The translations under genes and the position numbers were made by a program. The notes below the pieces were generated by a model that ran no database searches, was not told where the DNA came from, and saw only the letters and a program-made list of their open reading frames with translations. DNA of 64,000 nt from Ruminococcus sp. HUN007 (GTDB taxonomy: Bacteria; Bacillota; Clostridia; Oscillospirales; Ruminococcaceae). Positions 1 to 64,000 of this stretch are shown here, piece by piece. Every line of letters starts with the position of its first letter. The stretch's first letter is position 1. Location: contig NZ_JOOA01000002.1 of assembly GCF_000712055.1 (NCBI RefSeq), positions 806,001-870,000 on the forward strand, in the 5' to 3' direction.

Positions 1-884
1 TCCTGCTTGTCACGCGGCAGTTCAAGAAGCAGCCTTGCACGGAAACTCTGTGCAGTAAAGTAGAGCACATCCCTGTCGGCCGGATCAGACGGGAACTTTG
101 CATTGCCTTTTATGATCTCACTTAAAAGGTCCTTGTTCTTTATCTGCTTGATAAACGCAATGAACATTCCGGCATGACGCGCTGATATACATCCGTATGC
201 AAGCACCCTCAGAATATTTTCAGGCACCGTTTTTTCCCCTGCTCCGTATTCCTTAAGTGCATCGCTCAGCATATGCCACGAACGCGGTGTTGAATACGGC
301 TCCTCGGTTTTCGGCGGTTCCGAGAAAAGATGATCAGGTCTTTGTGTGATATAATCCGTTATCCACGGATGAAGTCCCTCATCATACGCCCACTGAAGCC
401 ACTGTTCCGGATCGGCAATGAGCTGAACGTGAAACATTCTGTTTATGAGTGCAGTTGACATGGTCTTTACGATTGCACCGTCCTGTGAACGGTTTCCTGC
501 ACCGATCACAACGCTTCCCGCCGGCAGATGATACTCGCCTATACGCCTTTCATGTATAAGGCTGTAGAACGCTTTCTGCACTTCCTGCGAGCAGGCGTTC
601 AGTTCATCGAGAAACAGAACATACGGTTCCTTCCTCGCTATCATCTTCGGCGGCATGAAACGTGAAGTCTCTCCGTCGATCTGCGGAATACCGATTATAT
701 CTTCCGGGGCAAGCTGGCTTCCAAGAAGTGAAACGCACTCCATTCCCACGTCATCAGCAAATTTCTGAACAAGTGCTGACTTTCCTATTCCCGGTGCACC
801 CCATATGAACACCGGCCTTTTCGGCGAGATATTCAGCAGCAGATCTGAAAGTTCGTTTTGTGTCACTGTATATGGCAGATTCAT
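1..884 (-). CDS. MoxR-like AAA+ ATPase (3' end beyond the window)
   Basis: Open reading frame of 294 codons without a stop that runs off the left edge, so the C-terminus is missing. Start ATG at 884 follows an AAGGAG ribosome site. Walker A (GAPGIGKS) lies near residue 30, Walker B (VLFLDELNA) near residue 90 and a sensor-1-like stretch (VVIGAGNRS) near residue 125. This is the layout of MoxR/RavA-type AAA+ proteins, which act as chaperones, often with a VWA-domain partner. The partner would lie left of the window and cannot be seen. Family assignment is firm; the substrate is unknown. Confidence 0.85.
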   Translation of the reverse strand, partial: MNLPYTVTQNELSDLLLNISPKRPVFIWGAPGIGKSALVQKFADDVGMECVSLLGSQLAPEDIIGIPQIDGETSRFMPPKMIARKEPYVLFLDELNACSQEVQKAFYSLIHERRIGEYHLPAGSVVIGAGNRSQDGAIVKTMSTALINRMFHVQLIADPEQWLQWAYDEGLHPWITDYITQRPDHLFSEPPKTEEPYSTPRSWHMLSDALKEYGAGEKTVPENILRVLAYGCISARHAGMFIAFIKQIKNKDLLSEIIKGNAKFPSDPADRDVLYFTAQSFRARLLLELPRDKQ

Positions 885-904
885 GTGTATCTCCTTTTTC
901 TTTA

Positions 905-1013
905 GGAAACGCTGATTTATTCATAAATCAGCGCGGGGATCCGGGGCGAAGCCCCGCAAATCCCACCTCCGGAAATCCGGCGAAGCTGGATTTCCGGTTT
1001 AATCAGTGTTTCC
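905..1013. repeat. Palindromic mini-element, copy A
   Basis: 109-bp element with terminal inverted repeats GGAAACGCTGATT / AATCAGTGTTTCC (one mismatch) and three internal hairpins: CGCTGATTTA/TAAATCAGCG, GGGGC/GCCCC and GGAAATCC/GGATTTCC. Copies B (5397) and C (46724) are nearly identical. The flanking four bases here (TTTA and TTGG) do not match, unlike the other two copies. It sits just upstream of the divergent MoxR-like gene and carries no coding sequence. Confidence 0.85.
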
Positions 1014-1195
1014 TTGGTTCTGTTTATCATCTTTCGAACAATATGTCGTTTTCTATTATACCATCTCTGAGCAGCTTTTTCAATCATCATCTGACATAAA
1101 CTGCACGGTGTAAATGATCAGCGGAAATGAGAAGCGTGCATCAGCACATACGTATTCCCCGCTTCTGTATGCGCTGAGTGATTTCACAGATGTAT

Positions 1196-1224
1196 TTGTG
1201 TTCAGTCTGCAAAAGTGCTATAAT
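1196..1224 (+). promoter_or_regulatory. Sigma-A-type promoter of the FAD oxidoreductase
   Basis: TTGTGT, 17-base spacer, then a consensus TATAAT, about 60 bases before the start codon at 1285. Confidence 0.6.
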
Positions 1225-1284
1225 TATACTGAACGCCAAAAAGAATTTTACGTTCACAATACGTCAATAAAAGGAGATCTTAAA

Positions 1285-2931
1285 ATGGAAAATGGCAACA
1301 GCTGCTGTGTACTTACCGAAGAAGAAATTAAATGCTCGGTATGCGAAACAGGTAATATCACACCGGATGAAATACTTGACTACGATATCGTAGTAGTGGG
1401 TGCAGGTGCTGCGGGAGTTCCGGCTGCGGGATGGGCTGCTGAAAGCGGTGCAAAAACTGCTCTTCTTCAAAAGGAAAGCGGTGTTATCTCTCAGGGAAAC
1501 TGCGGTTCGGCTATCATAAAATCAAGATCCACACCGGGTGGTATCGCAAAGTGGATACACCATACAAACAGTCTCTGTGACTGGAGAGCGGATGTAAAAC
1601 AACTGCGCGCATATGCCGACCATTCCGAGGAGGCAATGATGTGGTTTTTAAACCGTGCGGGGCTTACATCTGAAACGGAATACGGCGACGGAAGCAAGGT
1701 CGACAGCAATTCAGACAGTGCAAAACTTCTTAATGACGGTGAAACCCTCTGCGCTTTCAGAAGTACGAGCGGTGATTTTACCGGACTTTGGAAGGATCGT
1801 ATGAACAGCTACGACTACGGTGATGACCATTGTTATTTCTGGGCTCCGTGGATAGGTCCGAAACCGTACAACACAGGCAATGCCATGAAAAATGTCATAA
1901 AGAACATTCAGAAAAATTGCGATAACCTTCATACGTACTTTTCAACGCCTGCTGTAAAACTTGTTAAAACCGGAAACAGAGTAACCGGTGTTATTGCCAG
2001 GACCTCTGACGGAAAACACATTCAGTTCAACGCTTCAAAGGCCGTTATTCTTGCAACCGGTGACTACACAAACAACAGTGCAATGGTATCACGCTGGTGT
2101 CCTGACATAGCTGAGTTCGACAAAAAACAGTTCGGCAAGACCGGTGACGGTCATGTTCTTGCCATAAGTGCAGGCGCAGTGATGGAAAACACCGGACACA
2201 CAAAAATGATGCACGACTTTGACTCTGCCCTTATGTTCGAAGAGCCTTTCCTCTACCTTAACATGAAGGGCGAACGTTTCACCAATGAATACACAGGCTT
2301 TGTCTACATGGGAAACATTCTGAAATACCAGCCTTCCTTCAAAGGACCGAATACTGACGCTGATCATCCTGATGGTTCAAAGGGATGGTACTGTGCGGTG
2401 TATGACAGCTCATACATGGAATGGCCGGATGATGAATTTGTTGACGGAAAGGTTCCGCCGTTCGTTATGGAAAAATTCATTCCGGGTGCGGTCGAAGAAC
2501 CTCAGGGTGTGTTCAGAAACCTTATTGACCTTCACCGCTGTGATACTCTTGAGGAACTCGCGGAAGAACTCGGTATACCGTTTGATGCTATGAAAAAATC
2601 GATTGACAGATACAATGAGCTCTGCGACAGACAGTATGATGAAGACTTCGGAAAGCCCTCAAAGTACATGCATAAAATAGAGAAGACACCTTTCTGGGCA
2701 GCAAGAAAACACATACGTGTTTCAGCTGAAGTTTCCGGTGTCATAACCAATGAATACGCACAGGCCCTTGACAGAAACGGAAATGTAATAGACGGTCTCT
2801 ACTGTGCGGGTAATCTCGGCGGACCTTTCTACGGAGGCAATGACTACCCGTTCCATCAGACAGGACTTTCTCTCGGACGCTGCTACACCTCCGGCATGAT
2901 AGCCGCAAAGCACGCCCTCGGTTTACTTTGA
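1285..2931 (+). CDS. FAD-dependent oxidoreductase, fumarate reductase/succinate dehydrogenase flavoprotein family
   Basis: 548 aa. The start at 1285 is chosen because an AAGGAG site lies just upstream; the frame stays open to 1114 but has no ribosome site there. The Rossmann dinucleotide motif DIVVVGAGAAG is at residues 34-44. The C-terminal stretch (residues about 510-545, GLYCAGNLGG then FHQTGLSLGR) is typical of the FAD_binding_2 family. No heme-binding CxxCH motif, FMN-attachment domain or Tat signal is visible, so it is a cytoplasmic soluble flavoprotein. It is likely to reduce an enoate-type or ketosteroid-type substrate; the actual substrate cannot be read from sequence. Own promoter; bidirectional terminator downstream. 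Confidence 0.85.
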   Translation: MENGNSCCVLTEEEIKCSVCETGNITPDEILDYDIVVVGAGAAGVPAAGWAAESGAKTALLQKESGVISQGNCGSAIIKSRSTPGGIAKWIHHTNSLCDWRADVKQLRAYADHSEEAMMWFLNRAGLTSETEYGDGSKVDSNSDSAKLLNDGETLCAFRSTSGDFTGLWKDRMNSYDYGDDHCYFWAPWIGPKPYNTGNAMKNVIKNIQKNCDNLHTYFSTPAVKLVKTGNRVTGVIARTSDGKHIQFNASKAVILATGDYTNNSAMVSRWCPDIAEFDKKQFGKTGDGHVLAISAGAVMENTGHTKMMHDFDSALMFEEPFLYLNMKGERFTNEYTGFVYMGNILKYQPSFKGPNTDADHPDGSKGWYCAVYDSSYMEWPDDEFVDGKVPPFVMEKFIPGAVEEPQGVFRNLIDLHRCDTLEELAEELGIPFDAMKKSIDRYNELCDRQYDEDFGKPSKYMHKIEKTPFWAARKHIRVSAEVSGVITNEYAQALDRNGNVIDGLYCAGNLGGPFYGGNDYPFHQTGLSLGRCYTSGMIAAKHALGLL

Positions 2932-3001
2932 TGAAACAGTAACCGTTCACATTTTCTGTCCGGATCACAGGTTCCGTCCGGTCAGTTTTTCGGTTAAAGA
3001 A

Positions 3002-3040
3002 AACGGCCGATGCAGTTGCCATGTTACTGCATCGGCCGTT
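3002..3040. terminator. Bidirectional terminator between convergent genes
   Basis: Perfect 15-bp inverted repeat with arms AACGGCCGATGCAGT / ACTGCATCGGCCGTT and a 9-base loop, followed by T-rich sequence on the plus strand and preceded by A-rich sequence for the minus strand. It separates the FAD oxidoreductase from the Pr6Pr membrane protein. Confidence 0.9.
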
Positions 3041-3047
3041 ATATTTT

Positions 3048-3752
3048 TTATTTACGTAAAAATATCCTTTTAAGCAGATCGGTTATAAGAAGATAGATAA
3101 ATCCGACGATTATCAGTGCAATAAGCAGGAAGATCATCCACCAGGCAGTACCCATGTACGGAAGATCCTTTGTAAATCCGAACGCTCCCGCCGGACTTCC
3201 CCAGTTCAGAAAGAAGTACGGATAATTGTATCCTGTGGCAAACTGCCAGTTATTTATGTATCCGATACCTGCATATCCCGCATACAGCAGCGGCGGAACT
3301 GTGACCCAGAGTGAATTTATCTTTTTTATCCTGCTCTGGATCCCTGTAACGAAAAAGTCGATAACCGATGCGAGCGGTACAACTATATGTGTAAGAACGT
3401 TCTGCAGATTGAACGCATCTTTCATGGTCGGCGCAAGCACAAAGCAGAAAACCGCTCCTGTAAGTGTGATAGATATCGTTCCTGCGAACTTGACAACGTA
3501 CCATACGTCACTGAACCGCCTGTTTTTCAGCATCATAACAAGTCCTGCAAGGCATATGGCTGCAAGTGCGATATTGGACTGTATGGTAAAATACATAAAC
3601 ACATAACGTCCGCCCATGAAGTCGTCGCTTCCGGCAAGCGCGCTTATCAGCGTGCCGGTAACTGCGGAAATTATCACAATTATCTTAAGCACTGCAGATA
3701 AAATGATCTGTGCTTTTGAAAGTTCATTATCCGGTATATTTTTCTGACTCAT
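3048..3752 (-). CDS. Pr6Pr-like integral membrane protein
   Basis: 234 aa with about six hydrophobic segments: near residues 18-40, 50-72, 85-108, 118-140, 150-170 and 205-228. The YFTIQSNI stretch after the first loop is characteristic of the Pr6Pr/FAR-17a-like membrane family. Its biochemical role in bacteria is not established. A GGGGAC-type ribosome site precedes the ATG at 3752. Monocistronic: terminator 3002-3040 below, and a separate lipoprotein gene above it on the same strand. Confidence 0.7.
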   Translation of the reverse strand: MSQKNIPDNELSKAQIILSAVLKIIVIISAVTGTLISALAGSDDFMGGRYVFMYFTIQSNIALAAICLAGLVMMLKNRRFSDVWYVVKFAGTISITLTGAVFCFVLAPTMKDAFNLQNVLTHIVVPLASVIDFFVTGIQSRIKKINSLWVTVPPLLYAGYAGIGYINNWQFATGYNYPYFFLNWGSPAGAFGFTKDLPYMGTAWWMIFLLIALIIVGFIYLLITDLLKRIFLRK

Positions 3753-3845
3753 AAATCTGTCCCCTTATTCTTTTTTAAGTAATCGGGCAGCCGCGAAACT
3801 TTCGCATGAACCGTTCAAAACGGGATCAGTAAGCTTATGCCCGCA

Positions 3846-5021
3846 TTATCTGATCAGAGACTGTAATTTTTCATACAGTCCGTTATAGTCATAACCGTTT
3901 AACGAGGACACTGATTCTGTCACAAGTCTTCCGCCTGTGAATTCCGAAGGAACTGTCATAACCGGATAAACTCCTGTATCACCTGTTCCGTCTTTTTTAG
4001 TTACTGCTGCATATTCGCAGTTTCCGCTGTTTATGAAAATATAATAGCTGTAATCCTTAACTGTTCCGTAATCCTCAGAATACTTTGCAAACAGAGCATC
4101 GTATTCACTTCTGTCGAATGTGTCAGGAATTCCAAAGCATTTATCTTCATCTGATGAGATTATATACTGTCCTTTTACATCTTTTCCGTCGCATTCAAGA
4201 TCGGTAAGAACAGTCTGTACAATTGTAAAAAGAGATTTTGCAGTTGAATTTGACATCGACTGCCTAGCTTTTTTCGCAAATTTTCTCATCTCATTATTCA
4301 GTTTCCAGCCTTCGCCTTCAACATTGAACACGTAGAAATAATCTTCGTCCGGCTCACCGTCGACATTGTATTTTACAGTAACGTCATAGCCTTCCGTCGT
4401 TTTATAGGTTCTTTTCATTTCTGAATCCGGCTCAGCCATACCGAGAAAATAGCCGTAGAGCTCCTCTGCCATTTCTTCATCCAGATTTTCCTTTCCGCCG
4501 TATTCTTCTATTTTATCAAGGGAATACGCCATGGAATCAAAAAGCTGCATGTAAACATCAGTTTCATCTTCAGTCATTTCTCCGACAAGCTCGATATCAG
4601 TTATTTCATACTGCTTTTTTCCGTCGAGTATCTGTGAAAGATCATTTTCGCCAGGTTCATTTACTGCCTGGATCGCCTTTATAACCTTTTCAGGATAAAA
4701 GGAACTGAGCATCCCGTCAACATCGCTGTTATTCAGAGCGTCATAGTAATCTCTTATTGCCTTATCACAGCCGGCAGGTAACTCTGACGTTTCACTTTCA
4801 GCTTCAGTTACTGCACCTGCCGTCTCTGCAGCTTCTTCTGTAACTTCAGCAGTTTCTTCGCTCTCTTCAGATACTGCATCTGTTTCCTCAGCCACTTCGG
4901 TACCGGCTTCAGTCACCGCAGCGTTATCCGCTTCTTCCCCTTTTCCGCCCATAGGTCCGCATCCGGTAAACGCAAGTCCGAATATTAACAGCGCCGTTAA
5001 AACGATCTTATTCTTTCTCAT
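3846..5021 (-). CDS. Secreted lipoprotein of unknown function
   Basis: 391 aa. Signal peptide with lipobox FTGC (Cys at about residue 20). A Glu/Thr/Ala-rich linker (residues about 30-80, many EE, ET and EAA units) tethers a globular C-terminal domain. That domain includes a ketosteroid-isomerase/NTF2-like looking opening (IRDYYDALNNSDVDGMLSSFYPE). Similar tethered lipoproteins are common in Ruminococcus. I do not recognise a catalytic motif. Monocistronic. Confidence 0.7.
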   Translation of the reverse strand: MRKNKIVLTALLIFGLAFTGCGPMGGKGEEADNAAVTEAGTEVAEETDAVSEESEETAEVTEEAAETAGAVTEAESETSELPAGCDKAIRDYYDALNNSDVDGMLSSFYPEKVIKAIQAVNEPGENDLSQILDGKKQYEITDIELVGEMTEDETDVYMQLFDSMAYSLDKIEEYGGKENLDEEMAEELYGYFLGMAEPDSEMKRTYKTTEGYDVTVKYNVDGEPDEDYFYVFNVEGEGWKLNNEMRKFAKKARQSMSNSTAKSLFTIVQTVLTDLECDGKDVKGQYIISSDEDKCFGIPDTFDRSEYDALFAKYSEDYGTVKDYSYYIFINSGNCEYAAVTKKDGTGDTGVYPVMTVPSEFTGGRLVTESVSSLNGYDYNGLYEKLQSLIR

Positions 5022-5191
5022 TTTGAAATAATCCCTTTCCTGTTTTTCATTGCATTACTGCAGAAACTTCTTCAAACAAGCCGTCAAAAAGTCATTTGTC
5101 ATTATCTGCAGCAGGTTTTTATTATATCATATTCTGACAGAAAACTCAATATGACGCGGTTTTCCGGCAAAAGCACTAAATAAACTTTACT

Positions 5192-5274
5192 AGTTTAAGC
5201 TTTTCATCCTCTATCGGTTTTGAATCAAAATATCTTTCGGAATATCTTTCCTTTGCAAGTTCAAGAAATGTCAT
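5192..5274 (-). pseudogene. Nitroreductase 5' fragment (duplicate of the gene at 16334-16849)
   Basis: The first ~27 codons, beginning MTFLELAKERYSERYFDSKP, almost match the start of the intact nitroreductase (16767-16849). Homology ends abruptly at 5192. Upstream sequence including the AGGAGG ribosome site is also conserved. This is the first piece of a duplicated mosaic spanning 5192-5658. Confidence 0.85.
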
Positions 5275-5295
5275 TGTGTTTTCCTCCTGTTATAT

Positions 5296-5334
5296 TCATA
5301 CCTGTATTCCTGTGAAAATTACTGCATCCGGCAT
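5296..5334 (-). pseudogene. 12-codon stub of the T4-Pnk-like kinase gene
   Basis: Reads MPDAVIFTGIQV then TGA. The first 11 residues equal the N-terminus of the intact kinase encoded at 23305-23754. The same stub precedes the intact nitroreductase at 16871-16909. It lies 21 bases upstream of the nitroreductase fragment, so the truncated kinase start has become a short leader-like frame. Confidence 0.75.
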
Positions 5335-5371
5335 AATTACACCTTTATGATCGATCATTTTTTTTCAACTG

Positions 5372-5377
5372 CGAGAT
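5372..5377. other. Unoccupied target site of the 16952-20219 transposon
   Basis: CGAGAT occurs once here in a context (CAACTG before, ATCTCTCAGAGG after) that matches the left flank at 16940-16951 and the right flank at 20220-20240 of the transposon. The transposon therefore duplicated these six bases on insertion. Confidence 0.85.
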
Positions 5378-5396
5378 ATCTCTCAGAGGTTTCTAG

Positions 5397-5506
5397 GGAA
5401 ACGCTGATTTATTCATAAATCAGCGTGGGGCTCCGGGGCGAAGCCCCCGCAAATCCCACCTTCGGAAATCCGGCTTCGCCGGATTTCCGATTTAATCAGT
5501 GTTTCC
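5397..5506. repeat. Palindromic mini-element, copy B, with CTAG target duplication
   Basis: 110 bp, same hairpin plan as copy A. It is flanked by CTAG at 5393-5396 and 5507-5510. The paralogous sequence at 20239-20250 reads TTTCTAGGTTATT without the element, so a single CTAG was duplicated on insertion. It lies at the 3' end of the decayed AlbA_2-type gene copy. Confidence 0.9.
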
Positions 5507-5511
5507 CTAGG

Positions 5512-5658
5512 TTATTATTTTATTGATATATACTTCTGATACTTACTATTCGGTTTTTCAGGTAATGTCATTGAAAGTTGACCTTTCTCTAACAAGCTTC
5601 TTTACCGTAAATATCTACAATTCTCGGTACACCTCGTCCGGACATCTCACTTATATGC
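5512..5658 (-). pseudogene. Internally deleted 3' end of an AlbA_2/Schlafen-type gene
   Basis: Nearly identical to the 3' end of the intact gene at 20249-21697, but 271 bp corresponding to roughly 20335-20605 are missing. The deletion endpoints in the intact copy are two 7-bp AAGCTTC repeats, and one of them remains at the junction (5594-5600). Homology stops at 5658 (equivalent to 20663). Between 5659 and the deacetylase promoter I see only AT-rich sequence. Confidence 0.85.
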
Positions 5659-5794
5659 TAAACCTCACTCATTATCAACAACTCCAGTATTATCATTTAT
5701 GATCAATGCATCTATACAACACAATTATACTCGCTATTTAAATCAATGTCAATCCACATAAAACGAATTGCCTGTTATTTAGCCAGAATACCCA

Positions 5795-5822
5795 TTGAAT
5801 TCTTTTACTTTATGTGTATAAT
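5795..5822 (+). promoter_or_regulatory. Promoter of the polysaccharide deacetylase
   Basis: TTGAAT, 16-base spacer, TATAAT, about 50 bases before the ATG at 5871. Confidence 0.55.
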
Positions 5823-5870
5823 AGAATTATAATTATTACTTAAGTCGCCCTCTGAGAAAGGAATCATATA

Positions 5871-6623
5871 ATGAAGAACATTTTTGCGAGAAGCTCCGCA
5901 GCATTACTGTCATTATGCATGCTCACAGGTCTAACATCGTGTGCAGCAAAAGAAGCGAACGAACCTGTAGCGAATACTCCAGCCGACGAAGCAAATGAAA
6001 AGTATATCGCTCTTACTTTTGATGACGGCCCAAATACATCGACAACCAATGAAGTCCTTGATATTCTTGAAGAGTATAATGTAAAGGCAAGTTTTTTCCT
6101 TATCGGAGATAACATTGATGATAAAAGCGCAAAAGCCGTAAAGCGTGCGCATGATATGGGATGCGAGATCGATAACCATTCAAAATCCCACGACTACATG
6201 GATAAAATGACTGTCGACGAGATCAAATATGAGATAAAATATGTTGATGACTATGTATACAAAATCACAGGCGAATATCCATCCTTTTTCCGCCCGCCTT
6301 TTATTGCAGTCAGTGATGATATGTACAGCGCAATTGATATACCGTTTATCTGCGGTAAGGGCTGCGACGACTGGATGGATGACGTAACTGCTAAACAGCG
6401 TGCAGATGCTGTTATCAAAAATGCCAAGGACGGCCAGATCGTTTTACTGCATGATGCAGAAGGCAATAAGCAGACAGTCAAAGCGCTGAAGACTATCATC
6501 CCGGCACTGCAGAAGGAAGGGTACACATTCGTTACGTTGAACGAATTATTTGAATGTAAGAATGTTGAGCCGGATGAAGATCATATGTACAGTATTGTAC
6601 CGGACACTGATACTGCTGCATAA
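5871..6623 (+). CDS. Lipid-anchored polysaccharide deacetylase (NodB domain, CE4 family)
   Basis: 250 aa. Lipoprotein signal with lipobox LTSC (Cys near residue 24), then the NodB domain. Metal and catalytic motifs are visible: TFDDGPN (motif 1, catalytic Asp), HSKSH (motif 2 metal histidines), RPPF (motif 3) and VLLHD near the C-terminus (motif 5). CE4 enzymes remove acetyl groups from peptidoglycan, chitin oligomers or xylan; which one applies here is not decidable. AGAAAGGAATCATATA precedes the ATG. Own promoter; it stands alone between relic DNA and the repeat-flanked DUF4143 gene. Confidence 0.85.
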   Translation: MKNIFARSSAALLSLCMLTGLTSCAAKEANEPVANTPADEANEKYIALTFDDGPNTSTTNEVLDILEEYNVKASFFLIGDNIDDKSAKAVKRAHDMGCEIDNHSKSHDYMDKMTVDEIKYEIKYVDDYVYKITGEYPSFFRPPFIAVSDDMYSAIDIPFICGKGCDDWMDDVTAKQRADAVIKNAKDGQIVLLHDAEGNKQTVKALKTIIPALQKEGYTFVTLNELFECKNVEPDEDHMYSIVPDTDTAA

Positions 6624-6671
6624 GATAATGAACGATTTACTATTGATCACTCATCATCTTATGTGATGCAA

Positions 6672-6710
6672 TTGAAAACTAACGCCAAAACTCGCAGAAG
6701 TTTTCAATGA
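6672..6710 (+). repeat. 39-base hairpin/micro-ORF repeat, copy 1
   Basis: Arms ATTGAAAACT and AGTTTTCAAT form a perfect 10-bp inverted repeat around a loop with ACTCGCA. Read as codons it gives a TTG start and KTNAKTRRSFQ then stop. It is the first of three copies (6835, 8244). About 35 bases of upstream sequence are shared with copy 2, but the -10 box has decayed to TGCAAT. Confidence 0.7.
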
Positions 6711-6744
6711 AAAAAATTAGTCTGAAAATCTGAAATGATATTAC

Positions 6745-6773
6745 AAAAGCTGCACCTCGCGTGCAGCTTTTTT
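6745..6773 (+). terminator. Rho-independent terminator
   Basis: AAAAGCTGCAC / GTGCAGCTTTT with a 5-base loop, followed by TTTCC. Ends plus-strand transcription coming from the deacetylase region. Confidence 0.85.
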
Positions 6774-6804
6774 CCATTGTGCCGAAGGCACCACCATTTT
6801 TCTA

Positions 6805-6833
6805 TTGATTACTCTCCTCTTATATGATATAAT
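6805..6833 (+). promoter_or_regulatory. Promoter of the DUF4143 ATPase gene
   Basis: TTGATT, 17-base spacer, consensus TATAAT. The expected transcript start (about 6840) falls at the 5' arm of hairpin copy 2, so the mRNA would begin with that hairpin. Confidence 0.7.
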
Positions 6834-6834
6834 A

Positions 6835-6873
6835 ATGAAAACTAACATCAAAACTCGCAAAAGTTTTCAATGA
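6835..6873 (+). repeat. 39-base hairpin/micro-ORF repeat, copy 2
   Basis: Arms TGAAAACT / AGTTTTCA. As codons: MKTNIKTRKSFQ then TGA. The TGA overlaps the GAGGTGATAAC ribosome site of the ATPase gene at 6883, so any translation of it would be coupled to that gene. Confidence 0.7.
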
Positions 6874-6882
6874 GGTGATAAC

Positions 6883-8188
6883 ATGGAGATCAAAAGAGAC
6901 AGATATCTTCGTCAGATCATAGGATTTATGTGGGACGGTCAAGTTAAGGTCATAACCGGTATCCGTCGCTGTGGGAAGTCTTTTTTATTGAACACCTTAT
7001 TCAAGAAATATCTGCTGAAACAAGACGTCCCTGCTGACAATATCATATCTGTAGAACTCGATCTGACAAAGGATATCAATGACAAAGGATATCAAATACC
7101 GTGATCCACTTGTGCTGGCAGAATATGTTCGCAGCAAAGTCGAAGGTAATGACGGACAATTCTATCTGTTCGTTGATGAAATACAGATGTCAGACGAAGT
7201 AAAGAACCCATACAATCCCGATGGCAAGAAGATCACTTTCTATGACGCTATGAACGATCTGCGCTCATTGCCTAACCTTGACGTGTATGTAACAGGCAGC
7301 AACTCAAAGATGCTTTCCAGAGATATTCTGACTGAATTCCGTGGTCGCAGTGACGAAATACAGGTTCATCCGCTCAGTTTTGCTGAGTATTACTCTGCTG
7401 TGGGCGGAGACAAAGAGGACGCTTTTGAAGAATACGCATTCTACGGTGGTATGCCTCTCGTCCTGTTGCGTCCAGATGATACAGCAAAAGCAAACTACCT
7501 CTCCTCCCTGTTCACAGAGGTATATATCAAGGATATTATAGAACGAAAGAAGATCGAGCGTGAAGACATTCTCGGTATGCTCCTCGATCTGCTCAGTTCG
7601 TCGGTAGGCTCACTGACCAATCCAAAGAAAATTGCTGATACCTTGCGTTCAAAAACTGGTGATAACATTTCACAGAATACTATATCCTCATATATCTCAC
7701 ATTTGGAAGATGCTTTTCTTTTCAGTGAAGCCAAGCGTTACGATGTTAAGGGACGCAAATATTTTGAGTACCCATACAAGTATTACTGCGAAGACCTCGG
7801 GCTGAGAAACGCGCGTATCGGCTTCAGGCAACAGGAAATGACCCACATTATGGAGAATATCATTTACAACGAACTTATCGTCAGAGGTTTCTCGGTAGAT
7901 GTAGGCGTGGTTTATGCCAACGAAAAGAACCCATCCGGCAGCTACACAAGAACTGCGCGAGAGATAGATTTCGTAGCAACCAGGGGTGGTAAGAAGGTAT
8001 ATATCCAATCAGCACTGGCTCTTCCCGACGAAACCAAGACCGAACAAGAGCTTCGTCCGTTTTCACTAACAGGCGATTCATTTCCAAAGATCATCGTTCG
8101 CAGGGATATCCGAAAAAAGTGGTATGATGATAACGGTGTACTGAATATCGGAATAAGTGAGTTTTTACTTGATGAAAATTCAATATAA
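6883..8188 (+). pseudogene. DUF4143-family ATP-binding protein, frameshifted by a 16-bp tandem duplication
   Basis: Two overlapping frames (6883-7104 and 7079-8188) make one AAA_14/DUF4143 protein of about 429 aa. The N-terminus carries Walker A (GIRRCGKSFLL, residues about 26-36). Walker B (YLFVDEIQM) and a sensor-1-like motif (DVYVTGSNSKM) lie in the second frame. The C-terminal DUF4143 part resembles a PD-(D/E)XK-like fold, with REIDFVATRGGKKVYIQ near the end. The frame break is an exact duplication of TGACAAAGGATATCAA at 7064-7079 and 7080-7095; removing one unit gives the continuous reading LTKDIKYRDP. Strong promoter and ribosome site are intact; the terminator is at 8196. Role of the family is unclear. 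Confidence 0.85.
7064..7095. repeat. 16-bp exact tandem duplication
   Basis: TGACAAAGGATATCAA occurs twice back to back. Because 16 is not a multiple of 3, it shifts the reading frame of the DUF4143 gene. Loss of one unit would restore it. Confidence 0.95.
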
Positions 8189-8195
8189 CAAAATG

Positions 8196-8229
8196 CGGTT
8201 ACAGAATTTGAAACTGTAACCGTTTCTTT
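8196..8229 (+). terminator. Terminator of the DUF4143 gene
   Basis: CGGTTACAG / CTGTAACCG with a 9-base loop, followed by TTTCTTT. Confidence 0.8.
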
Positions 8230-8243
8230 ATGTCCCTCAAAAA

Positions 8244-8282
8244 ATGAAAACTAACGCTAAAACTCGCAGAAGTTTTCAATGA
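8244..8282 (+). repeat. 39-base hairpin/micro-ORF repeat, copy 3
   Basis: Arms TGAAAACT / AGTTTTCA; codons MKTNAKTRRSFQ then TGA. It differs from copy 1 by a synonymous GCC/GCT change and the start codon. The bases before it (GTCCCTCAA.AAATGAAAA) resemble the start of the zinc-ribbon gene at 17284-17301. No ribosome site and no intact gene follow. Confidence 0.7.
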
Positions 8283-8348
8283 GCAAACTCTAACGTTATC
8301 GGCTTATTAATTTGCTGTAAGATATTCAAAGAAAATTCTGTTAAACAA

Positions 8349-8537
8349 ATGAATACTATTCTTGCATATATGGTACCTCGAAAATGGTATCGTAGTTCAG
8401 ACTTAGTAAATGTTCTTGGCTTAAAAGAAACACGTACAAAAGAGCTCCTGTGCCTCATGGTAAAAAAAGGATGTCTTATTGATAACAGAGCTACTAAAGG
8501 AAAGAGATATCAGATAAACGAACATAACTCGCATTAA
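8349..8537 (+). pseudogene. Winged-helix fragment, probably a C-terminal relic
   Basis: 62 codons reading as a small winged-helix DNA-binding domain (SSDLVNVLGLKETRTKELL, then a wing with KGKRYQI). It lacks a ribosome site and a plausible N-terminal partner. It resembles the C-terminal winged helix found in AlbA_2-type proteins such as 20249-21697, so I read it as a leftover 3' end. It could be a free-standing small regulator, but the lack of a ribosome site argues against that. Confidence 0.4.
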
Positions 8538-8598
8538 AATAACTATTCAGAAACTATTTAATTCGAGAGATTTCAGAAAAGGAACTCATAACACAAGC

Positions 8599-8628
8599 AA
8601 CCCCTCCTCAGTTTTCAGAGGAGGGGTT
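8599..8628 (+). terminator. Rho-independent terminator
   Basis: AACCCCTCCTC / GAGGAGGGGTT, 8-base loop, followed by a T/A-rich tail. Confidence 0.85.
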
Positions 8629-9261
8629 TATATATTCGAAATATAATTTTTTTGAAACATGATAAATCCGTTATTAATACTGATAAGCAGTTCCTACAGC
8701 TTCACGTATATTGCAGACTGTTTTACAGTATTTCACAAAACAAAAGCGAATTGATCAAATAATGGCCAACTCGCTCTGAATAACTTGTATAAACCGCGTA
8801 AATGCGATCTTTGAGTAAAGAAATAATTATCTCTTTGAGTCGTGTTGAATGATTCTCATAATATCTCACAACTTCTCGTAACTAACGCAAATACGGAATT
8901 TTAATTAGTTAAAAAGCATTTAAACCTTTTCTATTATATCATAATTTATTCTATCTTACAATAACTTTGTTGCACTTTTGATGCACAAATCGGTAATCTA
9001 ACATCGGCGTATCCTTGCATATAACCATCGGTGGAAAGGCTCTTTTCACTGATGGTTTTTTTTCTTTTCAGCTTATTAACAGCATTCTTATTTTAAGTGT
9101 GAGTTAAGATTCTTTTAATACACATAAATCTGGATATCTGTTTCAGCATTCTATTCAAGAAAAATGTTCCTCAACAATGGATTTTAGCTGTGTTGAAATC
9201 TCAGAAAAACTCTTGTTCAGATCGAGAGTACGAACGGTTCATTTAAGTGATATTTATGTTT
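8629..9261. other. Gene-free AT-rich interval
   Basis: No supportable gene. A second plus-strand terminator-like hairpin lies at 9023-9066 (AACCATCGGTG / CACTGATGGTT followed by eight T), with no intact plus-strand gene upstream of it. It is probably the tail of a lost gene. Confidence 0.6.
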
Positions 9262-11082
9262 TTACTTTAGTCCGCAGCATTTTTTATATTTTTTGCCGCT
9301 GCCGCATGGGCACGGACTGTTAGGGGATGTTTTAACTGTACTTGCCAGTTCGCCAGAAAACGTCAGAAAAGGATCTTTAAGCATATGATTTACAGGAGCA
9401 GCTCCATAAAGATTATCAAGGTTGCTTATTATTTGTTTCTTAAGTTCTCTGTTCATTTTTGTTAATTCGGCAGTTGCTTCGTCCGGTGTATGTCCTTTAA
9501 ATTCAGGCATTCTTGTGTTTAACACAATCTTATCCAATATTGGTAAGAATAGATTATTATATCTTTTAGTGTTTTTTAAAACACCTATTTCAGATAGATA
9601 AACTGGAATAATTCCAATTGAATCCATACCTGCCGCAGCAAGCTGATAAATTTTTATGCACGTATCTTCAATTTTCTCATCGTCGAAGTCTGACTCTTTT
9701 TTCAGAAACGTTCTTAACATTTTATATGCATCAGACTTGTATGGATACAAATGTTCAAATAGTTCTCTGATTTCATTTTCGTTAATAATGGTCCATTCAA
9801 TTTCGCTGTATTTTTTGATGATTTTTTCATAGGTCTTATTTTTAAGAACACCGTTAGCGATAATATAATCATTCTGTATAGTAATACCTGTTGACATCAA
9901 TCTGGTCATATCTGACAGAATTTCGGTGAACTCATCTTTATCATGTGTGAAACTGTTATTAGTGCAATACATTCCATACATGATTTTTAAAGGAGCAACA
10001 GAATAACACCATTGGAATGCAAACAGACAGTTACGTATCCAGTATACTTTACTATGGTAATCACGATACGATTCTGAAATATAGTTCGTATAAATTTCGC
10101 TGAACTCTTTCGAAGGAAATATTTTGTTATCAGTTGAAATGAAAAAATATCCTAATTCAACGAGCTTGCACATTTCAGGATTTGTTTTGTCAAAGATATC
10201 CGGATCATTGATGCATTTTTCTATAAGATCAAATGATTCTGGCTTCAGCAGAGTGAGATTAAGTTTAATTATTTCTGGTTTCAGAAGAAGTTTGCAGAAT
10301 TTCTCCAGACTGCTTACTCTGTTCGAAAAATCAAAATTAAATTTAAAGTCCTCAGTATAATACTTTAAGGAATTATCACTGAAATGAGAAAGTATCTCTG
10401 ACATAGATGGATAACCTGAAGACTGTTTCTGTTGTTTTGAATTAATGAATTTTTCAAGCGTTTTTGCTGTTTCATACAACAGTTCTGACCCTGAAGCTTT
10501 CCTTTTATCTGTTATGTCTTCAGTATCATTTGACAGAATAATTCCGCTGCCTGATCTTATGTTTCCTGTTATCTGACTGAAAGTGGAACAGACCTTTTCC
10601 CCATAGCTTAGTCCGAATTCCGTTTCCATTTCACTGTTGATATCTTTCGAATCACGAGCCCAGTATCTGTCATCTGGTACTACTGTCCATTTGAGTATCT
10701 GAGGGGTAAAGATATGATTTTCATCTTTGCTTTCATAAACTTCGAATTTTTCAACATCGACCGTATATTCTGGCAAATCTGTATTGCCAGAAATTCTGAA
10801 TGTGAATCTCTTTTTGCATTCCAGATAATTATTTATAAACGTGTCCGGTGAGTTCAGATATGTATAGTAATAGGAATTTTCATAAACCGTTTCATCAGTT
10901 ATTTCCATCATTCTGTATTTACGCAGAAAATCAAACTGATATTTATCTGTTTCTTTGATTTCAAGGACTTTTTCTAAAATAACTGCGAGCTGTGCAAAAG
11001 TTATCTCAATCGGTACCCGTATTCTGCGCCATACAGGTGGCTTTTCACCTTTTCTGATGATCTTTAGAATTGCAAATGTCAT
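9262..11082 (-). CDS. pRiA4b ORF-3-like protein with C-terminal SEC-C zinc motif
   Basis: 606 aa. The N-terminal ~140 residues match the plasmid pRiA4b ORF-3 family (KPPVWRRIRVP near residue 14, then FAQL.VILEKVL). The extreme C-terminus is a SEC-C metal-binding motif: PCPCGSGKKYKKCC at about residues 591-604. The ~400-residue middle is helical and unrecognised. SEC-C modules occur on SecA and on many accessory proteins. The pRiA4b family is common on mobile DNA and has no settled function. Codon use is AT-richer than the flanking core genes. ATG at 11082 follows an AAAGGAT site. Confidence 0.7.
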   Translation of the reverse strand: MTFAILKIIRKGEKPPVWRRIRVPIEITFAQLAVILEKVLEIKETDKYQFDFLRKYRMMEITDETVYENSYYYTYLNSPDTFINNYLECKKRFTFRISGNTDLPEYTVDVEKFEVYESKDENHIFTPQILKWTVVPDDRYWARDSKDINSEMETEFGLSYGEKVCSTFSQITGNIRSGSGIILSNDTEDITDKRKASGSELLYETAKTLEKFINSKQQKQSSGYPSMSEILSHFSDNSLKYYTEDFKFNFDFSNRVSSLEKFCKLLLKPEIIKLNLTLLKPESFDLIEKCINDPDIFDKTNPEMCKLVELGYFFISTDNKIFPSKEFSEIYTNYISESYRDYHSKVYWIRNCLFAFQWCYSVAPLKIMYGMYCTNNSFTHDKDEFTEILSDMTRLMSTGITIQNDYIIANGVLKNKTYEKIIKKYSEIEWTIINENEIRELFEHLYPYKSDAYKMLRTFLKKESDFDDEKIEDTCIKIYQLAAAGMDSIGIIPVYLSEIGVLKNTKRYNNLFLPILDKIVLNTRMPEFKGHTPDEATAELTKMNRELKKQIISNLDNLYGAAPVNHMLKDPFLTFSGELASTVKTSPNSPCPCGSGKKYKKCCGLK

Positions 11083-11103
11083 ACGTTATCCTTTCAATCG
11101 GTA

Positions 11104-11120
11104 ATTTTCCGAAGGAAAAT
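11104..11120. terminator. Short palindrome between minus-strand genes
   Basis: ATTTTCC-GAA-GGAAAAT. The same palindrome core occurs at 21721-21736 next to the relic of a related gene, so it marks the 3' end of that gene family here. Weak as a terminator. Confidence 0.4.
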
Positions 11121-11134
11121 ACTCCATTTTCGAA

Positions 11135-12820
11135 TCAGTTGCCTGTCACTTTTCCTATGATACACTTTTTACCCCAGAACACCATACCATACTGCAGTCT
11201 TGTCGTATATCCTTCATACTCAAGTCTGCTTTCATATTTATTACGAACAATCTGACTTTTTGCTTCCTTCAGTGCATTTTCCATTTCCGATTCTTCTTTT
11301 ACGTGCTTAAGCTCAAGAATCAGGCAGCATTTTCTGGCGGTATCACGGATTATCAGGTCTGTTCTTCCGTATCCGCTTTCCCTTTCCGAATCCACCATGT
11401 ACCCAAGTCCTGTAAAGAATCCGTCAAGGATCAAATGATAGCTGTATTCATGGTATTCGTGATAGAACGAAAGTGTTGCCTCAAGGATCTGATTCATTGA
11501 AGCCTTTGCACTTTCAGTACTCTCTGCCCAAAGCGAATCTATGAGATTATTTACGAACTCATTATTTATTTTGGTGTTAAAGTAATTCCAGACTTCCTGC
11601 CGGAACACTTCTTTAATTTCTTTGTTCGGTATTCTTAAAGTCATGACTTTCATTCGTTCTTCTGTAGCCTTTGAAAGATACCCGGTTTCAAGCAGTGCTG
11701 ACCAGAGATTATCGCCATTTTCATGAATAAGATGATATGGAACATGTTCATTTACGAAACATTTTACAGTCTCACCGGCAAGCAGTTTTTCAAACTTTTC
11801 ATTTACTTCAGAAGTTTTTCCTAAAAAGCCATGAATAAGATTCTGTGTTGTATACGATGTATTCACCCAGTAGCTTTCAGGTCCCATTATTTCACTGTAT
11901 GAACCATCAAGAACTGATCGTACATAAAGAAGCACATCCCAAGGACAGTACATTTTTTCACGTCCGAAGATATATCCGTCATACCATTCTGAAACAGTAT
12001 CATATCTGTCTGACAACCCGGCATCTTCAAGAAGCTTCTTTACGTTATCATCGGTAAATCCAATAGATGATGCGAAATTAGGTGAAAGAACTGTATATGG
12101 TATGATATTATTCACACCTGTATAAGTACTGTTTTTCACAGTATAAAGGCATCCGGAAAGAATAACGCCCTTGACGTTCTCGTTAGTCTTGCAGACGTAG
12201 CTAAGCATATGCTCGATCATATCACGGACTTTGTCATACTCAGGACTGCCAAGTGCCTTTGCCATCGGTACATCATATTCATCAATTATAACAAATACTT
12301 TCTGCTTATAATAACTTCTCAGCATCTGACACAGCAGACCTAGCGCCTGCTCGGTATCCGGCTGTTCGGCTCTGCGATTCCAGAGGTTAGCAAATAATGA
12401 TTTACTCGTTTCGCTTATATTCGTATTGTTTTCTTCGACTAAAAAACGATTCTCTTCACAGAGATTCGAAACAGCAATACGTAAAGAACTGAATATTGAT
12501 TTAAAATTTTCTCCAAAGACTTCCTTCAGCGATATGAAAACCACTGGATATTTATTCATGTAATTTTCAACAAGAAATGCATTATCCATAACTTTCAGTC
12601 CACAAAAAATGTCCCTGCTTTCCTGTCTGATATCAAGAAAATCTCTGAGCATCGTCATTGTAAGTGTCTTTCCGAATCTTCTCGGGCGTGCAAACAGTAC
12701 TGCCTTATCGAATTTATCGATAAGAAATTCTTCTATCAGGTCAGTTTTATCTATGTAATACGAACTGTTTTCTCTTAATTCACGGAAACTGTCATATGAT
12801 GCTCTGATATTTATTTTCAA
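11135..12820 (-). CDS. AAA-ATPase-like protein with C-terminal PD-(D/E)XK nuclease-like domain
   Basis: 561 aa. N-terminal AAA-ATPase-like domain (PF09820 type) opens with YIDKTDLIEEF and has an atypical P-loop, FARPRRFGKTLTM (residues about 43-55). Walker B is VFVIIDEYDVP near residue 180. The C-terminal DUF1703/PD-(D/E)XK-like part has GRTDLII.....CCLILELKHV near residues 490-510 (D...ExK pattern). The family is very abundant in gut Firmicutes and Bacteroidetes; its role is unproven, with links to mobile DNA. Start is a TTG at 12820 with AAGGAG nine bases before it. An internally deleted second copy lies at 21721-21860. Confidence 0.85.
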   Translation of the reverse strand: MKINIRASYDSFRELRENSSYYIDKTDLIEEFLIDKFDKAVLFARPRRFGKTLTMTMLRDFLDIRQESRDIFCGLKVMDNAFLVENYMNKYPVVFISLKEVFGENFKSIFSSLRIAVSNLCEENRFLVEENNTNISETSKSLFANLWNRRAEQPDTEQALGLLCQMLRSYYKQKVFVIIDEYDVPMAKALGSPEYDKVRDMIEHMLSYVCKTNENVKGVILSGCLYTVKNSTYTGVNNIIPYTVLSPNFASSIGFTDDNVKKLLEDAGLSDRYDTVSEWYDGYIFGREKMYCPWDVLLYVRSVLDGSYSEIMGPESYWVNTSYTTQNLIHGFLGKTSEVNEKFEKLLAGETVKCFVNEHVPYHLIHENGDNLWSALLETGYLSKATEERMKVMTLRIPNKEIKEVFRQEVWNYFNTKINNEFVNNLIDSLWAESTESAKASMNQILEATLSFYHEYHEYSYHLILDGFFTGLGYMVDSERESGYGRTDLIIRDTARKCCLILELKHVKEESEMENALKEAKSQIVRNKYESRLEYEGYTTRLQYGMVFWGKKCIIGKVTGN

Positions 12821-12931
12821 GACTTTTGCTCCTTCCTGCGTTTTTTCTCATGCTATAAGTATAACACGTTTTGACTGTTCAGGCAACAGAAAAAGCACTG
12901 AGCACGAGGTTATCAGCACCGTATTAAAAAA

Positions 12932-12971
12932 CAGCATATCCTTAACGTCAAAACACGTATTGGATATGCTG
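12932..12971 (-). terminator. Terminator of the GGDEF gene
   Basis: CAGCATATCC / GGATATGCTG; on the minus strand it is followed by TTTTTT. Confidence 0.8.
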
Positions 12972-12988
12972 ATAAAACTTTATCTTAT

Positions 12989-14218
12989 TTATGCTGAAGC
13001 ACAACAATTCATCTTGCTTTTCAGTTCCCGTTTACGCTCATACATAAGCCTGTCGGCGCGCTCGAAAACGTCATGAAAACTCTGGTCTTTGCCGTCTTCG
13101 TAATCAGTTATACCAAGTGCAACAACTAACGGAAAATCCGGATCGACGGGATGTTCAATTGTAAAGTTGAAACTTTCGGTTAGTTCTTCTCTTTTATCAA
13201 AATCATCACGTTCGAGTATGGCAACAAATTCGTCACCGCCGATACGGAACACCGGGCTTCGCTTGAACTGAGCGCATATTACTGCACAGGCATCCATGAT
13301 AAACTGATCGCCTCTTTTATGTCCGTAGGTATCATTTACCTGCTTAAGTCCGTTTACATCAAATACTGCAACCGCAAATTCCAGATTTCGTCTATTTTTG
13401 ATATCTGAATTCTTTTTGGCTTCAAACTCGGCATACGCAAGCTTGCTCTTTACTCCGGTAAGCGTATCTTTGTATGCAAGAACACGTGTGCTGAGCAGTT
13501 CAAGATACTGTTTTTTCTCTCTTTCTAGAGAATTTTCAAGTTCGGTAGTAATCTCGGCTCTTTCACCGTTAATAACAAATGTATGAAGAAGGCAGGTGCC
13601 CAGCATATATGCTATGGAGTACAGTGGAAGATACGGGAACCAGAGCTGTATTGTAAGGAACACCCCCACTACAAGTCCAAAAAATCCAACTGTACAGTAG
13701 CGGAATCTGAGAAGGCCGCTGTTGCTTCTCATATGAACAAAAGCATGAATCGTCAGAAGCGCAAACATCAGAATCTGCAGAACAAGCATAACGTGGCGGA
13801 GAGGTTTGGCAACGTAAACGCAGTTACTGTCTACTTCAAAAAGTATCGGCACAAAAGCGTTGACAAGGATACCTGCTAAAAACACGGCAAAGAATATCCG
13901 CCCTGTAATGACAAGAGCACGCCCTAGATTATTTTTTGAATTGATATATGTAACCACGAAATTCGTCCAGAACAGAAGTCCTCCTGCCATGGCTACAAAA
14001 TAGAACAGCGTATCAATATACAGCAGCATCGGCAGCTTTAAGTATTCAATGAATCCCCATAAAGCATCTGTAACATAGTACACCAGTACTGAGAGCAGGA
14101 ATTTTCGGTACACTTTCCATTCTGAATTTTTCGCAAAGCTTCCCAGTTTCAGAAAAATATCATAATTTTCTATAAGTAAAATAAATATTGCGAGTATACC
14201 TATTGCTGAGTAATACAT
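12989..14218 (-). CDS. Membrane-bound GGDEF diguanylate cyclase
   Basis: 409 aa. About six or seven N-terminal transmembrane helices (residues 1-215), a short coiled linker (residues about 220-245, EITTELENSLEREKKQYLELL), then a GGDEF domain. The active-site motif RIGGDEFVAI is intact at about residues 330-340, and DVNGLKQVND precedes it, so the enzyme should make c-di-GMP. The allosteric RxxD I-site five residues before GGDEF is not evident. The signal sensed by the membrane part is unknown. The PilZ-like protein at 61485 is a possible c-di-GMP receptor in the same window. Confidence 0.9.
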   Translation of the reverse strand: MYYSAIGILAIFILLIENYDIFLKLGSFAKNSEWKVYRKFLLSVLVYYVTDALWGFIEYLKLPMLLYIDTLFYFVAMAGGLLFWTNFVVTYINSKNNLGRALVITGRIFFAVFLAGILVNAFVPILFEVDSNCVYVAKPLRHVMLVLQILMFALLTIHAFVHMRSNSGLLRFRYCTVGFFGLVVGVFLTIQLWFPYLPLYSIAYMLGTCLLHTFVINGERAEITTELENSLEREKKQYLELLSTRVLAYKDTLTGVKSKLAYAEFEAKKNSDIKNRRNLEFAVAVFDVNGLKQVNDTYGHKRGDQFIMDACAVICAQFKRSPVFRIGGDEFVAILERDDFDKREELTESFNFTIEHPVDPDFPLVVALGITDYEDGKDQSFHDVFERADRLMYERKRELKSKMNCCASA

Positions 14219-14410
14219 GCACTTTCATCCCCCTGTTATCCCATATAATTCATCCTTCAGCGAAATAATGCCCAAAGCGTAAATCATTCTTATCCCCGAT
14301 GATCTACGTACAGATCAGATAATTTCTGACACTGCATGATTCGCTTTTTATCCGGAAATATCCTGTTGCTTCCGGAATAAAACAAAGAATTAACATAAAT
14401 ATATAGTTAT

Positions 14411-16280
14411 GATTAGAGCGTCAAAACAGCGATTTTGACTTTTCAAAATTCCAATAGAATCTTGAAAATTTAATATTATTACAAATTATGGATATATCGA
14501 AACGTAAATCTCAATATTTAGTAGCTTTCCTTACTCATTTTTCAGGCTATTACCGCATTTTGGACGCGGCATGCCGAGCCTTGCATGAATTTGCAAAACT
14601 TCTGGATGTTCATAGCAGTTACTTTAGCTCCAAAGAATAGTTTCTTTCGAATCATACCTCTTGCCGGTATTTTGTCAACATGATATTTTCTTCGAAGAAT
14701 GGATGGAAGGGATTCAACACCATTTCGGAATTTAGTTAAGTCACTAAATTCTTTTGTAGAACGTTTTCTCTGCTGCTGAGCTCTGTTTTTACTTTTTAAT
14801 GAGACTGTTTTCTTACAAACCTTTACTCTCAAGTTAGGTTTACATTCATTAAAGTGTGGACAGTTTTCGCACTTTTTTTTATCGAAGGATGCTACGCACT
14901 GCCCTGTCTTTTTATTGTAGCTGCAGCTTATTGGTTCATGTCCTCCGGGGCACTTTAAGATCTGTGTTCCGTCTTCACTGAATTCAAAATCAGCATTGAT
15001 ATCTGGTGTTTCTTTACCAGTAAGATTAGTGTTTACAATTTCAATGTTTTTTGATTTTGCTAATGCTTCATCAGCTGTATATGCACCGTCAGCTACTATT
15101 ACTGTGCGGTCGTCTTCCGGCTGAGAATTCATTCTTTCCATTGCATCATTGATGAATTTCTTATCACTGTAATTGTTTGCTTCAAACTGAAAATCAGTTA
15201 CAAGCGTATCACCGTTTTCATTTGATGATTCTACTAAATTTGCAGCGTATCCTATATGATTTTTACCTGCTTTATGGCGAAATGTTGCTTCCGGATCCGC
15301 AGGATTCTGAAGTATTGAAGAATCCATACTTGAATCGTCTGCATCTTTAAGCTGACGGATTCCGTTAGGATATATGTTAGTCTGCTCATTGAGAAAGCGT
15401 ACCAGCAATTTATATGCACTGCTGTCTTCAATATCTTCATCACACAGGTTCATCAGAATTTTTGCATCTTCAAGAATAGTTACAATCTTGCTATCAACAG
15501 ATTCACTACGATTATGATATACTACTTTATTTCTGTCATCTACATCAGCATAATGCAAGTATTCCGAAGGCACTTCTGCATTACTGCGTTTCATCTCTTT
15601 TACAAGGTTTGAAACACATGTATAAAGCAGTTCGAGACGCGACATTTTTTTCACATTTGCAGATATCATCATACTATCCATACGTTTAAGATGATGATCT
15701 ATTCCCATAACAAGCGCCATAACATCTGTTATTTCTTTTTCCGTATTTTGTATGAGATCTATTCCTGTTTCAATTTCATACATTGCTAATCTTTCACGAA
15801 ATCTTCCAAGACTTCTGTCGCTAAGGGGCTGTTCATCAAATGATGTTGTGTGAAGTGCATACTGATATCTTATGTCAAACAGCAATGATTCAAGAAATTC
15901 ATCATCGGACTGTCCTGTTAGCTGCTGAATGAATATTGCGCCTACGAGAACGTTTACCGGAGTATTTGGACGCGATATTTTTTCGCTGTAAAGAACCGCA
16001 TACGGTGTTTCATCTATTGCAGGAAATACTTTTTCAGCAAATACTTTTGCCCATGATTTTTCTAAAAATCTGCGTTCTCTTTCTGTTAAATTCAGCGTGG
16101 AATCGAACATTGACATTTGTTCATTCCTTAAATCGTTTGCTACGAATGACATTTCTTTTTCCTCCGAAATTTGATACTTCTATTGTACCATATTTCGCGT
16201 TTTCATTTGTTGTAATAATATTAAATTTTCAAGATGCTTTTGTTGGCTCAGATAGGTCTTACCCTTTTGACGCCCGAATC
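14411..16280. mobile_element. IS1182-type insertion sequence, complete, with 8-bp target duplication
   Basis: 1870 bp. Terminal inverted repeats are GATT-agaGCGTCAAAA on the left and TTTTGACGCccg-AATC on the right. Flanking direct repeats ATAGTTAT lie at 14403-14410 and 16281-16288. A second inverted motif (ATCTTGAAAATTTAATATTA) lies inside both ends. One intact transposase gene. Both ends, the duplication and the open frame suggest a recent insertion. Confidence 0.85.
14542..16152 (-). CDS. IS1182 family DDE transposase
   Basis: 536 aa, full length. N-terminal DUF772-like region (PNTPVNVLVGAIFIQQLTGQSDDEFLE) and the central DDE catalytic fold: Asp in VIVADGAYTADEAL and a downstream Glu in the C-terminal part. 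A zinc-finger-like cluster CENCPHFNECKP lies near residue 430, as in other IS1182 transposases. Only gene of the element at 14411-16280. Its own upstream region lies inside the inverted repeat. Confidence 0.9.
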   Translation of the reverse strand: MSFVANDLRNEQMSMFDSTLNLTERERRFLEKSWAKVFAEKVFPAIDETPYAVLYSEKISRPNTPVNVLVGAIFIQQLTGQSDDEFLESLLFDIRYQYALHTTSFDEQPLSDRSLGRFRERLAMYEIETGIDLIQNTEKEITDVMALVMGIDHHLKRMDSMMISANVKKMSRLELLYTCVSNLVKEMKRSNAEVPSEYLHYADVDDRNKVVYHNRSESVDSKIVTILEDAKILMNLCDEDIEDSSAYKLLVRFLNEQTNIYPNGIRQLKDADDSSMDSSILQNPADPEATFRHKAGKNHIGYAANLVESSNENGDTLVTDFQFEANNYSDKKFINDAMERMNSQPEDDRTVIVADGAYTADEALAKSKNIEIVNTNLTGKETPDINADFEFSEDGTQILKCPGGHEPISCSYNKKTGQCVASFDKKKCENCPHFNECKPNLRVKVCKKTVSLKSKNRAQQQRKRSTKEFSDLTKFRNGVESLPSILRRKYHVDKIPARGMIRKKLFFGAKVTAMNIQKFCKFMQGSACRVQNAVIA

Positions 16281-16333
16281 ATAGTTATTATACATCGTTT
16301 TATACAAAAGCGCAAGTAAAAAATAAATAACGG

Positions 16334-16849
16334 TCAGATGTAGATAACTGTATCCTCAAGCGGTTTCTTATCTGAATGAAGCTTTGCAGGGTGACTGTCT
16401 GCAGACGGATAGCCCAGGGCTACCATCATTGCAGGAACATGATTTTCCGGCAGATCAAAGGCTTTTCTTACATCGTCTGAATTGAATCCGCGTATCCATA
16501 AACTGTGAACGCCGAGTTCTGTTGCCTCAAACATCATGTGAAGTGCAACGGAACTTGCATCCTGCTCTCCGCAGTTATATCCTTCTTCACGAGGATTGTG
16601 CCATACTTCATCACTGTCGTAGCAAACAAGAAGTACCAGCGGGCATCCGGAAAGTGAAGCTTTTGTGCTTATCGCCTTTTTCTTCGCCTCTTCGCTCTTG
16701 ATAACATATATCCTCTGCGGCTGATAGTTACATCCCGTAGGTGCGAGCCTTCCGGCTTCAAGGATGAGTTTAAGCTTTTCATCCTCTACCGGCTTTGAAT
16801 CAAAATATCTTTCTGAGAATCTTTCCTTTGCAAGTTCAAGAAATGTCAT
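16334..16849 (-). CDS. Nitroreductase family protein
   Basis: 171 aa. FMN-binding nitroreductase fold: ERFSERYFDSKPVEDEKL at the N-terminus, LAPTGCNYQPQRIYVI near residue 36 (FMN phosphate contact), and a C-terminal VALGYPS motif. These enzymes use NAD(P)H to reduce nitroaromatics, quinones or flavins; the physiological substrate is unknown. AGGAGG ribosome site 9 bases before ATG. Immediately upstream is a 12-codon relic of a kinase start (16871-16909). A truncated duplicate of its 5' end lies at 5192-5274. Confidence 0.9.
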   Translation of the reverse strand: MTFLELAKERFSERYFDSKPVEDEKLKLILEAGRLAPTGCNYQPQRIYVIKSEEAKKKAISTKASLSGCPLVLLVCYDSDEVWHNPREEGYNCGEQDASSVALHMMFEATELGVHSLWIRGFNSDDVRKAFDLPENHVPAMMVALGYPSADSHPAKLHSDKKPLEDTVIYI

Positions 16850-16870
16850 TGTGTTTTCCTCCTGTTATAT

Positions 16871-16909
16871 TCATACCTGTATTCCTGTGAAAATTACTGC
16901 ATCCGGCAT
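16871..16909 (-). pseudogene. 12-codon stub of the T4-Pnk-like kinase gene
   Basis: MPDAVIFTGIQV then stop, identical in 11 residues to the start of the kinase at 23305-23754. The TGA lies 21 bases before the nitroreductase ATG. It may be translated as a leader, because the kinase start codon context is partly kept. Confidence 0.75.
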
Positions 16910-17139
16910 AATTACACCTTTATGATCGATCATTTTTTTCAACTGCGAGATTGTTACCGACCACCCATAATGTCGTCCAATAGGCACTGTATCTTGTCAC
17001 GCAGGCAACAGTTCTGTCAAGGGAAATGTACAAGATTCTGGAAAGTCAGTCCTGCAACTGCGGCCCAGACACGGAATGCTCACGGGAAAACCAACGCGAT
17101 AAACCCATCCTTCGGGCACGCGGTAACAAATAATAGAAA

Positions 17140-17190
17140 ACGGCATCGTTCCGATTCGAATTTCGGGATGATGCCGTCTGTGTTTTTATC
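17140..17190 (+). terminator. Terminator-like hairpin at the left end of the transposon
   Basis: ACGGCATCGTTCC / GGGATGATGCCGT followed by CTGTGTTTTTA. Could insulate the transposase operon from transcription entering from outside. Confidence 0.65.
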
Positions 17191-17236
17191 TATAAAAATG
17201 ATATAATAATTGTATTAACCTTTAGAAAGGAATAAA

Positions 17237-17284
17237 CGATAGCTGTTTTGATCGTCATAACTCGCAATTATGACACAGCTATCG
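17237..17284 (+). promoter_or_regulatory. Bipartite 5'-UTR hairpin before the zinc-ribbon gene
   Basis: Outer stem CGATAGCTGT / ACAGCTATCG (10 bp), a 7-base 5' bulge, inner stem GTCATAA / TTATGAC and loop CTCGCAA. An AAAGGA ribosome-like site lies before it and the ATG lies 11 bases after it, so folding could control translation. The ACTCGCA loop is shared with the 39-base repeats at 6672, 6835 and 8244. Confidence 0.6.
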
Positions 17285-17294
17285 TCCCTCAACA

Positions 17295-17795
17295 ATGAAA
17301 AGTATATCATTTTTTCGTGAAAAAGTCAAGGACGGAATCGTCGAAATTACAGGAACAAATTCACCTGTTTGTCCAATTTGCGGCAAACCAATGAAGTCAC
17401 ACGGAAGGTGCAGACGGTATCTGCGCGTATCCGGCGAAGAGCGAATCACTCTGTCTCTCAGAGTTTTCTACTGCCCGGAATGCGACCGTTATCACCGCGA
17501 GCTTCCGGATTACGTTGCTCCTTACAAACATCTCAGTACTGAAATAATAGCTGAAATATATGATGGTCTTGACAACTATGATGTTGATGACAGCACGATA
17601 ATACGCATCCGAAACTGGGTAAGAAAGTTCCTGAATTTTGGTTCTGCGACTGTCAGAAGACTTAAAATTGAGCATCCTGCACTGGTCGTCAGAAGCAGTT
17701 TTGAATCAACATTTGACACGCTCACCTATTTTGTCAGAATAGTCGTAAATTCCAATGAATGGAAGTTCATTAGTTCGCCTGTCATTTCAGTCTGA
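17295..17795 (+). CDS. DUF6431-type zinc-ribbon protein of the transposon
   Basis: 166 aa. Two Cys pairs form a zinc ribbon: CPICGKP (near residue 27) and FYCPECDRYHRELPDY (near residue 57), then a helical region resembling a helix-turn-helix (IAEIYDGL..., DDSTIIRIRNWVRKFL). Proteins of this kind occur next to DDE transposase/ATPase pairs in clostridia. A role in target or end binding is an inference. It is the first gene of the operon, 42 bases before the transposase. Confidence 0.65.
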   Translation: MKSISFFREKVKDGIVEITGTNSPVCPICGKPMKSHGRCRRYLRVSGEERITLSLRVFYCPECDRYHRELPDYVAPYKHLSTEIIAEIYDGLDNYDVDDSTIIRIRNWVRKFLNFGSATVRRLKIEHPALVVRSSFESTFDTLTYFVRIVVNSNEWKFISSPVISV

Positions 17796-17837
17796 CCTGT
17801 ACTATGATAGAGATATCAACTACAAGGAGGTACCTCT

Positions 17838-19173
17838 ATGGACATGAAAAATCAGAAACTGGCAAAAGAGATAGCTGAACAGCGTGTGATCATGATAGCG
17901 CCACTGCTTGATACCACTCTGTCTCAGGATGAGTATTACGGCAAGCGCCGGGAATTAGCTGATACGTTTGAAGTATCAACAAGAACACTCCAGCGCTATG
18001 TGGATGCGTATAACGGAAATGGAATCGACGGATTAAAACCCAAAGGGAAAGTACCGGAACAGAATACCGTGATCACTAAGGAGATCCTGGAAGAGGCAAT
18101 CCGTCTGCGCCGTGAAGTTCCGTCACGAAGCGTCCCTACCATCATCCAGATACTTGAACTTGAAAACAAGGTCGAAGTTGGCATGCTGAAACGAACGACG
18201 CTTCAGCGTGCACTATCAAGGGCGGGTTATTCATCTCAGATGATGAAGACCTATCAGGATCATGGATACGGTTCACAGCGTTTTGCCAGAGTTCATCGCT
18301 GTGACTTGTGGCAGGGAGACCTGAAATACGGACCAACGCTGACTATCGACGGAAAGCCGCAGCCAACGTACATGTCGTGTCTGATTGACGATGCAACACG
18401 TTACATTGTTCATGCTGAGTTTTTATGGAGATATGGAGCAGAGCATTGTTGAGGATACACTGAAGAAAGGCATTCAGAAATTTGGACTTCCCCGTCGTAT
18501 CTACTTCGACAACGGTTCACAGTATCGTACCCAATGGATGAAGCGTGCATGCAGTCTTCTGAGTATTAAACTGCTGTATGCTAAACCGCGTAATCCTCAG
18601 GGTAAAGGAAAACAGGAACGCTTCAACCATACCGTTGACTCGTTCATTGAAGAGGTAAACCTGAACCGTCCTGACAGCATAGAAGAACTGAACAGACTGT
18701 TTAACGCCTGGCTCTCTGAATGTTACCACAGTAAAATACACAGTGCACTCGGAATAACCCCGGAACAGGCATTCAAATGCGATTCCATGCCATTACGCTA
18801 TCCGGATGATGCAATACTCTCAACTGCTTTCCTGCACTGTGAAACCCGTAAAGTTAACAAGTCAGGATGTATCAGCTTCATGGGTAAAGATTATGATGTT
18901 GGCGTTCTTTATGCCGGACAGCAGGTGGATGTTGTTTATGATCCTCAGAATATTGCACGTGTAAGGATTGAAGCAAAGAATCATGAACCGTTTTACGCTG
19001 AACCGGCTAAGGTAGGTACACACGTTGCTAAAAAACCGAAACGTGCTGAAATTGAAAGTATCCCAGCGGATTCTTCAAGACTTCTTGATGCTGTTACAAA
19101 GAGCGCCGGGGAAAAGGAACGTCGAGCTATTATTTCGTATTCACAGGTATTGGAGGGTGCTGAAAATGTTTGA
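17838..19173 (+). pseudogene. rve-type DDE transposase, frameshifted at a T run
   Basis: Frames 17838-18452 and 18385-19173 join into one ~444-aa transposase. It has N-terminal helix-turn-helix domains (FEVSTRTLQRYVDAYNGNG) and an integrase core with the first Asp in WQGDLKYG, the second in IYFDNGSQY and a Glu in GKGKQERFNHT, followed by a beta-barrel-like C-terminus. The break is one extra T in TTTTT at 18420-18424; with four T the reading is AEFYGDMEQS. The shift needed is +1, not the -1 shift used by many insertion sequences, so programmed frameshifting is unlikely. Ribosome site AAGGAGG upstream. Confidence 0.85.
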
Positions 19174-19978
19174 AATGTTTTATGGTATGCAGCATACACC
19201 GTTTACGCGCGGTATTCCATCTGATCAGCTGCACAGAACACATCAGAATACTGAAGTTTTCAGTCGTCTGATCATCACTGCACAGAAACAGTCATTCGCA
19301 CTGCTGATTGGTGAACCAGGTACCGGCAAGACAAGTACACTTCGTCGTTTAAAGGATGAACTTCCTGAATCAGAGTACATGGTTCTGTACGTTTCTGATT
19401 CAAAACTGACTCCGCGAAGCTTCTACAACTATCTCCTGAACCAGCTCGGATGCAAATCCGAATTTCATCGCAATGCAGCGAGAAACGCTTTGCATAAGCA
19501 GATTGAAATAATGAGGAATATGCAGAAACGTAAAGTGGTCGTGATTCTTGACGAAGCACATCTGTTGCCAAAAGAAATGCTTGAAGAGGCCCGCTTTCTT
19601 CTGAATTACAAAATGGATTCCGAAAATCCAATGGCACTAATACTTTCGGGTCAGACTGAACTCTGGGACAAACTCCGTCTTTCCGCATACAGAGCCATTC
19701 TTGAAAGAGTAGATGTTGAATGCTTTCTTACTCCTATGGATTTTTCAGAAACCAAGCAGTACATTGAATCACAGCTTCATTATGCCGGACAGGAAAATCC
19801 TGTCTTCACTGAAGATGCAATGAAATCTATTTTTACTTTTTCAGGCGGAAATCCACGACTCGTAAACCGTGCCTGCAGTCAGTCACTTATCTATGGTGCA
19901 CAGATGAAACAGACCTGTATCGACAGCAAATCTGTAGATATTGTACTTGAAAACGAAGTAACCGGAGCCGGTCACTGA
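19166..19978 (+). CDS. AAA ATPase of the transposon (TniB/TnsC/ExeA-like)
   Basis: 270 aa. Start chosen at 19166: it overlaps the transposase stop by 8 bases and follows TGGAGGG. Walker A (LLIGEPGTGKTSTL, residues about 44-57), Walker B (VVVILDEAHLLP, about 127-138) and a sensor-1 region (MALILSGQTELW) are intact. C-terminal part FTFSGGNPRLVNRAC is typical of ExeA/TniB-like ATPases. In Tn7-like and Tn5053-like systems this subunit binds ATP on DNA and directs the transposase to a target. Intact while its transposase partner is frameshifted. Confidence 0.9.
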   Translation: MFEMFYGMQHTPFTRGIPSDQLHRTHQNTEVFSRLIITAQKQSFALLIGEPGTGKTSTLRRLKDELPESEYMVLYVSDSKLTPRSFYNYLLNQLGCKSEFHRNAARNALHKQIEIMRNMQKRKVVVILDEAHLLPKEMLEEARFLLNYKMDSENPMALILSGQTELWDKLRLSAYRAILERVDVECFLTPMDFSETKQYIESQLHYAGQENPVFTEDAMKSIFTFSGGNPRLVNRACSQSLIYGAQMKQTCIDSKSVDIVLENEVTGAGH

Positions 19979-20104
19979 TTATCTGATGTTGCGGTTCAAC
20001 TTGATTAACGGGCTTTTGCCCACAATGGAGGATAGGGCAACGCTGGGGAGCGACCTGAGCGCCATGTGGGATTTTGCCGAGAGCATAGCTCTCTAGATTG
20101 AAAT

Positions 20105-20140
20105 TGACACCTCCGTGCTGGGGGTGTCAGTTTGTTTTTC
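20105..20140 (+). terminator. Terminator of the transposon operon
   Basis: TGACACC / GGTGTCA hairpin followed by GTTTGTTTTT, just inside the right-end transposase-site array. The 120 bases before it contain another short hairpin (GAGAGC-ATA-GCTCTC at about 20080) of unknown role. Confidence 0.7.
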
Positions 20141-20248
20141 CAATTCAGTTGACAAAATACTGTCCCTGCCCTGACAAAATACATTCACTTTTGGATGACA
20201 GGATAGGTGGGCGCTAACACGAGATATCTCTCAGAGGTTTCTAGGTTA

Positions 20249-21697
20249 TTATTTTATCGATATATACTTCTGATACTTACTATTCGGTTTTTCAGGTAAT
20301 GTCATTGAAAGTTGACCTTTCTCTAACAAGCTTCGAATATATTTTGAAGCAGTTTTTCGCTCCTTAACTCCCAAATAGTCAGCAATTTCTCTTGTGCTTC
20401 TTGCCGTTTTACAGTAATCAAGTATTTGTTTCTCAATTTGATTTCTGATATTCGAACCAGAATTTTCATTGCTTGTTTCTATAGTAGTATCTTGAGTAGC
20501 ATCTTGGGTAGCATCTTGGGTAGCATCTTGGGTATTACTACCCAAGTCAAGACGATCAAAAGGAATTGTGACAACTATTGCGTTATCTCTGAATTCAAAA
20601 GCTTCTTTACCGTAAATATCTACAATTCTCGGTACACCTCGTCCGGACATCTCACTTATATGCAGCTGAAGAAATATTTCAGAAAGCTTGTCATTGACCG
20701 GAACAGAAATCCCGGCAAAAAATCCGTCTTTTGTCTGGTTGGACGGTAAAGTCCCAAGCGAAGTGATCTCTATTCTATCCTTATATGCATGAAATTTAGG
20801 GGCTGAACCACTTGTCCACAAATTATGCTGAAAGGCATTGATCACTGCTTCCATAAACGCATTTTGATTAAAAAGCCGTACTTCTTTCCGCTCAACTCTC
20901 CTGTCTCTTTCATCTGCCTGCGGAACATTTATGGTATCACCATAATCGATAACCTTTTCAAGAGCCAATAGCAAACACATATTACCGAAATCACGAACGG
21001 CATACATAGTCGAACTTTTATCATTACCATTGAACAAGGCAAATCTTATAGGTATATGAGGAGTGTCAGACAGAAGTTGTGCCAGCATATTGTATTTTCC
21101 GGTAGGTGTCAGGAGTTCAAGATTCTTTTTAAAGGTTTCTTCTCTTAACCTGATACCTTTCATATCATAGTAAAGAAATAACTGCTCAAATGTCAGATCA
21201 GTATATCTTGACTCTATATTCAATAAAGTTGGCGGACCATAGTTCAGATAACTGAAAAGAGCTGCTTCACGGTCAGGATGCTTCTTGATATTTTCTTTAC
21301 TCGATCCAATTCTTATATATCGAACTTCCTTATATTCAGTAGGAACAATTCTTGCAGCCGGAATAATGAGAACAACCACACGTTTTCCTTCTATTTCTTC
21401 TTCACAAAATCTGAAATAAATCGCAGGAGTCAGATTTCGGCTCAGATAATGCTGGAAAGGCTCATTGTTTATGTCCTTGTTATAATTAAATTTCGTATCA
21501 GTAAACTCATGTGTCACATTATGAATGCCCCAAATCAGGTATCCGAAAGGTTCATGTGCCATAACCGCTGCATTGGATAACGCTGCAATATACTCACCTA
21601 TATCATCAGGCTTATTCAGATTTTCCTTAAATTCAAACCATTCTGCTTCATCACCGTGAGAAATACATCGATTGACAATATCAGAAACTTCTCTCAT
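20249..21697 (-). CDS. AlbA_2/Schlafen-type ATP-binding protein with winged-helix C-terminus
   Basis: 482 aa. N-terminal AlbA_2 domain (EWFEFKENLNKPDDIGEYIAALSNA at residues about 19-43, then GYLIWGI), as in many DNA- or RNA-binding accessory proteins. Middle region has a GHKL-like ATP-binding part: AVINAFQHN near residue 285 and GRGVPRIVDIYG near residue 355. It ends in a winged helix (REIADYLGVKERKTASKYI). A Thr-Gln-Asp-Ala repeat linker (TQDATQDATQDATQD) is encoded by 12-bp tandem repeats. Function unproven; the family is often on mobile or defence islands. An internally deleted copy is at 5512-5658. Confidence 0.75.
   Translation of the reverse strand: MREVSDIVNRCISHGDEAEWFEFKENLNKPDDIGEYIAALSNAAVMAHEPFGYLIWGIHNVTHEFTDTKFNYNKDINNEPFQHYLSRNLTPAIYFRFCEEEIEGKRVVVLIIPAARIVPTEYKEVRYIRIGSSKENIKKHPDREAALFSYLNYGPPTLLNIESRYTDLTFEQLFLYYDMKGIRLREETFKKNLELLTPTGKYNMLAQLLSDTPHIPIRFALFNGNDKSSTMYAVRDFGNMCLLLALEKVIDYGDTINVPQADERDRRVERKEVRLFNQNAFMEAVINAFQHNLWTSGSAPKFHAYKDRIEITSLGTLPSNQTKDGFFAGISVPVNDKLSEIFLQLHISEMSGRGVPRIVDIYGKEAFEFRDNAIVVTIPFDRLDLGSNTQDATQDATQDATQDTTIETSNENSGSNIRNQIEKQILDYCKTARSTREIADYLGVKERKTASKYIRSLLEKGQLSMTLPEKPNSKYQKYISIK
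20488..20535. repeat. Four 12-bp tandem repeats inside the AlbA_2 gene
   Basis: Units AGCATCTTGGGT at 20500, 20512 and 20524 are identical; the first unit at 20488 has two changes. They encode DATQ on the minus strand, so copy-number change would lengthen or shorten the linker without a frameshift. Confidence 0.9.
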
Positions 21698-21720
21698 TTA
21701 CTTCAACTCCTTACTCTTTT

Positions 21721-21819
21721 ATTTTCCGAAGGAAAAAGATCAGTTATATCTATATAATACGAATTGTTTTCCCTTAGTTCGCGAAAGCTGTCATATGATG
21801 CTCTGATGTTTAATTTCAA
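21721..21819 (-). pseudogene. Internally deleted copy of the AAA-ATPase-like gene
   Basis: 21739-21819 encodes the first ~27 codons (LNIRASYDSFRELRENNSYY) of a close paralogue of the gene at 11135-12820, including the sequence upstream of its start to about 21858. It is joined directly to the 3'-flanking palindrome ATTTTCCGAAGGAAAA seen at 11104. Nearly the whole gene body is missing. Confidence 0.8.
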
Positions 21820-21987
21820 GACTTTTTCTCCTTCCTTTGTTTTTTCTCATGCTATAAGTGTTTCCTTCCGCCAAAGGCTTCAGTACAACAAATCTCTGGA
21901 GCATGAAAAATGGTATAATTTCTATTCTGAAAAACTCCAACAAGTTGTTGGAGAACCCCTGAAGCAAGTAAAACCCGAAGAATAGAT

Positions 21988-22113
21988 ATGCTTTTCTATC
22001 ATATAAAGCTAAAATGTTATGTTGTTGTTGAATTAAAAGTTGAAGCGTTCACACCGAAATCTGCCGGAAAATTCAATTTTTATGTAAACGCTGTTGGTGA
22101 GCTCAGTAAACCA
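21988..22113 (+). pseudogene. YhcG/DUF1016 PD-(D/E)XK nuclease fragment
   Basis: Reads LFYHIKLKCYVVVELKVEAF then KSAGKFNFYVNAV, the hallmark C-terminal motif of DUF1016/YhcG nuclease-like proteins (ExK as ELK). No upstream body of the gene is present; the next in-frame stop follows shortly. The rest of 21820-22133 holds no gene I can support. Confidence 0.75.
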
Positions 22114-22133
22114 TGCTCCCGAACGCTTTGATT

Positions 22134-22478
22134 TCAGTCTTTTCCTAAAATCTCGGTTGAATCATCCATAATGATATCCCTGAATTCGCGTCCACCTATA
22201 ACCGTGCTTTCCAGCATATCATGCATATCTGCATATTCGCCAAGCAGATCATAATTATTGTTTTTGGCCGCATCAGACTGTATGTAGATACCATACATCG
22301 CTTCTCTGCCATCTGGAAGTATAGTATTTTTCTGCTTATACATCGGACCAGTTTGCATTCGATAAATCGTATCATTATATTTGAAATCGAGTCCAAGCCA
22401 GTGACCTTCTGATGGATTCCAAACGCCAGTGTATTCGCTAATAAACTCTTCGGGTGAATTGTACTCGTTGATTCTCAT
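22134..22478 (-). CDS. Small acidic protein of unknown function
   Basis: 114 aa, acidic, no signal or membrane segment. Good AAGGAG ribosome site before the ATG at 22478. It contains a WNPSEGHWLGLDFKY stretch and a Met-rich middle (YRMQTGPMYKQ). I do not recognise the family. Its position 60 bases downstream of the Thg1-like gene on the same strand allows co-transcription. Small proteins of this size in such islands include immunity proteins, but nothing here proves that. Confidence 0.55.
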   Translation of the reverse strand: MRINEYNSPEEFISEYTGVWNPSEGHWLGLDFKYNDTIYRMQTGPMYKQKNTILPDGREAMYGIYIQSDAAKNNNYDLLGEYADMHDMLESTVIGGREFRDIIMDDSTEILGKD

Positions 22479-22540
22479 AGAAAATTATACTCCTTACTAA
22501 TCAAACTATGATTTGATTTTGAAAAATCAGAAATCAGTTT

Positions 22541-23308
22541 TCATTTCTCATCTTCAAGGAATTTCAGTACAAATTTTCTGTACTCTGTACCAAGCGGAAG
22601 TTCAAGATCTGTGTACAGTTCACGTCTTTCGGTGATCACCTTTGTATTTGTACGCGGATCGACGCCTTCTTTCTGTACATTTCTGAAATATATGCCCTGT
22701 CCTCTCTTCTGCCATGCCGGAAGATCGTTATAGTTTATTCCGTGCTGGAAAAGAAGTTCGTTCTTGTATGCAAGACTTTTACCACTCAGTTCACGGGTCG
22801 CTTCATCCTTGTTCATACCCTCTTTTCTCAGCAGCCAGTAGCAGTGAGCGTTGAGTGAATTGCGGTGTGAGTCTTCCTGCCTCCATGCGAAATAATCCTC
22901 TACCCTTTTGAGATTCGGGAGCGGAACTATGCGGCAGTCAAATGTTGCAGCTCTGCCAAGCATAAGTGAAAATGCCGCACTTGCTTCACCGGCAAGTGTA
23001 GTGTTTAACTTACGTACCTTTCTTCCAAACGCATTGTCTTCAGGGTGGAAAAGCAGCGATATCTCATCGCTTTCACTGTAGCCGTAAACGATACGGAATC
23101 CGGATGACTCCATAAGTGCCTTTACCGTACCTGTCATCATATCGCGGAAGCGCACATCAAAAGGCGCTTCAAACTTACATATTTCCTTGGTAAGACGAGT
23201 AAAACTTCTTCCGTCCAGTCTCGCAACAATATACATATCCGGGAGGATGTACTGGTCAAGTGACTCCTCGTATACTCTCATCATTTTATCAAACTCATTA
23301 AACCTCAT
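22541..23308 (-). CDS. Thg1-like 3'-5' RNA polymerase (tRNA-His guanylyltransferase superfamily)
   Basis: 255 aa. Start 23308 is chosen because GGAGG lies directly before it and its ATG overlaps the kinase stop (ATGA). Catalytic palm motifs are present: RLDGRSFTRL (residues 30-39, metal-binding Asp32) and YGYSESDEISLLF (residues 75-87, Asp81 and Glu82), then NTTLAGEASAAFS. Thg1 enzymes add nucleotides to 5' ends of RNA in the 3'-5' direction. Bacterial Thg1-like proteins are sporadic and in vitro repair 5'-truncated tRNAs. Coupling with an RNA-end kinase strongly suggests RNA repair. Confidence 0.85.
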   Translation of the reverse strand: MRFNEFDKMMRVYEESLDQYILPDMYIVARLDGRSFTRLTKEICKFEAPFDVRFRDMMTGTVKALMESSGFRIVYGYSESDEISLLFHPEDNAFGRKVRKLNTTLAGEASAAFSLMLGRAATFDCRIVPLPNLKRVEDYFAWRQEDSHRNSLNAHCYWLLRKEGMNKDEATRELSGKSLAYKNELLFQHGINYNDLPAWQKRGQGIYFRNVQKEGVDPRTNTKVITERRELYTDLELPLGTEYRKFVLKFLEDEK

Positions 23309-23754
23309 GTTTTTTCCTCCTTCCATTTTTCTGTAACAAAATTACCGTTTTCCGTATATACATAATAAAGCTCGTCAAATCCCTCACTGTAGTCCGGCAT
23401 TTCCAGTATTGCATGGGTATGTGCGACTGCAGTTCTCGGAACTTTCGCTTTTCCTTCACGCTTTTCATTACGTTCGATGCATTCTGATATAGAAGAGCGG
23501 AAGTAATAACCTATGATCTTAAAACCCGCCTTCTTAGCCGGAACAATATATCTTTCCCGGTCAGCTCTTGTCGGATCAGTATTATCGATCACAAAAGATC
23601 TGCCCGATGAAATGCACTCCTCCAGCATAAGTTTTTCCCTGTTACGTGTATTGAGCACGTCCAGACTGATGTGAGCATAGTCTTCAAAATATTTATGATA
23701 GTAACTGGTCTTACCGCAGGCCTGTATTCCTGTGAAAATTACTGCATCCGGCAT
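23305..23754 (-). CDS. T4-Pnk-like P-loop kinase (polynucleotide or small-molecule)
   Basis: 149 aa. Start at 23754 follows GGAGGTG. Walker A GIQACGKTSYY at residues 9-19; lid-like region with ERNEKREGKAKVPRTAVAHTH near residue 105; VIDNTDPTRADRERYI near residue 62 is typical of the AAA_33/T4 polynucleotide kinase group. Stop codon overlaps the Thg1-like start by four bases, so the two are translationally coupled. A 5'-OH RNA kinase feeding the Thg1-like polymerase is the simplest role; this is inference. Its first codons survive as stubs at 5296 and 16871. Confidence 0.8.
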   Translation of the reverse strand: MPDAVIFTGIQACGKTSYYHKYFEDYAHISLDVLNTRNREKLMLEECISSGRSFVIDNTDPTRADRERYIVPAKKAGFKIIGYYFRSSISECIERNEKREGKAKVPRTAVAHTHAILEMPDYSEGFDELYYVYTENGNFVTEKWKEEKT

Positions 23755-23850
23755 AGTGACACCTCCATGATTGTTTATCAAATACGTTGAACTGTGTGGT
23801 TATTTTCAAAGTAATATCGCCGCCAAGGATCTCAAACTCAGGCTCCGGAG

Positions 23851-23871
23851 AATCATGTTTTAAACATGATT
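23851..23871. terminator. Palindrome at the end of the TOTE-like gene
   Basis: AATCATGTTT-T-AAACATGATT, overlapping the gene's stop codon. It lacks a long T run, so it is only a probable terminator. Confidence 0.4.
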
Positions 23872-26856
23872 TACAAATTTTCTGAAAAAGTTATCTCTAA
23901 AAGTTCCTGAGAAATTTCTTTACTTTTTATTCGTATGATATTATCTTCTTCCTTAACTGAAGAAAGCAGATTCACACTTCCATACCAGACTATTTCTTTA
24001 TCTATAACCGCAAAATGCTCATGCATATATTTTTTCAAAACTACATTTACACCACTTAATTTCAGTATTCCTATCCGTTCTGATGCTGATTCAACTCGCT
24101 CTGCAGGATATGATTCTGCATCCAGCGTAACTACTGTAATTCTTACTCCGTTTTCCTGCTTTTCCCGAACAAGATTAAGAAAATTTGTAAGAGTGGTTTT
24201 ATTCAAACCAGGACTTGAAATAATGATTTCATAATTTGATTCAGTTAAATCTCTCTTATAAACATTTAAGTACGATGACATATCATAAACTGAATTGGTT
24301 TCCTGCTTTTCTGTTATTATGCTGCTGCATATTTCATAGCCTATTTTTTTATATGTACGCAATCTTTTATGATACATCTTTTCAAGCACTCTTATATTTA
24401 CATCAACGTAATCATAAATAATAACATTTTTCTTTGATTCATAGTCTCTGTGCAGTCTTCCGGCATACTGTTCAACATTTCCTTCCCAGGCTACCGGCAT
24501 CGTAAGCATCATGGTATCAAGTCTCGGATAATTAAATCCTTCTCCTATGTACTTATCTATTGCTACAAGTATTACTGTTTCGTTTTCAGGAACAGAACGC
24601 AATTCTTCACGTATTCTGTCTTTTTCCTTTCTGCGACCTCCGCCTTGAAGCAGAAATATATGATCTGATTTATCTTCAAGCATACTGTAAAGTAATTCAG
24701 CATGTTCTTTATATTTGCTGAGAACCAAAGGAGTTCTTCCTTTCAAAATACATTTTTCAACATCATTTATTATTTGCCTGTTTCTGATTTCACTTGAAAC
24801 AACAGCTTTATATGCCTCATTTATCTTTAAATCGCTACTGCTAACCAGTCGTGTAAATCTTGGATATATAAAATGACTTATTCCCTGCTTCGCAGCCCTT
24901 TCTTTGGCAGTGTATCTGTAACGAACAGGTCCAAACTGCATATAGACTTTTTTCTCCTGACCATCATCTCGCTTTGGCGTCGCAGTTAATCCATATACCC
25001 AGTGAGCACGAACTGCTCCTATAACATCTGTAACAGTCTGTGCTGCACCATGGTGGCATTCATCCATAATAACCATTCCATAATTCTGAATCCAAGAAAT
25101 AAATTCTTCCTTCTGACCTATTGAAGAAAACATCGCAACATCAACTATACCTGTCAGAGAATTATGTCCAGCATATAGTTTTCCGATAACACTTTTTCGT
25201 TTTCTAATACGCCCGGTTTTAGTTTTATATTCCGGTAGTTCTTCATTTATCTGAAGAAACTTTTCCAGGTCTTCCGTCCAATTCTTTAGTATTTCAGTAT
25301 TATGTACAAGAATTAGAGTATTAACTTTTCTTACTGAAATCATATTGGCGCCAACTACTGTTTTTTCCAAAAGCTGTAGTTGCAGCAATAACACCATTTT
25401 CGTATTTCATAATGCAGTTTACGGCATCCTGCTGTTCCGGATATAATTCCCCCGTAAATTGAACACGTATATTATTTCCGTTACAGCGTTCATCTTTAAT
25501 AATATACTCAACTTTTGCCTCTTCCGCTTTACTTTTAACAGATTCAATCAACGACCTCGGAAGACATATATAACCGCCTTCATCACTTCCGCAGTAAACA
25601 ATTCTTGGAATACCTTTTACTGAAAATCCCATTCTTGATTTTTTATAAAATTCAGGATTACTGAAAGCTGCCATACGTCTTAACAAGTTCTGCAGTCTAG
25701 GCTTAATATTTTTGGTGCTTATATATACTTTATCCGCAAGAATAATATGCAATTTACCGGAAACATCACTACTGTCAAAAGTGAACTTTGGCTTTTCCCA
25801 TGGTCCAGGCGCATCTGAATCTATGTTATTATCTATATCATTAGCCAGCATTCCTAAAACATTATCCGATCCCCATTCTTTTATTTTATCATTTATAAAA
25901 CTTCCGGATATTCGTTTCACATTTTTTAGTATCTGCCACTGATTTTCATAAGCATTCCATTTTTCATCTATAAATGCACTGTTTCCGTTTTTAAGCGCCA
26001 TCCCCTGAAGCGGCAATGCAACAAGATTTCCAAGTCCTGTTTTCCCGGTTTTCATATTCACCGGAAGATGATCCTGCGCAGGAATCATTCTGTCATAATA
26101 TCTGAATGATTTTAAATTTACAGATTCAGCCCCCTTTGTCAACAGAGCACTTCCGAATCTTCTTGCTATTGCTGCCGGAATCGCTTCAGAAAAAATTAGC
26201 CAGATATGCGCCCCTTTTCCTGAACGAGATCGTTCAACCAAAACAGGAACATCATTATTTTTACAGATATCACGCATTACGTTCACTTCACGAATCCATT
26301 CGTTATTGTTATCGTTAACTTCATCATGATTATCAAAATCAAATACAAGAAAATTACATGTTTCATCTGAATGCACCGGATATAACCCTATTACATCAGA
26401 ACAGTCTTCCTTAGTTCCAACTAAATGATTATAGAGAATCTGTGGAGTAAGTTCACGATAAGACTGATTTTTACATTCATCGCATTTTATCTTATATCCG
26501 CTTTTTCTCGGGCAAAGTCCATCTATCCAGTAATTCCTGCACTGTGTATAATATGCCGCTTTTCCGGTATCTTTATTAGGTGCGCTTCTCTTGCTGTATA
26601 CATCTTTTCGTCCTTTAAAAATTGAATAGAAATATGAAACATGCTTTGCAGTAATTATCTCCGGTTTAATCCGTCCGCCTTGATCTGCTGCCTTTTCAGA
26701 CTGTCTTAAATCATCCAGTTTTTCTTCAGAAATATCATTAATAACAATATTTCTCCTATATGAAATTCCTGCATTGTCAAGAATGCCTCTCAAATATGAT
26801 ATTTCCGATTCAAGTAAATCTATTTGTTTCTGATAAAACTCTATATTCTGAATCAT
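23871..26856 (-). pseudogene. TOTE-type primase-helicase-nuclease, one frameshift inside Walker A
   Basis: Frames 26856-25321 and 25397-23871 rejoin into one ~994-aa protein. Order: coiled-coil N-terminus (1-30); zinc-binding Cys cluster (C106, C115, C125, C128); archaeo-eukaryotic primase core with LVFDFDNH (Asp173/Asp175) and HLPVNMKTGKTGLGN; SF2 helicase with Walker A ATTAFGKT, DECHH, TATPKRDD and QYAGRLHR; C-terminal phospholipase-D-like segment HEHFAVIDKEIVWYGSVN, where the usual HxK lysine is His. The break is one extra T (coding A) in the six-base run 25371-25376; removing it restores FGKTVVGA. Start 26856 is preferred over the upstream TTG. Confidence 0.85.
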
Positions 26857-26906
26857 AATAATTCCCGACTCCAAAAGTAAATGATATAAGCAATTGTTAT
26901 ATTGCT

Positions 26907-26934
26907 ATTATAGCACATCAGTATAAATAATCAA
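26907..26934 (-). promoter_or_regulatory. Promoter of the TOTE-like gene
   Basis: TTGATT, 16-base spacer, TATAAT on the minus strand, about 50 bases before the start. Confidence 0.6.
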
Positions 26935-27044
26935 AGAGACAATAGAAGCTAAAATGTATATGATAGAAACAATTCTAAAAAAGTACTGGTGTTTTTATTG
27001 ACAGAACTCCTGTACTTATTTTGTAAGCGATACATAATCCTACG

Positions 27045-27323
27045 TTAATGATTAGAGCCCCACGCAAAATTCAATGCATGGGGCATGTTTATCTGTATTT
27101 TATTTTTCGACTGATTTCTGCAATAGTCAGGAAGCGCTTCGCCCCATGGCAGAACGCAGGCGAGCTGCTCATCAGTAGGAGCTTCGCCTAACTTCGGAAG
27201 CTCGGTAAGAAGAAAGTTAAGATATCCAAACACGTCAAGATCGTTCATCTTTGCTGTTTCAATTATGCTGAACACATCGGCACTTGCTTCTGCGCCTTTC
27301 TCTGTATCAGCAAACAAGGTCAT
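27045..27323 (-). pseudogene. IS66 transposase (TnpC) C-terminal fragment
   Basis: 92 codons matching the IS66 transposase C-terminus (LFADTEKGAEASADVFSI, then LLTELPKLGE and LPWGEALPDYC). The catalytic DDE core is absent. Joined directly to the broken tnpB. Confidence 0.85.
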
Positions 27324-27348
27324 ATGTTCCCTGAATTATCTGTATCAG

Positions 27349-27423
27349 TCACGCCTTACCTTTTCGCATATCCGTGTATCCACAGATTACATATATGTTT
27401 GGAATGGCGGTTTCTCTCAGCAT
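27349..27423 (-). pseudogene. IS66 tnpB 5' fragment
   Basis: 24 codons ending at the deletion junction: IYVICGYTDMRKG is the hallmark N-terminus of TnpB. Its ATG overlaps the tnpA stop, as in intact IS66 elements. Confidence 0.8.
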
Positions 27424-27770
27424 AGCTCCAGTCCTCTGATTACTGATTCTATTACTGCCTCAGTCATCGGAAACTCGACAGTTACATCGTTTTTCCTGAT
27501 CCGGATCACTTCAGTTGATGTGACCGGTTCCTGTCTGATTGTTTCTTTGTGAAGATTGATCTGAACTATTTCCGCCGCTTTGGCTGTCGGCAAAGATTCT
27601 ATCATCTTCATCTGAAGCTTATGCTGCCAGTAGAAGAATGACTTTATGCTGACATTATTCTCCCGGCAACACGCTGTCTTGCTTATTCCGCTTTCGTTGC
27701 AGTTAACTACGATTTCCGTCCATTTCTGCGCTTTGAGATCGTTAGAGTATTTCGTTAATTTCGACTTCAT
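27417..27770 (-). CDS. IS66 accessory protein TnpA
   Basis: 117 aa. Start 27770 chosen for the GGAGG site just before it. Helix-turn-helix region WTEIVVNCNESGISKTACCRENNVSIKSFFYWQ is typical of IS66 TnpA. Apparently intact but orphaned, since tnpB and tnpC are deleted. Confidence 0.8.
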   Translation of the reverse strand: MKSKLTKYSNDLKAQKWTEIVVNCNESGISKTACCRENNVSIKSFFYWQHKLQMKMIESLPTAKAAEIVQINLHKETIRQEPVTSTEVIRIRKNDVTVEFPMTEAVIESVIRGLELC

Positions 27771-27862
27771 TGCTATTTCCTCCATGTGCATATCTAAACT
27801 GACTTATTAGCCGTTTTTGATATTTTAGCATGGTTTCTAGCTCCTGTGAAGTCGGGTGATTA

Positions 27863-27940
27863 TGATCGCTTACGCTATGTCGCTGACTGAGAAAATCTAT
27901 ACACACGTTAATGTGCAGGAGCTGCTGGAGGGTTATTAAT
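27863..27940 (+). pseudogene. Possible tyrosine-recombinase C-terminal tail
   Basis: 26 codons reading SLTEKIYTHVNVQELLEGY then stop, like the last residues of phage-type integrases (the motif around the catalytic Tyr is usually YTHT). The start overlaps the IS66 end. Too short for certainty. The next 60 bases hold a GAGAT/ATCTC hairpin near 27970. Confidence 0.35.
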
Positions 27941-28003
27941 AGGATATAGACATAAAGGAACCGCTGAGGGAGATAATCTCTCAGGGATTTCTATGTAAAT
28001 TGT

Positions 28004-28645
28004 TTATTTATCAAAGTGTTCTATGAAAAAGCTCAATCCTAATTCCGTCAATACATATACATCTTTGAAATAATATCCTTTGTATTTAATGAATTTATTA
28101 GGCGTATAAAAAGTACCGTCTTCTTCCCAAGTAGCTCCAATTGTTTCATCATATTCTACGTTTTTATCAGAACTAACTACTGTGATAAATGTAACATGTT
28201 CTCTTGCAAATTTTAGAATATCTGTTTCATCAGCAATTTTTTCAGAAAGTTTAGAGTATAGAAAAGCTATCAACCATAAGCTGCTGAGCATTTTCTTGGG
28301 TGTTGATTTTAGAATATGTTCGATTGGTTCATTTTTAAACTCGATAAGGAACCATTCGTTTTCCTTATTAACACAAACGGCATCTACAGCAGATGGTTGA
28401 TGATTATCTTTTAATTCTGCCAATTCACAACGTCTTTTTTTATTGAAATCTTTTGTATACTCATCAAGCTTAAGAACTTCCATATTGAATTTTTCATTAG
28501 TATACACAAGCTTATGGCCGTTAGAATCGTCTTCGGAAGCACTAATCATGTCGCTTAGGCAATCATTAAACTTAGAAGCATCCATCAAAGAGCGCTTTAC
28601 AACATTACAAAACTTGATAAAGTAGTCATTCGTTATCTTCTTCAT
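28004..28645 (-). CDS. PD-(D/E)XK nuclease-like effector paired with an ABC-type ATPase
   Basis: 213 aa. Start 28645 follows AGAGGTGATTCTG and lies 20 bases inside the end of the ATPase gene, so expression is coupled. The segment SAVDAVCVNKENEWFLIEFKN (Asp88, Glu102, Lys104) fits the D-x(13)-ExK core of PD-(D/E)XK nucleases, with hydrophobic strands around each motif. The remaining helices (KMLSSLWLIAFLYSKL) have no family I recognise. Inferred to be the effector of a two-gene ATPase-nuclease system. The motif could be fortuitous, but spacing and context fit well. Confidence 0.6.
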   Translation of the reverse strand: MKKITNDYFIKFCNVVKRSLMDASKFNDCLSDMISASEDDSNGHKLVYTNEKFNMEVLKLDEYTKDFNKKRRCELAELKDNHQPSAVDAVCVNKENEWFLIEFKNEPIEHILKSTPKKMLSSLWLIAFLYSKLSEKIADETDILKFAREHVTFITVVSSDKNVEYDETIGATWEEDGTFYTPNKFIKYKGYYFKDVYVLTELGLSFFIEHFDK

Positions 28646-29930
28646 CAGAATCACCTCTTGTTAACTCATCGAGTTTCTTGTTCGCAAGCGTATACATTCC
28701 ACTTTTGAGGCTCTTTTTCATCTTTGTAAGATTATCGGTGCTATCAGATATTGTAACACCTTTTTCATTTTGAACAGGAATATAATAGTTTCCTTTATCA
28801 GCAACCCCATACTTTTCCATATAATAAATCAACGATTCCAAGAATTGAGAACTATGTGTTACTAATAATATTGTTAAATCAAATGTCTTTTGAAGAATAA
28901 CTATCAATTCAGCGTAAATAATCTGCCACTCAGAATGCAGATGTATTTCCGGTTCGTCAAGAATAAGAACATCTTTCCTTTTCAGTACACCGGTTTTAAG
29001 CATTCTTTCGATTAAGGCAAATGATTTTAAACCAGCTGAAATATTTCTAAAATCAAACTCTTTACCGTTTTCATCAGTATAAAAATATTTACCGTTACTG
29101 ATCTTGGTATTTCCTCTATAAGCATGATTCAAAACATCTTCTACTATTTTCATGTCAGCTCTGTTTGTAACAGATTCAAGTATATTTGACATAGAATCTG
29201 CATTTATATCAGCCTGAGCTTTAACAATAGCATCAATAGTGCTTCTGTCCATAAGATTCATAAATCTCATAATATTCACGCGTTCAGGATTATTGAGCCA
29301 GTCAAGAACAAAAGGACTGTTAATATAATAAGCGGTATGCTGTATCAGTACGTTTAAATTATCGCATTTGCACCCGGATTTATAAAATACGATTTCATTT
29401 GAATTATTTTTTCTCGAATTTTCATCTTTAAAAATAGCGTTTATACTACATTTACCTGTAGAATTATCGTTTTTGATCTGCCCATTCATTACGCTATCGA
29501 AATTACGTAAAACTAACTCATTAATAACTTCCGAAATAGGTGCATTCAATGCCTCAACCAAGGGAGCAAGGCTATCCTGTGTAAGTTTAACATGACCAGG
29601 AAGCAAGATATGATCATCTATATATTTCTTTAATTCTTTTGCGGATATTTTCTCTCTGACAATAAAATCGGAAAAAGAGTCATCATTACGAAATGAATAA
29701 CCACTATGACCCGTAAATGAAAATGCCTGAGAATATAGAAAACTTCTTATTTTATTTAATTTATTTTCAGATATTTTATTGTTCAAATCGTACAGGGCAT
29801 TAAAGAAAGAAAACAAAGCCTTTCCAACTGTACTCTTTCCAGAATTATTATCACCACAAATGACAGTGATGCCGTCAAGTTTTATATTGGCCTCAGTTAT
29901 TTTCCCGAAATTCTTAATCTTAAAAACCAT
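28626..29930 (-). CDS. ABC/SMC-type AAA_15/AAA_21-like ATPase
   Basis: 434 aa. Start 29930 (MVFKIKNFG) with GGAGTG upstream. Walker A ICGDNNSGKSTVG (residues 24-36), a long coiled insert, ABC signature-like ISAGLKSF (about 296-303), Walker B VLILDEPEIHLH (321-332) and H-loop VTHSSQF (about 357-363) are all present. Resembles the OLD, PtuA and AriA class of defence-related ATPases, without a TOPRIM domain of its own. Followed by the overlapping nuclease-like gene. Strong promoter at 29971-29999. Confidence 0.8.
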   Translation of the reverse strand: MVFKIKNFGKITEANIKLDGITVICGDNNSGKSTVGKALFSFFNALYDLNNKISENKLNKIRSFLYSQAFSFTGHSGYSFRNDDSFSDFIVREKISAKELKKYIDDHILLPGHVKLTQDSLAPLVEALNAPISEVINELVLRNFDSVMNGQIKNDNSTGKCSINAIFKDENSRKNNSNEIVFYKSGCKCDNLNVLIQHTAYYINSPFVLDWLNNPERVNIMRFMNLMDRSTIDAIVKAQADINADSMSNILESVTNRADMKIVEDVLNHAYRGNTKISNGKYFYTDENGKEFDFRNISAGLKSFALIERMLKTGVLKRKDVLILDEPEIHLHSEWQIIYAELIVILQKTFDLTILLVTHSSQFLESLIYYMEKYGVADKGNYYIPVQNEKGVTISDSTDNLTKMKKSLKSGMYTLANKKLDELTRGDSDEEDNE

Positions 29931-29970
29931 AACATTCACTCCATTCATCGCAGTCAGATTCAGCTATTAT

Positions 29971-29999
29971 ATTTTACTATATATTTCTCATTGTGTCAA
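29971..29999 (-). promoter_or_regulatory. Promoter of the ATPase-nuclease pair
   Basis: Consensus TTGACA, 17-base spacer, TAAAAT on the minus strand, 40 bases before the ATPase start. The rest of 30000-30240 is AT-rich apart from the rpsI terminator. Confidence 0.75.
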
Positions 30000-30096
30000 T
30001 ACATCAGATTAATTGCGCCATAATAGCCATACACTATTTTAGTTCGATTATACATAGTTAAGATAATAGCAAAAATAACTATTAAATAAGTAAATA

Positions 30097-30126
30097 AGGC
30101 ATTTACCACGAAGGGCAAATGCCTTA
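30097..30126 (-). terminator. Terminator of the rplM-rpsI operon
   Basis: AAGGCATTT / AAATGCCTT with CCTTCGTGG-type loop pairing; T-rich on the minus side. Separates the ribosomal operon from the accessory island. Confidence 0.75.
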
Positions 30127-30241
30127 AATTCTTGTTTATTACGTGCCGTTTACCGTCCAGAATCCAGCATATTTCAAATGAATACGAACTGAACGGAACA
30201 GCGTAAATACGAAATTTTGAATACTCCCAGTAGAGATAAAA

Positions 30242-30643
30242 TTATCTCTTTGAGAACTGTGGTGCACGACGTGCAGCCTTGAGACCGTACTTCTTTCTTT
30301 CCTTCATTCTTGGGTCACGTGTGAGGAGACCTGCTGACTTGAGAGTTGCTCTGAGTTCAGGGTTGAAGAGAAGGAGTGCTCTTGAAAGGCCGTGTCTGAT
30401 AGCACCAGCCTGACCTGTTACGCCGCCGCCTGCAACTGTGCAAACGATGTCGAACTTGCCAAGTGTTTCTGTGAGAGCCATTGGCTGACGAACGATGAGC
30501 TTAAGTGTTTCAAGGCCAAAGTAATCGTCGATGTCTCTGCCGTTGATTGTGATCTTGCCTGTACCGTTGTATACTCTAACTCTTGCTACAGAATGCTTTC
30601 TTCTGCCTGTTCCGTAGTAGTATTTTTCCTTTGATTCGTACAT
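30242..30643 (-). CDS. rpsI: Ribosomal protein S9 (uS9)
   Basis: 133 aa, the usual length. Conserved [15 protein letters not shown] at the N-terminus and the basic C-terminal tail ending [17 protein letters not shown], which reaches the P-site tRNA. AAAGGAG ribosome site. 17 bases after rplM, the normal bacterial order. Confidence 0.98.
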
Positions 30644-30660
30644 GTTAATTTGCTCCTTTC

Positions 30661-31089
30661 TTAGAATTCGTAAGCTTCTGGCTTCTGAGCTGCCTGCTTG
30701 TGTTCAGCACCCTTGTAAACTCTGAGACGAGTTAAAGCTGCTCTGCCGAGTGTGTTGTTAGGGAGCATGCCGTTTACTGCGATCATCATAGCCTTGTCAG
30801 CCTTGTTAGCCATAAGGTCCTTATAGCTTTCTGACTTAAGACCACCGATCCAGCCTGTGTGCCAGTAGAACTTCTTCTGTTCGAGCTTCTTACCTGTGAG
30901 GATAGCCTTGTCACAGTTGATGATGATTACGTGATCGCCACAGTCAACGTGTGGTGTATATGTTGGCTTGTGCTTACCTCTTAAAATGTGTGCAGCCTTA
31001 GCAGCAACTCTACCGAGCGGCTTGCCTTCTGCGTCTAAAATATACCACTTACGATTTACTTCGCCTGATTTAGCCATATAAGTTGACAT
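30661..31089 (-). CDS. rplM: Ribosomal protein L13 (uL13)
   Basis: 142 aa from the ATG at 31089, which has GGAGG before it; the upstream GTG/ATG frame is part of the ribosome site. Conserved [17 protein letters not shown] at the start and [19 protein letters not shown] near the C-terminus. First gene of the rplM-rpsI operon, preceded by a structured leader and a consensus promoter. Confidence 0.98.
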
Positions 31090-31197
31090 ATTCGATTCCT
31101 CCATCTGTTAATTTAGATATATTATAATAATTGCCGATAAACCAAATATCGCAAGAAGCCTTTAACGGCAATCATTCAGTATTATCGCAACACAACA
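31090..31197 (-). ncRNA. Structured rplM leader (L13-leader-like)
   Basis: ~108-nt untranslated leader. A long hairpin forms between ATTGCCG (31154-31160 region) and CGGCAAT (31125-31131 region) on the minus strand. L13 leaders that mediate autoregulation by the ribosomal protein are known in Firmicutes. I can see the hairpin but cannot confirm the family without a covariance search. Confidence 0.5.
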
Positions 31198-31203
31198 TTA
31201 ATA

Positions 31204-31232
31204 ATTATACATTGATTCTCCCGCTTTGTCAA
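31204..31232 (-). promoter_or_regulatory. Promoter of rplM-rpsI
   Basis: Perfect TTGACA, 17-base spacer, perfect TATAAT on the minus strand. Confidence 0.9.
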
Positions 31233-31385
31233 TCGTATTTTCACGATTTTTAATCTGTTTTTCTGTATTTTCACTGATTTATTCCGATTTATTGAATCCG
31301 CACATCTGATTTATGCAATATCATCATTATTCTTCAGATTTCTCTCCGTTTTATATTTACGGTTATATTTTTCTGTCCCCTGCTA

Positions 31386-31414
31386 TTGAAAAACACAGTG
31401 CATTGTGCTATACT
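31386..31414 (+). promoter_or_regulatory. Promoter of the lipoprotein/DUF4230-like operon
   Basis: TTGAAA, 17-base spacer, TATACT, 75 bases before the ATG at 31489. Confidence 0.6.
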
Positions 31415-31488
31415 ACTTATTAATGACCGCGTATCTGAACATATGATCGCGTCCGTAATGAAACACTGAATAAACGAAGGGAAAAAGA

Positions 31489-33978
31489 ATGAAAAAAAAA
31501 GTTCTGTCAGTCCTCTGCTTTGCTTTTCTTGTATGCTCTTTAAGCAGCTGTTCGGCCGCTCACACAGGAGACTATTACAGGAACCGCATGAACAGTGCTG
31601 TAAAAGAGCGTTCCGAAATAAACAGTGATACTGATTATATAAAATACAAAGCCGATCTTTCTGCCGGAAGGCTTATCGACGGGCATTATTATGACTCGGG
31701 CTTTCCTGTCGATACAGATTTCTCCGATACATCTGATACTGAAGGATCTGCAGCCGTGTCATTTGCGCAGAACAGCATGCTGAATGTACGGTACTATCTT
31801 GATGAAGAACACAAAAATGAGATAGCTGACCCATATCATGGTTTTATTTATCTTGCTCCGGGTCAGTCACTTTACGCATCGGCTGAAAAGAAAAGCGGAA
31901 GTGCACCGGACAAATACACGTTCTCCGGCTTTCGCGTTTACAGTATAAAAAACGGAATCAAAACACTGGTCTCAGAAGGCTTCGACACGAAGGCAGGGCT
32001 TTTTTTCACTGCACCTGAAAACTGTTCCGGAACAGAATTCGCTGTGGAACCTACCGGTAAATATGAAAACAGGAAGCTTTCCCTTTCCGATTACTACACC
32101 GATGACACTTTTAACCACATAGATGCCGGCGGCGTCTGGAAGATAGGCGACAAGGAATTCAGCGCCGGCGAAGCGGAAACAGGACCATTCGGAATGTATT
32201 CCGTAAAATACGAATATGATGCTGAAAAGTACTTTTTCGTATCTGCCGAACCGAAGTACAGCCTGCAGAATGAAAGCAGCGTTGTATTCCGTCGTGCTTC
32301 GGCTTCCGACGATATTCAGGAGTATTCCGTAGAACTTCATCCGTACATAACCACTACACTTAAAGCACCGGCGACGAATGCACGTGCAGAAATAAACGGC
32401 GAATCAGCCGGATCTTTCACCAGGGGACAGGATATAGTACTGGATCACCTGAAATTCGGTGACGTGATCGTTCTCAAATGCAGCAAGAAAGATGTTCCTG
32501 AGTACGATAAGACTGTTCTGTCACTCGAAAAATCGGATGACAACTTCGCCACATATACATTCGTTGTAAAAGAACAGTCGGAAGACTTCACTTTCGACCC
32601 GGCTGATTATACATTTGAACACGGCAGCGTAACATTCAGCTATCTCGGTAATCCTATAACCGGAAAGATAAGTCTTGCTGCCGGCCGTCAGATCGAATAC
32701 TGCGAAGACTCAGCTGACGAGGGATACTGGCTGCCGACCGGAAACAATGTTATAACCGTTTCCGAAGATCCGGAGGAGACACAGAAACAGATCGAAAAAA
32801 TACGCTTTTATCAGAAGAAACTTGTTACTGTTACACTTCCGCAGCCTTCTGCAGGCGGAAGTATCACCTATAAAACCGAAGACAGGACACTTACCGGAAA
32901 AACCGAAAAGCTGCTTGCCGGTACTGAGATAACACTCATTCTTAAACCGTGGGCCGGCTGGGAAAGTGCCGTCGAAGGTGACACATTCACCGTCTCGGAT
33001 GAATCGGATGAACAGACCGTTACTATTGAAGAAGTCAGCGCCAAGAATATTTTCAGGGAGATAAGCGAACACAGACCTAAACTGAAGGTCATCGCTGACA
33101 GACTCGTCGGTACTGACATGCAGTTCACAATAAGGACCTCTGATATCTCTGAAAACCAGCTCAGCCGCGACATCAAAAACAATGTTCTGCTCGAAGCGAC
33201 AACCGGAACTGCTGACGGCATATATATTTCAGCTGACAACGGGAAGATCGCAAAGAGCCAGATCGTCAAGCTTCAGATCGTCAAAACCGATTCCGAAGGA
33301 AAAGAAACCACCGACATTATTTATCTGGGTGATGTTCCTTCAGAAAAGAAACTCGACATCTATCCGCAGACCGGGCAGAAAGAAAACGACGTTTTCTACA
33401 AGGATATCACGATCACAATATCCATCGCATTCAGACAGACCTACGAACCGAGAAATTTTGAAAATGCAGTACTGTCCCTTCAGTACGCTGATTCCTCGGA
33501 TCATCAGGCTATCTCAGCAGGTGATGTGCTCGACCGTGACAGACTTGTCAGCGTGATTTTCAAGCCGGCCGAAGGGTTCTACATAACCGGAGACAACGTA
33601 AAGGATAACGTCTATACCGCACAGATGAAATACTCTGAATACCTGCAGGTCGCTGAAAAGATCGGCAAAAACTATCCGCGTAAAAAGATATATACCGTTG
33701 ATCTCATCACCACCGACAAATACGGAAAAGTAACTTTCACGCTGAACGGCAAACCGGTAAGCGGAAAGACACAGGTAAAAGAGGACGATAAACTGGTGAT
33801 GGACTATGTTATCGAAAACAAGGACTACATAATATACAAGGACTTTATTTCCGCGATGTACGATCTTCTGAGCAAGTCGCCGTACGAACGCAGTGAAACG
33901 ATAACAATAACCGAAGATCTTGACGGTTCATCGATCAAACGTGAAGACTTTATCGAAGTACAGAAGAAGGAGAAATGA
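31489..33978 (+). CDS. Large secreted lipoprotein, unknown function
   Basis: 829 aa. Signal peptide with lipobox LSSC (Cys at residue 21), then a long extracellular region of beta-rich repeats. PEGA/Big-like units recur, for example FSYLGNPITGKISLAAG, ITYKTEDRTLTGKTEKLLAG and VTFTLNGKPVSGKTQV: each has a short strand pair followed by x-GKT/GKI-x-aG. No catalytic motif recognised. First gene of a three-gene operon with two membrane proteins (33981, 34606); the next start lies two bases after its stop. Probably a cell-envelope component. Confidence 0.65.
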   Translation: MKKKVLSVLCFAFLVCSLSSCSAAHTGDYYRNRMNSAVKERSEINSDTDYIKYKADLSAGRLIDGHYYDSGFPVDTDFSDTSDTEGSAAVSFAQNSMLNVRYYLDEEHKNEIADPYHGFIYLAPGQSLYASAEKKSGSAPDKYTFSGFRVYSIKNGIKTLVSEGFDTKAGLFFTAPENCSGTEFAVEPTGKYENRKLSLSDYYTDDTFNHIDAGGVWKIGDKEFSAGEAETGPFGMYSVKYEYDAEKYFFVSAEPKYSLQNESSVVFRRASASDDIQEYSVELHPYITTTLKAPATNARAEINGESAGSFTRGQDIVLDHLKFGDVIVLKCSKKDVPEYDKTVLSLEKSDDNFATYTFVVKEQSEDFTFDPADYTFEHGSVTFSYLGNPITGKISLAAGRQIEYCEDSADEGYWLPTGNNVITVSEDPEETQKQIEKIRFYQKKLVTVTLPQPSAGGSITYKTEDRTLTGKTEKLLAGTEITLILKPWAGWESAVEGDTFTVSDESDEQTVTIEEVSAKNIFREISEHRPKLKVIADRLVGTDMQFTIRTSDISENQLSRDIKNNVLLEATTGTADGIYISADNGKIAKSQIVKLQIVKTDSEGKETTDIIYLGDVPSEKKLDIYPQTGQKENDVFYKDITITISIAFRQTYEPRNFENAVLSLQYADSSDHQAISAGDVLDRDRLVSVIFKPAEGFYITGDNVKDNVYTAQMKYSEYLQVAEKIGKNYPRKKIYTVDLITTDKYGKVTFTLNGKPVSGKTQVKEDDKLVMDYVIENKDYIIYKDFISAMYDLLSKSPYERSETITITEDLDGSSIKREDFIEVQKKEK

Positions 33979-33980
33979 CA

Positions 33981-34613
33981 ATGAGGCGCCGTACCAGCAT
34001 AAAGCATATATCACTGACCAGTGTTATGGTTGTAATTCTTGCGGTTCTTCTGTACATACTGTTCTTCTGCACATTTCCTGCATATCAGAACGCTTCCGAA
34101 AACGGAAGAATACTCGGCGAAGAAACCGGCCGTAAAGTCGGAGTGTACACGGGTTCTGTCAAAGGCATACAGAACGGTGTTGAACAAAGCCGGAACACTG
34201 AACACACCATAGCTGAAACTGCAGAGTCTCTGAAAAGAACAGCCGCAGCAGCCGGAAAGATGTGTCTTCTGTCACAGACCATTTCGGACAGTTCAGTACC
34301 GGAAAACGCAGAGAATGAAAGCAGCAAAGGAACAACAGCCGTTTTTACCGTTGATCTCGGGAACGCAGAAGTCACGGTAACGGGAGACACATCTCTGATA
34401 CTCAGGATCCCGAACCCGGAATGCCATATTTACAGAAACTCAGACAACACGGAGGCGGCAGCGGCAAACGGTATCATAGATGAGAGCATCCGCCGTGAAG
34501 CAAGACAGACCGCACTTTCACGTACCGAAAAGCTGGCTGAAACAGTATGCGGAAAAAAATATATCTGTTCAGTTGAATTTACTGATCAGAAAGGCGGTGG
34601 TACAGGTGAGTAG
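33981..34613 (+). CDS. Membrane-anchored DUF4230-like protein (first of a pair)
   Basis: 210 aa. Start 33981 chosen because AAGGAG is 8 bases away; the ATG at 33975 is too close. One N-terminal transmembrane helix (residues about 13-35), then an extracytoplasmic domain. The strand-rich segment TAVFTVDLGNAEVTVTGDTSLILRIPNPE resembles DUF4230 proteins. It overlaps the next gene by 8 bases. Same topology and similar length as that neighbour, so the two may be diverged paralogues that pair at the membrane. Confidence 0.55.
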   Translation: MRRRTSIKHISLTSVMVVILAVLLYILFFCTFPAYQNASENGRILGEETGRKVGVYTGSVKGIQNGVEQSRNTEHTIAETAESLKRTAAAAGKMCLLSQTISDSSVPENAENESSKGTTAVFTVDLGNAEVTVTGDTSLILRIPNPECHIYRNSDNTEAAAANGIIDESIRREARQTALSRTEKLAETVCGKKYICSVEFTDQKGGGTGE

Positions 34614-35328
34614 AAAATTACCGGCAAGAAGAGCCGTAAAACGAAGAAGGATAAACTTTTCAGCTATAATTCTTGCAGTGCTCATAATACTTGCAGCAAG
34701 CCTTAACCTGGCTCTTTACAGGACTACCGTTGAAGAAAGCACGTCTGCCTTTGACAAAGCATACACTGAATCAAAAGAAGCGCAGACACCACTGACATAT
34801 GAACAGTATTACCTGGCCGCACTGGAACAGTACAAAACCACAAATGATATCAGAACGGATATTACAGCAGACTACGGCAATGGGAAACTGGAAGTAATGA
34901 AAATATACGATACAGTTGCAATCCCCCAGACTGCTGAAGAAGACGGCGTAAGCTCACTGACACTTGTAATACCAGTAAACGGAGTGTACACAGCTGATCT
35001 TCAGCTTGCAGAATTCATCACTGACCAGCAGCGCAGAACAGTCATGGTACGCATTCCGTATCCTGAACTCAGTGATATTACAGTTGATTATGACAATGCA
35101 AAGCTTGTCGATGAATCAGGAATAGTCATAAGTGCCGGCAAGATGACCACACCTGAACTCGCGCACAGTGAGTTTGAGGAAAAAAGCATTGACGTACGTG
35201 AACTGATAAGCTCAAATAAAGTATTCAGTGAAAACGCCGCCGAAACAGTCCGACGGAAAATAACATCCGCTATAATGGCCCTCAACCCGTATGAAGACGT
35301 CATTACCGAAGTGGAATTCATAAACTGA
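34606..35328 (+). CDS. Membrane-anchored DUF4230-like protein (second of the pair)
   Basis: 240 aa from a GTG at 34606, preceded by AAAGGCGGTGG and overlapping the previous gene. Basic N-terminus (RRAVKRRR), one transmembrane helix (about residues 19-40), then an extracytoplasmic domain with GVYTADLQLAEFITDQQRRT followed by VRIPYPELSDITVDYDNAK, the DUF4230-like pattern. Last gene of the operon, followed by a strong hairpin. Function unknown. Confidence 0.6.
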   Translation: MSRKLPARRAVKRRRINFSAIILAVLIILAASLNLALYRTTVEESTSAFDKAYTESKEAQTPLTYEQYYLAALEQYKTTNDIRTDITADYGNGKLEVMKIYDTVAIPQTAEEDGVSSLTLVIPVNGVYTADLQLAEFITDQQRRTVMVRIPYPELSDITVDYDNAKLVDESGIVISAGKMTTPELAHSEFEEKSIDVRELISSNKVFSENAAETVRRKITSAIMALNPYEDVITEVEFIN

Positions 35329-35330
35329 AA

Positions 35331-35366
35331 AAGTCCTCTGACATCAGCAAAAATGTCAGAGGACTT
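35331..35366 (+). terminator. Terminator of the DUF4230-like operon
   Basis: AAGTCCTCTGACAT / ATGTCAGAGGACTT, perfect 14-bp stem with an 8-base loop. Confidence 0.85.
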
Positions 35367-35400
35367 ATAGTAAACGAAAAATTCATTTTTCGTTTACTAT
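35367..35400. repeat. Near-perfect palindrome between convergent genes
   Basis: ATAGTAAACGAAAAAT-TC-ATTTTTCGTTTACTAT: a 16-bp stem with a 2-base loop. Its stem resembles the palindrome at 35461-35501. Confidence 0.85.
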
Positions 35401-35460
35401 TAGCCGATATGCAGGGAGCAAACGTAATTTGCGGATCTGCAAGGCAATATAAATAAATTA

Positions 35461-35501
35461 ATTATAGTGAACGTAAAAATCTTTTTTGCGTTCACTATAA
35501 T
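35461..35501 (-). terminator. Terminator of the isochorismatase-type gene
   Basis: ATTATAGTGAACG / CGTTCACTATAAT with inner AAAAA/TTTTT pairing. Directly downstream of the minus-strand gene ending at 35505. Confidence 0.75.
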
Positions 35502-35504
35502 TTT

Positions 35505-36020
35505 TTAAACCACATTCACCTGACAGACTTTCATTGCTTCCAGTGCATTTCTGTGGCTTTCAGGAGTTACACCGGCGCAGCAGTTTTCATACACTGTTAT
35601 GTCCGTTTCAGGTGAAAACGCTCTTATGAGCATTGCATTGCTTATAACGCATATATCTGTGCAGAGTCCGGTCATATAAACCCTGTCCGGTTTTAATTCT
35701 TTCATGAGTTCTGCCAGCTTTTCGGAACCGAATGTAACCTTTTCGATAATGCGTCCTTTTTTATAAGCCTTTGTCTCCTTAAGAGCATCGCATATCTCCC
35801 AGCCTTCAGTTCCCTTTATGCAGTGTTTCACAGGGAGCTTTTTTCCTTCAAGAGTGTCCATGTAGTCTTCATAGTGGGTGTCCTTCGTGAAGATCACATC
35901 GCCTTCAAATTCATTCACAGTTTTCACAACTGCCGGAACTATATTCACTGCTTCCTTTGTTCCGAGAGCACCGTCGATGAAATCATTCTGCATGTCGATT
36001 ACAAGAAGTATCTTTTTCAT
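35505..36020 (-). CDS. Isochorismatase/nicotinamidase-type cysteine hydrolase
   Basis: 171 aa; start 36020 chosen for the GGGAAGGG site upstream. Catalytic triad visible: Asp in LLVIDMQNDF (residue 9), Lys in EKVTFGS (near residue 98) and Cys in TGLCTDICV (near residue 130). Metal-binding pattern DTHYEDY fits nicotinamidases. It probably hydrolyses nicotinamide or a related amide in NAD salvage; the exact substrate is inferred. Monocistronic. Confidence 0.8.
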   Translation of the reverse strand: MKKILLVIDMQNDFIDGALGTKEAVNIVPAVVKTVNEFEGDVIFTKDTHYEDYMDTLEGKKLPVKHCIKGTEGWEICDALKETKAYKKGRIIEKVTFGSEKLAELMKELKPDRVYMTGLCTDICVISNAMLIRAFSPETDITVYENCCAGVTPESHRNALEAMKVCQVNVV

Positions 36021-36300
36021 TTTACATTTCCCTTCCCTTTTCAAGAAATACTGTGTTATATGTGTTCCGTAATGCCTGGCACTGAACCGGAACCGGTTTG
36101 TTTTTCTGATTACATTATACCACTTATACTGAACTTTATCAATTGCAGGCTAAGTCAGACGGGACTTTCTGACATCGGGACATAATTCGGATCACCGTAC
36201 AGGCGAATTCCGGATCATACACTTTTGACTTTCGTTCTAATAATAGGTAATAAACAAATTTCTTTTTTGTTTAATTGGGCAAAAAAATATTGAAAACCTA

Positions 36301-36329
36301 TTGCCTTTTTTTAAGAAAAGTGATATAAT
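36301..36329 (+). promoter_or_regulatory. Promoter of hpf
   Basis: TTGCCT, 17-base spacer, TATAAT, 62 bases before the ATG. Confidence 0.65.
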
Positions 36330-36390
36330 ACAAATATCAACTTAGCATACTAATTTTTTATGTATGCTTTGTTACAAAGGAGGAATTTGT

Positions 36391-36915
36391 ATGAAAACAA
36401 TTATATCAGCTAAGAAAATGAACATTCCACAGGCTTTTGACGACTACGCAAAGGAGAGACTTGATTCAAGATTATCAAAGTTTTTCGGTGACGACGCTGA
36501 CGCAAAGATCGTTATCTCTGAAGCAAGAGGTCAGATCGTTGTCGAACTTACTGTAAGATACAACAATATTATTTACAGATCAGAAAAGAGTGCCGTTGAC
36601 AAGAACGATGCGCTGGATGCAGCTATCGACAAGATCATCAGACAGATCCGCAAGAATAAGACACGAGTAGAAAAGAAGCTCAAGGAAAATGCTTTTGCTG
36701 CTCCTTATGCTGAAGATGTCGAAGAACAGTACGATTTCGAGGTTGTTAAACATAAGAAATTCACAATGCGTCCTATGGACGTGGACGAAGCAATTCTTCA
36801 GATGAACCTTTTAGGCCACAGCTTCTTCATGTTCAGCAATGCACAGACCGGTTCCACAAATGTAGTTTACAAGAGAACTGACGGAAACTACGCTGTACTC
36901 GAACCTGAAGTTTAA
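36391..36915 (+). CDS. hpf: Long-form ribosome hibernation promoting factor
   Basis: 174 aa; ATG at 36391 follows AAAGGAGG. N-terminal S30AE/YfiA domain (residues 1-100) and C-terminal dimerisation domain (about 120-174, KKFTMRPMDVDEAILQMNLLGHSFFMFSNA). The long form joins two 70S ribosomes into inactive 100S dimers in stationary phase. Monocistronic with strong terminator. Confidence 0.95.
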   Translation: MKTIISAKKMNIPQAFDDYAKERLDSRLSKFFGDDADAKIVISEARGQIVVELTVRYNNIIYRSEKSAVDKNDALDAAIDKIIRQIRKNKTRVEKKLKENAFAAPYAEDVEEQYDFEVVKHKKFTMRPMDVDEAILQMNLLGHSFFMFSNAQTGSTNVVYKRTDGNYAVLEPEV

Positions 36916-36980
36916 TGCCATACTCACAGCAATTAAGCTGTAATGATAAACTATCCCGAAAGGGAAACCTAAACAGAACA

Positions 36981-37020
36981 GGAAAGGCTGCCGCTTACCA
37001 GGCAGCCTTTCCTGTTTTTT
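36981..37020 (+). terminator. Terminator of hpf
   Basis: GGAAAGGCTGCC / GGCAGCCTTTCC, 8-base loop, followed by TGTTTTTTT. Confidence 0.95.
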
Positions 37021-37044
37021 TCACGCGGCGTTCACCTTAAACTA

Positions 37045-37073
37045 TTGACACTGTCATATTGTTGTGTTAAAAT
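37045..37073 (+). promoter_or_regulatory. Promoter of the rhomboid gene
   Basis: TTGACA, 17-base spacer, TAAAAT, about 85 bases before the ATG. Confidence 0.75.
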
Positions 37074-37159
37074 GTTTTTAAAACAAAAACAAAAAAAGGT
37101 TCACGGAAATACTGACCTGATCAGCTGTATTCCGTACCGTAAAAAAGGAGACTGAAAAA

Positions 37160-37744
37160 ATGAAAAAACTACTATCAAAATTCGACTACAATGCTCCGGT
37201 AATACTCACTTTTACCATTATAGCATTTGTCGTACAGCTTATCAGTTCGATCCCCGGCACACGACTGTTTCACAGCCTTTTCGTTGTTCAGCGCGGATCT
37301 CTTCTTAACCCGTTATTTTATTTAAGGCTGTTCACACACGTCATAGGACACGGCGGCTGGGCTCATTTCATGGGCAACTTCAGCTTTATTCTTATTCTCG
37401 GACCTATGCTTGAAGAAAAGTACGGCAGCAAGCGTCTGTTATTCATGATGGCAGTTACTGCTGTTCTTACCGCTGCTATCAACATTGTATTCTTCAATGT
37501 TGCCCTCTGCGGTGCAAGCGGTATCGTGTTCATGTTCATCCTTCTTGCTTCATGCGGAAACATTAAAGAAGGCAATATTCCTGTAACACTTATTCTTGCA
37601 GCAGCATTTTATCTTGGAAATGAAGTTATCAGTTCACTCGGTCATGACAATGTTTCACAGCTTTCACATATTCTCGGCGGTCTTATCGGTGCCGGTTTCG
37701 GTTTCCTGTTTGCGCCGAAGAAACAGAGCAGTTTCCAGTACTGA
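37160..37744 (+). CDS. Rhomboid-family intramembrane serine protease
   Basis: 194 aa, six hydrophobic helices. Catalytic Ser in GASGIVF (near residue 118) and His in SHILGGL (near residue 170) are both present, with the conserved HFMGN motif (near residue 73) stabilising the oxyanion hole. Cleaves transmembrane substrates within the bilayer; target unknown. Compact core form without extra cytosolic domains. AAAGGAG ribosome site. Confidence 0.9.
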   Translation: MKKLLSKFDYNAPVILTFTIIAFVVQLISSIPGTRLFHSLFVVQRGSLLNPLFYLRLFTHVIGHGGWAHFMGNFSFILILGPMLEEKYGSKRLLFMMAVTAVLTAAINIVFFNVALCGASGIVFMFILLASCGNIKEGNIPVTLILAAAFYLGNEVISSLGHDNVSQLSHILGGLIGAGFGFLFAPKKQSSFQY

Positions 37745-37820
37745 TACGCTGACGGTCAGTGATCGCAGGACTGTGCTCCTGTATTCGTAAACACGCAGGC
37801 AATGACTATATAAAATCAGA

Positions 37821-37868
37821 ATCGCTGTCCTTCACCTTTCAAACGGTGACGGACAGCGATTTTTTTAC
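37821..37868. terminator. Terminator between convergent rhomboid and pseudouridine synthase genes
   Basis: ATCGCTGTCC..TCACC / GGTGA.GGACAGCGAT followed by eight T on the plus strand. Confidence 0.9.
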
Positions 37869-37872
37869 TGTA

Positions 37873-38829
37873 CTATGCAAGAAACCATATATCGCGGCAT
37901 TCAAACTCTCTTCCTTCAAGATAGGAAAGAACATTTTCCTCTGTAGTCTTCTTAAATAAAAGTCTGTATGCGCAGAGAGCCTGGTATTCAAATCCTGAGC
38001 GCTCATTGACATCTGCCCTGCCGTATTTCGTGTCACCTGCTATCGGACATCCTATAAACGCCATGTGAGCTCTTATCTGATGTGTACGTCCGGTAACGAG
38101 TTCGACTTCAGCAAGCACATGGCCTCCGAACGAAGGGTCTATCACCCTGTAACTTGTGATGATCTGTTTGCTTCCCTCAAATTCCTCTTTCATCACCGTT
38201 ACTATATTGGTGGCGTTATCCTTTCTGTGCCAGGCTGTAATGGTAGCCTTCGGTTTATCAGGCAGCGCAGAAAGAAGACAGAGATATTTCTTTACAACAC
38301 TGTTCTCTCTTATCTTTTTATTTATTTCCCTGAGTGCAGCTGCATTTTTGGCGCCGATAACTATTCCGGCAGTGTTTCTGTCCAGACGGTTACAAAGAGC
38401 CGGTGCAAACGAGTTTTCCGAAGCCGGATCGTATTCCCCGTGTTTGTAAAGATAATTCTTCAGCCGGTCAGCAAGAGTATCGGTATCATTTTTGCTGTCG
38501 CTGTGAACTATGACACCGGGCTTTTTATTAAGAAGTATAATATTTTCGTCCTCGTAGATAATATCTTCCTTTTTCAGGGATGATCCGCTGCGGAAAACCT
38601 GTTTTTTCTCGGTTTTCTGATTTCCGAGGAGTTCGTCATTAATAAATATTTTAAGTTCGTCCCCTGCTCTGAGTCTCGTGGATATTTCGCAGCGCTTCCC
38701 GTTTAACTTGATGTTTTTGGTACGTATTGCCTTGTACATAACGCTTTTCTGAAGTTCAGGAAAAGCTTTGAGTATGAACCTGTCGAGTCTCTGGTCAGCG
38801 TCATTGCTCTTTATAATAAACTGTTTCAT
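37873..38829 (-). CDS. RluA-family 23S rRNA pseudouridine synthase
   Basis: 318 aa. N-terminal S4 RNA-binding domain (residues about 12-75), then the RluA catalytic domain with the active-site Asp in NRLDRNTAGIVI (near residue 150) and the GRTHQIRAHMAFIGCPIAGD motif (near residue 250). Modifies uridine in 23S rRNA (RluC/RluD-like) or tRNA; target position not decidable. Single gene, no obvious partner. Confidence 0.9.
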   Translation of the reverse strand: MKQFIIKSNDADQRLDRFILKAFPELQKSVMYKAIRTKNIKLNGKRCEISTRLRAGDELKIFINDELLGNQKTEKKQVFRSGSSLKKEDIIYEDENIILLNKKPGVIVHSDSKNDTDTLADRLKNYLYKHGEYDPASENSFAPALCNRLDRNTAGIVIGAKNAAALREINKKIRENSVVKKYLCLLSALPDKPKATITAWHRKDNATNIVTVMKEEFEGSKQIITSYRVIDPSFGGHVLAEVELVTGRTHQIRAHMAFIGCPIAGDTKYGRADVNERSGFEYQALCAYRLLFKKTTEENVLSYLEGREFECRDIWFLA

Positions 38830-38948
38830 ATATCACCTTTTATATTTTGCAAATAATGTAATTCAAAGTATAACATATAACTGTTATATAGTCAACGATG
38901 GAGAAAAATATTTTATATATATTGTACATATATTTCAACACTATTATA

Positions 38949-38977
38949 TTGACTATGTGCAATTTTTATGATATAAT
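38949..38977 (+). promoter_or_regulatory. Promoter of the alcohol dehydrogenase gene
   Basis: TTGACT, 17-base spacer, TATAAT. About 117 bases before the GGAGGTGAGAATCA-ATG at 39094, leaving a leader with no recognised riboswitch. Confidence 0.65.
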
Positions 38978-39163
38978 TATATTAATGAATTTACGGAAAC
39001 TACGATACCCTAAGTAAGTACTGTCTGCCGCACCGGATACGCAGACTTTATTTCAAAACGTATCAGCGTTTCCTTTAACGGAGGTGAGAATCAATGAGTG
39101 TGAGAAAAAAATATCTGTCGTCAATGCAGCAGATATCCTGCAGTATACTGCGAATGAAAAAAA

Positions 39164-40315
39164 ATGCATCTGGCAGAAAAATATACCGGTTCGGGATCAG
39201 TCCTTCATATTGCAGAAATAATGCGCAATGAAGGTGCCCGCAAAGTCATGATCGTTACGGACGAAAATGTTCTTGAAAACGGTATGACTTTCCGGTTCGA
39301 GGAACAGCTGGTCAGATATGATATAGAATTTACCCGTTTTACTGAAATATGCGGTAAGGCAGACATGGAATGTCTTGAAAAAGGAACGGAACTGTTTTTA
39401 TCAGAAAACTGCGACACTATAATGGCCATAGGCGGAGGAACCGTCATCGACTGTGCCAAACTGATCGCACTTAAGGCCGCTAATCCGACCAAAAGCATGA
39501 ACTATTTTCTTGACTACACATCCACACCTAAACGTGCTGTCCCGCTCTACGCGGCTCCTACAACACCCGGAAGCGGATCGGAAGTTTCGCTTGTCTCATT
39601 CTACACCGACCAGAAAGGCCGGAGATGCCCTGTCGTTTCATCAGAATTTGTTCCGCGGGCAGTTGCACTTGATCCGGATTTTCTCTATTCGCTTACCCCT
39701 GAAATGATCGCATGGTGCGGAATGAGCATTCTTACGCGCGCCATTGAATCGTATATCAGCACTTACTCGGAAAGATTCTACAGAGATACTGTCAACGCAC
39801 CGAAAGCCTGCAGAATGGTTTTTGAAAATCTGTATGAAGCATGGCTTGATCCGGATAACATTACTGCCAGAATGAATCTTCTGAAAGCCTCATACTACTC
39901 CGGTATTTCATTCCGGCGTGCATCGGGCGGATACATTTCAGCTCTTGCAAACAGAATGACAGAACTCTATGGGATCCACTTCGGCAAAGCATGCTCGGTA
40001 TTTCTTCCGGTGATCCTTGAAGAGTACATGCCGGAAATAATAAGCGACCTGGCTGCAATAGCCTACCACTGTGACTTTACAGATGACAGGAACACAGAAG
40101 TTGAGAATGCCTTCCGTATGATCGAACAGATAAGAGATCTTAATATGATGCTTGATCTTGACGATCACTTTGATGAACTTCGTGAAACAGATATAAGTAC
40201 CATAGTAAAACGTACTCAGAGTGACACCCGTATATGCGGTTGCCCGAAGATATTTACAGATTCTGAACTGGAAGCTCTGCTTTTCAGTATAGCATACAAG
40301 CGCAAACCTTCCTAG
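39164..40315 (+). CDS. Iron-containing alcohol dehydrogenase family protein (start probably frameshifted)
   Basis: 383 aa in this frame. NAD-binding IMAIGGGTVIDCAK (near residue 92) and PTTPGSGSEVS (near residue 137) fit the Fe-ADH fold. The metal-site helix is divergent: usual histidines are replaced (for example MSILTRAIESYIS), so activity on alcohols is doubtful. The ATG at 39164 has no ribosome site. A strong one lies before ATG 39094 in another frame, and deleting one A from the eight-A run 39157-39164 would join them into ~406 aa. Either an assembly error or an internal start. Confidence 0.7.
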   Translation: MHLAEKYTGSGSVLHIAEIMRNEGARKVMIVTDENVLENGMTFRFEEQLVRYDIEFTRFTEICGKADMECLEKGTELFLSENCDTIMAIGGGTVIDCAKLIALKAANPTKSMNYFLDYTSTPKRAVPLYAAPTTPGSGSEVSLVSFYTDQKGRRCPVVSSEFVPRAVALDPDFLYSLTPEMIAWCGMSILTRAIESYISTYSERFYRDTVNAPKACRMVFENLYEAWLDPDNITARMNLLKASYYSGISFRRASGGYISALANRMTELYGIHFGKACSVFLPVILEEYMPEIISDLAAIAYHCDFTDDRNTEVENAFRMIEQIRDLNMMLDLDDHFDELRETDISTIVKRTQSDTRICGCPKIFTDSELEALLFSIAYKRKPS

Positions 40316-40332
40316 GAAAACGCCGGGGAAAT

Positions 40333-40365
40333 AAAAAATGCAGATCACGAGGATCTGCATTTTTT
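40333..40365. terminator. Bidirectional terminator
   Basis: AAAAAATGCAGATC / GATCTGCATTTTTT with a 5-base loop, between convergent genes. Confidence 0.9.
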
Positions 40366-40386
40366 ATTTTATTACTGATTTTTCTG

Positions 40387-41949
40387 TTATTCAGTCATCA
40401 TACCGTTTTCATCGAAGTTTCTTTCAGCACCGTCGTACATGTACTTACCAGCTCTGATAACACCGTCATCGCCGAAGAAGTATACTGTTCCGTCGATGTT
40501 CTGGAATCCCTTCTGGAGAATACCGTCAGAGTTGAAGAAATACTTGTTGCCGTCAATTGTCTGGTAACCTGCAACACCGTGTCCGTCTGATGCGAAGTAA
40601 TATTCATCACCGTTCATGCTGATCCAGCCCTGCTGTACAACACCGTTGCCGTCAAGATAGAATCTTCCTTCACCTGTACGAATATATCCTGTTACCTTAT
40701 TACCTCTGTTATCGTTATTGTCCCAGCTGAAGTAATACTTATAACCGTCGATGTTTCTGAAGCCTCTGCACATCTTACCGTCGTTTTCGAAGAAGCATGT
40801 CTTGTTGTTGTATGAGCGCCAGCCCTTAGCCATTCTGCCTTCGTCATCGAAGAAATAATAGCTGTTGCCGATCTGCTTTTCTCCGCCTGTTAAGATTGTG
40901 TAGTCATCGTTTGTATAGTAAGTATTGTCACCTGACTGAGCAAAGCCCTTTGCAAGTGTAACACCATTGTCATCGAGGAAGTACTTCTTGCCGTCGATTT
41001 CGTTGAGACCCTTGAGCGGTTCGCCCTTGTCATTGAAGAACTGCTTGTGGCCATCAGGAACTGCCGGCTTTTCAGGTTCCTTGTTTTCAGCTGGTTTATC
41101 AGAAGGCTTGTCTTCCGGTTTATCTGCAGCCTTGCTTTCTGCCGCTGTAGTTACTGCTTCTGTAACAGCTTCGGTTGTAACAGCAGTTGTTGTTACTTCT
41201 GCAGACTGGTCAGGACAGCCGAATTCATCGAAGTTGTATAATGTGTCATCTACACGAAGTTCACCGCTTGCTGCGCTGAAGTCATCTGTAAAGTAATGAG
41301 TACCGTCGTCGAGGATCTTCCAGCCTCTTGCAAGCCTACCGTCTTCATCAGCGTAGTAGTTCTTTCCGTCTGCTTCAAACCAGCCGGTCTGCATTATACC
41401 GTCATTGTTGAAGTAGTAGTCATTGCCTTCGATATTCTGGAATCCTGTCATTGCCTGACCGTCATCTCTGAAGCAGTAAATATTTCCGTCAACAACTTTA
41501 AATCCGGTGAACATGCCGTAGTTTTCTTCATCGAAGTAGAATATCTGTGAACCGATCTTGTAAATACCGGTAGCAAGTGTTCCTTCCTTTGTAACATAAA
41601 CGAGGTTATCTTCATATGTTGTCCAGCCCGGTGTGATTCCTCCGTTTGCGTCGAAGAAATACATCTTGCCGTCGATCTCATGAAGTCCCTGAACCTTTTC
41701 ATGTGTCTCAGGATCAATATAGATCATTCTTCCGTCAATGCTGTTCCAGCCTGCGCTGTTTTCAGTTGAAACTGACTGCTGAGGACCGCCGCCTCCGCGT
41801 GACATCATAAATCCGATTACCGGAAGAGCTACGAGTACTGCAGCGCCGAATACGCAAACTGCAACTATCATCGGATCCTGTTTTTTCTTTTTGGTGCCCG
41901 GATTAAAATTAACGTTCTGCTTATTATTAGCTTTAGCTTTCTTTGCCAA
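40387..41949 (-). CDS. Membrane-anchored cell-wall-binding (choline-binding-type) repeat protein
   Basis: About 520 aa. Start taken as the TTG at 41949 preceded by GAGGTGATAAAG. One N-terminal transmembrane helix (about residues 28-50) with a basic cytosolic tail, then about ten ~20-residue CW_binding_1-like units of the form GW-x-DG-x-YYF-x-DG-x-x-TG. A Thr/Glu/Lys/Pro-rich spacer (about residues 245-295) splits the repeats into two blocks. No enzymatic domain. Such repeats bind choline, glucan or wall polymers. Likely a surface scaffold or adhesin. Confidence 0.8.
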   Translation of the reverse strand: MAKKAKANNKQNVNFNPGTKKKKQDPMIVAVCVFGAAVLVALPVIGFMMSRGGGGPQQSVSTENSAGWNSIDGRMIYIDPETHEKVQGLHEIDGKMYFFDANGGITPGWTTYEDNLVYVTKEGTLATGIYKIGSQIFYFDEENYGMFTGFKVVDGNIYCFRDDGQAMTGFQNIEGNDYYFNNDGIMQTGWFEADGKNYYADEDGRLARGWKILDDGTHYFTDDFSAASGELRVDDTLYNFDEFGCPDQSAEVTTTAVTTEAVTEAVTTAAESKAADKPEDKPSDKPAENKEPEKPAVPDGHKQFFNDKGEPLKGLNEIDGKKYFLDDNGVTLAKGFAQSGDNTYYTNDDYTILTGGEKQIGNSYYFFDDEGRMAKGWRSYNNKTCFFENDGKMCRGFRNIDGYKYYFSWDNNDNRGNKVTGYIRTGEGRFYLDGNGVVQQGWISMNGDEYYFASDGHGVAGYQTIDGNKYFFNSDGILQKGFQNIDGTVYFFGDDGVIRAGKYMYDGAERNFDENGMMTE

Positions 41950-42119
41950 CTTTATCACCTCATGATTAATATTTTACAGTAAAATCAAAAAAATATCGTT
42001 CACTGTAATAATTACCGAAAACTTATGCTGAACACCCTTCATTCAATTATACCAGTATATTTTATCATATTATTATTTATTTTTCAAGTCTTTATCAGAA
42101 AAGTTTTTCATAAAGCGGA

Positions 42120-43061
42120 TCAGAAAAGCTTTTTCTTGAAGAAAATGAACGCTATAATAAGACTCAGCACTATTGTAAAGATGATAACCAGAGCAAATCC
42201 GTGCGGATTCTGCGACAGCGGCATACTTGCCGGACTGAGATTCATTCCGTAGGCACTGAATATCATTGTAGGTATGGAAAGAACAATAGTGATAGTTGCA
42301 AGGATCTTCATAATAATATTAAGATTATTATTGATTATAGAGGCAAAAGCATCAGTCATTCCGCCAAGGATGCCGGAATAGATGTTTGACATCTCCATGG
42401 CCTGTTTGTTTTCAATAATAACGTCTTCGAGAAGATCCTGATCTTCAGGATATTTCTTCACAGCCTCTGTTTTGAGAAGCTTTTCAAGAACCATTTCGTT
42501 TGAACGAAGTGAAGTCGTAAAGTACATAAGGCTCTTTTCGAGTTCAAGCATTTCGATAAGTTCCTTGTTTTTGGTGGACTTGTGCATGTTTGTTTCAATA
42601 TTTTCGCTCTGCCTGTTTATGTTGCGAAGATACTGAAGAAAGAGCGATGCATTCCTGTAAAGGATCTGAAGCACGAACCTTGTTTTCATGTGCGTATGGA
42701 AATTACGTATCTTCGACTGTGCAAATGCCTTGAGAACTTCCGTTTCTTCAAGACATACAGTGATGATCGCCTTTCTCGTAAGTATTATTGACATAGGTAT
42801 CGTCACATAATACTGTTTCTCATTATGTGTTTCGACAGTAGGAACGTCAACGATTATCATAGTGTAAGCGTCTTCTATCTGAATACGTGAACGTTCCTCA
42901 TCATCGAGGGCAGCACGGATATCGTCTGTCTCAATGCCGTTCTGCTGGGCTATCTCGATAAGTTCAGTTTCCGAAGGTGCTACAAGAGAAATCCAGCATC
43001 CTTCTTCCCATGAATCAACTGTACTGATCTTGCCGTCATAGGTCTTGTAGATCTGTTTCAT
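42120..43061 (-). CDS. CorA-family divalent cation transporter
   Basis: 313 aa; start 43061, weak GGGTG site. Long cytosolic N-terminal domain, then two C-terminal transmembrane helices with the signature YGMNL between them (near residue 280). After GMN the usual MPEL-like loop reads SPASMPLSQ. CorA forms pentamers carrying Mg2+, Co2+ or Ni2+. The basic tail KKKLF ends the protein. Monocistronic. Confidence 0.9.
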   Translation of the reverse strand: MKQIYKTYDGKISTVDSWEEGCWISLVAPSETELIEIAQQNGIETDDIRAALDDEERSRIQIEDAYTMIIVDVPTVETHNEKQYYVTIPMSIILTRKAIITVCLEETEVLKAFAQSKIRNFHTHMKTRFVLQILYRNASLFLQYLRNINRQSENIETNMHKSTKNKELIEMLELEKSLMYFTTSLRSNEMVLEKLLKTEAVKKYPEDQDLLEDVIIENKQAMEMSNIYSGILGGMTDAFASIINNNLNIIMKILATITIVLSIPTMIFSAYGMNLSPASMPLSQNPHGFALVIIFTIVLSLIIAFIFFKKKLF

Positions 43062-43310
43062 AATAAATATGACACCCTTTCCGGATCCGGACAGACGGAC
43101 CGTATGGGTCTGAAAAATCATCTGAACGGATCAGTTATATTGTAGTTATTACACCCAGGATCGCCGTCCATTAATTTTTCACCTTCTCTTTAAAATTATT
43201 CGGAAACGTCTGAAATACGTTCCCGGAACTTTCGGCTAACGGAAAATCCGTTCCGCTCACCGTATTATTATATTGTATCACACAGTTATGATTATTGCAA
43301 TAATCAATCT

Positions 43311-44414
43311 TCAGAAGTCTGCAAGGAGTCTTGAAATGATCTCGTTTGACAAAAGAAAACCTTCGGCAGTAAGGCTTACAACTCCGTTTCTGCATTTCAC
43401 GAGTCCCGTACCTGCAAGTTTTTCAGCCTGTTTCAGAACTGAAGGAGCTTCTTCCGGATAATTATTAAGATCAATACCTTCGGTAAGCCGGAGAGCAAGC
43501 ATAGCTTTTTCAAAAAAGCCGCAGGGATGATCCTCATTGATGATCTCCTGCTGGTTCTTCTCTTTTATAAATTTACTGAGATCACGCGGGACCTCGTACC
43601 TTTTTCCGCCGAAGCACGAGTGTGCCGAAGGCCCTATGCCTATGTAGTCATCGCAGTGCCAGTACTTAAGATTATGTCTGCTTTCATATCCGGGACGTGA
43701 AAAGTTCGATATCTCATACTGATGATATCCTCTGTCCGCAAGCGTTTTCACCGAAAGCAGATAAAGCTCTGCAGTTTTTTCTTCATCAGGGACTTCAGAA
43801 GAGATCCCGTTTCTGAAATACTCCGTCCCCTGCTCGATCTTGAGCATATATGATGAAATATGATCGAGTTCAAGATCTGCCAGTGCGTTCACAGACTTCA
43901 TAAGCGTTTCTTCAGTCTGTCCCTTTATTCCTGTCATAAGATCGCCTGAAATATTTGAAAATCCCGCTTTTCTCGCCAGTGAAACAGCTGTTTCGGCCTC
44001 ACGGAAATTATGTATACGTCCAAGATCACGAAGTTCACTGTCAACAGCCGACTGGATGCCGAGTGAAAGACGGTTCACACCGGACTGCCTGATGCCGGCA
44101 AGTTTTTCTTCTCCGGCCGTTCCGGGATTAAGTTCCGCAGTGATCTCAGCACCGTCATCGAGGTTATGCTTAAGACTTTCCAGAACATCCCGGAAAAATG
44201 ATACCGGCATGACTGAAGGCGTACCGCCTCCGAAATATACCGTATCGAAAACAATCTCCGGATATTTTTCAAGATAGTTCTGTATATTGCGTATGACCGC
44301 AGAGGTATACTGTCCGTACTCGCTTTCGCTGCATCCGGCAGCGGAATAGAAATCACAGTACGGACATTTTTTTATGCAGAACGGAACATGAATGTAAAGC
44401 CCGGTATTCACCAT
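43311..44414 (-). CDS. hemW: Radical SAM protein HemW (heme chaperone)
   Basis: 367 aa. Radical-SAM cluster motif CIKKCPYCDF (residues 13-22), YFGGGTPSVM (SAM contact) and a C-terminal HemW-type winged-helix domain. Family members bind heme and were long annotated as coproporphyrinogen III oxidases. The ATG overlaps the stop of the upstream zinc-ribbon gene by 7 bases, and lepA lies directly above: lepA-hemW is the common Firmicutes order. Confidence 0.93.
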   Translation of the reverse strand: MVNTGLYIHVPFCIKKCPYCDFYSAAGCSESEYGQYTSAVIRNIQNYLEKYPEIVFDTVYFGGGTPSVMPVSFFRDVLESLKHNLDDGAEITAELNPGTAGEEKLAGIRQSGVNRLSLGIQSAVDSELRDLGRIHNFREAETAVSLARKAGFSNISGDLMTGIKGQTEETLMKSVNALADLELDHISSYMLKIEQGTEYFRNGISSEVPDEEKTAELYLLSVKTLADRGYHQYEISNFSRPGYESRHNLKYWHCDDYIGIGPSAHSCFGGKRYEVPRDLSKFIKEKNQQEIINEDHPCGFFEKAMLALRLTEGIDLNNYPEEAPSVLKQAEKLAGTGLVKCRNGVVSLTAEGFLLSNEIISRLLADF

Positions 44415-44716
44415 ACATCATTGCGGTTATTCTTTGCAAGTCCGAAGAACAGACCGTCAGCCAGACGGCATACGAAATAAGCAGCGGCAAAGATGCCGAG
44501 ACAAGCCAGATAATTATGTGTGCTTCTGAACACCATGATAACGGATATCAGAACAGCGGCCATTACAACGGTGCTGAAAATGGTTGAATCAAGGCCGTGA
44601 ACTGAATGTCTTCCGCATTCCGGACACTTTCTTCCGGATGCAGTCATATTTCCTGCAAACATTTTTGAAAGGAAAGAATATGTCATCTTTCCGCAGTACG
44701 GGCATTTATACTTCAT
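44408..44716 (-). CDS. Small zinc-ribbon membrane protein
   Basis: 102 aa. Two Cys pairs (CPYCGK at residue 5, CPECGR at about residue 35) form a zinc ribbon; two transmembrane helices follow (about 48-66 and 70-90). Inserted between lepA and hemW and overlapping hemW. GGAGAG ribosome site. No function known. Confidence 0.65.
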   Translation of the reverse strand: MKYKCPYCGKMTYSFLSKMFAGNMTASGRKCPECGRHSVHGLDSTIFSTVVMAAVLISVIMVFRSTHNYLACLGIFAAAYFVCRLADGLFFGLAKNNRNDVW

Positions 44717-44733
44717 AATACTGTCTCTCCTTT

Positions 44734-46536
44734 TTATTCATCAAGTTTAAGAACACTCATGAATGCTTCCTGAGGTACTTCTACCGTACCGAGCTGACGC
44801 ATTCTCTTTTTACCTTCCTTCTGTTTTTCAAGAAGTTTTTTCTTTCTGGTAATATCGCCGCCGTAACACTTGGCAAGAACGTCCTTTCTCATGGCCTTGA
44901 TCGTCTCACGCGCAATGATCTTGCCGCCAATAGCAGCCTGGACCGGAACCTCGAAGAGCTGTCTTGGAATGTTTTCCTTGAGCTTTTCAACCATTTTTCT
45001 TGCACGCGCATAGGCGTTGTCAGCATGAACGATAAACGAAAGTGCGTCAACGTTGTCTCCGTTGAGAAGAATATCAAGCTTGACAAGCTTTGACGGCTGA
45101 TAGCCGATAAGTTCGTAGTCAAATGAAGCATATCCGCGGGTTCTTGACTTCAGCGCATCGAAAAAGTCGTATACTATTTCGTTCAGCGGAAGCTCGTAGT
45201 GAATGTTTACACGGGTGTCGTCAAGATAATCCATGGTCTTGAACACACCGCGGCGGTCCTGACAGAGTTCCATGATATTTCCGACAAATTCCGAAGGTGC
45301 AAGTATTTCAGCTTTGACCATCGGTTCTTCTGCTGATGCAATAACCGCAGCATCCGGATAGTTGGTAGGATTGTCGATATACACGGTCTCACCGTTTGTA
45401 AGATTGATCTTGAATATAACTGACGGTGCAGTTGTGATAAGATCAAGATTGTACTCACGTTCAAGTCTTTCCTGAATGATCTCCATGTGTAAAAGTCCGA
45501 GGAATCCGCAGCGGAAGCCGAATCCGAGAGCGATGGAAGTCTCAGGTTCAAATGAGAGCGAAGCGTCATTGAGCTGAAGTTTTTCGAGTGCATCACGAAG
45601 ATCGCCGTACTTGGCTCCGTCAGCAGGATAGATACCGGAGAACACCATAGGATTTACCTTACGGTAACCCGGAAGCGGTTCGTCACACGGTCTGTCACTG
45701 TTTGTAACAGTATCACCGACACGGGTGTCACTGATATTCTTGATCGAAGCTGCAATGTATCCTACTTCGCCTGCTTCAAGAAAATCCTTGTTGATATGGT
45801 TTACTGCGTCCATGAATCCGGCTTCGACTACTGTAAATTCAGCACCGGTAGCCATGAGCTTTATCCTGTCGCCTGTTCTTACAGTACCTTCCTTGACTCT
45901 TACGTAAATGATAACGCCCTTGTAGGAGTCGTAATAGCTGTCAAAAATAAGAGCTTTGAGCGGAGCTTCGGTATCTCCCTTCGGAGGCGGGACCTCCTTT
46001 ACGATCTTTTCAAGCACTGCTTCAATATTGATTCCCATTTTTGCAGAAATACGCGGTGCATCCATTGCCGGTATTCCGATTATATTCTCAACTTCACTGC
46101 ATACCCTTTCAGGATCCGCTGAAGGGAGGTCTATCTTGTTTACTACCGGAAGGACCTCAAGATCATGTTCTATTGCAAGATATGTGTTTGCAAGAGTCTG
46201 TGCCTCAATGCCCTGTGATGCATCAACGACGAGCACCGCACCTTCACAGGCAGCAAGCGAACGTGAAACTTCATAGTTGAAGTCAACATGACCTGGTGTA
46301 TCGATAAGATTGAATGTGTACTCCTCACCGTCCTCAGCCGTGTAAAGAAGTCTTACAGCTCTGGCTTTAATGGTAATTCCGCGCTCACGCTCAATATCCA
46401 TGTTGTCGAGCAGCTGTTCTTCCATGTCTCTTTCAGCAACGGTCTTCGTCTTCTCGAGTATTCTGTCTGCAAGAGTTGATTTTCCGTGATCTATGTGCGC
46501 TATAATGCAGAAATTTCTGATCTTGTTATTTGCCAA
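44734..46536 (-). CDS. lepA: Elongation factor 4 (back-translocase GTPase)
   Basis: 600 aa, standard length. GTPase motifs: [13 protein letters not shown] (G1, residues 13-25), DTPGHVDF (G3) and NKIDLP (G4). Characteristic C-terminal domain with [20 protein letters not shown]. Binds stalled ribosomes under ionic or other stress. GGAGGG site and own promoter; heads lepA-zinc ribbon-hemW. Confidence 0.98.
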
Positions 46537-46592
46537 AAATGTTCCCTCCGTTAATTCATTATACAGTAAAGTAAAATTCGACGTATAAAGTA

Positions 46593-46621
46593 ATTATACC
46601 ATATGAGCATTTTAAAGTAAA
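46593..46621 (-). promoter_or_regulatory. Promoter of lepA
   Basis: TTTACT, 17-base spacer, TATAAT on the minus strand. Confidence 0.65.
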
Positions 46622-46661
46622 GAAAAAATAGGGACTGTTAAAAAACTCTCATAAAAAGAAA

Positions 46662-46711
46662 AATCAGCACATCCTTACCCGCGAAGTTATTCGGGTAAGG
46701 ATATGCTGATT
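46662..46711. terminator. Strong hairpin upstream of the lepA promoter
   Basis: AATCAGCA-c-ATCCTTACCCG / CGGGTAAGGAT-a-TGCTGATT: about 19 paired bases. On the minus strand the far side is TTTTTCTTTTTATG, so it terminates the Wzz-like gene. Confidence 0.85.
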
Positions 46712-46723
46712 CGGTTGTATTAA

Positions 46724-46831
46724 GGAAACGCTGATTTATTCATAAATCAGCGGGGGCTCCGGGGCGAAGCCCCGCAAATCCCATCTCCGGAAATCCGGCG
46801 AAGCCGGATTTCCGGTTTAATCAGTGATTCC
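46724..46831. repeat. Palindromic mini-element, copy C, with TTAA target duplication
   Basis: 108 bp, same structure as copies A and B; TTAA lies at 46720-46723 and 46832-46835. Located between the Wzz-like gene and its terminator. Confidence 0.9.
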
Positions 46832-46849
46832 TTAAAAAATTCTGATATA

Positions 46850-48364
46850 TCAGCTCTTTGCTTTGGCTTCTTTCTTTACATCAGCCTTTTTCTTTGAAGA
46901 AGAGCCGTAAAGCTTTATCATTTCCTTGTTTACTGCAAGAACAACAGCTGCTGCAATGTAAACTGCAAAAATGACAGCGCAGAGAATGAATACTGTTGAG
47001 AATGAATCCTTTACTGCGTGCTTGATAACGCCTAATGTTGATGATGAAGCGTATGTAAGAATATTGTAAGCCTTTGGGAAAACCACTGTTCTGTAGTAGT
47101 CATCCGTAGTCTTTACTACGTCATTTGTAATATCGTCTATCATCGTATTGAGCTTTGAGATCTCTTCCTCAACCTTTGCCTTCTGGGCTGATGAATTAGC
47201 CTGTGTTGAAGCATTGAGTCTTTCGATCCTCTTGTTGTAAAGATTGATCTGCTGGGCAGTTGATGAAAGATCATTCTGTATAGACTGTCTCTTTTCAAAA
47301 AGATCATCGTATTCCTGTGATGTGATAGTGGCAGTCATATCATTCTGATTCTGTGTATCACCCTGTGAGAAGTACATTATAGTGTTCTTCTTGTAGTTGT
47401 TTATGGATTCATTTACTGATGCAAGTGTTTCATTGCATACTGTAAGATGTCTCTGGAGAGATTCAATCCTGAACATGTAATAGGTCAGAAGTGTTTCCTT
47501 GTCCTTTGTAACTGAGTTGATGCTTACATAGGAATCAATGGTGTCAAGATTTCTTTCTCTTATTGTTTCAATAGCTTCTGTAAGGTCAGCAAAGGTATAG
47601 CCTGTTTCGCTTGAACGGAAACGTGTTGTATCGTTGCTTGATACCTGAGTGATGTATGTTGAAAGCTTTGTAAGTGATGAATCAAAAACATCGATCGCTT
47701 CAGCATAGTCATAATCAATATAGTTGAAAGCATTGAGTGACTTGCTTAAAGACTTGTTGTATCCGTATGCATTGAAGAAGTGCTGGCTGTAGCACTTGAG
47801 CATATTGTTGATAAAATCAGCAGCCTGACTGTTTCCGAGTCCTGTAGCAGCATAGTCAAAATGTACTTTGTACTGTGTCGGATAGTATGTAGTCTCTGAT
47901 ACCGACTGAGTTGATGAAACTGACTGTTTGCCGTCAAAAAGGTTATTGCTTGAAGTTATTCTTGAGATCGCATTTTCCGGAATAACACCTTCAAATGTAA
48001 TGTTTCTTCTGATAATATCTTTCTGATCAGCCGGAATGTTCATGTTCTTCATTACTTCATCAATGATCTCATCACCCTTGATGGAGTTTACGTAAAACTT
48101 GTTTCCGTTAGGGTCAAGTCCCTTTTCAACACCGTCATATGTAAAGCTTATTACAGCTGTAAGCTTCTGATATGCATCCTGCTTGACAACTGCCGTAGCC
48201 GAAACGACCACAAGTGACAGAACAACAGATACAATGATCCACAGTACAAGCAGTCTTTTCATCTGTGCAAGTATATCACCGAGTGTTACATTAAACTGTC
48301 CTTCACGTCTTCTGAGGTTTTTCCTCAGAGCTGCCCCCACACCGGCGACAATATTTTCTTCCAT
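46850..48364 (-). CDS. Wzz/YveK-like polysaccharide chain-length or transport regulator
   Basis: 504 aa. Two transmembrane helices, near residues 37-60 and 455-480, enclose a large extracytoplasmic domain rich in coiled coil (about residues 300-420). This is the topology of polysaccharide co-polymerases. No C-terminal tyrosine kinase domain, and no kinase gene adjacent. It probably controls export or length of a capsule or wall glycan. The gene is preceded by GGAGGAAAG. Isolated from other polysaccharide genes here. Confidence 0.65.
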   Translation of the reverse strand: MEENIVAGVGAALRKNLRRREGQFNVTLGDILAQMKRLLVLWIIVSVVLSLVVVSATAVVKQDAYQKLTAVISFTYDGVEKGLDPNGNKFYVNSIKGDEIIDEVMKNMNIPADQKDIIRRNITFEGVIPENAISRITSSNNLFDGKQSVSSTQSVSETTYYPTQYKVHFDYAATGLGNSQAADFINNMLKCYSQHFFNAYGYNKSLSKSLNAFNYIDYDYAEAIDVFDSSLTKLSTYITQVSSNDTTRFRSSETGYTFADLTEAIETIRERNLDTIDSYVSINSVTKDKETLLTYYMFRIESLQRHLTVCNETLASVNESINNYKKNTIMYFSQGDTQNQNDMTATITSQEYDDLFEKRQSIQNDLSSTAQQINLYNKRIERLNASTQANSSAQKAKVEEEISKLNTMIDDITNDVVKTTDDYYRTVVFPKAYNILTYASSSTLGVIKHAVKDSFSTVFILCAVIFAVYIAAAVVLAVNKEMIKLYGSSSKKKADVKKEAKAKS

Positions 48365-48492
48365 AACTTTCCTCCGTATACTTTTTTATAAATAGTATTT
48401 GGCAGGGGATATCCCCTGATCCCGTTAACAAACAGAACGTATTCATTATATCATACAATAAATATTTTGTAAAGTCCATCACAACTTCGTAC

Positions 48493-48521
48493 TTGAATAA
48501 GTCGATATTATATGATAAAAT
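48493..48521 (+). promoter_or_regulatory. Promoter of the polyphosphate:AMP phosphotransferase gene
   Basis: TTGAAT, 17-base spacer, TAAAAT, 60 bases before the ATG. Confidence 0.55.
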
Positions 48522-48581
48522 AAATACATGGGGAGAAATTTTGTAGCCATTCACAAAAATGATACAAGGGAGGAATGACTT

Positions 48582-50066
48582 ATGTTAGAAAAAGCGGTTT
48601 CCCGGACAGTAAAAAAATCTGCACTTCAGGAGATGAACAAGGAACTGAGCGAGTCTCTGCCGCATCTCCAGCTGAAAATAAAAGAGCAGAGCAGACCTGT
48701 CATACTGGTGTTTGAGGGCTGGGAGGCATCCGGAAAAGGCAGCGTGATCGCTTCGGTGATAAAATATCTTGACCCGCGCTTTTTCAGAGTATTCACTGTA
48801 GAAGCACCTGACAGTCAGGAAAAAAGATATCCGTTCCTTAAACGTCACTGGGAGATGATACCTGAAAAAGGCAAAATATCAGTGCTGGACAAAAGCTGGT
48901 ATTCAGAGATCGCCTGCGCATTTCTTGAAGGAAAGATCTCAGAAGCCGAATACGACAGACGGATCATCTCAATAAGAAACTTTGAACGCCAGCTTTCAGA
49001 TGACGGATATATCATCGTGAAGATCTTTCTCCAGATCGATGCCGATGAGCAGAAAAAGAGGATGAAAAAACTGAGTGATGATAAAAAAACGAAGTGGCGT
49101 GTAACCGAAAGCGACCGGTTTCAGAACAGAAACTACAGCAAATACTACCGCACCTATGATGACCTGCTTTCAATAACCGATTTTCCGTTTGCGCGCTGGA
49201 ACGTAATCGACGCCAGAAGATCATCATTCACAAAACACATGGTTTATACCATAATCAATGAAACTGTTAACAACGCCATAAACAATGAAAACCGTTCCAT
49301 TTCAAGATCATCACCTTTCAGACTGCTCGACATGCCTGCGCTGTCTGAAACTGAACTTGACGGAAAAGTTATCAGCACGGAACGCTATCCTGAACTTCTT
49401 AAGAAATATCAGAAAAAGCTTTCCGACATACACAATATACTATATAAAAAGGGTATTCCGCTCGTTCTGTGTTTTGAAGGCTGGGATGCTGCCGGAAAAG
49501 GCGGAGCTATCAAAAGGATCTCTGCCGCACTTGATCCGCGCGGATATGAAGCGATTCCGGTCTCGGCTCCTGACAAGTCGGAACTGGCACACCACTACCT
49601 GTGGCGCTTCTGGAGACGTATGCCGAAAAGCGGTCACATCGCGATATTTGACAGGACATGGTACGGCCGTGTAATGGTCGAAAAAATTGAGGGATTCACT
49701 GAAAAAAGCCGCTGTGACGCCGCATTCAATGAGATAAATGAATTTGAATACGAGCTTACCGGTTCGGGCGCTATAGTGATAAAATTCTGGCTTCACATTG
49801 ATAAGGATGAACAGCTCAGACGATTCACTGAACGTCAGAACAATCCGGAAAAACAATGGAAGATCACTGACGAGGACTGGCGTAACCGCGACAAATGGGA
49901 TCAGTACGAACTGGCCGTGGATGAAATGATATCAAAGACATCCACCACATTTGCTCCGTGGCATATCATCGAAGCCAACAACAAGCTGTACGCCAGACTC
50001 AAGGTCATAAACATTATTATTAAAACCGTTGAGGACCGTATCAGGAAATCACAGAACGGAAAATAA
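48582..50066 (+). CDS. pap: Two-domain PPK2 polyphosphate:AMP phosphotransferase
   Basis: 494 aa with two fused PPK2 domains. Each has a Walker A (FEGWEASGKGS near residue 46; FEGWDAAGKGG near residue 297) and a lid-type W-E/RR-P motif (HWEMIPEKG and FWRRMPKSGH). Walker B-like DKSWYSE and DRTWYGR are present in the two halves. Double-domain class II PPK2 proteins transfer phosphate from polyphosphate to AMP. The C-terminal domain carries the canonical catalytic residues. AGGGAGG ribosome site. Confidence 0.9.
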   Translation: MLEKAVSRTVKKSALQEMNKELSESLPHLQLKIKEQSRPVILVFEGWEASGKGSVIASVIKYLDPRFFRVFTVEAPDSQEKRYPFLKRHWEMIPEKGKISVLDKSWYSEIACAFLEGKISEAEYDRRIISIRNFERQLSDDGYIIVKIFLQIDADEQKKRMKKLSDDKKTKWRVTESDRFQNRNYSKYYRTYDDLLSITDFPFARWNVIDARRSSFTKHMVYTIINETVNNAINNENRSISRSSPFRLLDMPALSETELDGKVISTERYPELLKKYQKKLSDIHNILYKKGIPLVLCFEGWDAAGKGGAIKRISAALDPRGYEAIPVSAPDKSELAHHYLWRFWRRMPKSGHIAIFDRTWYGRVMVEKIEGFTEKSRCDAAFNEINEFEYELTGSGAIVIKFWLHIDKDEQLRRFTERQNNPEKQWKITDEDWRNRDKWDQYELAVDEMISKTSTTFAPWHIIEANNKLYARLKVINIIIKTVEDRIRKSQNGK

Positions 50067-50115
50067 ACACGCTGTCCGGAGCTGTTGATATTTCTTAAAG
50101 CCAGCATTTTTTAAG

Positions 50116-50145
50116 TTGCATTAAGCACTGGCTTTGTAGTATAAT
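50116..50145 (+). promoter_or_regulatory. Promoter of the GH9 gene
   Basis: TTGCAT, 18-base spacer, TATAAT; a weaker -35 fits catabolite-controlled genes. About 80-base leader. Confidence 0.5.
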
Positions 50146-50228
50146 TTATAATGAGTGTGACCTCACACCCATTCCATACATTTCTATTTTATTAAATGCA
50201 GACTTATTGCAGAAAGGTTGATTTTCCA

Positions 50229-52889
50229 ATGAAGAACAGAAAAATCTGGGGTCGCTTTCTTGCAGGTGCTCTGAGCCTCACTGTCGTCAGCAGTGCTATG
50301 GCTCCGTCACTTGTGGATGCAACTGCCGGAGATCCGCCTCCGGAGATCTGGGACGATGAAAGAGTGTTCCCTGATCCGGATTCATTCAGCTACGATGACG
50401 TGGAAGTAAACTTCGCCAAGGCACTCCAGTACGTGCTTTACTTCTATGACGCTGAAATGTGCGGAAAGGATGTAAACCCTAAAACAGGCGAAAAGCTCCG
50501 CCAGCTTGAATGGCGCGGTCAGTGCCACGTTGAGGACTATGCTATTCCGCTCCAGCCTGTTGATATGGAAGGCGCCGATGCCAAGTTCGGTACTAATCTC
50601 TCGCAGGAATTCATCGATGAATACCGTGACATTCTCGATCCTGACGGAGACGGAACTATCGACTGCGGCGGCGGTATGCACGATGCCGGTGACCATGTAA
50701 AATTCGGTCTTCCTGGTACATATGCTGCATCAACTCTCGGATGGGGTTACTACGAATTCAGAGACGCATACAAGGATACAGGAAATCAGGAACATATCGA
50801 AACCATTCTTCATCAGTTCAATGACTTCTACATGAAGGGTACATATCTTGATGAAGATGACAAGGTAGTTGCTTTCTGCTACCAGGTCGGTGAGGGTAAC
50901 AACGACCACAACTACTGGTGTCCGCCGGAACTCCAGGACACAAAGATGCTCCTTAACTTCGCAAGACCGGCATACTTCGCAACAGTTGACACACCGGCTT
51001 CAGACATGTGTGCAGGCGCAGCTGCTTCACTCGCTATCAACTACCTCAACTTCAAGGACACAGAACCTGAATACGCTGAGGAAAGTCTTAAGAAAGCCAT
51101 CGCTCTCTACGACTTCGCACGCGAGACCCACAAGGAAGCAGAAGACAGCAATGAAGTGCTCAGCCTTGGTTACGACGGCGGCTTCTACACTTCAAGCTAC
51201 GACTACGATGAACTCGCATGGGCTGCTGTATGGCTCAACATCTGTACAGGCAAAAAGGAATACATCGATCACATCAACTCGGTCGATACTTCAGAAGTAA
51301 CCGAAACAGGCGGTTACAAATATACCGGATATATCAAGAGGATCATGGAGACTACAGGTTCTACATGGCAGAATATCTGGGTACACTGCTGGGATACAGT
51401 ATGGGGCGGTGTTTTCGCTAAACTCGCACCTATCACAAACAACGAACGTGACTGGTTCATTTTCAGATGGAACCTCGAATTCTGGTCAGGCGAACCGCAC
51501 CTCAAGTGTGCAGGCCTTGCTGACGAGATCTGGAACATGGACTACCAGCACATCAAGGACGTTGATGTAAACGACAAAACATATATCAACATGTCACCTT
51601 CCAAGTTCTCCGTAGTAAACGAATACGGTTCATGCCGTTACAACACAGCCGCAGGTCTCTGCGCTGCCGTTTACAGAAAGGAAACTGCAAAGTTTGACGA
51701 GGAATACACAGGATTCACCGACTGGGCCGAAAGACAGATGGAATACATCATGGGCAAGAACCCGATGAACCGTCCGTACATCGTAGGTTACTCACCTACT
51801 GCAGCTTCACATCCTCACCACCGTGCAGCTCACGGCTCAACAACATTCAGCATGGATGATCCTATCGATCAGGCACATACACTCTGGGGTGCTCTCGTCG
51901 GCGGTCCTGACTCAACAGACTGGCACAGAGACATCACCAAGGACTACGTTTACAACGAAGTTGCCGTTGACTACAACGCAGGTATCGTCGGCGATCTTGC
52001 CGCACTTTACAAGTGGTACGGAACAAAGGACATGAAGCCTGATGAAAACTTCCCTCCGAAGGAACCTGCAAAGACAGACTTCTGGATCGAAGGCAACGTT
52101 GTACAGGAAAACGTTGAAAGAACTCAGGTAACTGTACGTGTACACAATGATACAACACAGCCGCCGAGATATCTTTACACTGAAAAGCTCAAGGCACGCT
52201 ACTACTTTGACATCTCGGAACTCGTGGCCAAGGGTCAGAGCATAAAGGATGTAAGATCGGAAGTATACTACGATGAAGTTCAGTCAACTACTGACATGAA
52301 GGAAAGTGCAAAGGTATCACAGCCGATACATCTCAAAGACAATATTTACTACGTTGAAATGGACTGGACAGGAACTCTCTGGCACGGTTCAAGAGCTCTG
52401 CAGTTCGGTATTCTCGTAGGACAGGACGCTGAATACGAAAGCAACTGGGATGCCACAAACGACTACAGCCGTGAAGGTCTCAAAATGTCCGAGGAATTCG
52501 GTCCGACAGACAGAATTCCTGTTTACTTCGAAGATGAACTCGTTTACGGAACTCCGTACGGTGAAGAACCGAAGGAATTCCCTCCGATCAATCCTTCGGA
52601 AGCTCCTTCATCTGAGACTACAAAAACACCTGCTACAAAGACTCCTGCCACAAAGGAACCTACAGACAAGACTACAAAGCTTGTATACGGTGATATCAAC
52701 GCCGATACAAAGGTCGACGTAACAGACATGTCACTTCTCAGCCTTTACCTCATCGGTGACCGCAAGCTTACAGGCGATCAGCTCAAGGCTGCAGACGTAC
52801 TTACTGACTCTGCTGTAAATCTTACAGACCTTGCAACACTCAGACAGTATCTTTCAAAGAAGATAAAAACTATCGGACCTGAAAAATGA
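50229..52889 (+). CDS. Cellulosomal GH9 endoglucanase with CBM3-like module and type I dockerin
   Basis: 886 aa from ATG 50229. Signal peptide (residues 1-35); GH9 catalytic domain (about 50-600) with catalytic Asp in GGGMHDAGDHVKFGLP, His motif in HPHHRAAHGS and catalytic Glu in VYNEVAVDYNAG. Then a CBM3-type beta-sandwich (about 615-775, TDFWIEGNVVQEN), a Thr/Pro/Lys linker (KTPATKTPATKEPT) and a dockerin with two Ca-binding loops (GDINADTKVDVTDMSLLS and ADVLTDSAVNLTDLATL). The GH9-CBM3c layout indicates a processive endoglucanase. The dockerin docks it onto a scaffoldin elsewhere in the genome. Confidence 0.95.
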   Translation: MKNRKIWGRFLAGALSLTVVSSAMAPSLVDATAGDPPPEIWDDERVFPDPDSFSYDDVEVNFAKALQYVLYFYDAEMCGKDVNPKTGEKLRQLEWRGQCHVEDYAIPLQPVDMEGADAKFGTNLSQEFIDEYRDILDPDGDGTIDCGGGMHDAGDHVKFGLPGTYAASTLGWGYYEFRDAYKDTGNQEHIETILHQFNDFYMKGTYLDEDDKVVAFCYQVGEGNNDHNYWCPPELQDTKMLLNFARPAYFATVDTPASDMCAGAAASLAINYLNFKDTEPEYAEESLKKAIALYDFARETHKEAEDSNEVLSLGYDGGFYTSSYDYDELAWAAVWLNICTGKKEYIDHINSVDTSEVTETGGYKYTGYIKRIMETTGSTWQNIWVHCWDTVWGGVFAKLAPITNNERDWFIFRWNLEFWSGEPHLKCAGLADEIWNMDYQHIKDVDVNDKTYINMSPSKFSVVNEYGSCRYNTAAGLCAAVYRKETAKFDEEYTGFTDWAERQMEYIMGKNPMNRPYIVGYSPTAASHPHHRAAHGSTTFSMDDPIDQAHTLWGALVGGPDSTDWHRDITKDYVYNEVAVDYNAGIVGDLAALYKWYGTKDMKPDENFPPKEPAKTDFWIEGNVVQENVERTQVTVRVHNDTTQPPRYLYTEKLKARYYFDISELVAKGQSIKDVRSEVYYDEVQSTTDMKESAKVSQPIHLKDNIYYVEMDWTGTLWHGSRALQFGILVGQDAEYESNWDATNDYSREGLKMSEEFGPTDRIPVYFEDELVYGTPYGEEPKEFPPINPSEAPSSETTKTPATKTPATKEPTDKTTKLVYGDINADTKVDVTDMSLLSLYLIGDRKLTGDQLKAADVLTDSAVNLTDLATLRQYLSKKIKTIGPEK

Positions 52890-53724
52890 TCGTCAGAATG
52901 ATATGCACAGACCTCGACGGAACTCTGCTCCGGTCTGACAAGACCGTGAGCAGGTATTCCCTGGAGGTTCTGAAAAAAGCATCAGAAAAAGGCATTCTCA
53001 TCGTACCGGTGACCGGAAGGCATCTCGGAGGCATTCCGAAAGAGATACTTGCTCAGGGTGTAAGATATGCAGTTTTTTTCAAACGGTGCAGGATTATATG
53101 ATCTTTCTGCCGGAAAAATGCTTAGGGAAGAATGTATTCCGGACGGCATAATGGCTGAACTTATTCCCCTGTTTCCGGAACTCGATGTTATGTCCGATCT
53201 TTTCACAGCTGAAAACGCCTATACGGACAGCCGCTGTCTCGGTGTGCTGAATGACGTGGATGCTTCTGACGCAGTCAAAGCCTATATCAGAAACAGCAGA
53301 ATACTGACTGACAGTATAACTGAGTTTTACACAATAAACAGGCCGGATGTTGAAAAGATCACCGTCAACTTCCGTAAAATAAACGGCGAATACAAAAAAC
53401 CGTGACAGACTTCTTTCCATACTGAAAAAATATGACGAAGAACTTGTATGTGTCACAGGCGGTGCAAACAATATCGAAATAACATCAAAAAAAGCCACCA
53501 AGGGAAAATGCATAACCGCTCTTTCTGAAGTGACCGGCATACTCCTTTCAGAGATCGCCGCACTCGGCGACACTGAAAATGATCTCAGCATACTTGGGAC
53601 AGTCGGTATAAGCACAGCAATGGCAAACGCAGACGAAAACTTAAAAAAACTCTGCCGCTTCACAACTGACTCGGACAACGACTCAGACGGTGCAGCAAAG
53701 TTTATCGAAAAAATGTTTCTCTGA
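52886..53724 (+). pseudogene. Cof-type HAD hydrolase with two homopolymer frameshifts
   Basis: Three frames rejoin into a 278-aa Cof/HAD-IIB phosphatase. Motif I is ICTDLDGTLL, the GR motif is PVTGRHLGG, and motif IV is LGDTENDLSIL. Breaks: one extra T in the seven-T run 53073-53079 (correct reading VFSNGAGLYD) and one extra A in the six-A run 53394-53399 (correct reading YKNRDRLLSIL). Start overlaps the GH9 stop (ATGA). Probably a sugar-phosphate or FMN-type phosphatase if intact. Confidence 0.85.
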
Positions 53725-53742
53725 TAAAAATCCAATAACAAA

Positions 53743-53785
53743 AATGATCGTTATCTCACCGGAATGAGACAACGATCATTTTTTA
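53743..53785. terminator. Bidirectional terminator
   Basis: AATGATCGTT.TCTCA / TGAGA.AACGATCATT followed by TTTTATT; convergent genes on both sides. Confidence 0.9.
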
Positions 53786-53816
53786 TTATGGAAGCGCTGA
53801 TTTTTTCATGAACAGT

Positions 53817-54674
53817 TTATTCTATGAACAGGTTAAGATCAGCATAGTTTATAATTCCGTCAACCTTTCCTTCATCGGTATACTGCCACATGCTGAACTC
53901 ATACGGAAACTCCGGATGCTCCTTGTATTCCGCAAGCCAGAGATCATATCCGGAGATCTGCTCAAGATCGTACATATTAAACTGGTCACGCAGAAGATTA
54001 AGTGAGGCGTAGATTATCGGTTTATAGCCGTTTTCCTCAATTGTACGGCAGAATGCGAGTGCGCATTCGCAGAGTTCATCGCCGGCAAGGGAATCCGTTC
54101 TCGCTGTGTCATGGGTCACAGGTTCCCAGTCGTACGCCACCGGACAGGTAATATTGTAGTCCTTGATAAGGCCGAGCACAAAACGTGCTTCCTCTTCAGC
54201 CTCCTCCTTTGAAGTAGCCTGGGAGAAGAAGTAAACACCTGTTTCAAGTCCGGCGTCCTGAGCGCCTTTCATATTTCTGTGGTAATAATCATCAACGTTG
54301 AGTTTTCCGCTCTCATATCCTCTGAAACCGGCCCTGACCATTGCGTAATCAATTCCGGCAGCTTTAACTTTCGGCCAGTTTATTTCCTTCTGGGCGTAGG
54401 ATACATCAACGCCTTTTTTCACAGTCTTTTCGCTGTCACTGTAGTTTATAAAGCCGTTTTCCCTGTAAAACTTCGTCCTGTCAAGCTTGCTGAAAGTCAC
54501 GTTTATGTTCGGAACTGTAAAGGGTCCCGGATCAGGCATTTCCTTGTTTCTGCCTGAAAGCATAAATACGATCAGAACAATAAGCAGAACCGCTGCTGCG
54601 GCGGCGATAACAGCAATAATAATAAGGGTGTTTCCTATACCTGTTTTTTTTCTCATATTTTCATTTCTTATCAT
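53817..54674 (-). CDS. Membrane-anchored GH25 muramidase (lysozyme)
   Basis: 285 aa. N-terminal signal anchor (residues about 12-38), then a GH25 domain: GVDVSYAQKEINWPKVKAAGIDYAMVRAGFRGY contains the N-terminal catalytic Asp, and YDWEPVTHD contains the catalytic Glu. Ends with SMWQYTDEGKVDGI, typical of the family. Cleaves peptidoglycan glycan strands outside the cell. The ribosome site for 54674 is distant (AGGAG, 16 bases), so 54656 is an alternative start. Confidence 0.88.
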   Translation of the reverse strand: MIRNENMRKKTGIGNTLIIIAVIAAAAAVLLIVLIVFMLSGRNKEMPDPGPFTVPNINVTFSKLDRTKFYRENGFINYSDSEKTVKKGVDVSYAQKEINWPKVKAAGIDYAMVRAGFRGYESGKLNVDDYYHRNMKGAQDAGLETGVYFFSQATSKEEAEEEARFVLGLIKDYNITCPVAYDWEPVTHDTARTDSLAGDELCECALAFCRTIEENGYKPIIYASLNLLRDQFNMYDLEQISGYDLWLAEYKEHPEFPYEFSMWQYTDEGKVDGIINYADLNLFIE

Positions 54675-54748
54675 AGTCTTATGAAAAAGTCTCCTGAATG
54701 AATATTGATTTTGCTTTCCCCTGATTATTCCCCGTTTATCCCTGTATA

Positions 54749-56236
54749 TCAGTCTGTCAGATCTTCAAAGACCTGTTCTGCTTCTTCCTGTTTTGCAAGC
54801 ATATCGTGCTTGATGTGTATCGTGTCAAAAATGTTTATTATACCGTCACCGTTAATATCGCCGGATTCGGTGATATCATTTTCAGAAGCACCGAGAATAT
54901 GCTGCTTCAGGCAGTAATTATCCTCCGGATCAAAAGTACCGTTACGGTTGATGTCTCCCCGGCGTGCCTTTACCCTGACGATCAGTCCGCATGATGCGCC
55001 TTTGTAATCAACAGTTATAATACTGTCTCCCGGTACCATCGTGTTTCCTTCACAGCCGTAATCCTCAACTATTTCCTCGCGTCCGTCGCTGTAGCAGGCC
55101 GCAACGACCATACCGGCATTTTCAAATATCTCACCGGCAAGATAGTCAAGTTTCTGTGGCATTGCTCTCAGAACAAGATCGACCGGCGGTTCATCCGTAC
55201 CAAGCTTTCTTGCATAATTGAGTACGCACCAGCCTGGCTTGCCGTTATACTCGGTCCTTCCCCAGAGATAATCACTGTCCTGAAATGTTTCATATACGGT
55301 TATTACCGCTTCATACGGAACAACATCAAGTATGTCAAAGTCAGTTCCGTGATTGTAACGGAGCCTTACCCCTGTGGTCGAAGTAATACTGTACTGATCG
55401 AATTTTTCTTCATCCGGCTCAACAACAGTTTCCACTTCTCCTCTTATGTGTTCCGCATAGTCAAGAACACACCATCCATCCGTTCCGCCGTAGCTGGTCC
55501 TGCCCCACAGGAACCCGCCGCTCTCCTTTTTTTCGTCAACGGTTATCGCATGATTGTAAGGGATAACATTTATTATTTCGGCACTGGTGTCGGCGCTGCT
55601 TCTCAGACGTATGCCGGTCGAAGATGTTACGCGCCACTTTTCACCTGTTTCGTTCGCAGAATAATCAACTCCGGAAAGGAAAAGTGCGGCTTCGGTCTCA
55701 CGCCTGCGCACCAGTCCGGGAAGTACCTGTCCTCCGGCCTTGCACCAGAGTTTGAAGGCATCGGTTATCTGCTCCGGTGTATAATTCTCAATACCGTTTA
55801 CAAGATATGTTCTTATAGTAACTTCAGATGTGTTGTTCCAGACGTTACCCATGTTGTAAGTAAAACTTACCAGAGCATCATACTGGTTCTGAGTAACTGA
55901 TATCCCGTACTTGTCAAGAAAATTACGGACAAATTTTTCATAAACGACAACTACCTCACGAAGCAGTCTGTCTGCTTCAGCCTCAGTTATTCCATCCGGA
56001 TACGCATCCTTGTCTACCCCTGTGCCATATCCTATCGACCACTGGTGATAATCCCACTGGGCATATTTTGAAAATCCTTCAAAGCTTTTAATAAGAGCAA
56101 GTCCGTTCTCGCTGATCTGATATGATGAAGCAGAACAGACTATGCCGCATTTATCGTTTACTGAATAAACTTCAGAAAAAAGATCTGAACCTGCAAGTGT
56201 CAGTGCCAGAAGCAGACTCATACATTTTCTTTTCAT
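54749..56236 (-). CDS. Secreted GH24 (phage-type) lysozyme with SH3b repeats and a C-terminal dockerin
   Basis: 495 aa. Signal peptide; GH24 domain (about residues 40-195) with catalytic Glu in IKSFEGF and the SIGYGTGVD motif; two SH3b wall-binding modules (about 200-265 and 280-345, each ending GWCVL.YA); an Ig-like domain (about 355-425); then a dockerin with two Ca loops (GDINRNGTFDPEDNYCLKQ and GDINGDGIINIFDTIHIKH). A phage-type endolysin fused to a dockerin is unusual: it would place a wall hydrolase on the cellulosome or the cell-surface scaffold. Confidence 0.85.
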   Translation of the reverse strand: MKRKCMSLLLALTLAGSDLFSEVYSVNDKCGIVCSASSYQISENGLALIKSFEGFSKYAQWDYHQWSIGYGTGVDKDAYPDGITEAEADRLLREVVVVYEKFVRNFLDKYGISVTQNQYDALVSFTYNMGNVWNNTSEVTIRTYLVNGIENYTPEQITDAFKLWCKAGGQVLPGLVRRRETEAALFLSGVDYSANETGEKWRVTSSTGIRLRSSADTSAEIINVIPYNHAITVDEKKESGGFLWGRTSYGGTDGWCVLDYAEHIRGEVETVVEPDEEKFDQYSITSTTGVRLRYNHGTDFDILDVVPYEAVITVYETFQDSDYLWGRTEYNGKPGWCVLNYARKLGTDEPPVDLVLRAMPQKLDYLAGEIFENAGMVVAACYSDGREEIVEDYGCEGNTMVPGDSIITVDYKGASCGLIVRVKARRGDINRNGTFDPEDNYCLKQHILGASENDITESGDINGDGIINIFDTIHIKHDMLAKQEEAEQVFEDLTD

Positions 56237-56296
56237 TTACTATCCTCCGATCTGACGGTCATCCGGCGGTATCCGCGGATGGCTCCGGGACGTCTG

Positions 56297-56939
56297 TTAC
56301 TGCTTTCCGGCACTGCTGAAGTATCTGCAGATATCTGAAAGGCAGCACTGACTGCAAAGCGGTTTTCTGGCTTTGCAGATCTCACGTCCGAAAAAAAACA
56401 AGACGATGACAGAGATCTGAACCTTCAGCAGGAGGAACGATCTTTTTCAGATCTTTCTCAACTTTATAAGGCTCAGTATTGTCTGTAAGTCCCAGTCTTC
56501 CTGTTATTCTGATACAGTGAGTGTCAGTAACGACCGCAGGTTTACCGTACACGTCACCGAGAATAAGATTGGCGGTTTTTCTTCCTACACCCGGAAGAGA
56601 TGTAAGCTTTTCGATGGTATCAGGGACCTCGCCTCCGTACACGGAAATGATCATAGCAGACATTTCCTTTATACTTTTCGCTTTGCCGCGGTAAAATCCG
56701 CATGGTTTCACAATTTCTTCGAGATCTTCAAGTGAAGCATCCGCAAAACTCTGCAGTGTGGGATACCTGGCAAACAGGTCTCTGGTAACTATATTTACGC
56801 GGGCATCGGTACACTGTGCCGAAAGCCTCGTGGCAATAAGCAGTTCGTATGGTTTGTCATAGACAAGTGAACAGACAGCTTCAGGATATTTCTCCTTAAG
56901 ACGTTCACATACCAGAACGGCCTTTTCTTTTTTTGTCAT
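56297..56939 (-). pseudogene. nth: Endonuclease III, one homopolymer frameshift near the C-terminus
   Basis: Main frame 56382-56939; helix-hairpin-helix LPGVGRKTANLILG with catalytic Lys, and catalytic Asp in VVTDTHCIRIT. The frame ends prematurely after LVFF because of one extra base in the eight-base run 56391-56398. Removing it adds ~33 residues with four Cys (C-x(6)-C-x(2)-C-x(5)-C), the expected [4Fe-4S] site, and stop at 56297, giving 213 aa as normal for the family. Base-excision repair of oxidised pyrimidines. Confidence 0.88.
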
Positions 56940-57675
56940 AATGTTCTTTTGCCTCCATCAGCAGGATCCTCTCCTGCGGATCGTCAAGACTCCTGATAGC
57001 TTTGTCAAACTCAAGGTTTACTGTACGGAAACTGCAGTCCTCCGGAATTCTGAGTTTCTTTTCAGTATATGTTCCGAAATACATTATGGTCTTCTGCTTT
57101 TTTCCTTCTCCGGATCCCAGCATATATTCGGTCCGGAAATCATCTGTGTCCGGTTTTATGCCGGTGTAATGGTTCACCACACGGACAGAAGCCTGCTTTT
57201 CTGATTCACCGTAGCTGATAACATCCTTGATAAAGCTTATCTTTTTTGTTTTCCGGTCTTCAGCCAGAAGGAATCTTATTGTGTCTCCGTAGTCCTTGAC
57301 AAGGATCATACCGCAGACTATGGTCATGTAGAACTCAAAATCAGACTTATGCTGTCTTTCATAAAAGCCGAGACATTCACTGATCTGCTGTTCACAGTAG
57401 AGTTTGCCCTCAGGAGCGGCAACGAAAAGGAGACGCTCACTTGAAGGACGTTTTATAGTAGCGAGGATCTTTCCCCTGAATTCGTCTGAAACATCCTCAG
57501 CGCCCATTATATAGATCATGTGCCTTTCCTGCTTCGGCAGATCCTTTTCAGCAGTGAAGAAACCCATTTTTACAAGATAGCTCATGCTCTTGCGTCCGAC
57601 GTTTCTTGATCCCTGCTGCTTGTCAACAGTAATGTCCGCATCTCTTCCAAGCAGAAGATTCCGTGTATTATGCAC
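56905..57675 (-). CDS. Protein of unknown function, possibly degenerate Nudix-like
   Basis: 256 aa from a GTG at 57675 with GGAAGG upstream; overlaps nth by 35 bases, so the two are co-expressed. The segment ISFIKDVISYGESEKQASVRVVNHYTGI loosely follows a Nudix helix but lacks the REx2EExGU acidic residues. C-terminal LDDPQERILLMEAKEHY is also seen in Nudix proteins. An N-terminal helix-turn-helix-like part is possible. Treat as unassigned; a repair link is suggested only by the nth overlap. Confidence 0.5.
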   Translation of the reverse strand: MHNTRNLLLGRDADITVDKQQGSRNVGRKSMSYLVKMGFFTAEKDLPKQERHMIYIMGAEDVSDEFRGKILATIKRPSSERLLFVAAPEGKLYCEQQISECLGFYERQHKSDFEFYMTIVCGMILVKDYGDTIRFLLAEDRKTKKISFIKDVISYGESEKQASVRVVNHYTGIKPDTDDFRTEYMLGSGEGKKQKTIMYFGTYTEKKLRIPEDCSFRTVNLEFDKAIRSLDDPQERILLMEAKEHYDKKRKGRSGM

Positions 57676-57779
57676 TTCAATTATCCTTCCTGATTTATGT
57701 ATACCTACTTATTTTACCACAAAAACTTAATATATGCAAGTTTCGGCTGTAAACGGCGTATTTACGTATACTGTACAAA

Positions 57780-57807
57780 GCGCCCCGACCTATAGCGGTC
57801 AGGGCGC
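57780..57807 (-). terminator. Terminator of fliS
   Basis: GCGCCC.GACC / GGTC.GGGCGC with a 6-base loop; minus strand continues TTTGTAC. Confidence 0.75.
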
Positions 57808-57818
57808 AAACAAGGAAA

Positions 57819-58199
57819 TTATTTCATGTGCACTTTCTTTTCAGCCTGCTGGAATGAATCCTTCAGTTCTGTAAGCATCGGGATTATCGGTTTGAAAACC
57901 TCAACACGCTTGCGGATATTTGCCTGAACAAGTGTTCTGATGAAGTAATCGTAAAGCATGTGAAGATTTCCTGATATCTCGTACTTGTAATCAAGAATGC
58001 CGTCAAGGTAGTGGATTATTCTCTGCGCTTTCCTGATAGCCTTGTCGGCTTCATCAGGATCATTCTTTTCTTCAATGTAGAAGACTGCGTGATTGAGCAT
58101 CTTGATGCATTCCTCATAAAGAACGATGATAAGTTCTCCCGGTGTCATGGTCATTATTGCCTGTTCTTTGTAGTTGTTATATGGGTTTGAAGCAGCCAT
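57819..58199 (-). CDS. fliS: Flagellar export chaperone FliS
   Basis: 126 aa, typical four-helix bundle length. Conserved NPYNNYKEQAIMTMTPGELIIVLYE start. Binds the C-terminus of flagellin, prevents cytosolic polymerisation, and in Bacillus also releases FliW from flagellin. Directly follows fliD, the standard order. Confidence 0.95.
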   Translation of the reverse strand: MAASNPYNNYKEQAIMTMTPGELIIVLYEECIKMLNHAVFYIEEKNDPDEADKAIRKAQRIIHYLDGILDYKYEISGNLHMLYDYFIRTLVQANIRKRVEVFKPIIPMLTELKDSFQQAEKKVHMK

Positions 58200-58283
58200 A
58201 GAAGACTTCTCCTTTCAGGTTAATTAAATAGTGTTGTTACAGTGAACGCCGGACTGATCATCCGGCATTCACCACCGTTGTTA

Positions 58284-60665
58284 TCAGAATCCTCCGCCTA
58301 TCATTGATGCGAAGTAATTAGCTGTTGAATTCATATTTCCCAGAGCCGATTCCATTGAGTTGAACTGTTTCCACAGTCTTTCCTTTCTGGAGTCATACTG
58401 TTCCTTGAGCTTTTTGATAGTTTCCTTGATAGTATCGATGCGCTTGCTTATAGTATTGTTCTTTTCAGTAGCCTTGCCCTTGAGTCCGGCAAGTGATACA
58501 AGTGAACCAGGCGAACCGGAAGAAGTATTGGCTGCCTTCTTGCATGCGCTGTCAAGTCTTGAAGCTATGCCGTTTGAGCCTGTGAATATATCAGCAACGC
58601 CCTTGGCATCGTTCTGGATAGCATCCTTGAGCTTGTCCTTGTTGATCGTAAGCTTGCCGTAGTCTTTCCAGTCACTGCTTGATTCTATTCCTATCTCGGA
58701 AAGAAGCTTCTTGTCTCCTACCTTAGTATAGAGAACTGTACGCATTTCATTGAGGAAACTTGAAATATCATTGTCACCGCTTAAAAGGCCCTTGTTGGTC
58801 TTTTCCTCCCACTTCTTGATCTCACTTTCAGTCATCTCGTCCTTCTGTGCATCAGTAAGAGGCATGTACTGCTTGTATTCAGCCTTTTCGTGGGTCCTGT
58901 CATTGAGATCCTTGATAAGAGCGTTGTAGTCTTCAACGAATGAAACTATGTTATCAAGCACCTTGTCATTATCGTTTGTGGTCTCGATGTTTACCGGACC
59001 GTTTGTAACATTCTTCAGTGTGAGATTGATGCCGTTGTACTTAAGCTCATTGCCTGAGTAGAAAACATCTTCACCGTCAATGACTGCGTGAGCATCGGTT
59101 CCCTGCTTGCTGATAGATGATGTTCCGAACATTTTCTTAAGAATGCCGTTTTCATCACTGTCGCTTGCTTCGATCACTGAACCGGAACCTGTTTCCTGGC
59201 CCTTTATACTGAACTTGTCATTCAGCGAGTTGTATGTGATCGTAACACCGGCACGGCTCTCGTTTACTTCCGTCATCATGTCGGAAAGCTTTGTATCGCC
59301 TGTAAATGAAAAATCTGTTCCGTTTATACTGAACTCGATCTTGTCAGAATCATTATATCCGTAAAGATCTTTAAGCGTCATTGAGGTGTCAAGCTGGTTT
59401 GTAGCACCCTTTGAATCCATTCCGATGAACTCAAGAGAACTTTCGTCACCCTTTATCTTGATGTTCTTTCCTGTGCCGGCTGTGATCTCGCCGCTGTCTG
59501 CATCAAAATGGATACCTGAGCCAAAGGCCTGGAAAAGCTTTTCACTGAAGCTGTCGGCTGTATCTGTTGATGTCAGTGAGATATCCTTTGATACACCGTT
59601 AAATGTTATATTCAGCTTACCCTTTGATTCGATCGCCGGTACATCAGCTGAAACTTCAGATGTTCTTGAAGCTTCCTGCTTGCCGCTGAATCCGAGTGCC
59701 TTCAGATCATTTGAGTCTGATGCAGCTTCAATGGTGATCTTTTCAACATCAGAATTACCTGTAAACTTGAGCTTTTTGTCATCGCCGGTGCCGTCATACG
59801 ATACTGTTATTCCTTTTCCTGAAACCTGAGCATTGATCTTCGAAAGAATATCCTCATCAGAATCATTTTTGCTGAGATTAACAGTAACATCTTTACCGTT
59901 TAATTTGAATGTATAGTCCTTCGCATCTGCGGAAAGCTTTGACTTGTCAAATTTACCTGAAGTAACAGAAGCATTTTTGACCGTCGCACTGCTGCCGTTT
60001 ACTGAGATATCTGTTGAGGCGCCTGTTCCGGAGAACTTAAGTTTTCCGTCTGAACCGACTGAAACTGATACATCAACAGCAGATGATGAATTCTGTCTGT
60101 TGTATGTTGTTATGCCCTTGTTGATCTTGTCAGCCATATCACTTGCTGAAGCTGCACCGCTTACATCGACTTCAATGTCTGTACCCCCGACACTGATCGT
60201 CATTTTAGCAGCTGAAGCGGACATAAGTTCACCGCCGGCTTTTACATTCATGCCCTGGCTGGCACTTACGCTGCTTGTAAACTTTGCTTCAGAAGCAAGT
60301 TTTATTACTTCAACATCGAAGCTTCCCTCAACTGCATCCGCTGTTGAAACAGCCTTTACTGCAGAAGATGTACTTTCAGTAGTTGTACTCTTGAAGCTTG
60401 ATGTAAGAGCGAGAGTTTTCTCACCGGTAACTGAAAAGTATTTACCCCTGAAATCATTGATCTTGTCAATAACCTCACGATACTGATCCTGCTTCATTTC
60501 AAGAACTTTCTGCTGCTGTTCCTGCTTGTCTATTTTTGTCTGCATGTCGCTCATCATTGACTTGACAAGACTTTCAGTGTCGAGTCCTGAGTTCATGCCT
60601 GAAATACCCTTATTGCTGTAGGATGCATTCGTGTACGTATTTTCTGAACTTGAACTTACCTGCAT
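58284..60665 (-). CDS. fliD: Flagellar filament cap protein FliD (HAP2)
   Basis: 793 aa, longer than the usual 450-500. N-terminal FliD_N (GISGMNSGLDTESLVKSMM, residues about 20-38) and C-terminal FliD_C with heptad coiled coil (about 740-785) are both present. The extra length is repeated Ser/Thr-rich beta domains (about 100-540), probably surface-exposed D-domains. Promotes flagellin assembly at the filament tip and may mediate adhesion. Co-transcribed with fliS. Confidence 0.93.
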   Translation of the reverse strand: MQVSSSSENTYTNASYSNKGISGMNSGLDTESLVKSMMSDMQTKIDKQEQQQKVLEMKQDQYREVIDKINDFRGKYFSVTGEKTLALTSSFKSTTTESTSSAVKAVSTADAVEGSFDVEVIKLASEAKFTSSVSASQGMNVKAGGELMSASAAKMTISVGGTDIEVDVSGAASASDMADKINKGITTYNRQNSSSAVDVSVSVGSDGKLKFSGTGASTDISVNGSSATVKNASVTSGKFDKSKLSADAKDYTFKLNGKDVTVNLSKNDSDEDILSKINAQVSGKGITVSYDGTGDDKKLKFTGNSDVEKITIEAASDSNDLKALGFSGKQEASRTSEVSADVPAIESKGKLNITFNGVSKDISLTSTDTADSFSEKLFQAFGSGIHFDADSGEITAGTGKNIKIKGDESSLEFIGMDSKGATNQLDTSMTLKDLYGYNDSDKIEFSINGTDFSFTGDTKLSDMMTEVNESRAGVTITYNSLNDKFSIKGQETGSGSVIEASDSDENGILKKMFGTSSISKQGTDAHAVIDGEDVFYSGNELKYNGINLTLKNVTNGPVNIETTNDNDKVLDNIVSFVEDYNALIKDLNDRTHEKAEYKQYMPLTDAQKDEMTESEIKKWEEKTNKGLLSGDNDISSFLNEMRTVLYTKVGDKKLLSEIGIESSSDWKDYGKLTINKDKLKDAIQNDAKGVADIFTGSNGIASRLDSACKKAANTSSGSPGSLVSLAGLKGKATEKNNTISKRIDTIKETIKKLKEQYDSRKERLWKQFNSMESALGNMNSTANYFASMIGGGF

Positions 60666-60875
60666 ATGTATCCCCCCTGATCATAAAATTTAAGAAATCA
60701 CTGATTAAAGACATCAGCACAGGAATATAGGGATCTGCCTGTAAACTCCGCTTCCGGTATATCCGGATTTAACGGAACTGATGTATTACCAGTGTTCTGG
60801 TGCTTGTATTAGATTAATCTGCTTATTATATTATTCGGCATTTTTACATTTTTTTAAAGAGTTTTTAAGAAATTT

Positions 60876-61370
60876 TCATATAATTCTGCTTTTTTGTGTA
60901 AAGACTCTGTCCCCCTGTCCCTGAGTCTCATTTACCGCGCTGTAAAATCTTGCTGCCTTGGCACTCTGTCCGGAATTGTTCTCTCTGATCTCTTCGAGAA
61001 CTCTGTCCATGGACTTCTTCAGTCTGTCCTGAACCATCGGTATGGCCGCACTTATCCTGTAGGCAACAGCGTTTACTTCCTGCCTTTTCTCAAATACTAC
61101 GGCATATTCTTCGGCCACGTCTTTTCTGTCAGTGAGCGGTTCTGTCGCTTTTTTCAGTTCGCCGGTCTCATCTTCGGCACACAGCGAATCTATCCCGGCA
61201 AATAGTTCGTCGGTAATCTCACGGTATCTGTTAATTCTTTCCACTGAAATGTCAACATCATCAGGTGAACAAACATAAAGTTCACCTATTTCCTTTTCCA
61301 TTTCAAGCAGCACTTCCACGATCTCATCAAAGCAGCTGCAGATCTGTGCTGTTCGTTCATTGTTTTCCAT
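60876..61370 (-). CDS. FlgN-like flagellar chaperone (putative)
   Basis: 164 aa; start 61370 with GGGAG upstream. All-helical coiled coil (about residues 1-130) with a basic tail carrying FYSAVNETQGQGDRVFTQKSRII, as in FlgN/FliT-type chaperones. Lies within the flagellar block between fliD and the PilZ-like gene. Would bind the hook-filament junction proteins FlgK and FlgL. Assignment by topology and context only. Confidence 0.5.
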   Translation of the reverse strand: MENNERTAQICSCFDEIVEVLLEMEKEIGELYVCSPDDVDISVERINRYREITDELFAGIDSLCAEDETGELKKATEPLTDRKDVAEEYAVVFEKRQEVNAVAYRISAAIPMVQDRLKKSMDRVLEEIRENNSGQSAKAARFYSAVNETQGQGDRVFTQKSRII

Positions 61371-61421
61371 ATTTTTCTCCCTTGTCTGAATAAAAATACG
61401 AATTTTTTCGTTCACGGTATA

Positions 61422-61450
61422 TTCCAATTCATCAGATTTTATGGTATAAT
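61422..61450 (+). promoter_or_regulatory. Promoter of the PilZ-like gene
   Basis: TTCCAA, 17-base spacer, TATAAT, 35 bases before the start. Confidence 0.5.
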
Positions 61451-61484
61451 AATAGAATAATACGATTATTTGGGGGTGTAATCA

Positions 61485-62147
61485 GTGTTTCCTGTAAAAT
61501 GCAAAGCGATACTCAAGCTTATAAACGGTGAAATACTGGAATACGGTTTTGCTTCGTACTCGGCTGAAGATCAGCACTTAGACTTTACAGCTCAGTTTGT
61601 GCCTATTCTTCAGATCAATTCAAAAGTCACCGTAGTCTGTACTGAAAACGGAGTTACGACACACGTGTTTACCGGTGAGGTTTATCTTTCTTCTCCGAAA
61701 CTTCTCCGGGTCATCTCACTTAAATGCGCTTTTATTATGGGTGCTGAAAAAGTACTTGCCGCTCACATACCGTTTGAAGCCCAGGTTTATGTTCCTGCCT
61801 TCAGACACACTTTTTTCGCAAACAGACTTACCTACAGATGGGAAGAATGCTGTATAAAAGCGATATCCATGAACGGTGCCGCAATAGAGTGTCCGGAGAT
61901 CGTCAGTGAATTTGCTGACAGGATCACAATAAAAATTTCCGATCCTATATTTTCTAAGCCTACGGAGATTCATCTCCATACAGGAGAAAAAGGGCTCATG
62001 TTTGGAAATCATACCAAATACAAATATAAAATCGGAAAAATCAATAAACGATGTGAATCTGAACTGAGAGCATTCATACGCAATGCAAATATGGCTCTGC
62101 TCGGCAACATAGAACTTGTTGACGAGCAGACCCTGTACAGTGACTGA
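61485..62147 (+). CDS. PilZ-like (YcgR-type) c-di-GMP-responsive protein
   Basis: 220 aa from a GTG at 61485 (GGGGTGTAATCA upstream). N-terminal YcgR_2-like beta domain (about 1-95) and C-terminal PilZ-like barrel (about 105-210) with FANRLTYRWEECCIKAISMNGAAIE. The RxxxR and D/NxSxxG ligand motifs are only partly kept (SMNGA for the second). Expected to slow the flagellum or alter export on c-di-GMP; the GGDEF protein at 12989 could supply the signal. Confidence 0.6.
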   Translation: MFPVKCKAILKLINGEILEYGFASYSAEDQHLDFTAQFVPILQINSKVTVVCTENGVTTHVFTGEVYLSSPKLLRVISLKCAFIMGAEKVLAAHIPFEAQVYVPAFRHTFFANRLTYRWEECCIKAISMNGAAIECPEIVSEFADRITIKISDPIFSKPTEIHLHTGEKGLMFGNHTKYKYKIGKINKRCESELRAFIRNANMALLGNIELVDEQTLYSD

Positions 62148-62153
62148 TCAGTG

Positions 62154-62381
62154 TTATTTTTTGATCTGACCAAGCATATTCTTAAATGCGTCAGGCGCAA
62201 CAGCGTCTGATGCTTTTTTATTGCTCTCCATGGTCTGACGCAGTTCGCTTCTCAGCACCTTAACATCCTTAGGTGCTTCAATACCGAGTCGTACCTTATC
62301 CCCGCTGACTTCAACGATCTTGATCTCTATATCTTCATTTAAATAAACTGTTTCCCCCACTTTTCTTGACAGTATAAGCAT
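62154..62381 (-). CDS. csrA: Carbon storage regulator CsrA
   Basis: 75 aa. MLILSRKVGETVYLNEDIEIKIVEV matches the family exactly; the basic VRLGIEAPKDVKVLR stretch binds GGA motifs in mRNA. Represses flagellin translation until FliW sequesters it. Two bases after fliW, with AAGGAGG inside the fliW 3' end, so translation is coupled. Confidence 0.96.
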   Translation of the reverse strand: MLILSRKVGETVYLNEDIEIKIVEVSGDKVRLGIEAPKDVKVLRSELRQTMESNKKASDAVAPDAFKNMLGQIKK

Positions 62382-62383
62382 TG

Positions 62384-62812
62384 TTAGTCCTCCTTAACAT
62401 TTTCAAAAAGCTTATATCGGATAGTGTAGTCCTCTTCAGCTAAGAACTGAGCAGCCCTTCTCTCCTCGAGATTCACAACGATAGGACTCTTGAGATTAAC
62501 AGTGGATTCACCGAAGTTGTCTGCAACTACCATTACAAGCCACATTTCATATGTTCCCTTGCCGATCACCTTTGTGATATCTTCCTCAAATGTCGGTGCA
62601 TATTCCTGATTCAGTGTTTTAGGATTTGCAAGTACAAAGCAGAGATCTGTATCATCAAGGCACTGCAGCCAGATAAATTCGCCGTTAAGTGATTCATCGA
62701 TCATGAATACGTATCTTTTGTTTTCCTCAAATCCTAAGATCGGCTGTTCAAATGTGATAATGTCGTTCTCTGAGATCTCGATCTCACCAAAAGTTCTAGT
62801 GTTTACTTTCAT
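62384..62812 (-). CDS. fliW: Flagellar assembly factor FliW
   Basis: 142 aa; start 62812 has GGAGG directly upstream. FliW fold (FEQPILGFEENKRYVF near residue 22, WLQCLDDTDLCFVLANP near residue 52). FliW binds either flagellin or CsrA, so free flagellin levels control csrA activity: a partner-switch. Adjacent to csrA, as in other Firmicutes. Confidence 0.95.
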   Translation of the reverse strand: MKVNTRTFGEIEISENDIITFEQPILGFEENKRYVFMIDESLNGEFIWLQCLDDTDLCFVLANPKTLNQEYAPTFEEDITKVIGKGTYEMWLVMVVADNFGESTVNLKSPIVVNLEERRAAQFLAEEDYTIRYKLFENVKED

Positions 62813-62913
62813 AATTACCTCCGCATTCATTGCTTCCTGCCGGTCGTGCAGCAGGAGACAGTATTCTGTAGTTTATGTGCTGTACTTAAGCACTTTGTCA
62901 GTGCATGTACGGT

Positions 62914-62953
62914 TAAAAAAACAGGGAATATGCCGTTTAAGCACATTCCCTGT
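62914..62953 (-). terminator. Terminator after the DUF6470 gene
   Basis: ACAGGGAAT / ATTCCCTGT hairpin; on the minus strand it is followed by seven T. It would separate flgL-DUF6470 from fliW-csrA. Confidence 0.85.
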
Positions 62954-62960
62954 TATGTTC

Positions 62961-63554
62961 CTATTCTTCCGGTTCTTCATAATCAGGCGCGGAACTCTTT
63001 GGCACGTAATTGAAACCGCCAAGATATTCAAATTCCACATGTGCATATTCTTCAACTATCTTTCGAGGCTGCGGCTTCGGTGCATGAATCTTTACCGCCT
63101 TCGGAGCTTCTTTCGGCTCCGGCTCCCACGATTTGTCCGGCACTACAGAATCAAGGCTGTCCATTGCCGAATCTATAGTGGCTGCCGACTGTATGTTCTG
63201 ACGCATATATTCCGCGCAGTTCGGTTTCGGCTCAGGTCTGACGTTTTTCTTTCCGTAGCAGTAATTCACACTGTACTCACTGCCTTCAGTTTCCGAAGCA
63301 CTTTCGTGCATCATACTGTCAGGCTGCCGGTTTATGAATTTCTGCTGAACGCCGCCGGCAGCTTTATTGCCGACCACATTACCGTCGTACATCTCCGGAT
63401 TGTTTTTTGAAGAATGTGTATTTTTAACCGGAATTCTTACATTCGCTGAATTAACTTCAGCATTTTCAGGAGAAAAGTCCGGATTATTATCAGCCGTGAT
63501 ATTCTCCTGTTCTTTAAACTTAATCGGAACTGTAGTTATTTTCAGAAGCTGCAT
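62961..63554 (-). CDS. DUF6470 family protein (YviE-like)
   Basis: 197 aa. N-terminal MQLLKITTVPIKFK and C-terminal HVEFEYLGGFNYVPKS motifs fit DUF6470; the middle is Pro/Lys-rich and disordered. In Bacillus the equivalent gene sits between flgL and fliW, exactly as here. Function unknown. No membrane segment. Confidence 0.75.
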   Translation of the reverse strand: MQLLKITTVPIKFKEQENITADNNPDFSPENAEVNSANVRIPVKNTHSSKNNPEMYDGNVVGNKAAGGVQQKFINRQPDSMMHESASETEGSEYSVNYCYGKKNVRPEPKPNCAEYMRQNIQSAATIDSAMDSLDSVVPDKSWEPEPKEAPKAVKIHAPKPQPRKIVEEYAHVEFEYLGGFNYVPKSSAPDYEEPEE

Positions 63555-63670
63555 TCAAATCCCTCCCTGAATAATGAATAATCAAACTTTCCTTGTTAAT
63601 ATACAAACTTCTATTCACTTGTTCTTATTTTGACATACTACATTTTATATGATAAAACCGTCAGGTATTA

Positions 63671-64000
63671 TCAGTTGACATAATCCATAAGTGACTTCGG
63701 AACGATATTCTTTCCGAACTGAAGCACCAAGTTCCAGGCGTTCTGATAACCAAGGAAATTGGTTATTTCAGTTGCATCATCGACGCCTTCGATATCCTTC
63801 TGCATTTTCTTGAGTGAAGTATTCTCCTGTTCTAGTCTGTCGAGGTTGGTTTCGAGGAACTTCGACCTTACGCCGAGCTCAGATTCTGCTGCGATAACCT
63901 TATCAGTCTGCTTCTGAAAATTAACCATAACTGCACTGATCTTATCAATAACATCAGCAATATTAGAATTACCATTTTCATCTTCTTTAATGCTATTGAT
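63671..64000 (-). CDS. flgL: Hook-filament junction protein FlgL (C-terminal 109 residues; rest beyond the window)
   Basis: Open frame to the right edge. Helical C-terminus with KFLETNLDRLEQENTSLKKM and the final heptad DATEITNFLGYQNAWNLVLQFG, the FlgL/flagellin D0-D1 pattern. It lies upstream of the DUF6470 gene on the same strand, which supports FlgL over flagellin. Confidence 0.8.
   Translation of the reverse strand: MNSIKEDENGNSNIADVIDKISAVMVNFQKQTDKVIAAESELGVRSKFLETNLDRLEQENTSLKKMQKDIEGVDDATEITNFLGYQNAWNLVLQFGKNIVPKSLMDYVN

Follow-up and report, generated by a model that had tools for sequence, protein, structure and literature searches.

A recently active transposon related to IS21 and TnsB-type elements probably carries permuted halves of a conserved Bacillota RNA

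The window, a 64,000-nucleotide stretch of the Ruminococcus sp. HUN007 genome, contains a transposon of 3268 bp on the forward strand (16952–20219), which starts with TGTTACCG at 16952 and finishes with CGCTAACA at 20219, ends of the TGTTA..TAACA type. It is flanked by the target duplication CGAGAT, read in the window at 16946–16951 on the left and at 20220–20225 on the right. The left end is made up of an inverted repeat and TGTC repeats (16952–17026; mean identity 0.75 among four elements), and the right end of TGACA repeats and an inverted repeat (20141–20219), as delineated by sequence comparison of copies and relatives. Between them, all on the forward strand, lie three genes. A DUF6431 zinc-ribbon protein of 166 aa (17295–17795; ORF and Pfam) is preceded by a leader hairpin at 17236–17285 (z of −4.2 for 17225–17300). 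It is followed by a DDE transposase (17838–19173), assigned from its ORF, Pfam and PDB matches and copy comparison, and by an AAA+ (AAA_22) ATPase of 270 aa (19166–19978; ORF and Pfam). A one-base length difference breaks the transposase frame of the window copy into 17838–18452 and 18385–19173; the frame is intact (444 aa) in four of the six copies in this genome and broken in two. The same gene order recurs at L122 (45% identity), L126/L105 (30%) and L121 (25%). The relatives also have a fourth small gene. The original prediction had named the three genes correctly; it overlooked the broken transposase frame, and it missed both the relatives' fourth gene and the split RNA described below. 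It had also called the element little described, and DUF6431 is indeed scarcely present in the parts of the literature that were searched; a sequence search with this protein gave best matches with E of 0.07 or worse.

The edges of the element are fixed by an unoccupied duplicate of its insertion site in the same window, where a single CGAGAT is present at 5372–5377. On its left side, 186 bp of flank agree at 96.8% identity, and the match ends exactly at 16951. On the right, the first 26 bp match at 100%, the empty site then has an insertion of its own of ~109 bp, and past this the match resumes for 94 bp at 98.9% and for 65 bp at 100% with a stretch missing. Both the block with its CGAGAT flanks and the internal empty site had been proposed beforehand, and the edges and the duplication proved exact. 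The same genome holds six copies at ~100% identity, all with both ends and a duplication, either of 6 bp (TATAAG, CGAGAT and GCATTC) or of 5 bp (GTACA, ATTAT and CTAAG). The ends and the 5–6 bp duplication were scored on these copies and on the relatives L020, L021 and L018. GCCAAG (6 bp) was found at L021 and CATAT (5 bp) at L020, so that the further copies by which the original prediction expected a family to be recognised do exist, in this genome and beyond it. L018 has the ends without a visible duplication, and the remaining relatives were not delimited at both ends; the element at L105 has a candidate inverted repeat spanning 3658 bp, without a duplication. The interval 16952–20219 is a confirmed transposon, and the results show a recently active element of ~3.27 kb encoding DUF6431, DDE transposase and AAA+ ATPase in six copies.

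By sequence, the solved structures nearest to the transposase are the IS21-family IstA of IS5376 (1.4e-9) and then TnsB (8.7e-6). Its best NCBIfam model is that of IS481, a one-gene element, yet the score of 170 bits is below the cut-off of 224, and the IS21 model also stays under its cut-off (46.2 of 160 bits). For an IstB-type helper, no IstB_IS21 was among the Pfam matches listed and the NCBIfam IstB model gave 16.2 of 200 bits, while the ATPase reached 27.3 bits against TniB, above the Pfam cut-off of 22.4. The element resembles the IS21 family (IstA/IstB; IS5376) in the Mu-type C-terminal domain of its DDE transposase, its AAA+ helper and its multiple end repeats, a feature given for IS21 ends in the available text of PMC10122671. 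Unlike IS21, its ATPase is of the AAA_22 type and is not called IstB, and it has the additional DUF6431 gene. The Tn7, Tn5053 and Tn552 types are marked by TniQ/TnsD, or by a resolvase with a res site. With these types the element shares the DDE plus AAA+ pair, TGT..ACA ends and repeated end motifs, but a scan of its ORFs of at least 50 aa gave only DUF6431, DDE and AAA and no TniQ, TnsA or resolvase. The earlier label of Tn7/Tn552-like is partly supported: TnsB is second-nearest and TniB is over its cut-off, but IstA is nearer, and a likeness to Tn552 is not shown. Judged from these sequence comparisons, the lineage is related to both IS21 and TnsB-type (Tn7) elements, and the transposon itself is a further member of an already known kind.

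When 16 stretches were compared across four related elements, conservation was highest in two non-coding blocks on the forward strand, one inside the left end and one inside the right, at 0.88–0.93 versus 0.74 for the transposase. The left-end block matches the 3′ half of an RNA (17076–17107), comprising strand C and GGGAAAACC..GCGATAAACC, and is backed by a pattern match, a pairing test and its conservation, which for strand C alone is low (0.65 in the four elements). The right-end block matches the 5′ half (20011–20093; model R1 and folding), with GCUUUU, the P1 core and the A/B hairpin at 20079–20093. Behind each half is a terminator-like hairpin that matches the consensus, at 17140–17177 (4 in the region versus 2.6 in shuffles) and at 20101–20133. 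The 3′ module pattern, derived from whole copies of the RNA, matches the window once (17085–17104), with 0 expected. The 5′ module (hairpins P1, P2 and P3) scores 83.4 bits with the covariance model R1; as the window sequence is among the 21 that built R1, this match holds by construction, and independent support comes from the pattern and model matches in other genomes. In L018, L020 and L021, right-end strand A and left-end strand C form a more stable pairing than any of 2000 shuffles, and a difference in L020 is compensated; the A/C pairing of the window copy is weak and is equalled in stability by 78 of 2000 shuffles. Among eight relative loci, whose contigs are often cut, these three have both halves, L022 and L025 the right only, L023 and L024 the left only, and L019 neither. 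No promoter-like site was found just ahead of the 5′ half, or before the left half within the element. By comparison, the two blocks are the permuted halves of one conserved structured RNA, one at each end of the element. We consider it probable that the two parts of this picture hold jointly, namely a recently active, IS21/TnsB-related transposon and the permuted halves of a conserved Bacillota RNA.

The whole RNA occurs elsewhere across Bacillota. R1, which models its 5′ half, matches 66 of 398 genomes of the phylum and 25 of 391 of the class. The pairs covary strongly, with double changes at 11 of 17 pairs in 21 sequences and at 14 of 17 in 53. By the rule used, the two modules are collinear, the 3′ one no more than ~200 bases from the 5′ one, at 26 of 43 loci elsewhere; in the window the 3′ module sits at the other end. 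No Rfam 15 family matched the RNA, the sole gathering-score matches being 5S rRNA and tRNA in L039. A pseudoknot GGGUUU/AAACCC was considered; copies that have GTTCT in its place pair it with AGAAC. A base-triple reading, in which GCUUUU changes to GCUCUU along with GUUCU/AGAAC, is an idea only, with two clean cases in the strict set. The RNA sits inside delimited IS256, IS3, IS21, IS110 and IS240-like elements, and was found inside six kinds of transposon and beside eight. Relative to the transposase gene, it lies on the opposite strand past the 3′ end in IS256 and IS3, upstream in the same direction in IS110 (L049) and IS30 (L046), between istA and istB in L095, and downstream in the same direction in L093 and L105.

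The RNA is a conserved structured RNA that is apparently undescribed. It resembles the IS110 bridge RNA in being a non-coding RNA within an IS, and two IS110 elements carry it, L049 and G1282; in G1282 it is encoded by the other strand, downstream of the transposase. The bridge RNA is confined to IS110 elements and has guide loops. The present RNA also occurs in IS256, IS3, IS21 and IS240-like elements and its variable parts are paired stems; the other families that carry the same RNA speak against identity with the bridge RNA, which L049 had prompted. Like the present RNA, the published structured 'Transposase-resistance' motif adjoins transposases (table entry in PMC2864571); it could be the same RNA or a different one. 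The RNA is what is new here, and it would be partly known if it were the same as this motif. Mobile or repeat candidate motifs near transposases are also given in the available text of PMC11109978, such as MRSC-65-2, whose single long stem differs from the present RNA.

The known transposon RNAs (bridge RNA, omega RNA and IS10 antisense RNA) are, to our knowledge, each tied to one protein family. That one RNA goes with the differing transposases of IS256, IS3, IS21, IS30, IS110, IS240-like and DUF6431 types suggests a function for transposons as such. It may be a small accessory RNA whose service to the transposon depends on something common to the hosts rather than on one kind of transposase, and we tentatively suggest that it acts in trans and is bound by a host factor. 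The shared function could also be exerted via the circular intermediate that IS3, IS30, IS21 and IS256, the minicircle (copy-out/paste-in) families, have in common (available text of PMC3299598), an idea that the split, permuted gene opens to direct testing. With the RNA split and permuted here, one molecule could hold the whole RNA only across joined ends, as when a circle or tandem brings the right and left ends together; that this is the only whole form in the DUF6431 lineage is possible, though not likely. More speculatively, and on balance unlikely, the RNA would be a shared accessory of many Bacillota transposons whose gene was broken open and permuted in the DUF6431 lineage. There it would be complete only where a circular or tandem product brings the ends together, so that its synthesis would report or require departure of the transposon. 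That all carriers belong to circle-forming families does not strictly hold: the transposase of L129 is DUF772/DDE_Tnp_1_2, which we take to be IS1182-like.

Transcription over the junction would be restricted by the terminator-like hairpins after both halves, and these hairpins fit two other accounts of the split. The halves may no longer be joined: the 5′ half would then function by itself, giving the operon mRNA a structured 3′ end, and the left half would be a separate element or relic; the relatives with one half and the weak A/C pairing in the window agree with this, but both halves are more conserved than the genes, and L018, L020 and L021 retain the pairing, compensated in L020. We regard this as possible, though not likely. 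Separate transcripts from each end could instead assemble in trans through their complementary ends, which is improbable given that transcription of the left half, with no promoter-like site ahead of it, would need to start outside the element.

Two further readings concern the structure wherever it occurs. Its place within mobile elements, near the ends in several, and the inverted-repeat nature of A and C would suit hairpins or subterminal repeats bound by the transposase as DNA. Against this, one pair has G-U as often as G-C (20 and 20 of 53), a near-consensus promoter lies just upstream in 8 of 26 whole copies (a loose one in 15 of 26), and the same structure accompanies differing transposases, leaving a DNA role very improbable. 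The U run after the A/B hairpin in several whole copies would fit a cis-acting insulator or terminator shielding the transposase gene from outside transcription; this too has little probability, as the place and direction of the RNA relative to that gene vary and its most conserved bases fall outside the hairpin.

DUF6618 was rejected as a universal protein partner of the RNA, PF20323 being present in just 4 of 39 RNA-bearing genomes; it immediately precedes the RNA in L105 and L106, and in L095 it sits at another place in the element. Named records gave one weak 39-base plasmid match and no phage match, and a whole IS256 carrier matched plasmids in its transposase part only. Viral contigs gave 63 matches to the 3′ pattern, most without the 5′ module, with R1 just upstream and in the right order in 4 of the 63, and 0 matches to the longer 3′ pattern. 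Five viral contigs match the core pattern. On visual inspection, the RNA does not extend beyond it in L026, L028 or L030; L027 and L029 hold the same degenerate copy of the RNA in a prophage-like context.

The exact ends of the transposon (16952-20219), the CGAGAT duplication around it and the empty duplicate site were all borne out in the window sequence. A search of the HUN007 genome found six copies at ~100% identity, with start and stop bases identical in 6/6 and duplications of 6, 6, 5, 5, 6 and 5 bp, the outcome that the original observation gave as confirming a family. Alignment of the six copies shows variation at only three columns: the first disrupts DUF6431 in a single copy, the second disrupts the transposase reading frame in two (the window copy included), and the third is a substitution. 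An intact transposase is absent from the window copy and present in four copies. Given this near-identity, the element has moved recently. The same search gave a solo left-end match of 56 bp at 84% identity (L007, G000:C1:73483-73538), perhaps a remnant of an older family member.

The empty site comes from a segmental duplication, in which window 5192-5658 corresponds to 16767-16951 plus 20220-20663; the duplicate segment has its own insertion of ~109 bp at about 5398-5506 (GGGAAACGCTGAT../..ATCAGTGTTTCCC) and misses one stretch. Inverted repeats or hairpin-like sequence occur at 3/6 joined target sites (those of copies L002, L003 and L005), and a GCGTTTCCC end similar to that of the ~109-bp insertion adjoins the L005 insertion. 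A 536-aa transposase-like ORF, which we take to be IS1182-like, adjoins the window element at 14542-16152 (- strand).

In the window, Pfam matches were obtained for DUF6431 (1.1e-19) and AAA_22 (1.2e-25). In copy L004 the transposase is unbroken (444 aa); it matches rve (3.7e-13) and Mu-transpos_C (8e-10), and its nearest solved relatives are IS5376 IstA (1.4e-9) and TnsB (8.7e-6). Its best NCBIfam score is to IS481 (170 of 224 bits), with 46 of 160 bits to IS21; by these cut-offs, which neither score reaches, the transposase belongs to neither family. The gene order DUF6431-DDE-ATPase recurs in loci L122, L126/L105 and L121, with transposase identities of 45%, 30% and 25%, respectively. Close relatives are rare, at 2/198 relatives at E≤1e-20 and 6/396 genomes of the family at E≤1e-30, both including the own genome. 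GTDB contigs yielded eight relative loci, in MAGs of Oscillospiraceae/Ruminococcus and on one Ruminococcus albus contig. Three of them (L018, L020 and L021) carry a small gene, missing from the window copy, that separates the ATPase from the RNA block at the right end; it is listed by the ORF caller at 66 to 113 aa, and that of L018 has no Pfam match.

Comparison with relatives revealed a conserved block 3′ of the ATPase. A degenerate core pattern, allowing ≤2 mismatches, matched 14/394 genomes of the order, own genome counted, and its reversed control matched 0 of the 394. A 3′ module, GGAAAAC..GCG.TAAAC, follows the 5′ module within 260 bases in 26/43 loci by the rule used; by eye, several of the remaining 17/43 have a degenerate or cut 3′ module. 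In the window, a pattern of this module matches just once (expected 0), at 17085-17104, inside the left end. The transposon therefore holds the 5′ half of the RNA at its right end (20011-20093) and the 3′ half at its left end (17076-17107), both on the + strand and permuted. Terminator-like hairpins follow the 3′ half (17140-17177) and the 5′ half (20101-20133).

Covariation argues for a structured RNA. Among 21 aligned sequences, 11/17 pairs changed on both sides (0/500 shuffles), and covariation was 0.281 versus 0.142 shuffled (0/500) and ≤0.145 with slid partners; the pair-type count was equalled by 49/500 shuffles. In a second, model-guided alignment of 53 distinct sequences, 14/17 pairs had double changes (13/500 shuffles) and covariation was 0.608 versus 0.203 shuffled (0/500) and ≤0.100 slid. 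This alignment is tilted toward the model, and counts of this kind are raised by relatedness. At one pair, G-U is as frequent as G-C (20 and 20 of the 53), as expected for RNA. In whole copies, which have both modules in line, strand A pairs with its own strand C at a mean of -18.8 kcal/mol versus -10.9 with the C of other copies, and its own C ranks in the top three in 22/25. A promoter-like site was found in 15/26 whole copies by a loose rule that up to 25% of a copy's shuffles also pass; 8 of those 15 have ≤1 mismatch in the -35 and a 17-base spacer. Searching 15 sources against Rfam 15 gave nothing at the gathering score except a 5S rRNA and a tRNA in locus L039, and at lax thresholds nothing but noise. 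A literature search, mostly of papers outside subscription, returned no recognised description of the RNA; a published structured motif found near transposases, 'Transposase-resistance' (PMC2864571), could be the same RNA.

The covariance model R1, covering the 5′ half only and built on 21 sequences including that of the window, matched 25/391 genomes of the class and 66/398 of a sampling within the phylum at E≤1e-4, own genome included in both. In the own genome, matches at E≤1 are confined to the six transposon copies. We examined 67 loci, representing 66 places (L128 and L158 are a single place). Transposase queries matched 36/67 (IS256 15, IS21 6, IS3 5, IS30 4, IS110 3, DDE/ATPase 2, IS240-like 1) and had no match in 31/67, among which Pfam added L129 (DUF772, DDE_Tnp_1_2) and L087 (AAA_22). 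These counts are biased lower bounds, because the queries were drawn from families encountered earlier, and the majority of loci span only 1.5 kb on each side.

As adjacency is not containment (at L072 the RNA apparently lies just outside the IS256), containment was taken as shown where copies delimit the element. The RNA lies inside IS110 (a minicircle-forming family) in genome G1282 and inside IS3 in G1428 and G1145, as judged from where copy identity ends, with duplications weak or absent. It also lies inside IS256 in G1358 (1549 bp; exact 8-bp duplication in 3/4 copies) and G1503 (1504 bp; 8-9 bp in 2/2, end shifted by 1-2), and in G814 inside IS21 (about 2910 bp; 6 bp, end shifted by 1, in 2/3) and an IS240-like element (2034 bp; 8 bp in 1/2). 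Minicircle formation is described for IS3, IS30, IS21 and IS256 in PMC3299598.

Several carriers have further features. A DUF6618 gene directly precedes the RNA in L105 (3548-3907) and L106 (2207-2527) and lies within the same IS21 element as the RNA in L095 (3891-4223); PF20323 (DUF6618) occurs in 4/39 RNA-bearing genomes. At L090 (1389-1575; also L103, 3136-3322), a pair of RNA copies is found in facing orientation: the loop of one has an IS21-type end, together with the RNA of that end, fused into it, a possible route for transposon ends to enter the RNA. At L093 (3463-3782), a free-standing 320-bp unit carries the RNA and matches the right part of that genome's IS240-like element without a difference. 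A divergent RNA copy (30.5 bits) lies at L021 8596-8668 (- strand), in the IS256 gene hosting the L021 transposon.

The predicted role of the RNA, as distinct from its observed parts, copies, conservation and covariation, would be that of an accessory RNA acting in trans, given that it stands in varying positions and orientations relative to the transposase gene. In the lineage of the window, it would be whole only across joined transposon ends. The distant DUF6431/DDE/ATPase element L105 carries the RNA in whole form, after its ATPase and DUF6618 genes, and by eye L084 has the same arrangement. The split therefore looks derived.

Both halves were found in 3/8 relative loci (L018, L020 and L021), the right half alone in 2/8 (L022, L025), the left alone in 2/8 (L023, L024) and neither in L019. 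Pairing of right-end strand A with left-end strand C was matched in stability by 0/2000 shuffles in each of L018, L020 and L021, and by 78/2000 in the window. Evidence for constraint across the ends therefore comes from three elements, and the constraint is weaker in the element of the window. L020 differs from the other elements on both strands, with pairing kept. Among 16 stretches compared across the window, L018, L020 and L021, the best conserved are the A/B hairpin (0.93), the 3′ half (0.91) and the 5′ core (0.88); the values are 0.81 for a leader hairpin, 0.74 for DDE, 0.73 for the ATPase, 0.66 for DUF6431, 0.75 and 0.72 for the end repeats, and only 0.65 for strand C itself. The leader hairpin is strong and lies ahead of DUF6431 (window 17236-17285), its 0.81 being mean identity with counterparts including L018 and L021. 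Its stem in L018 contains an in-frame upstream ATG, which suggests translational control.
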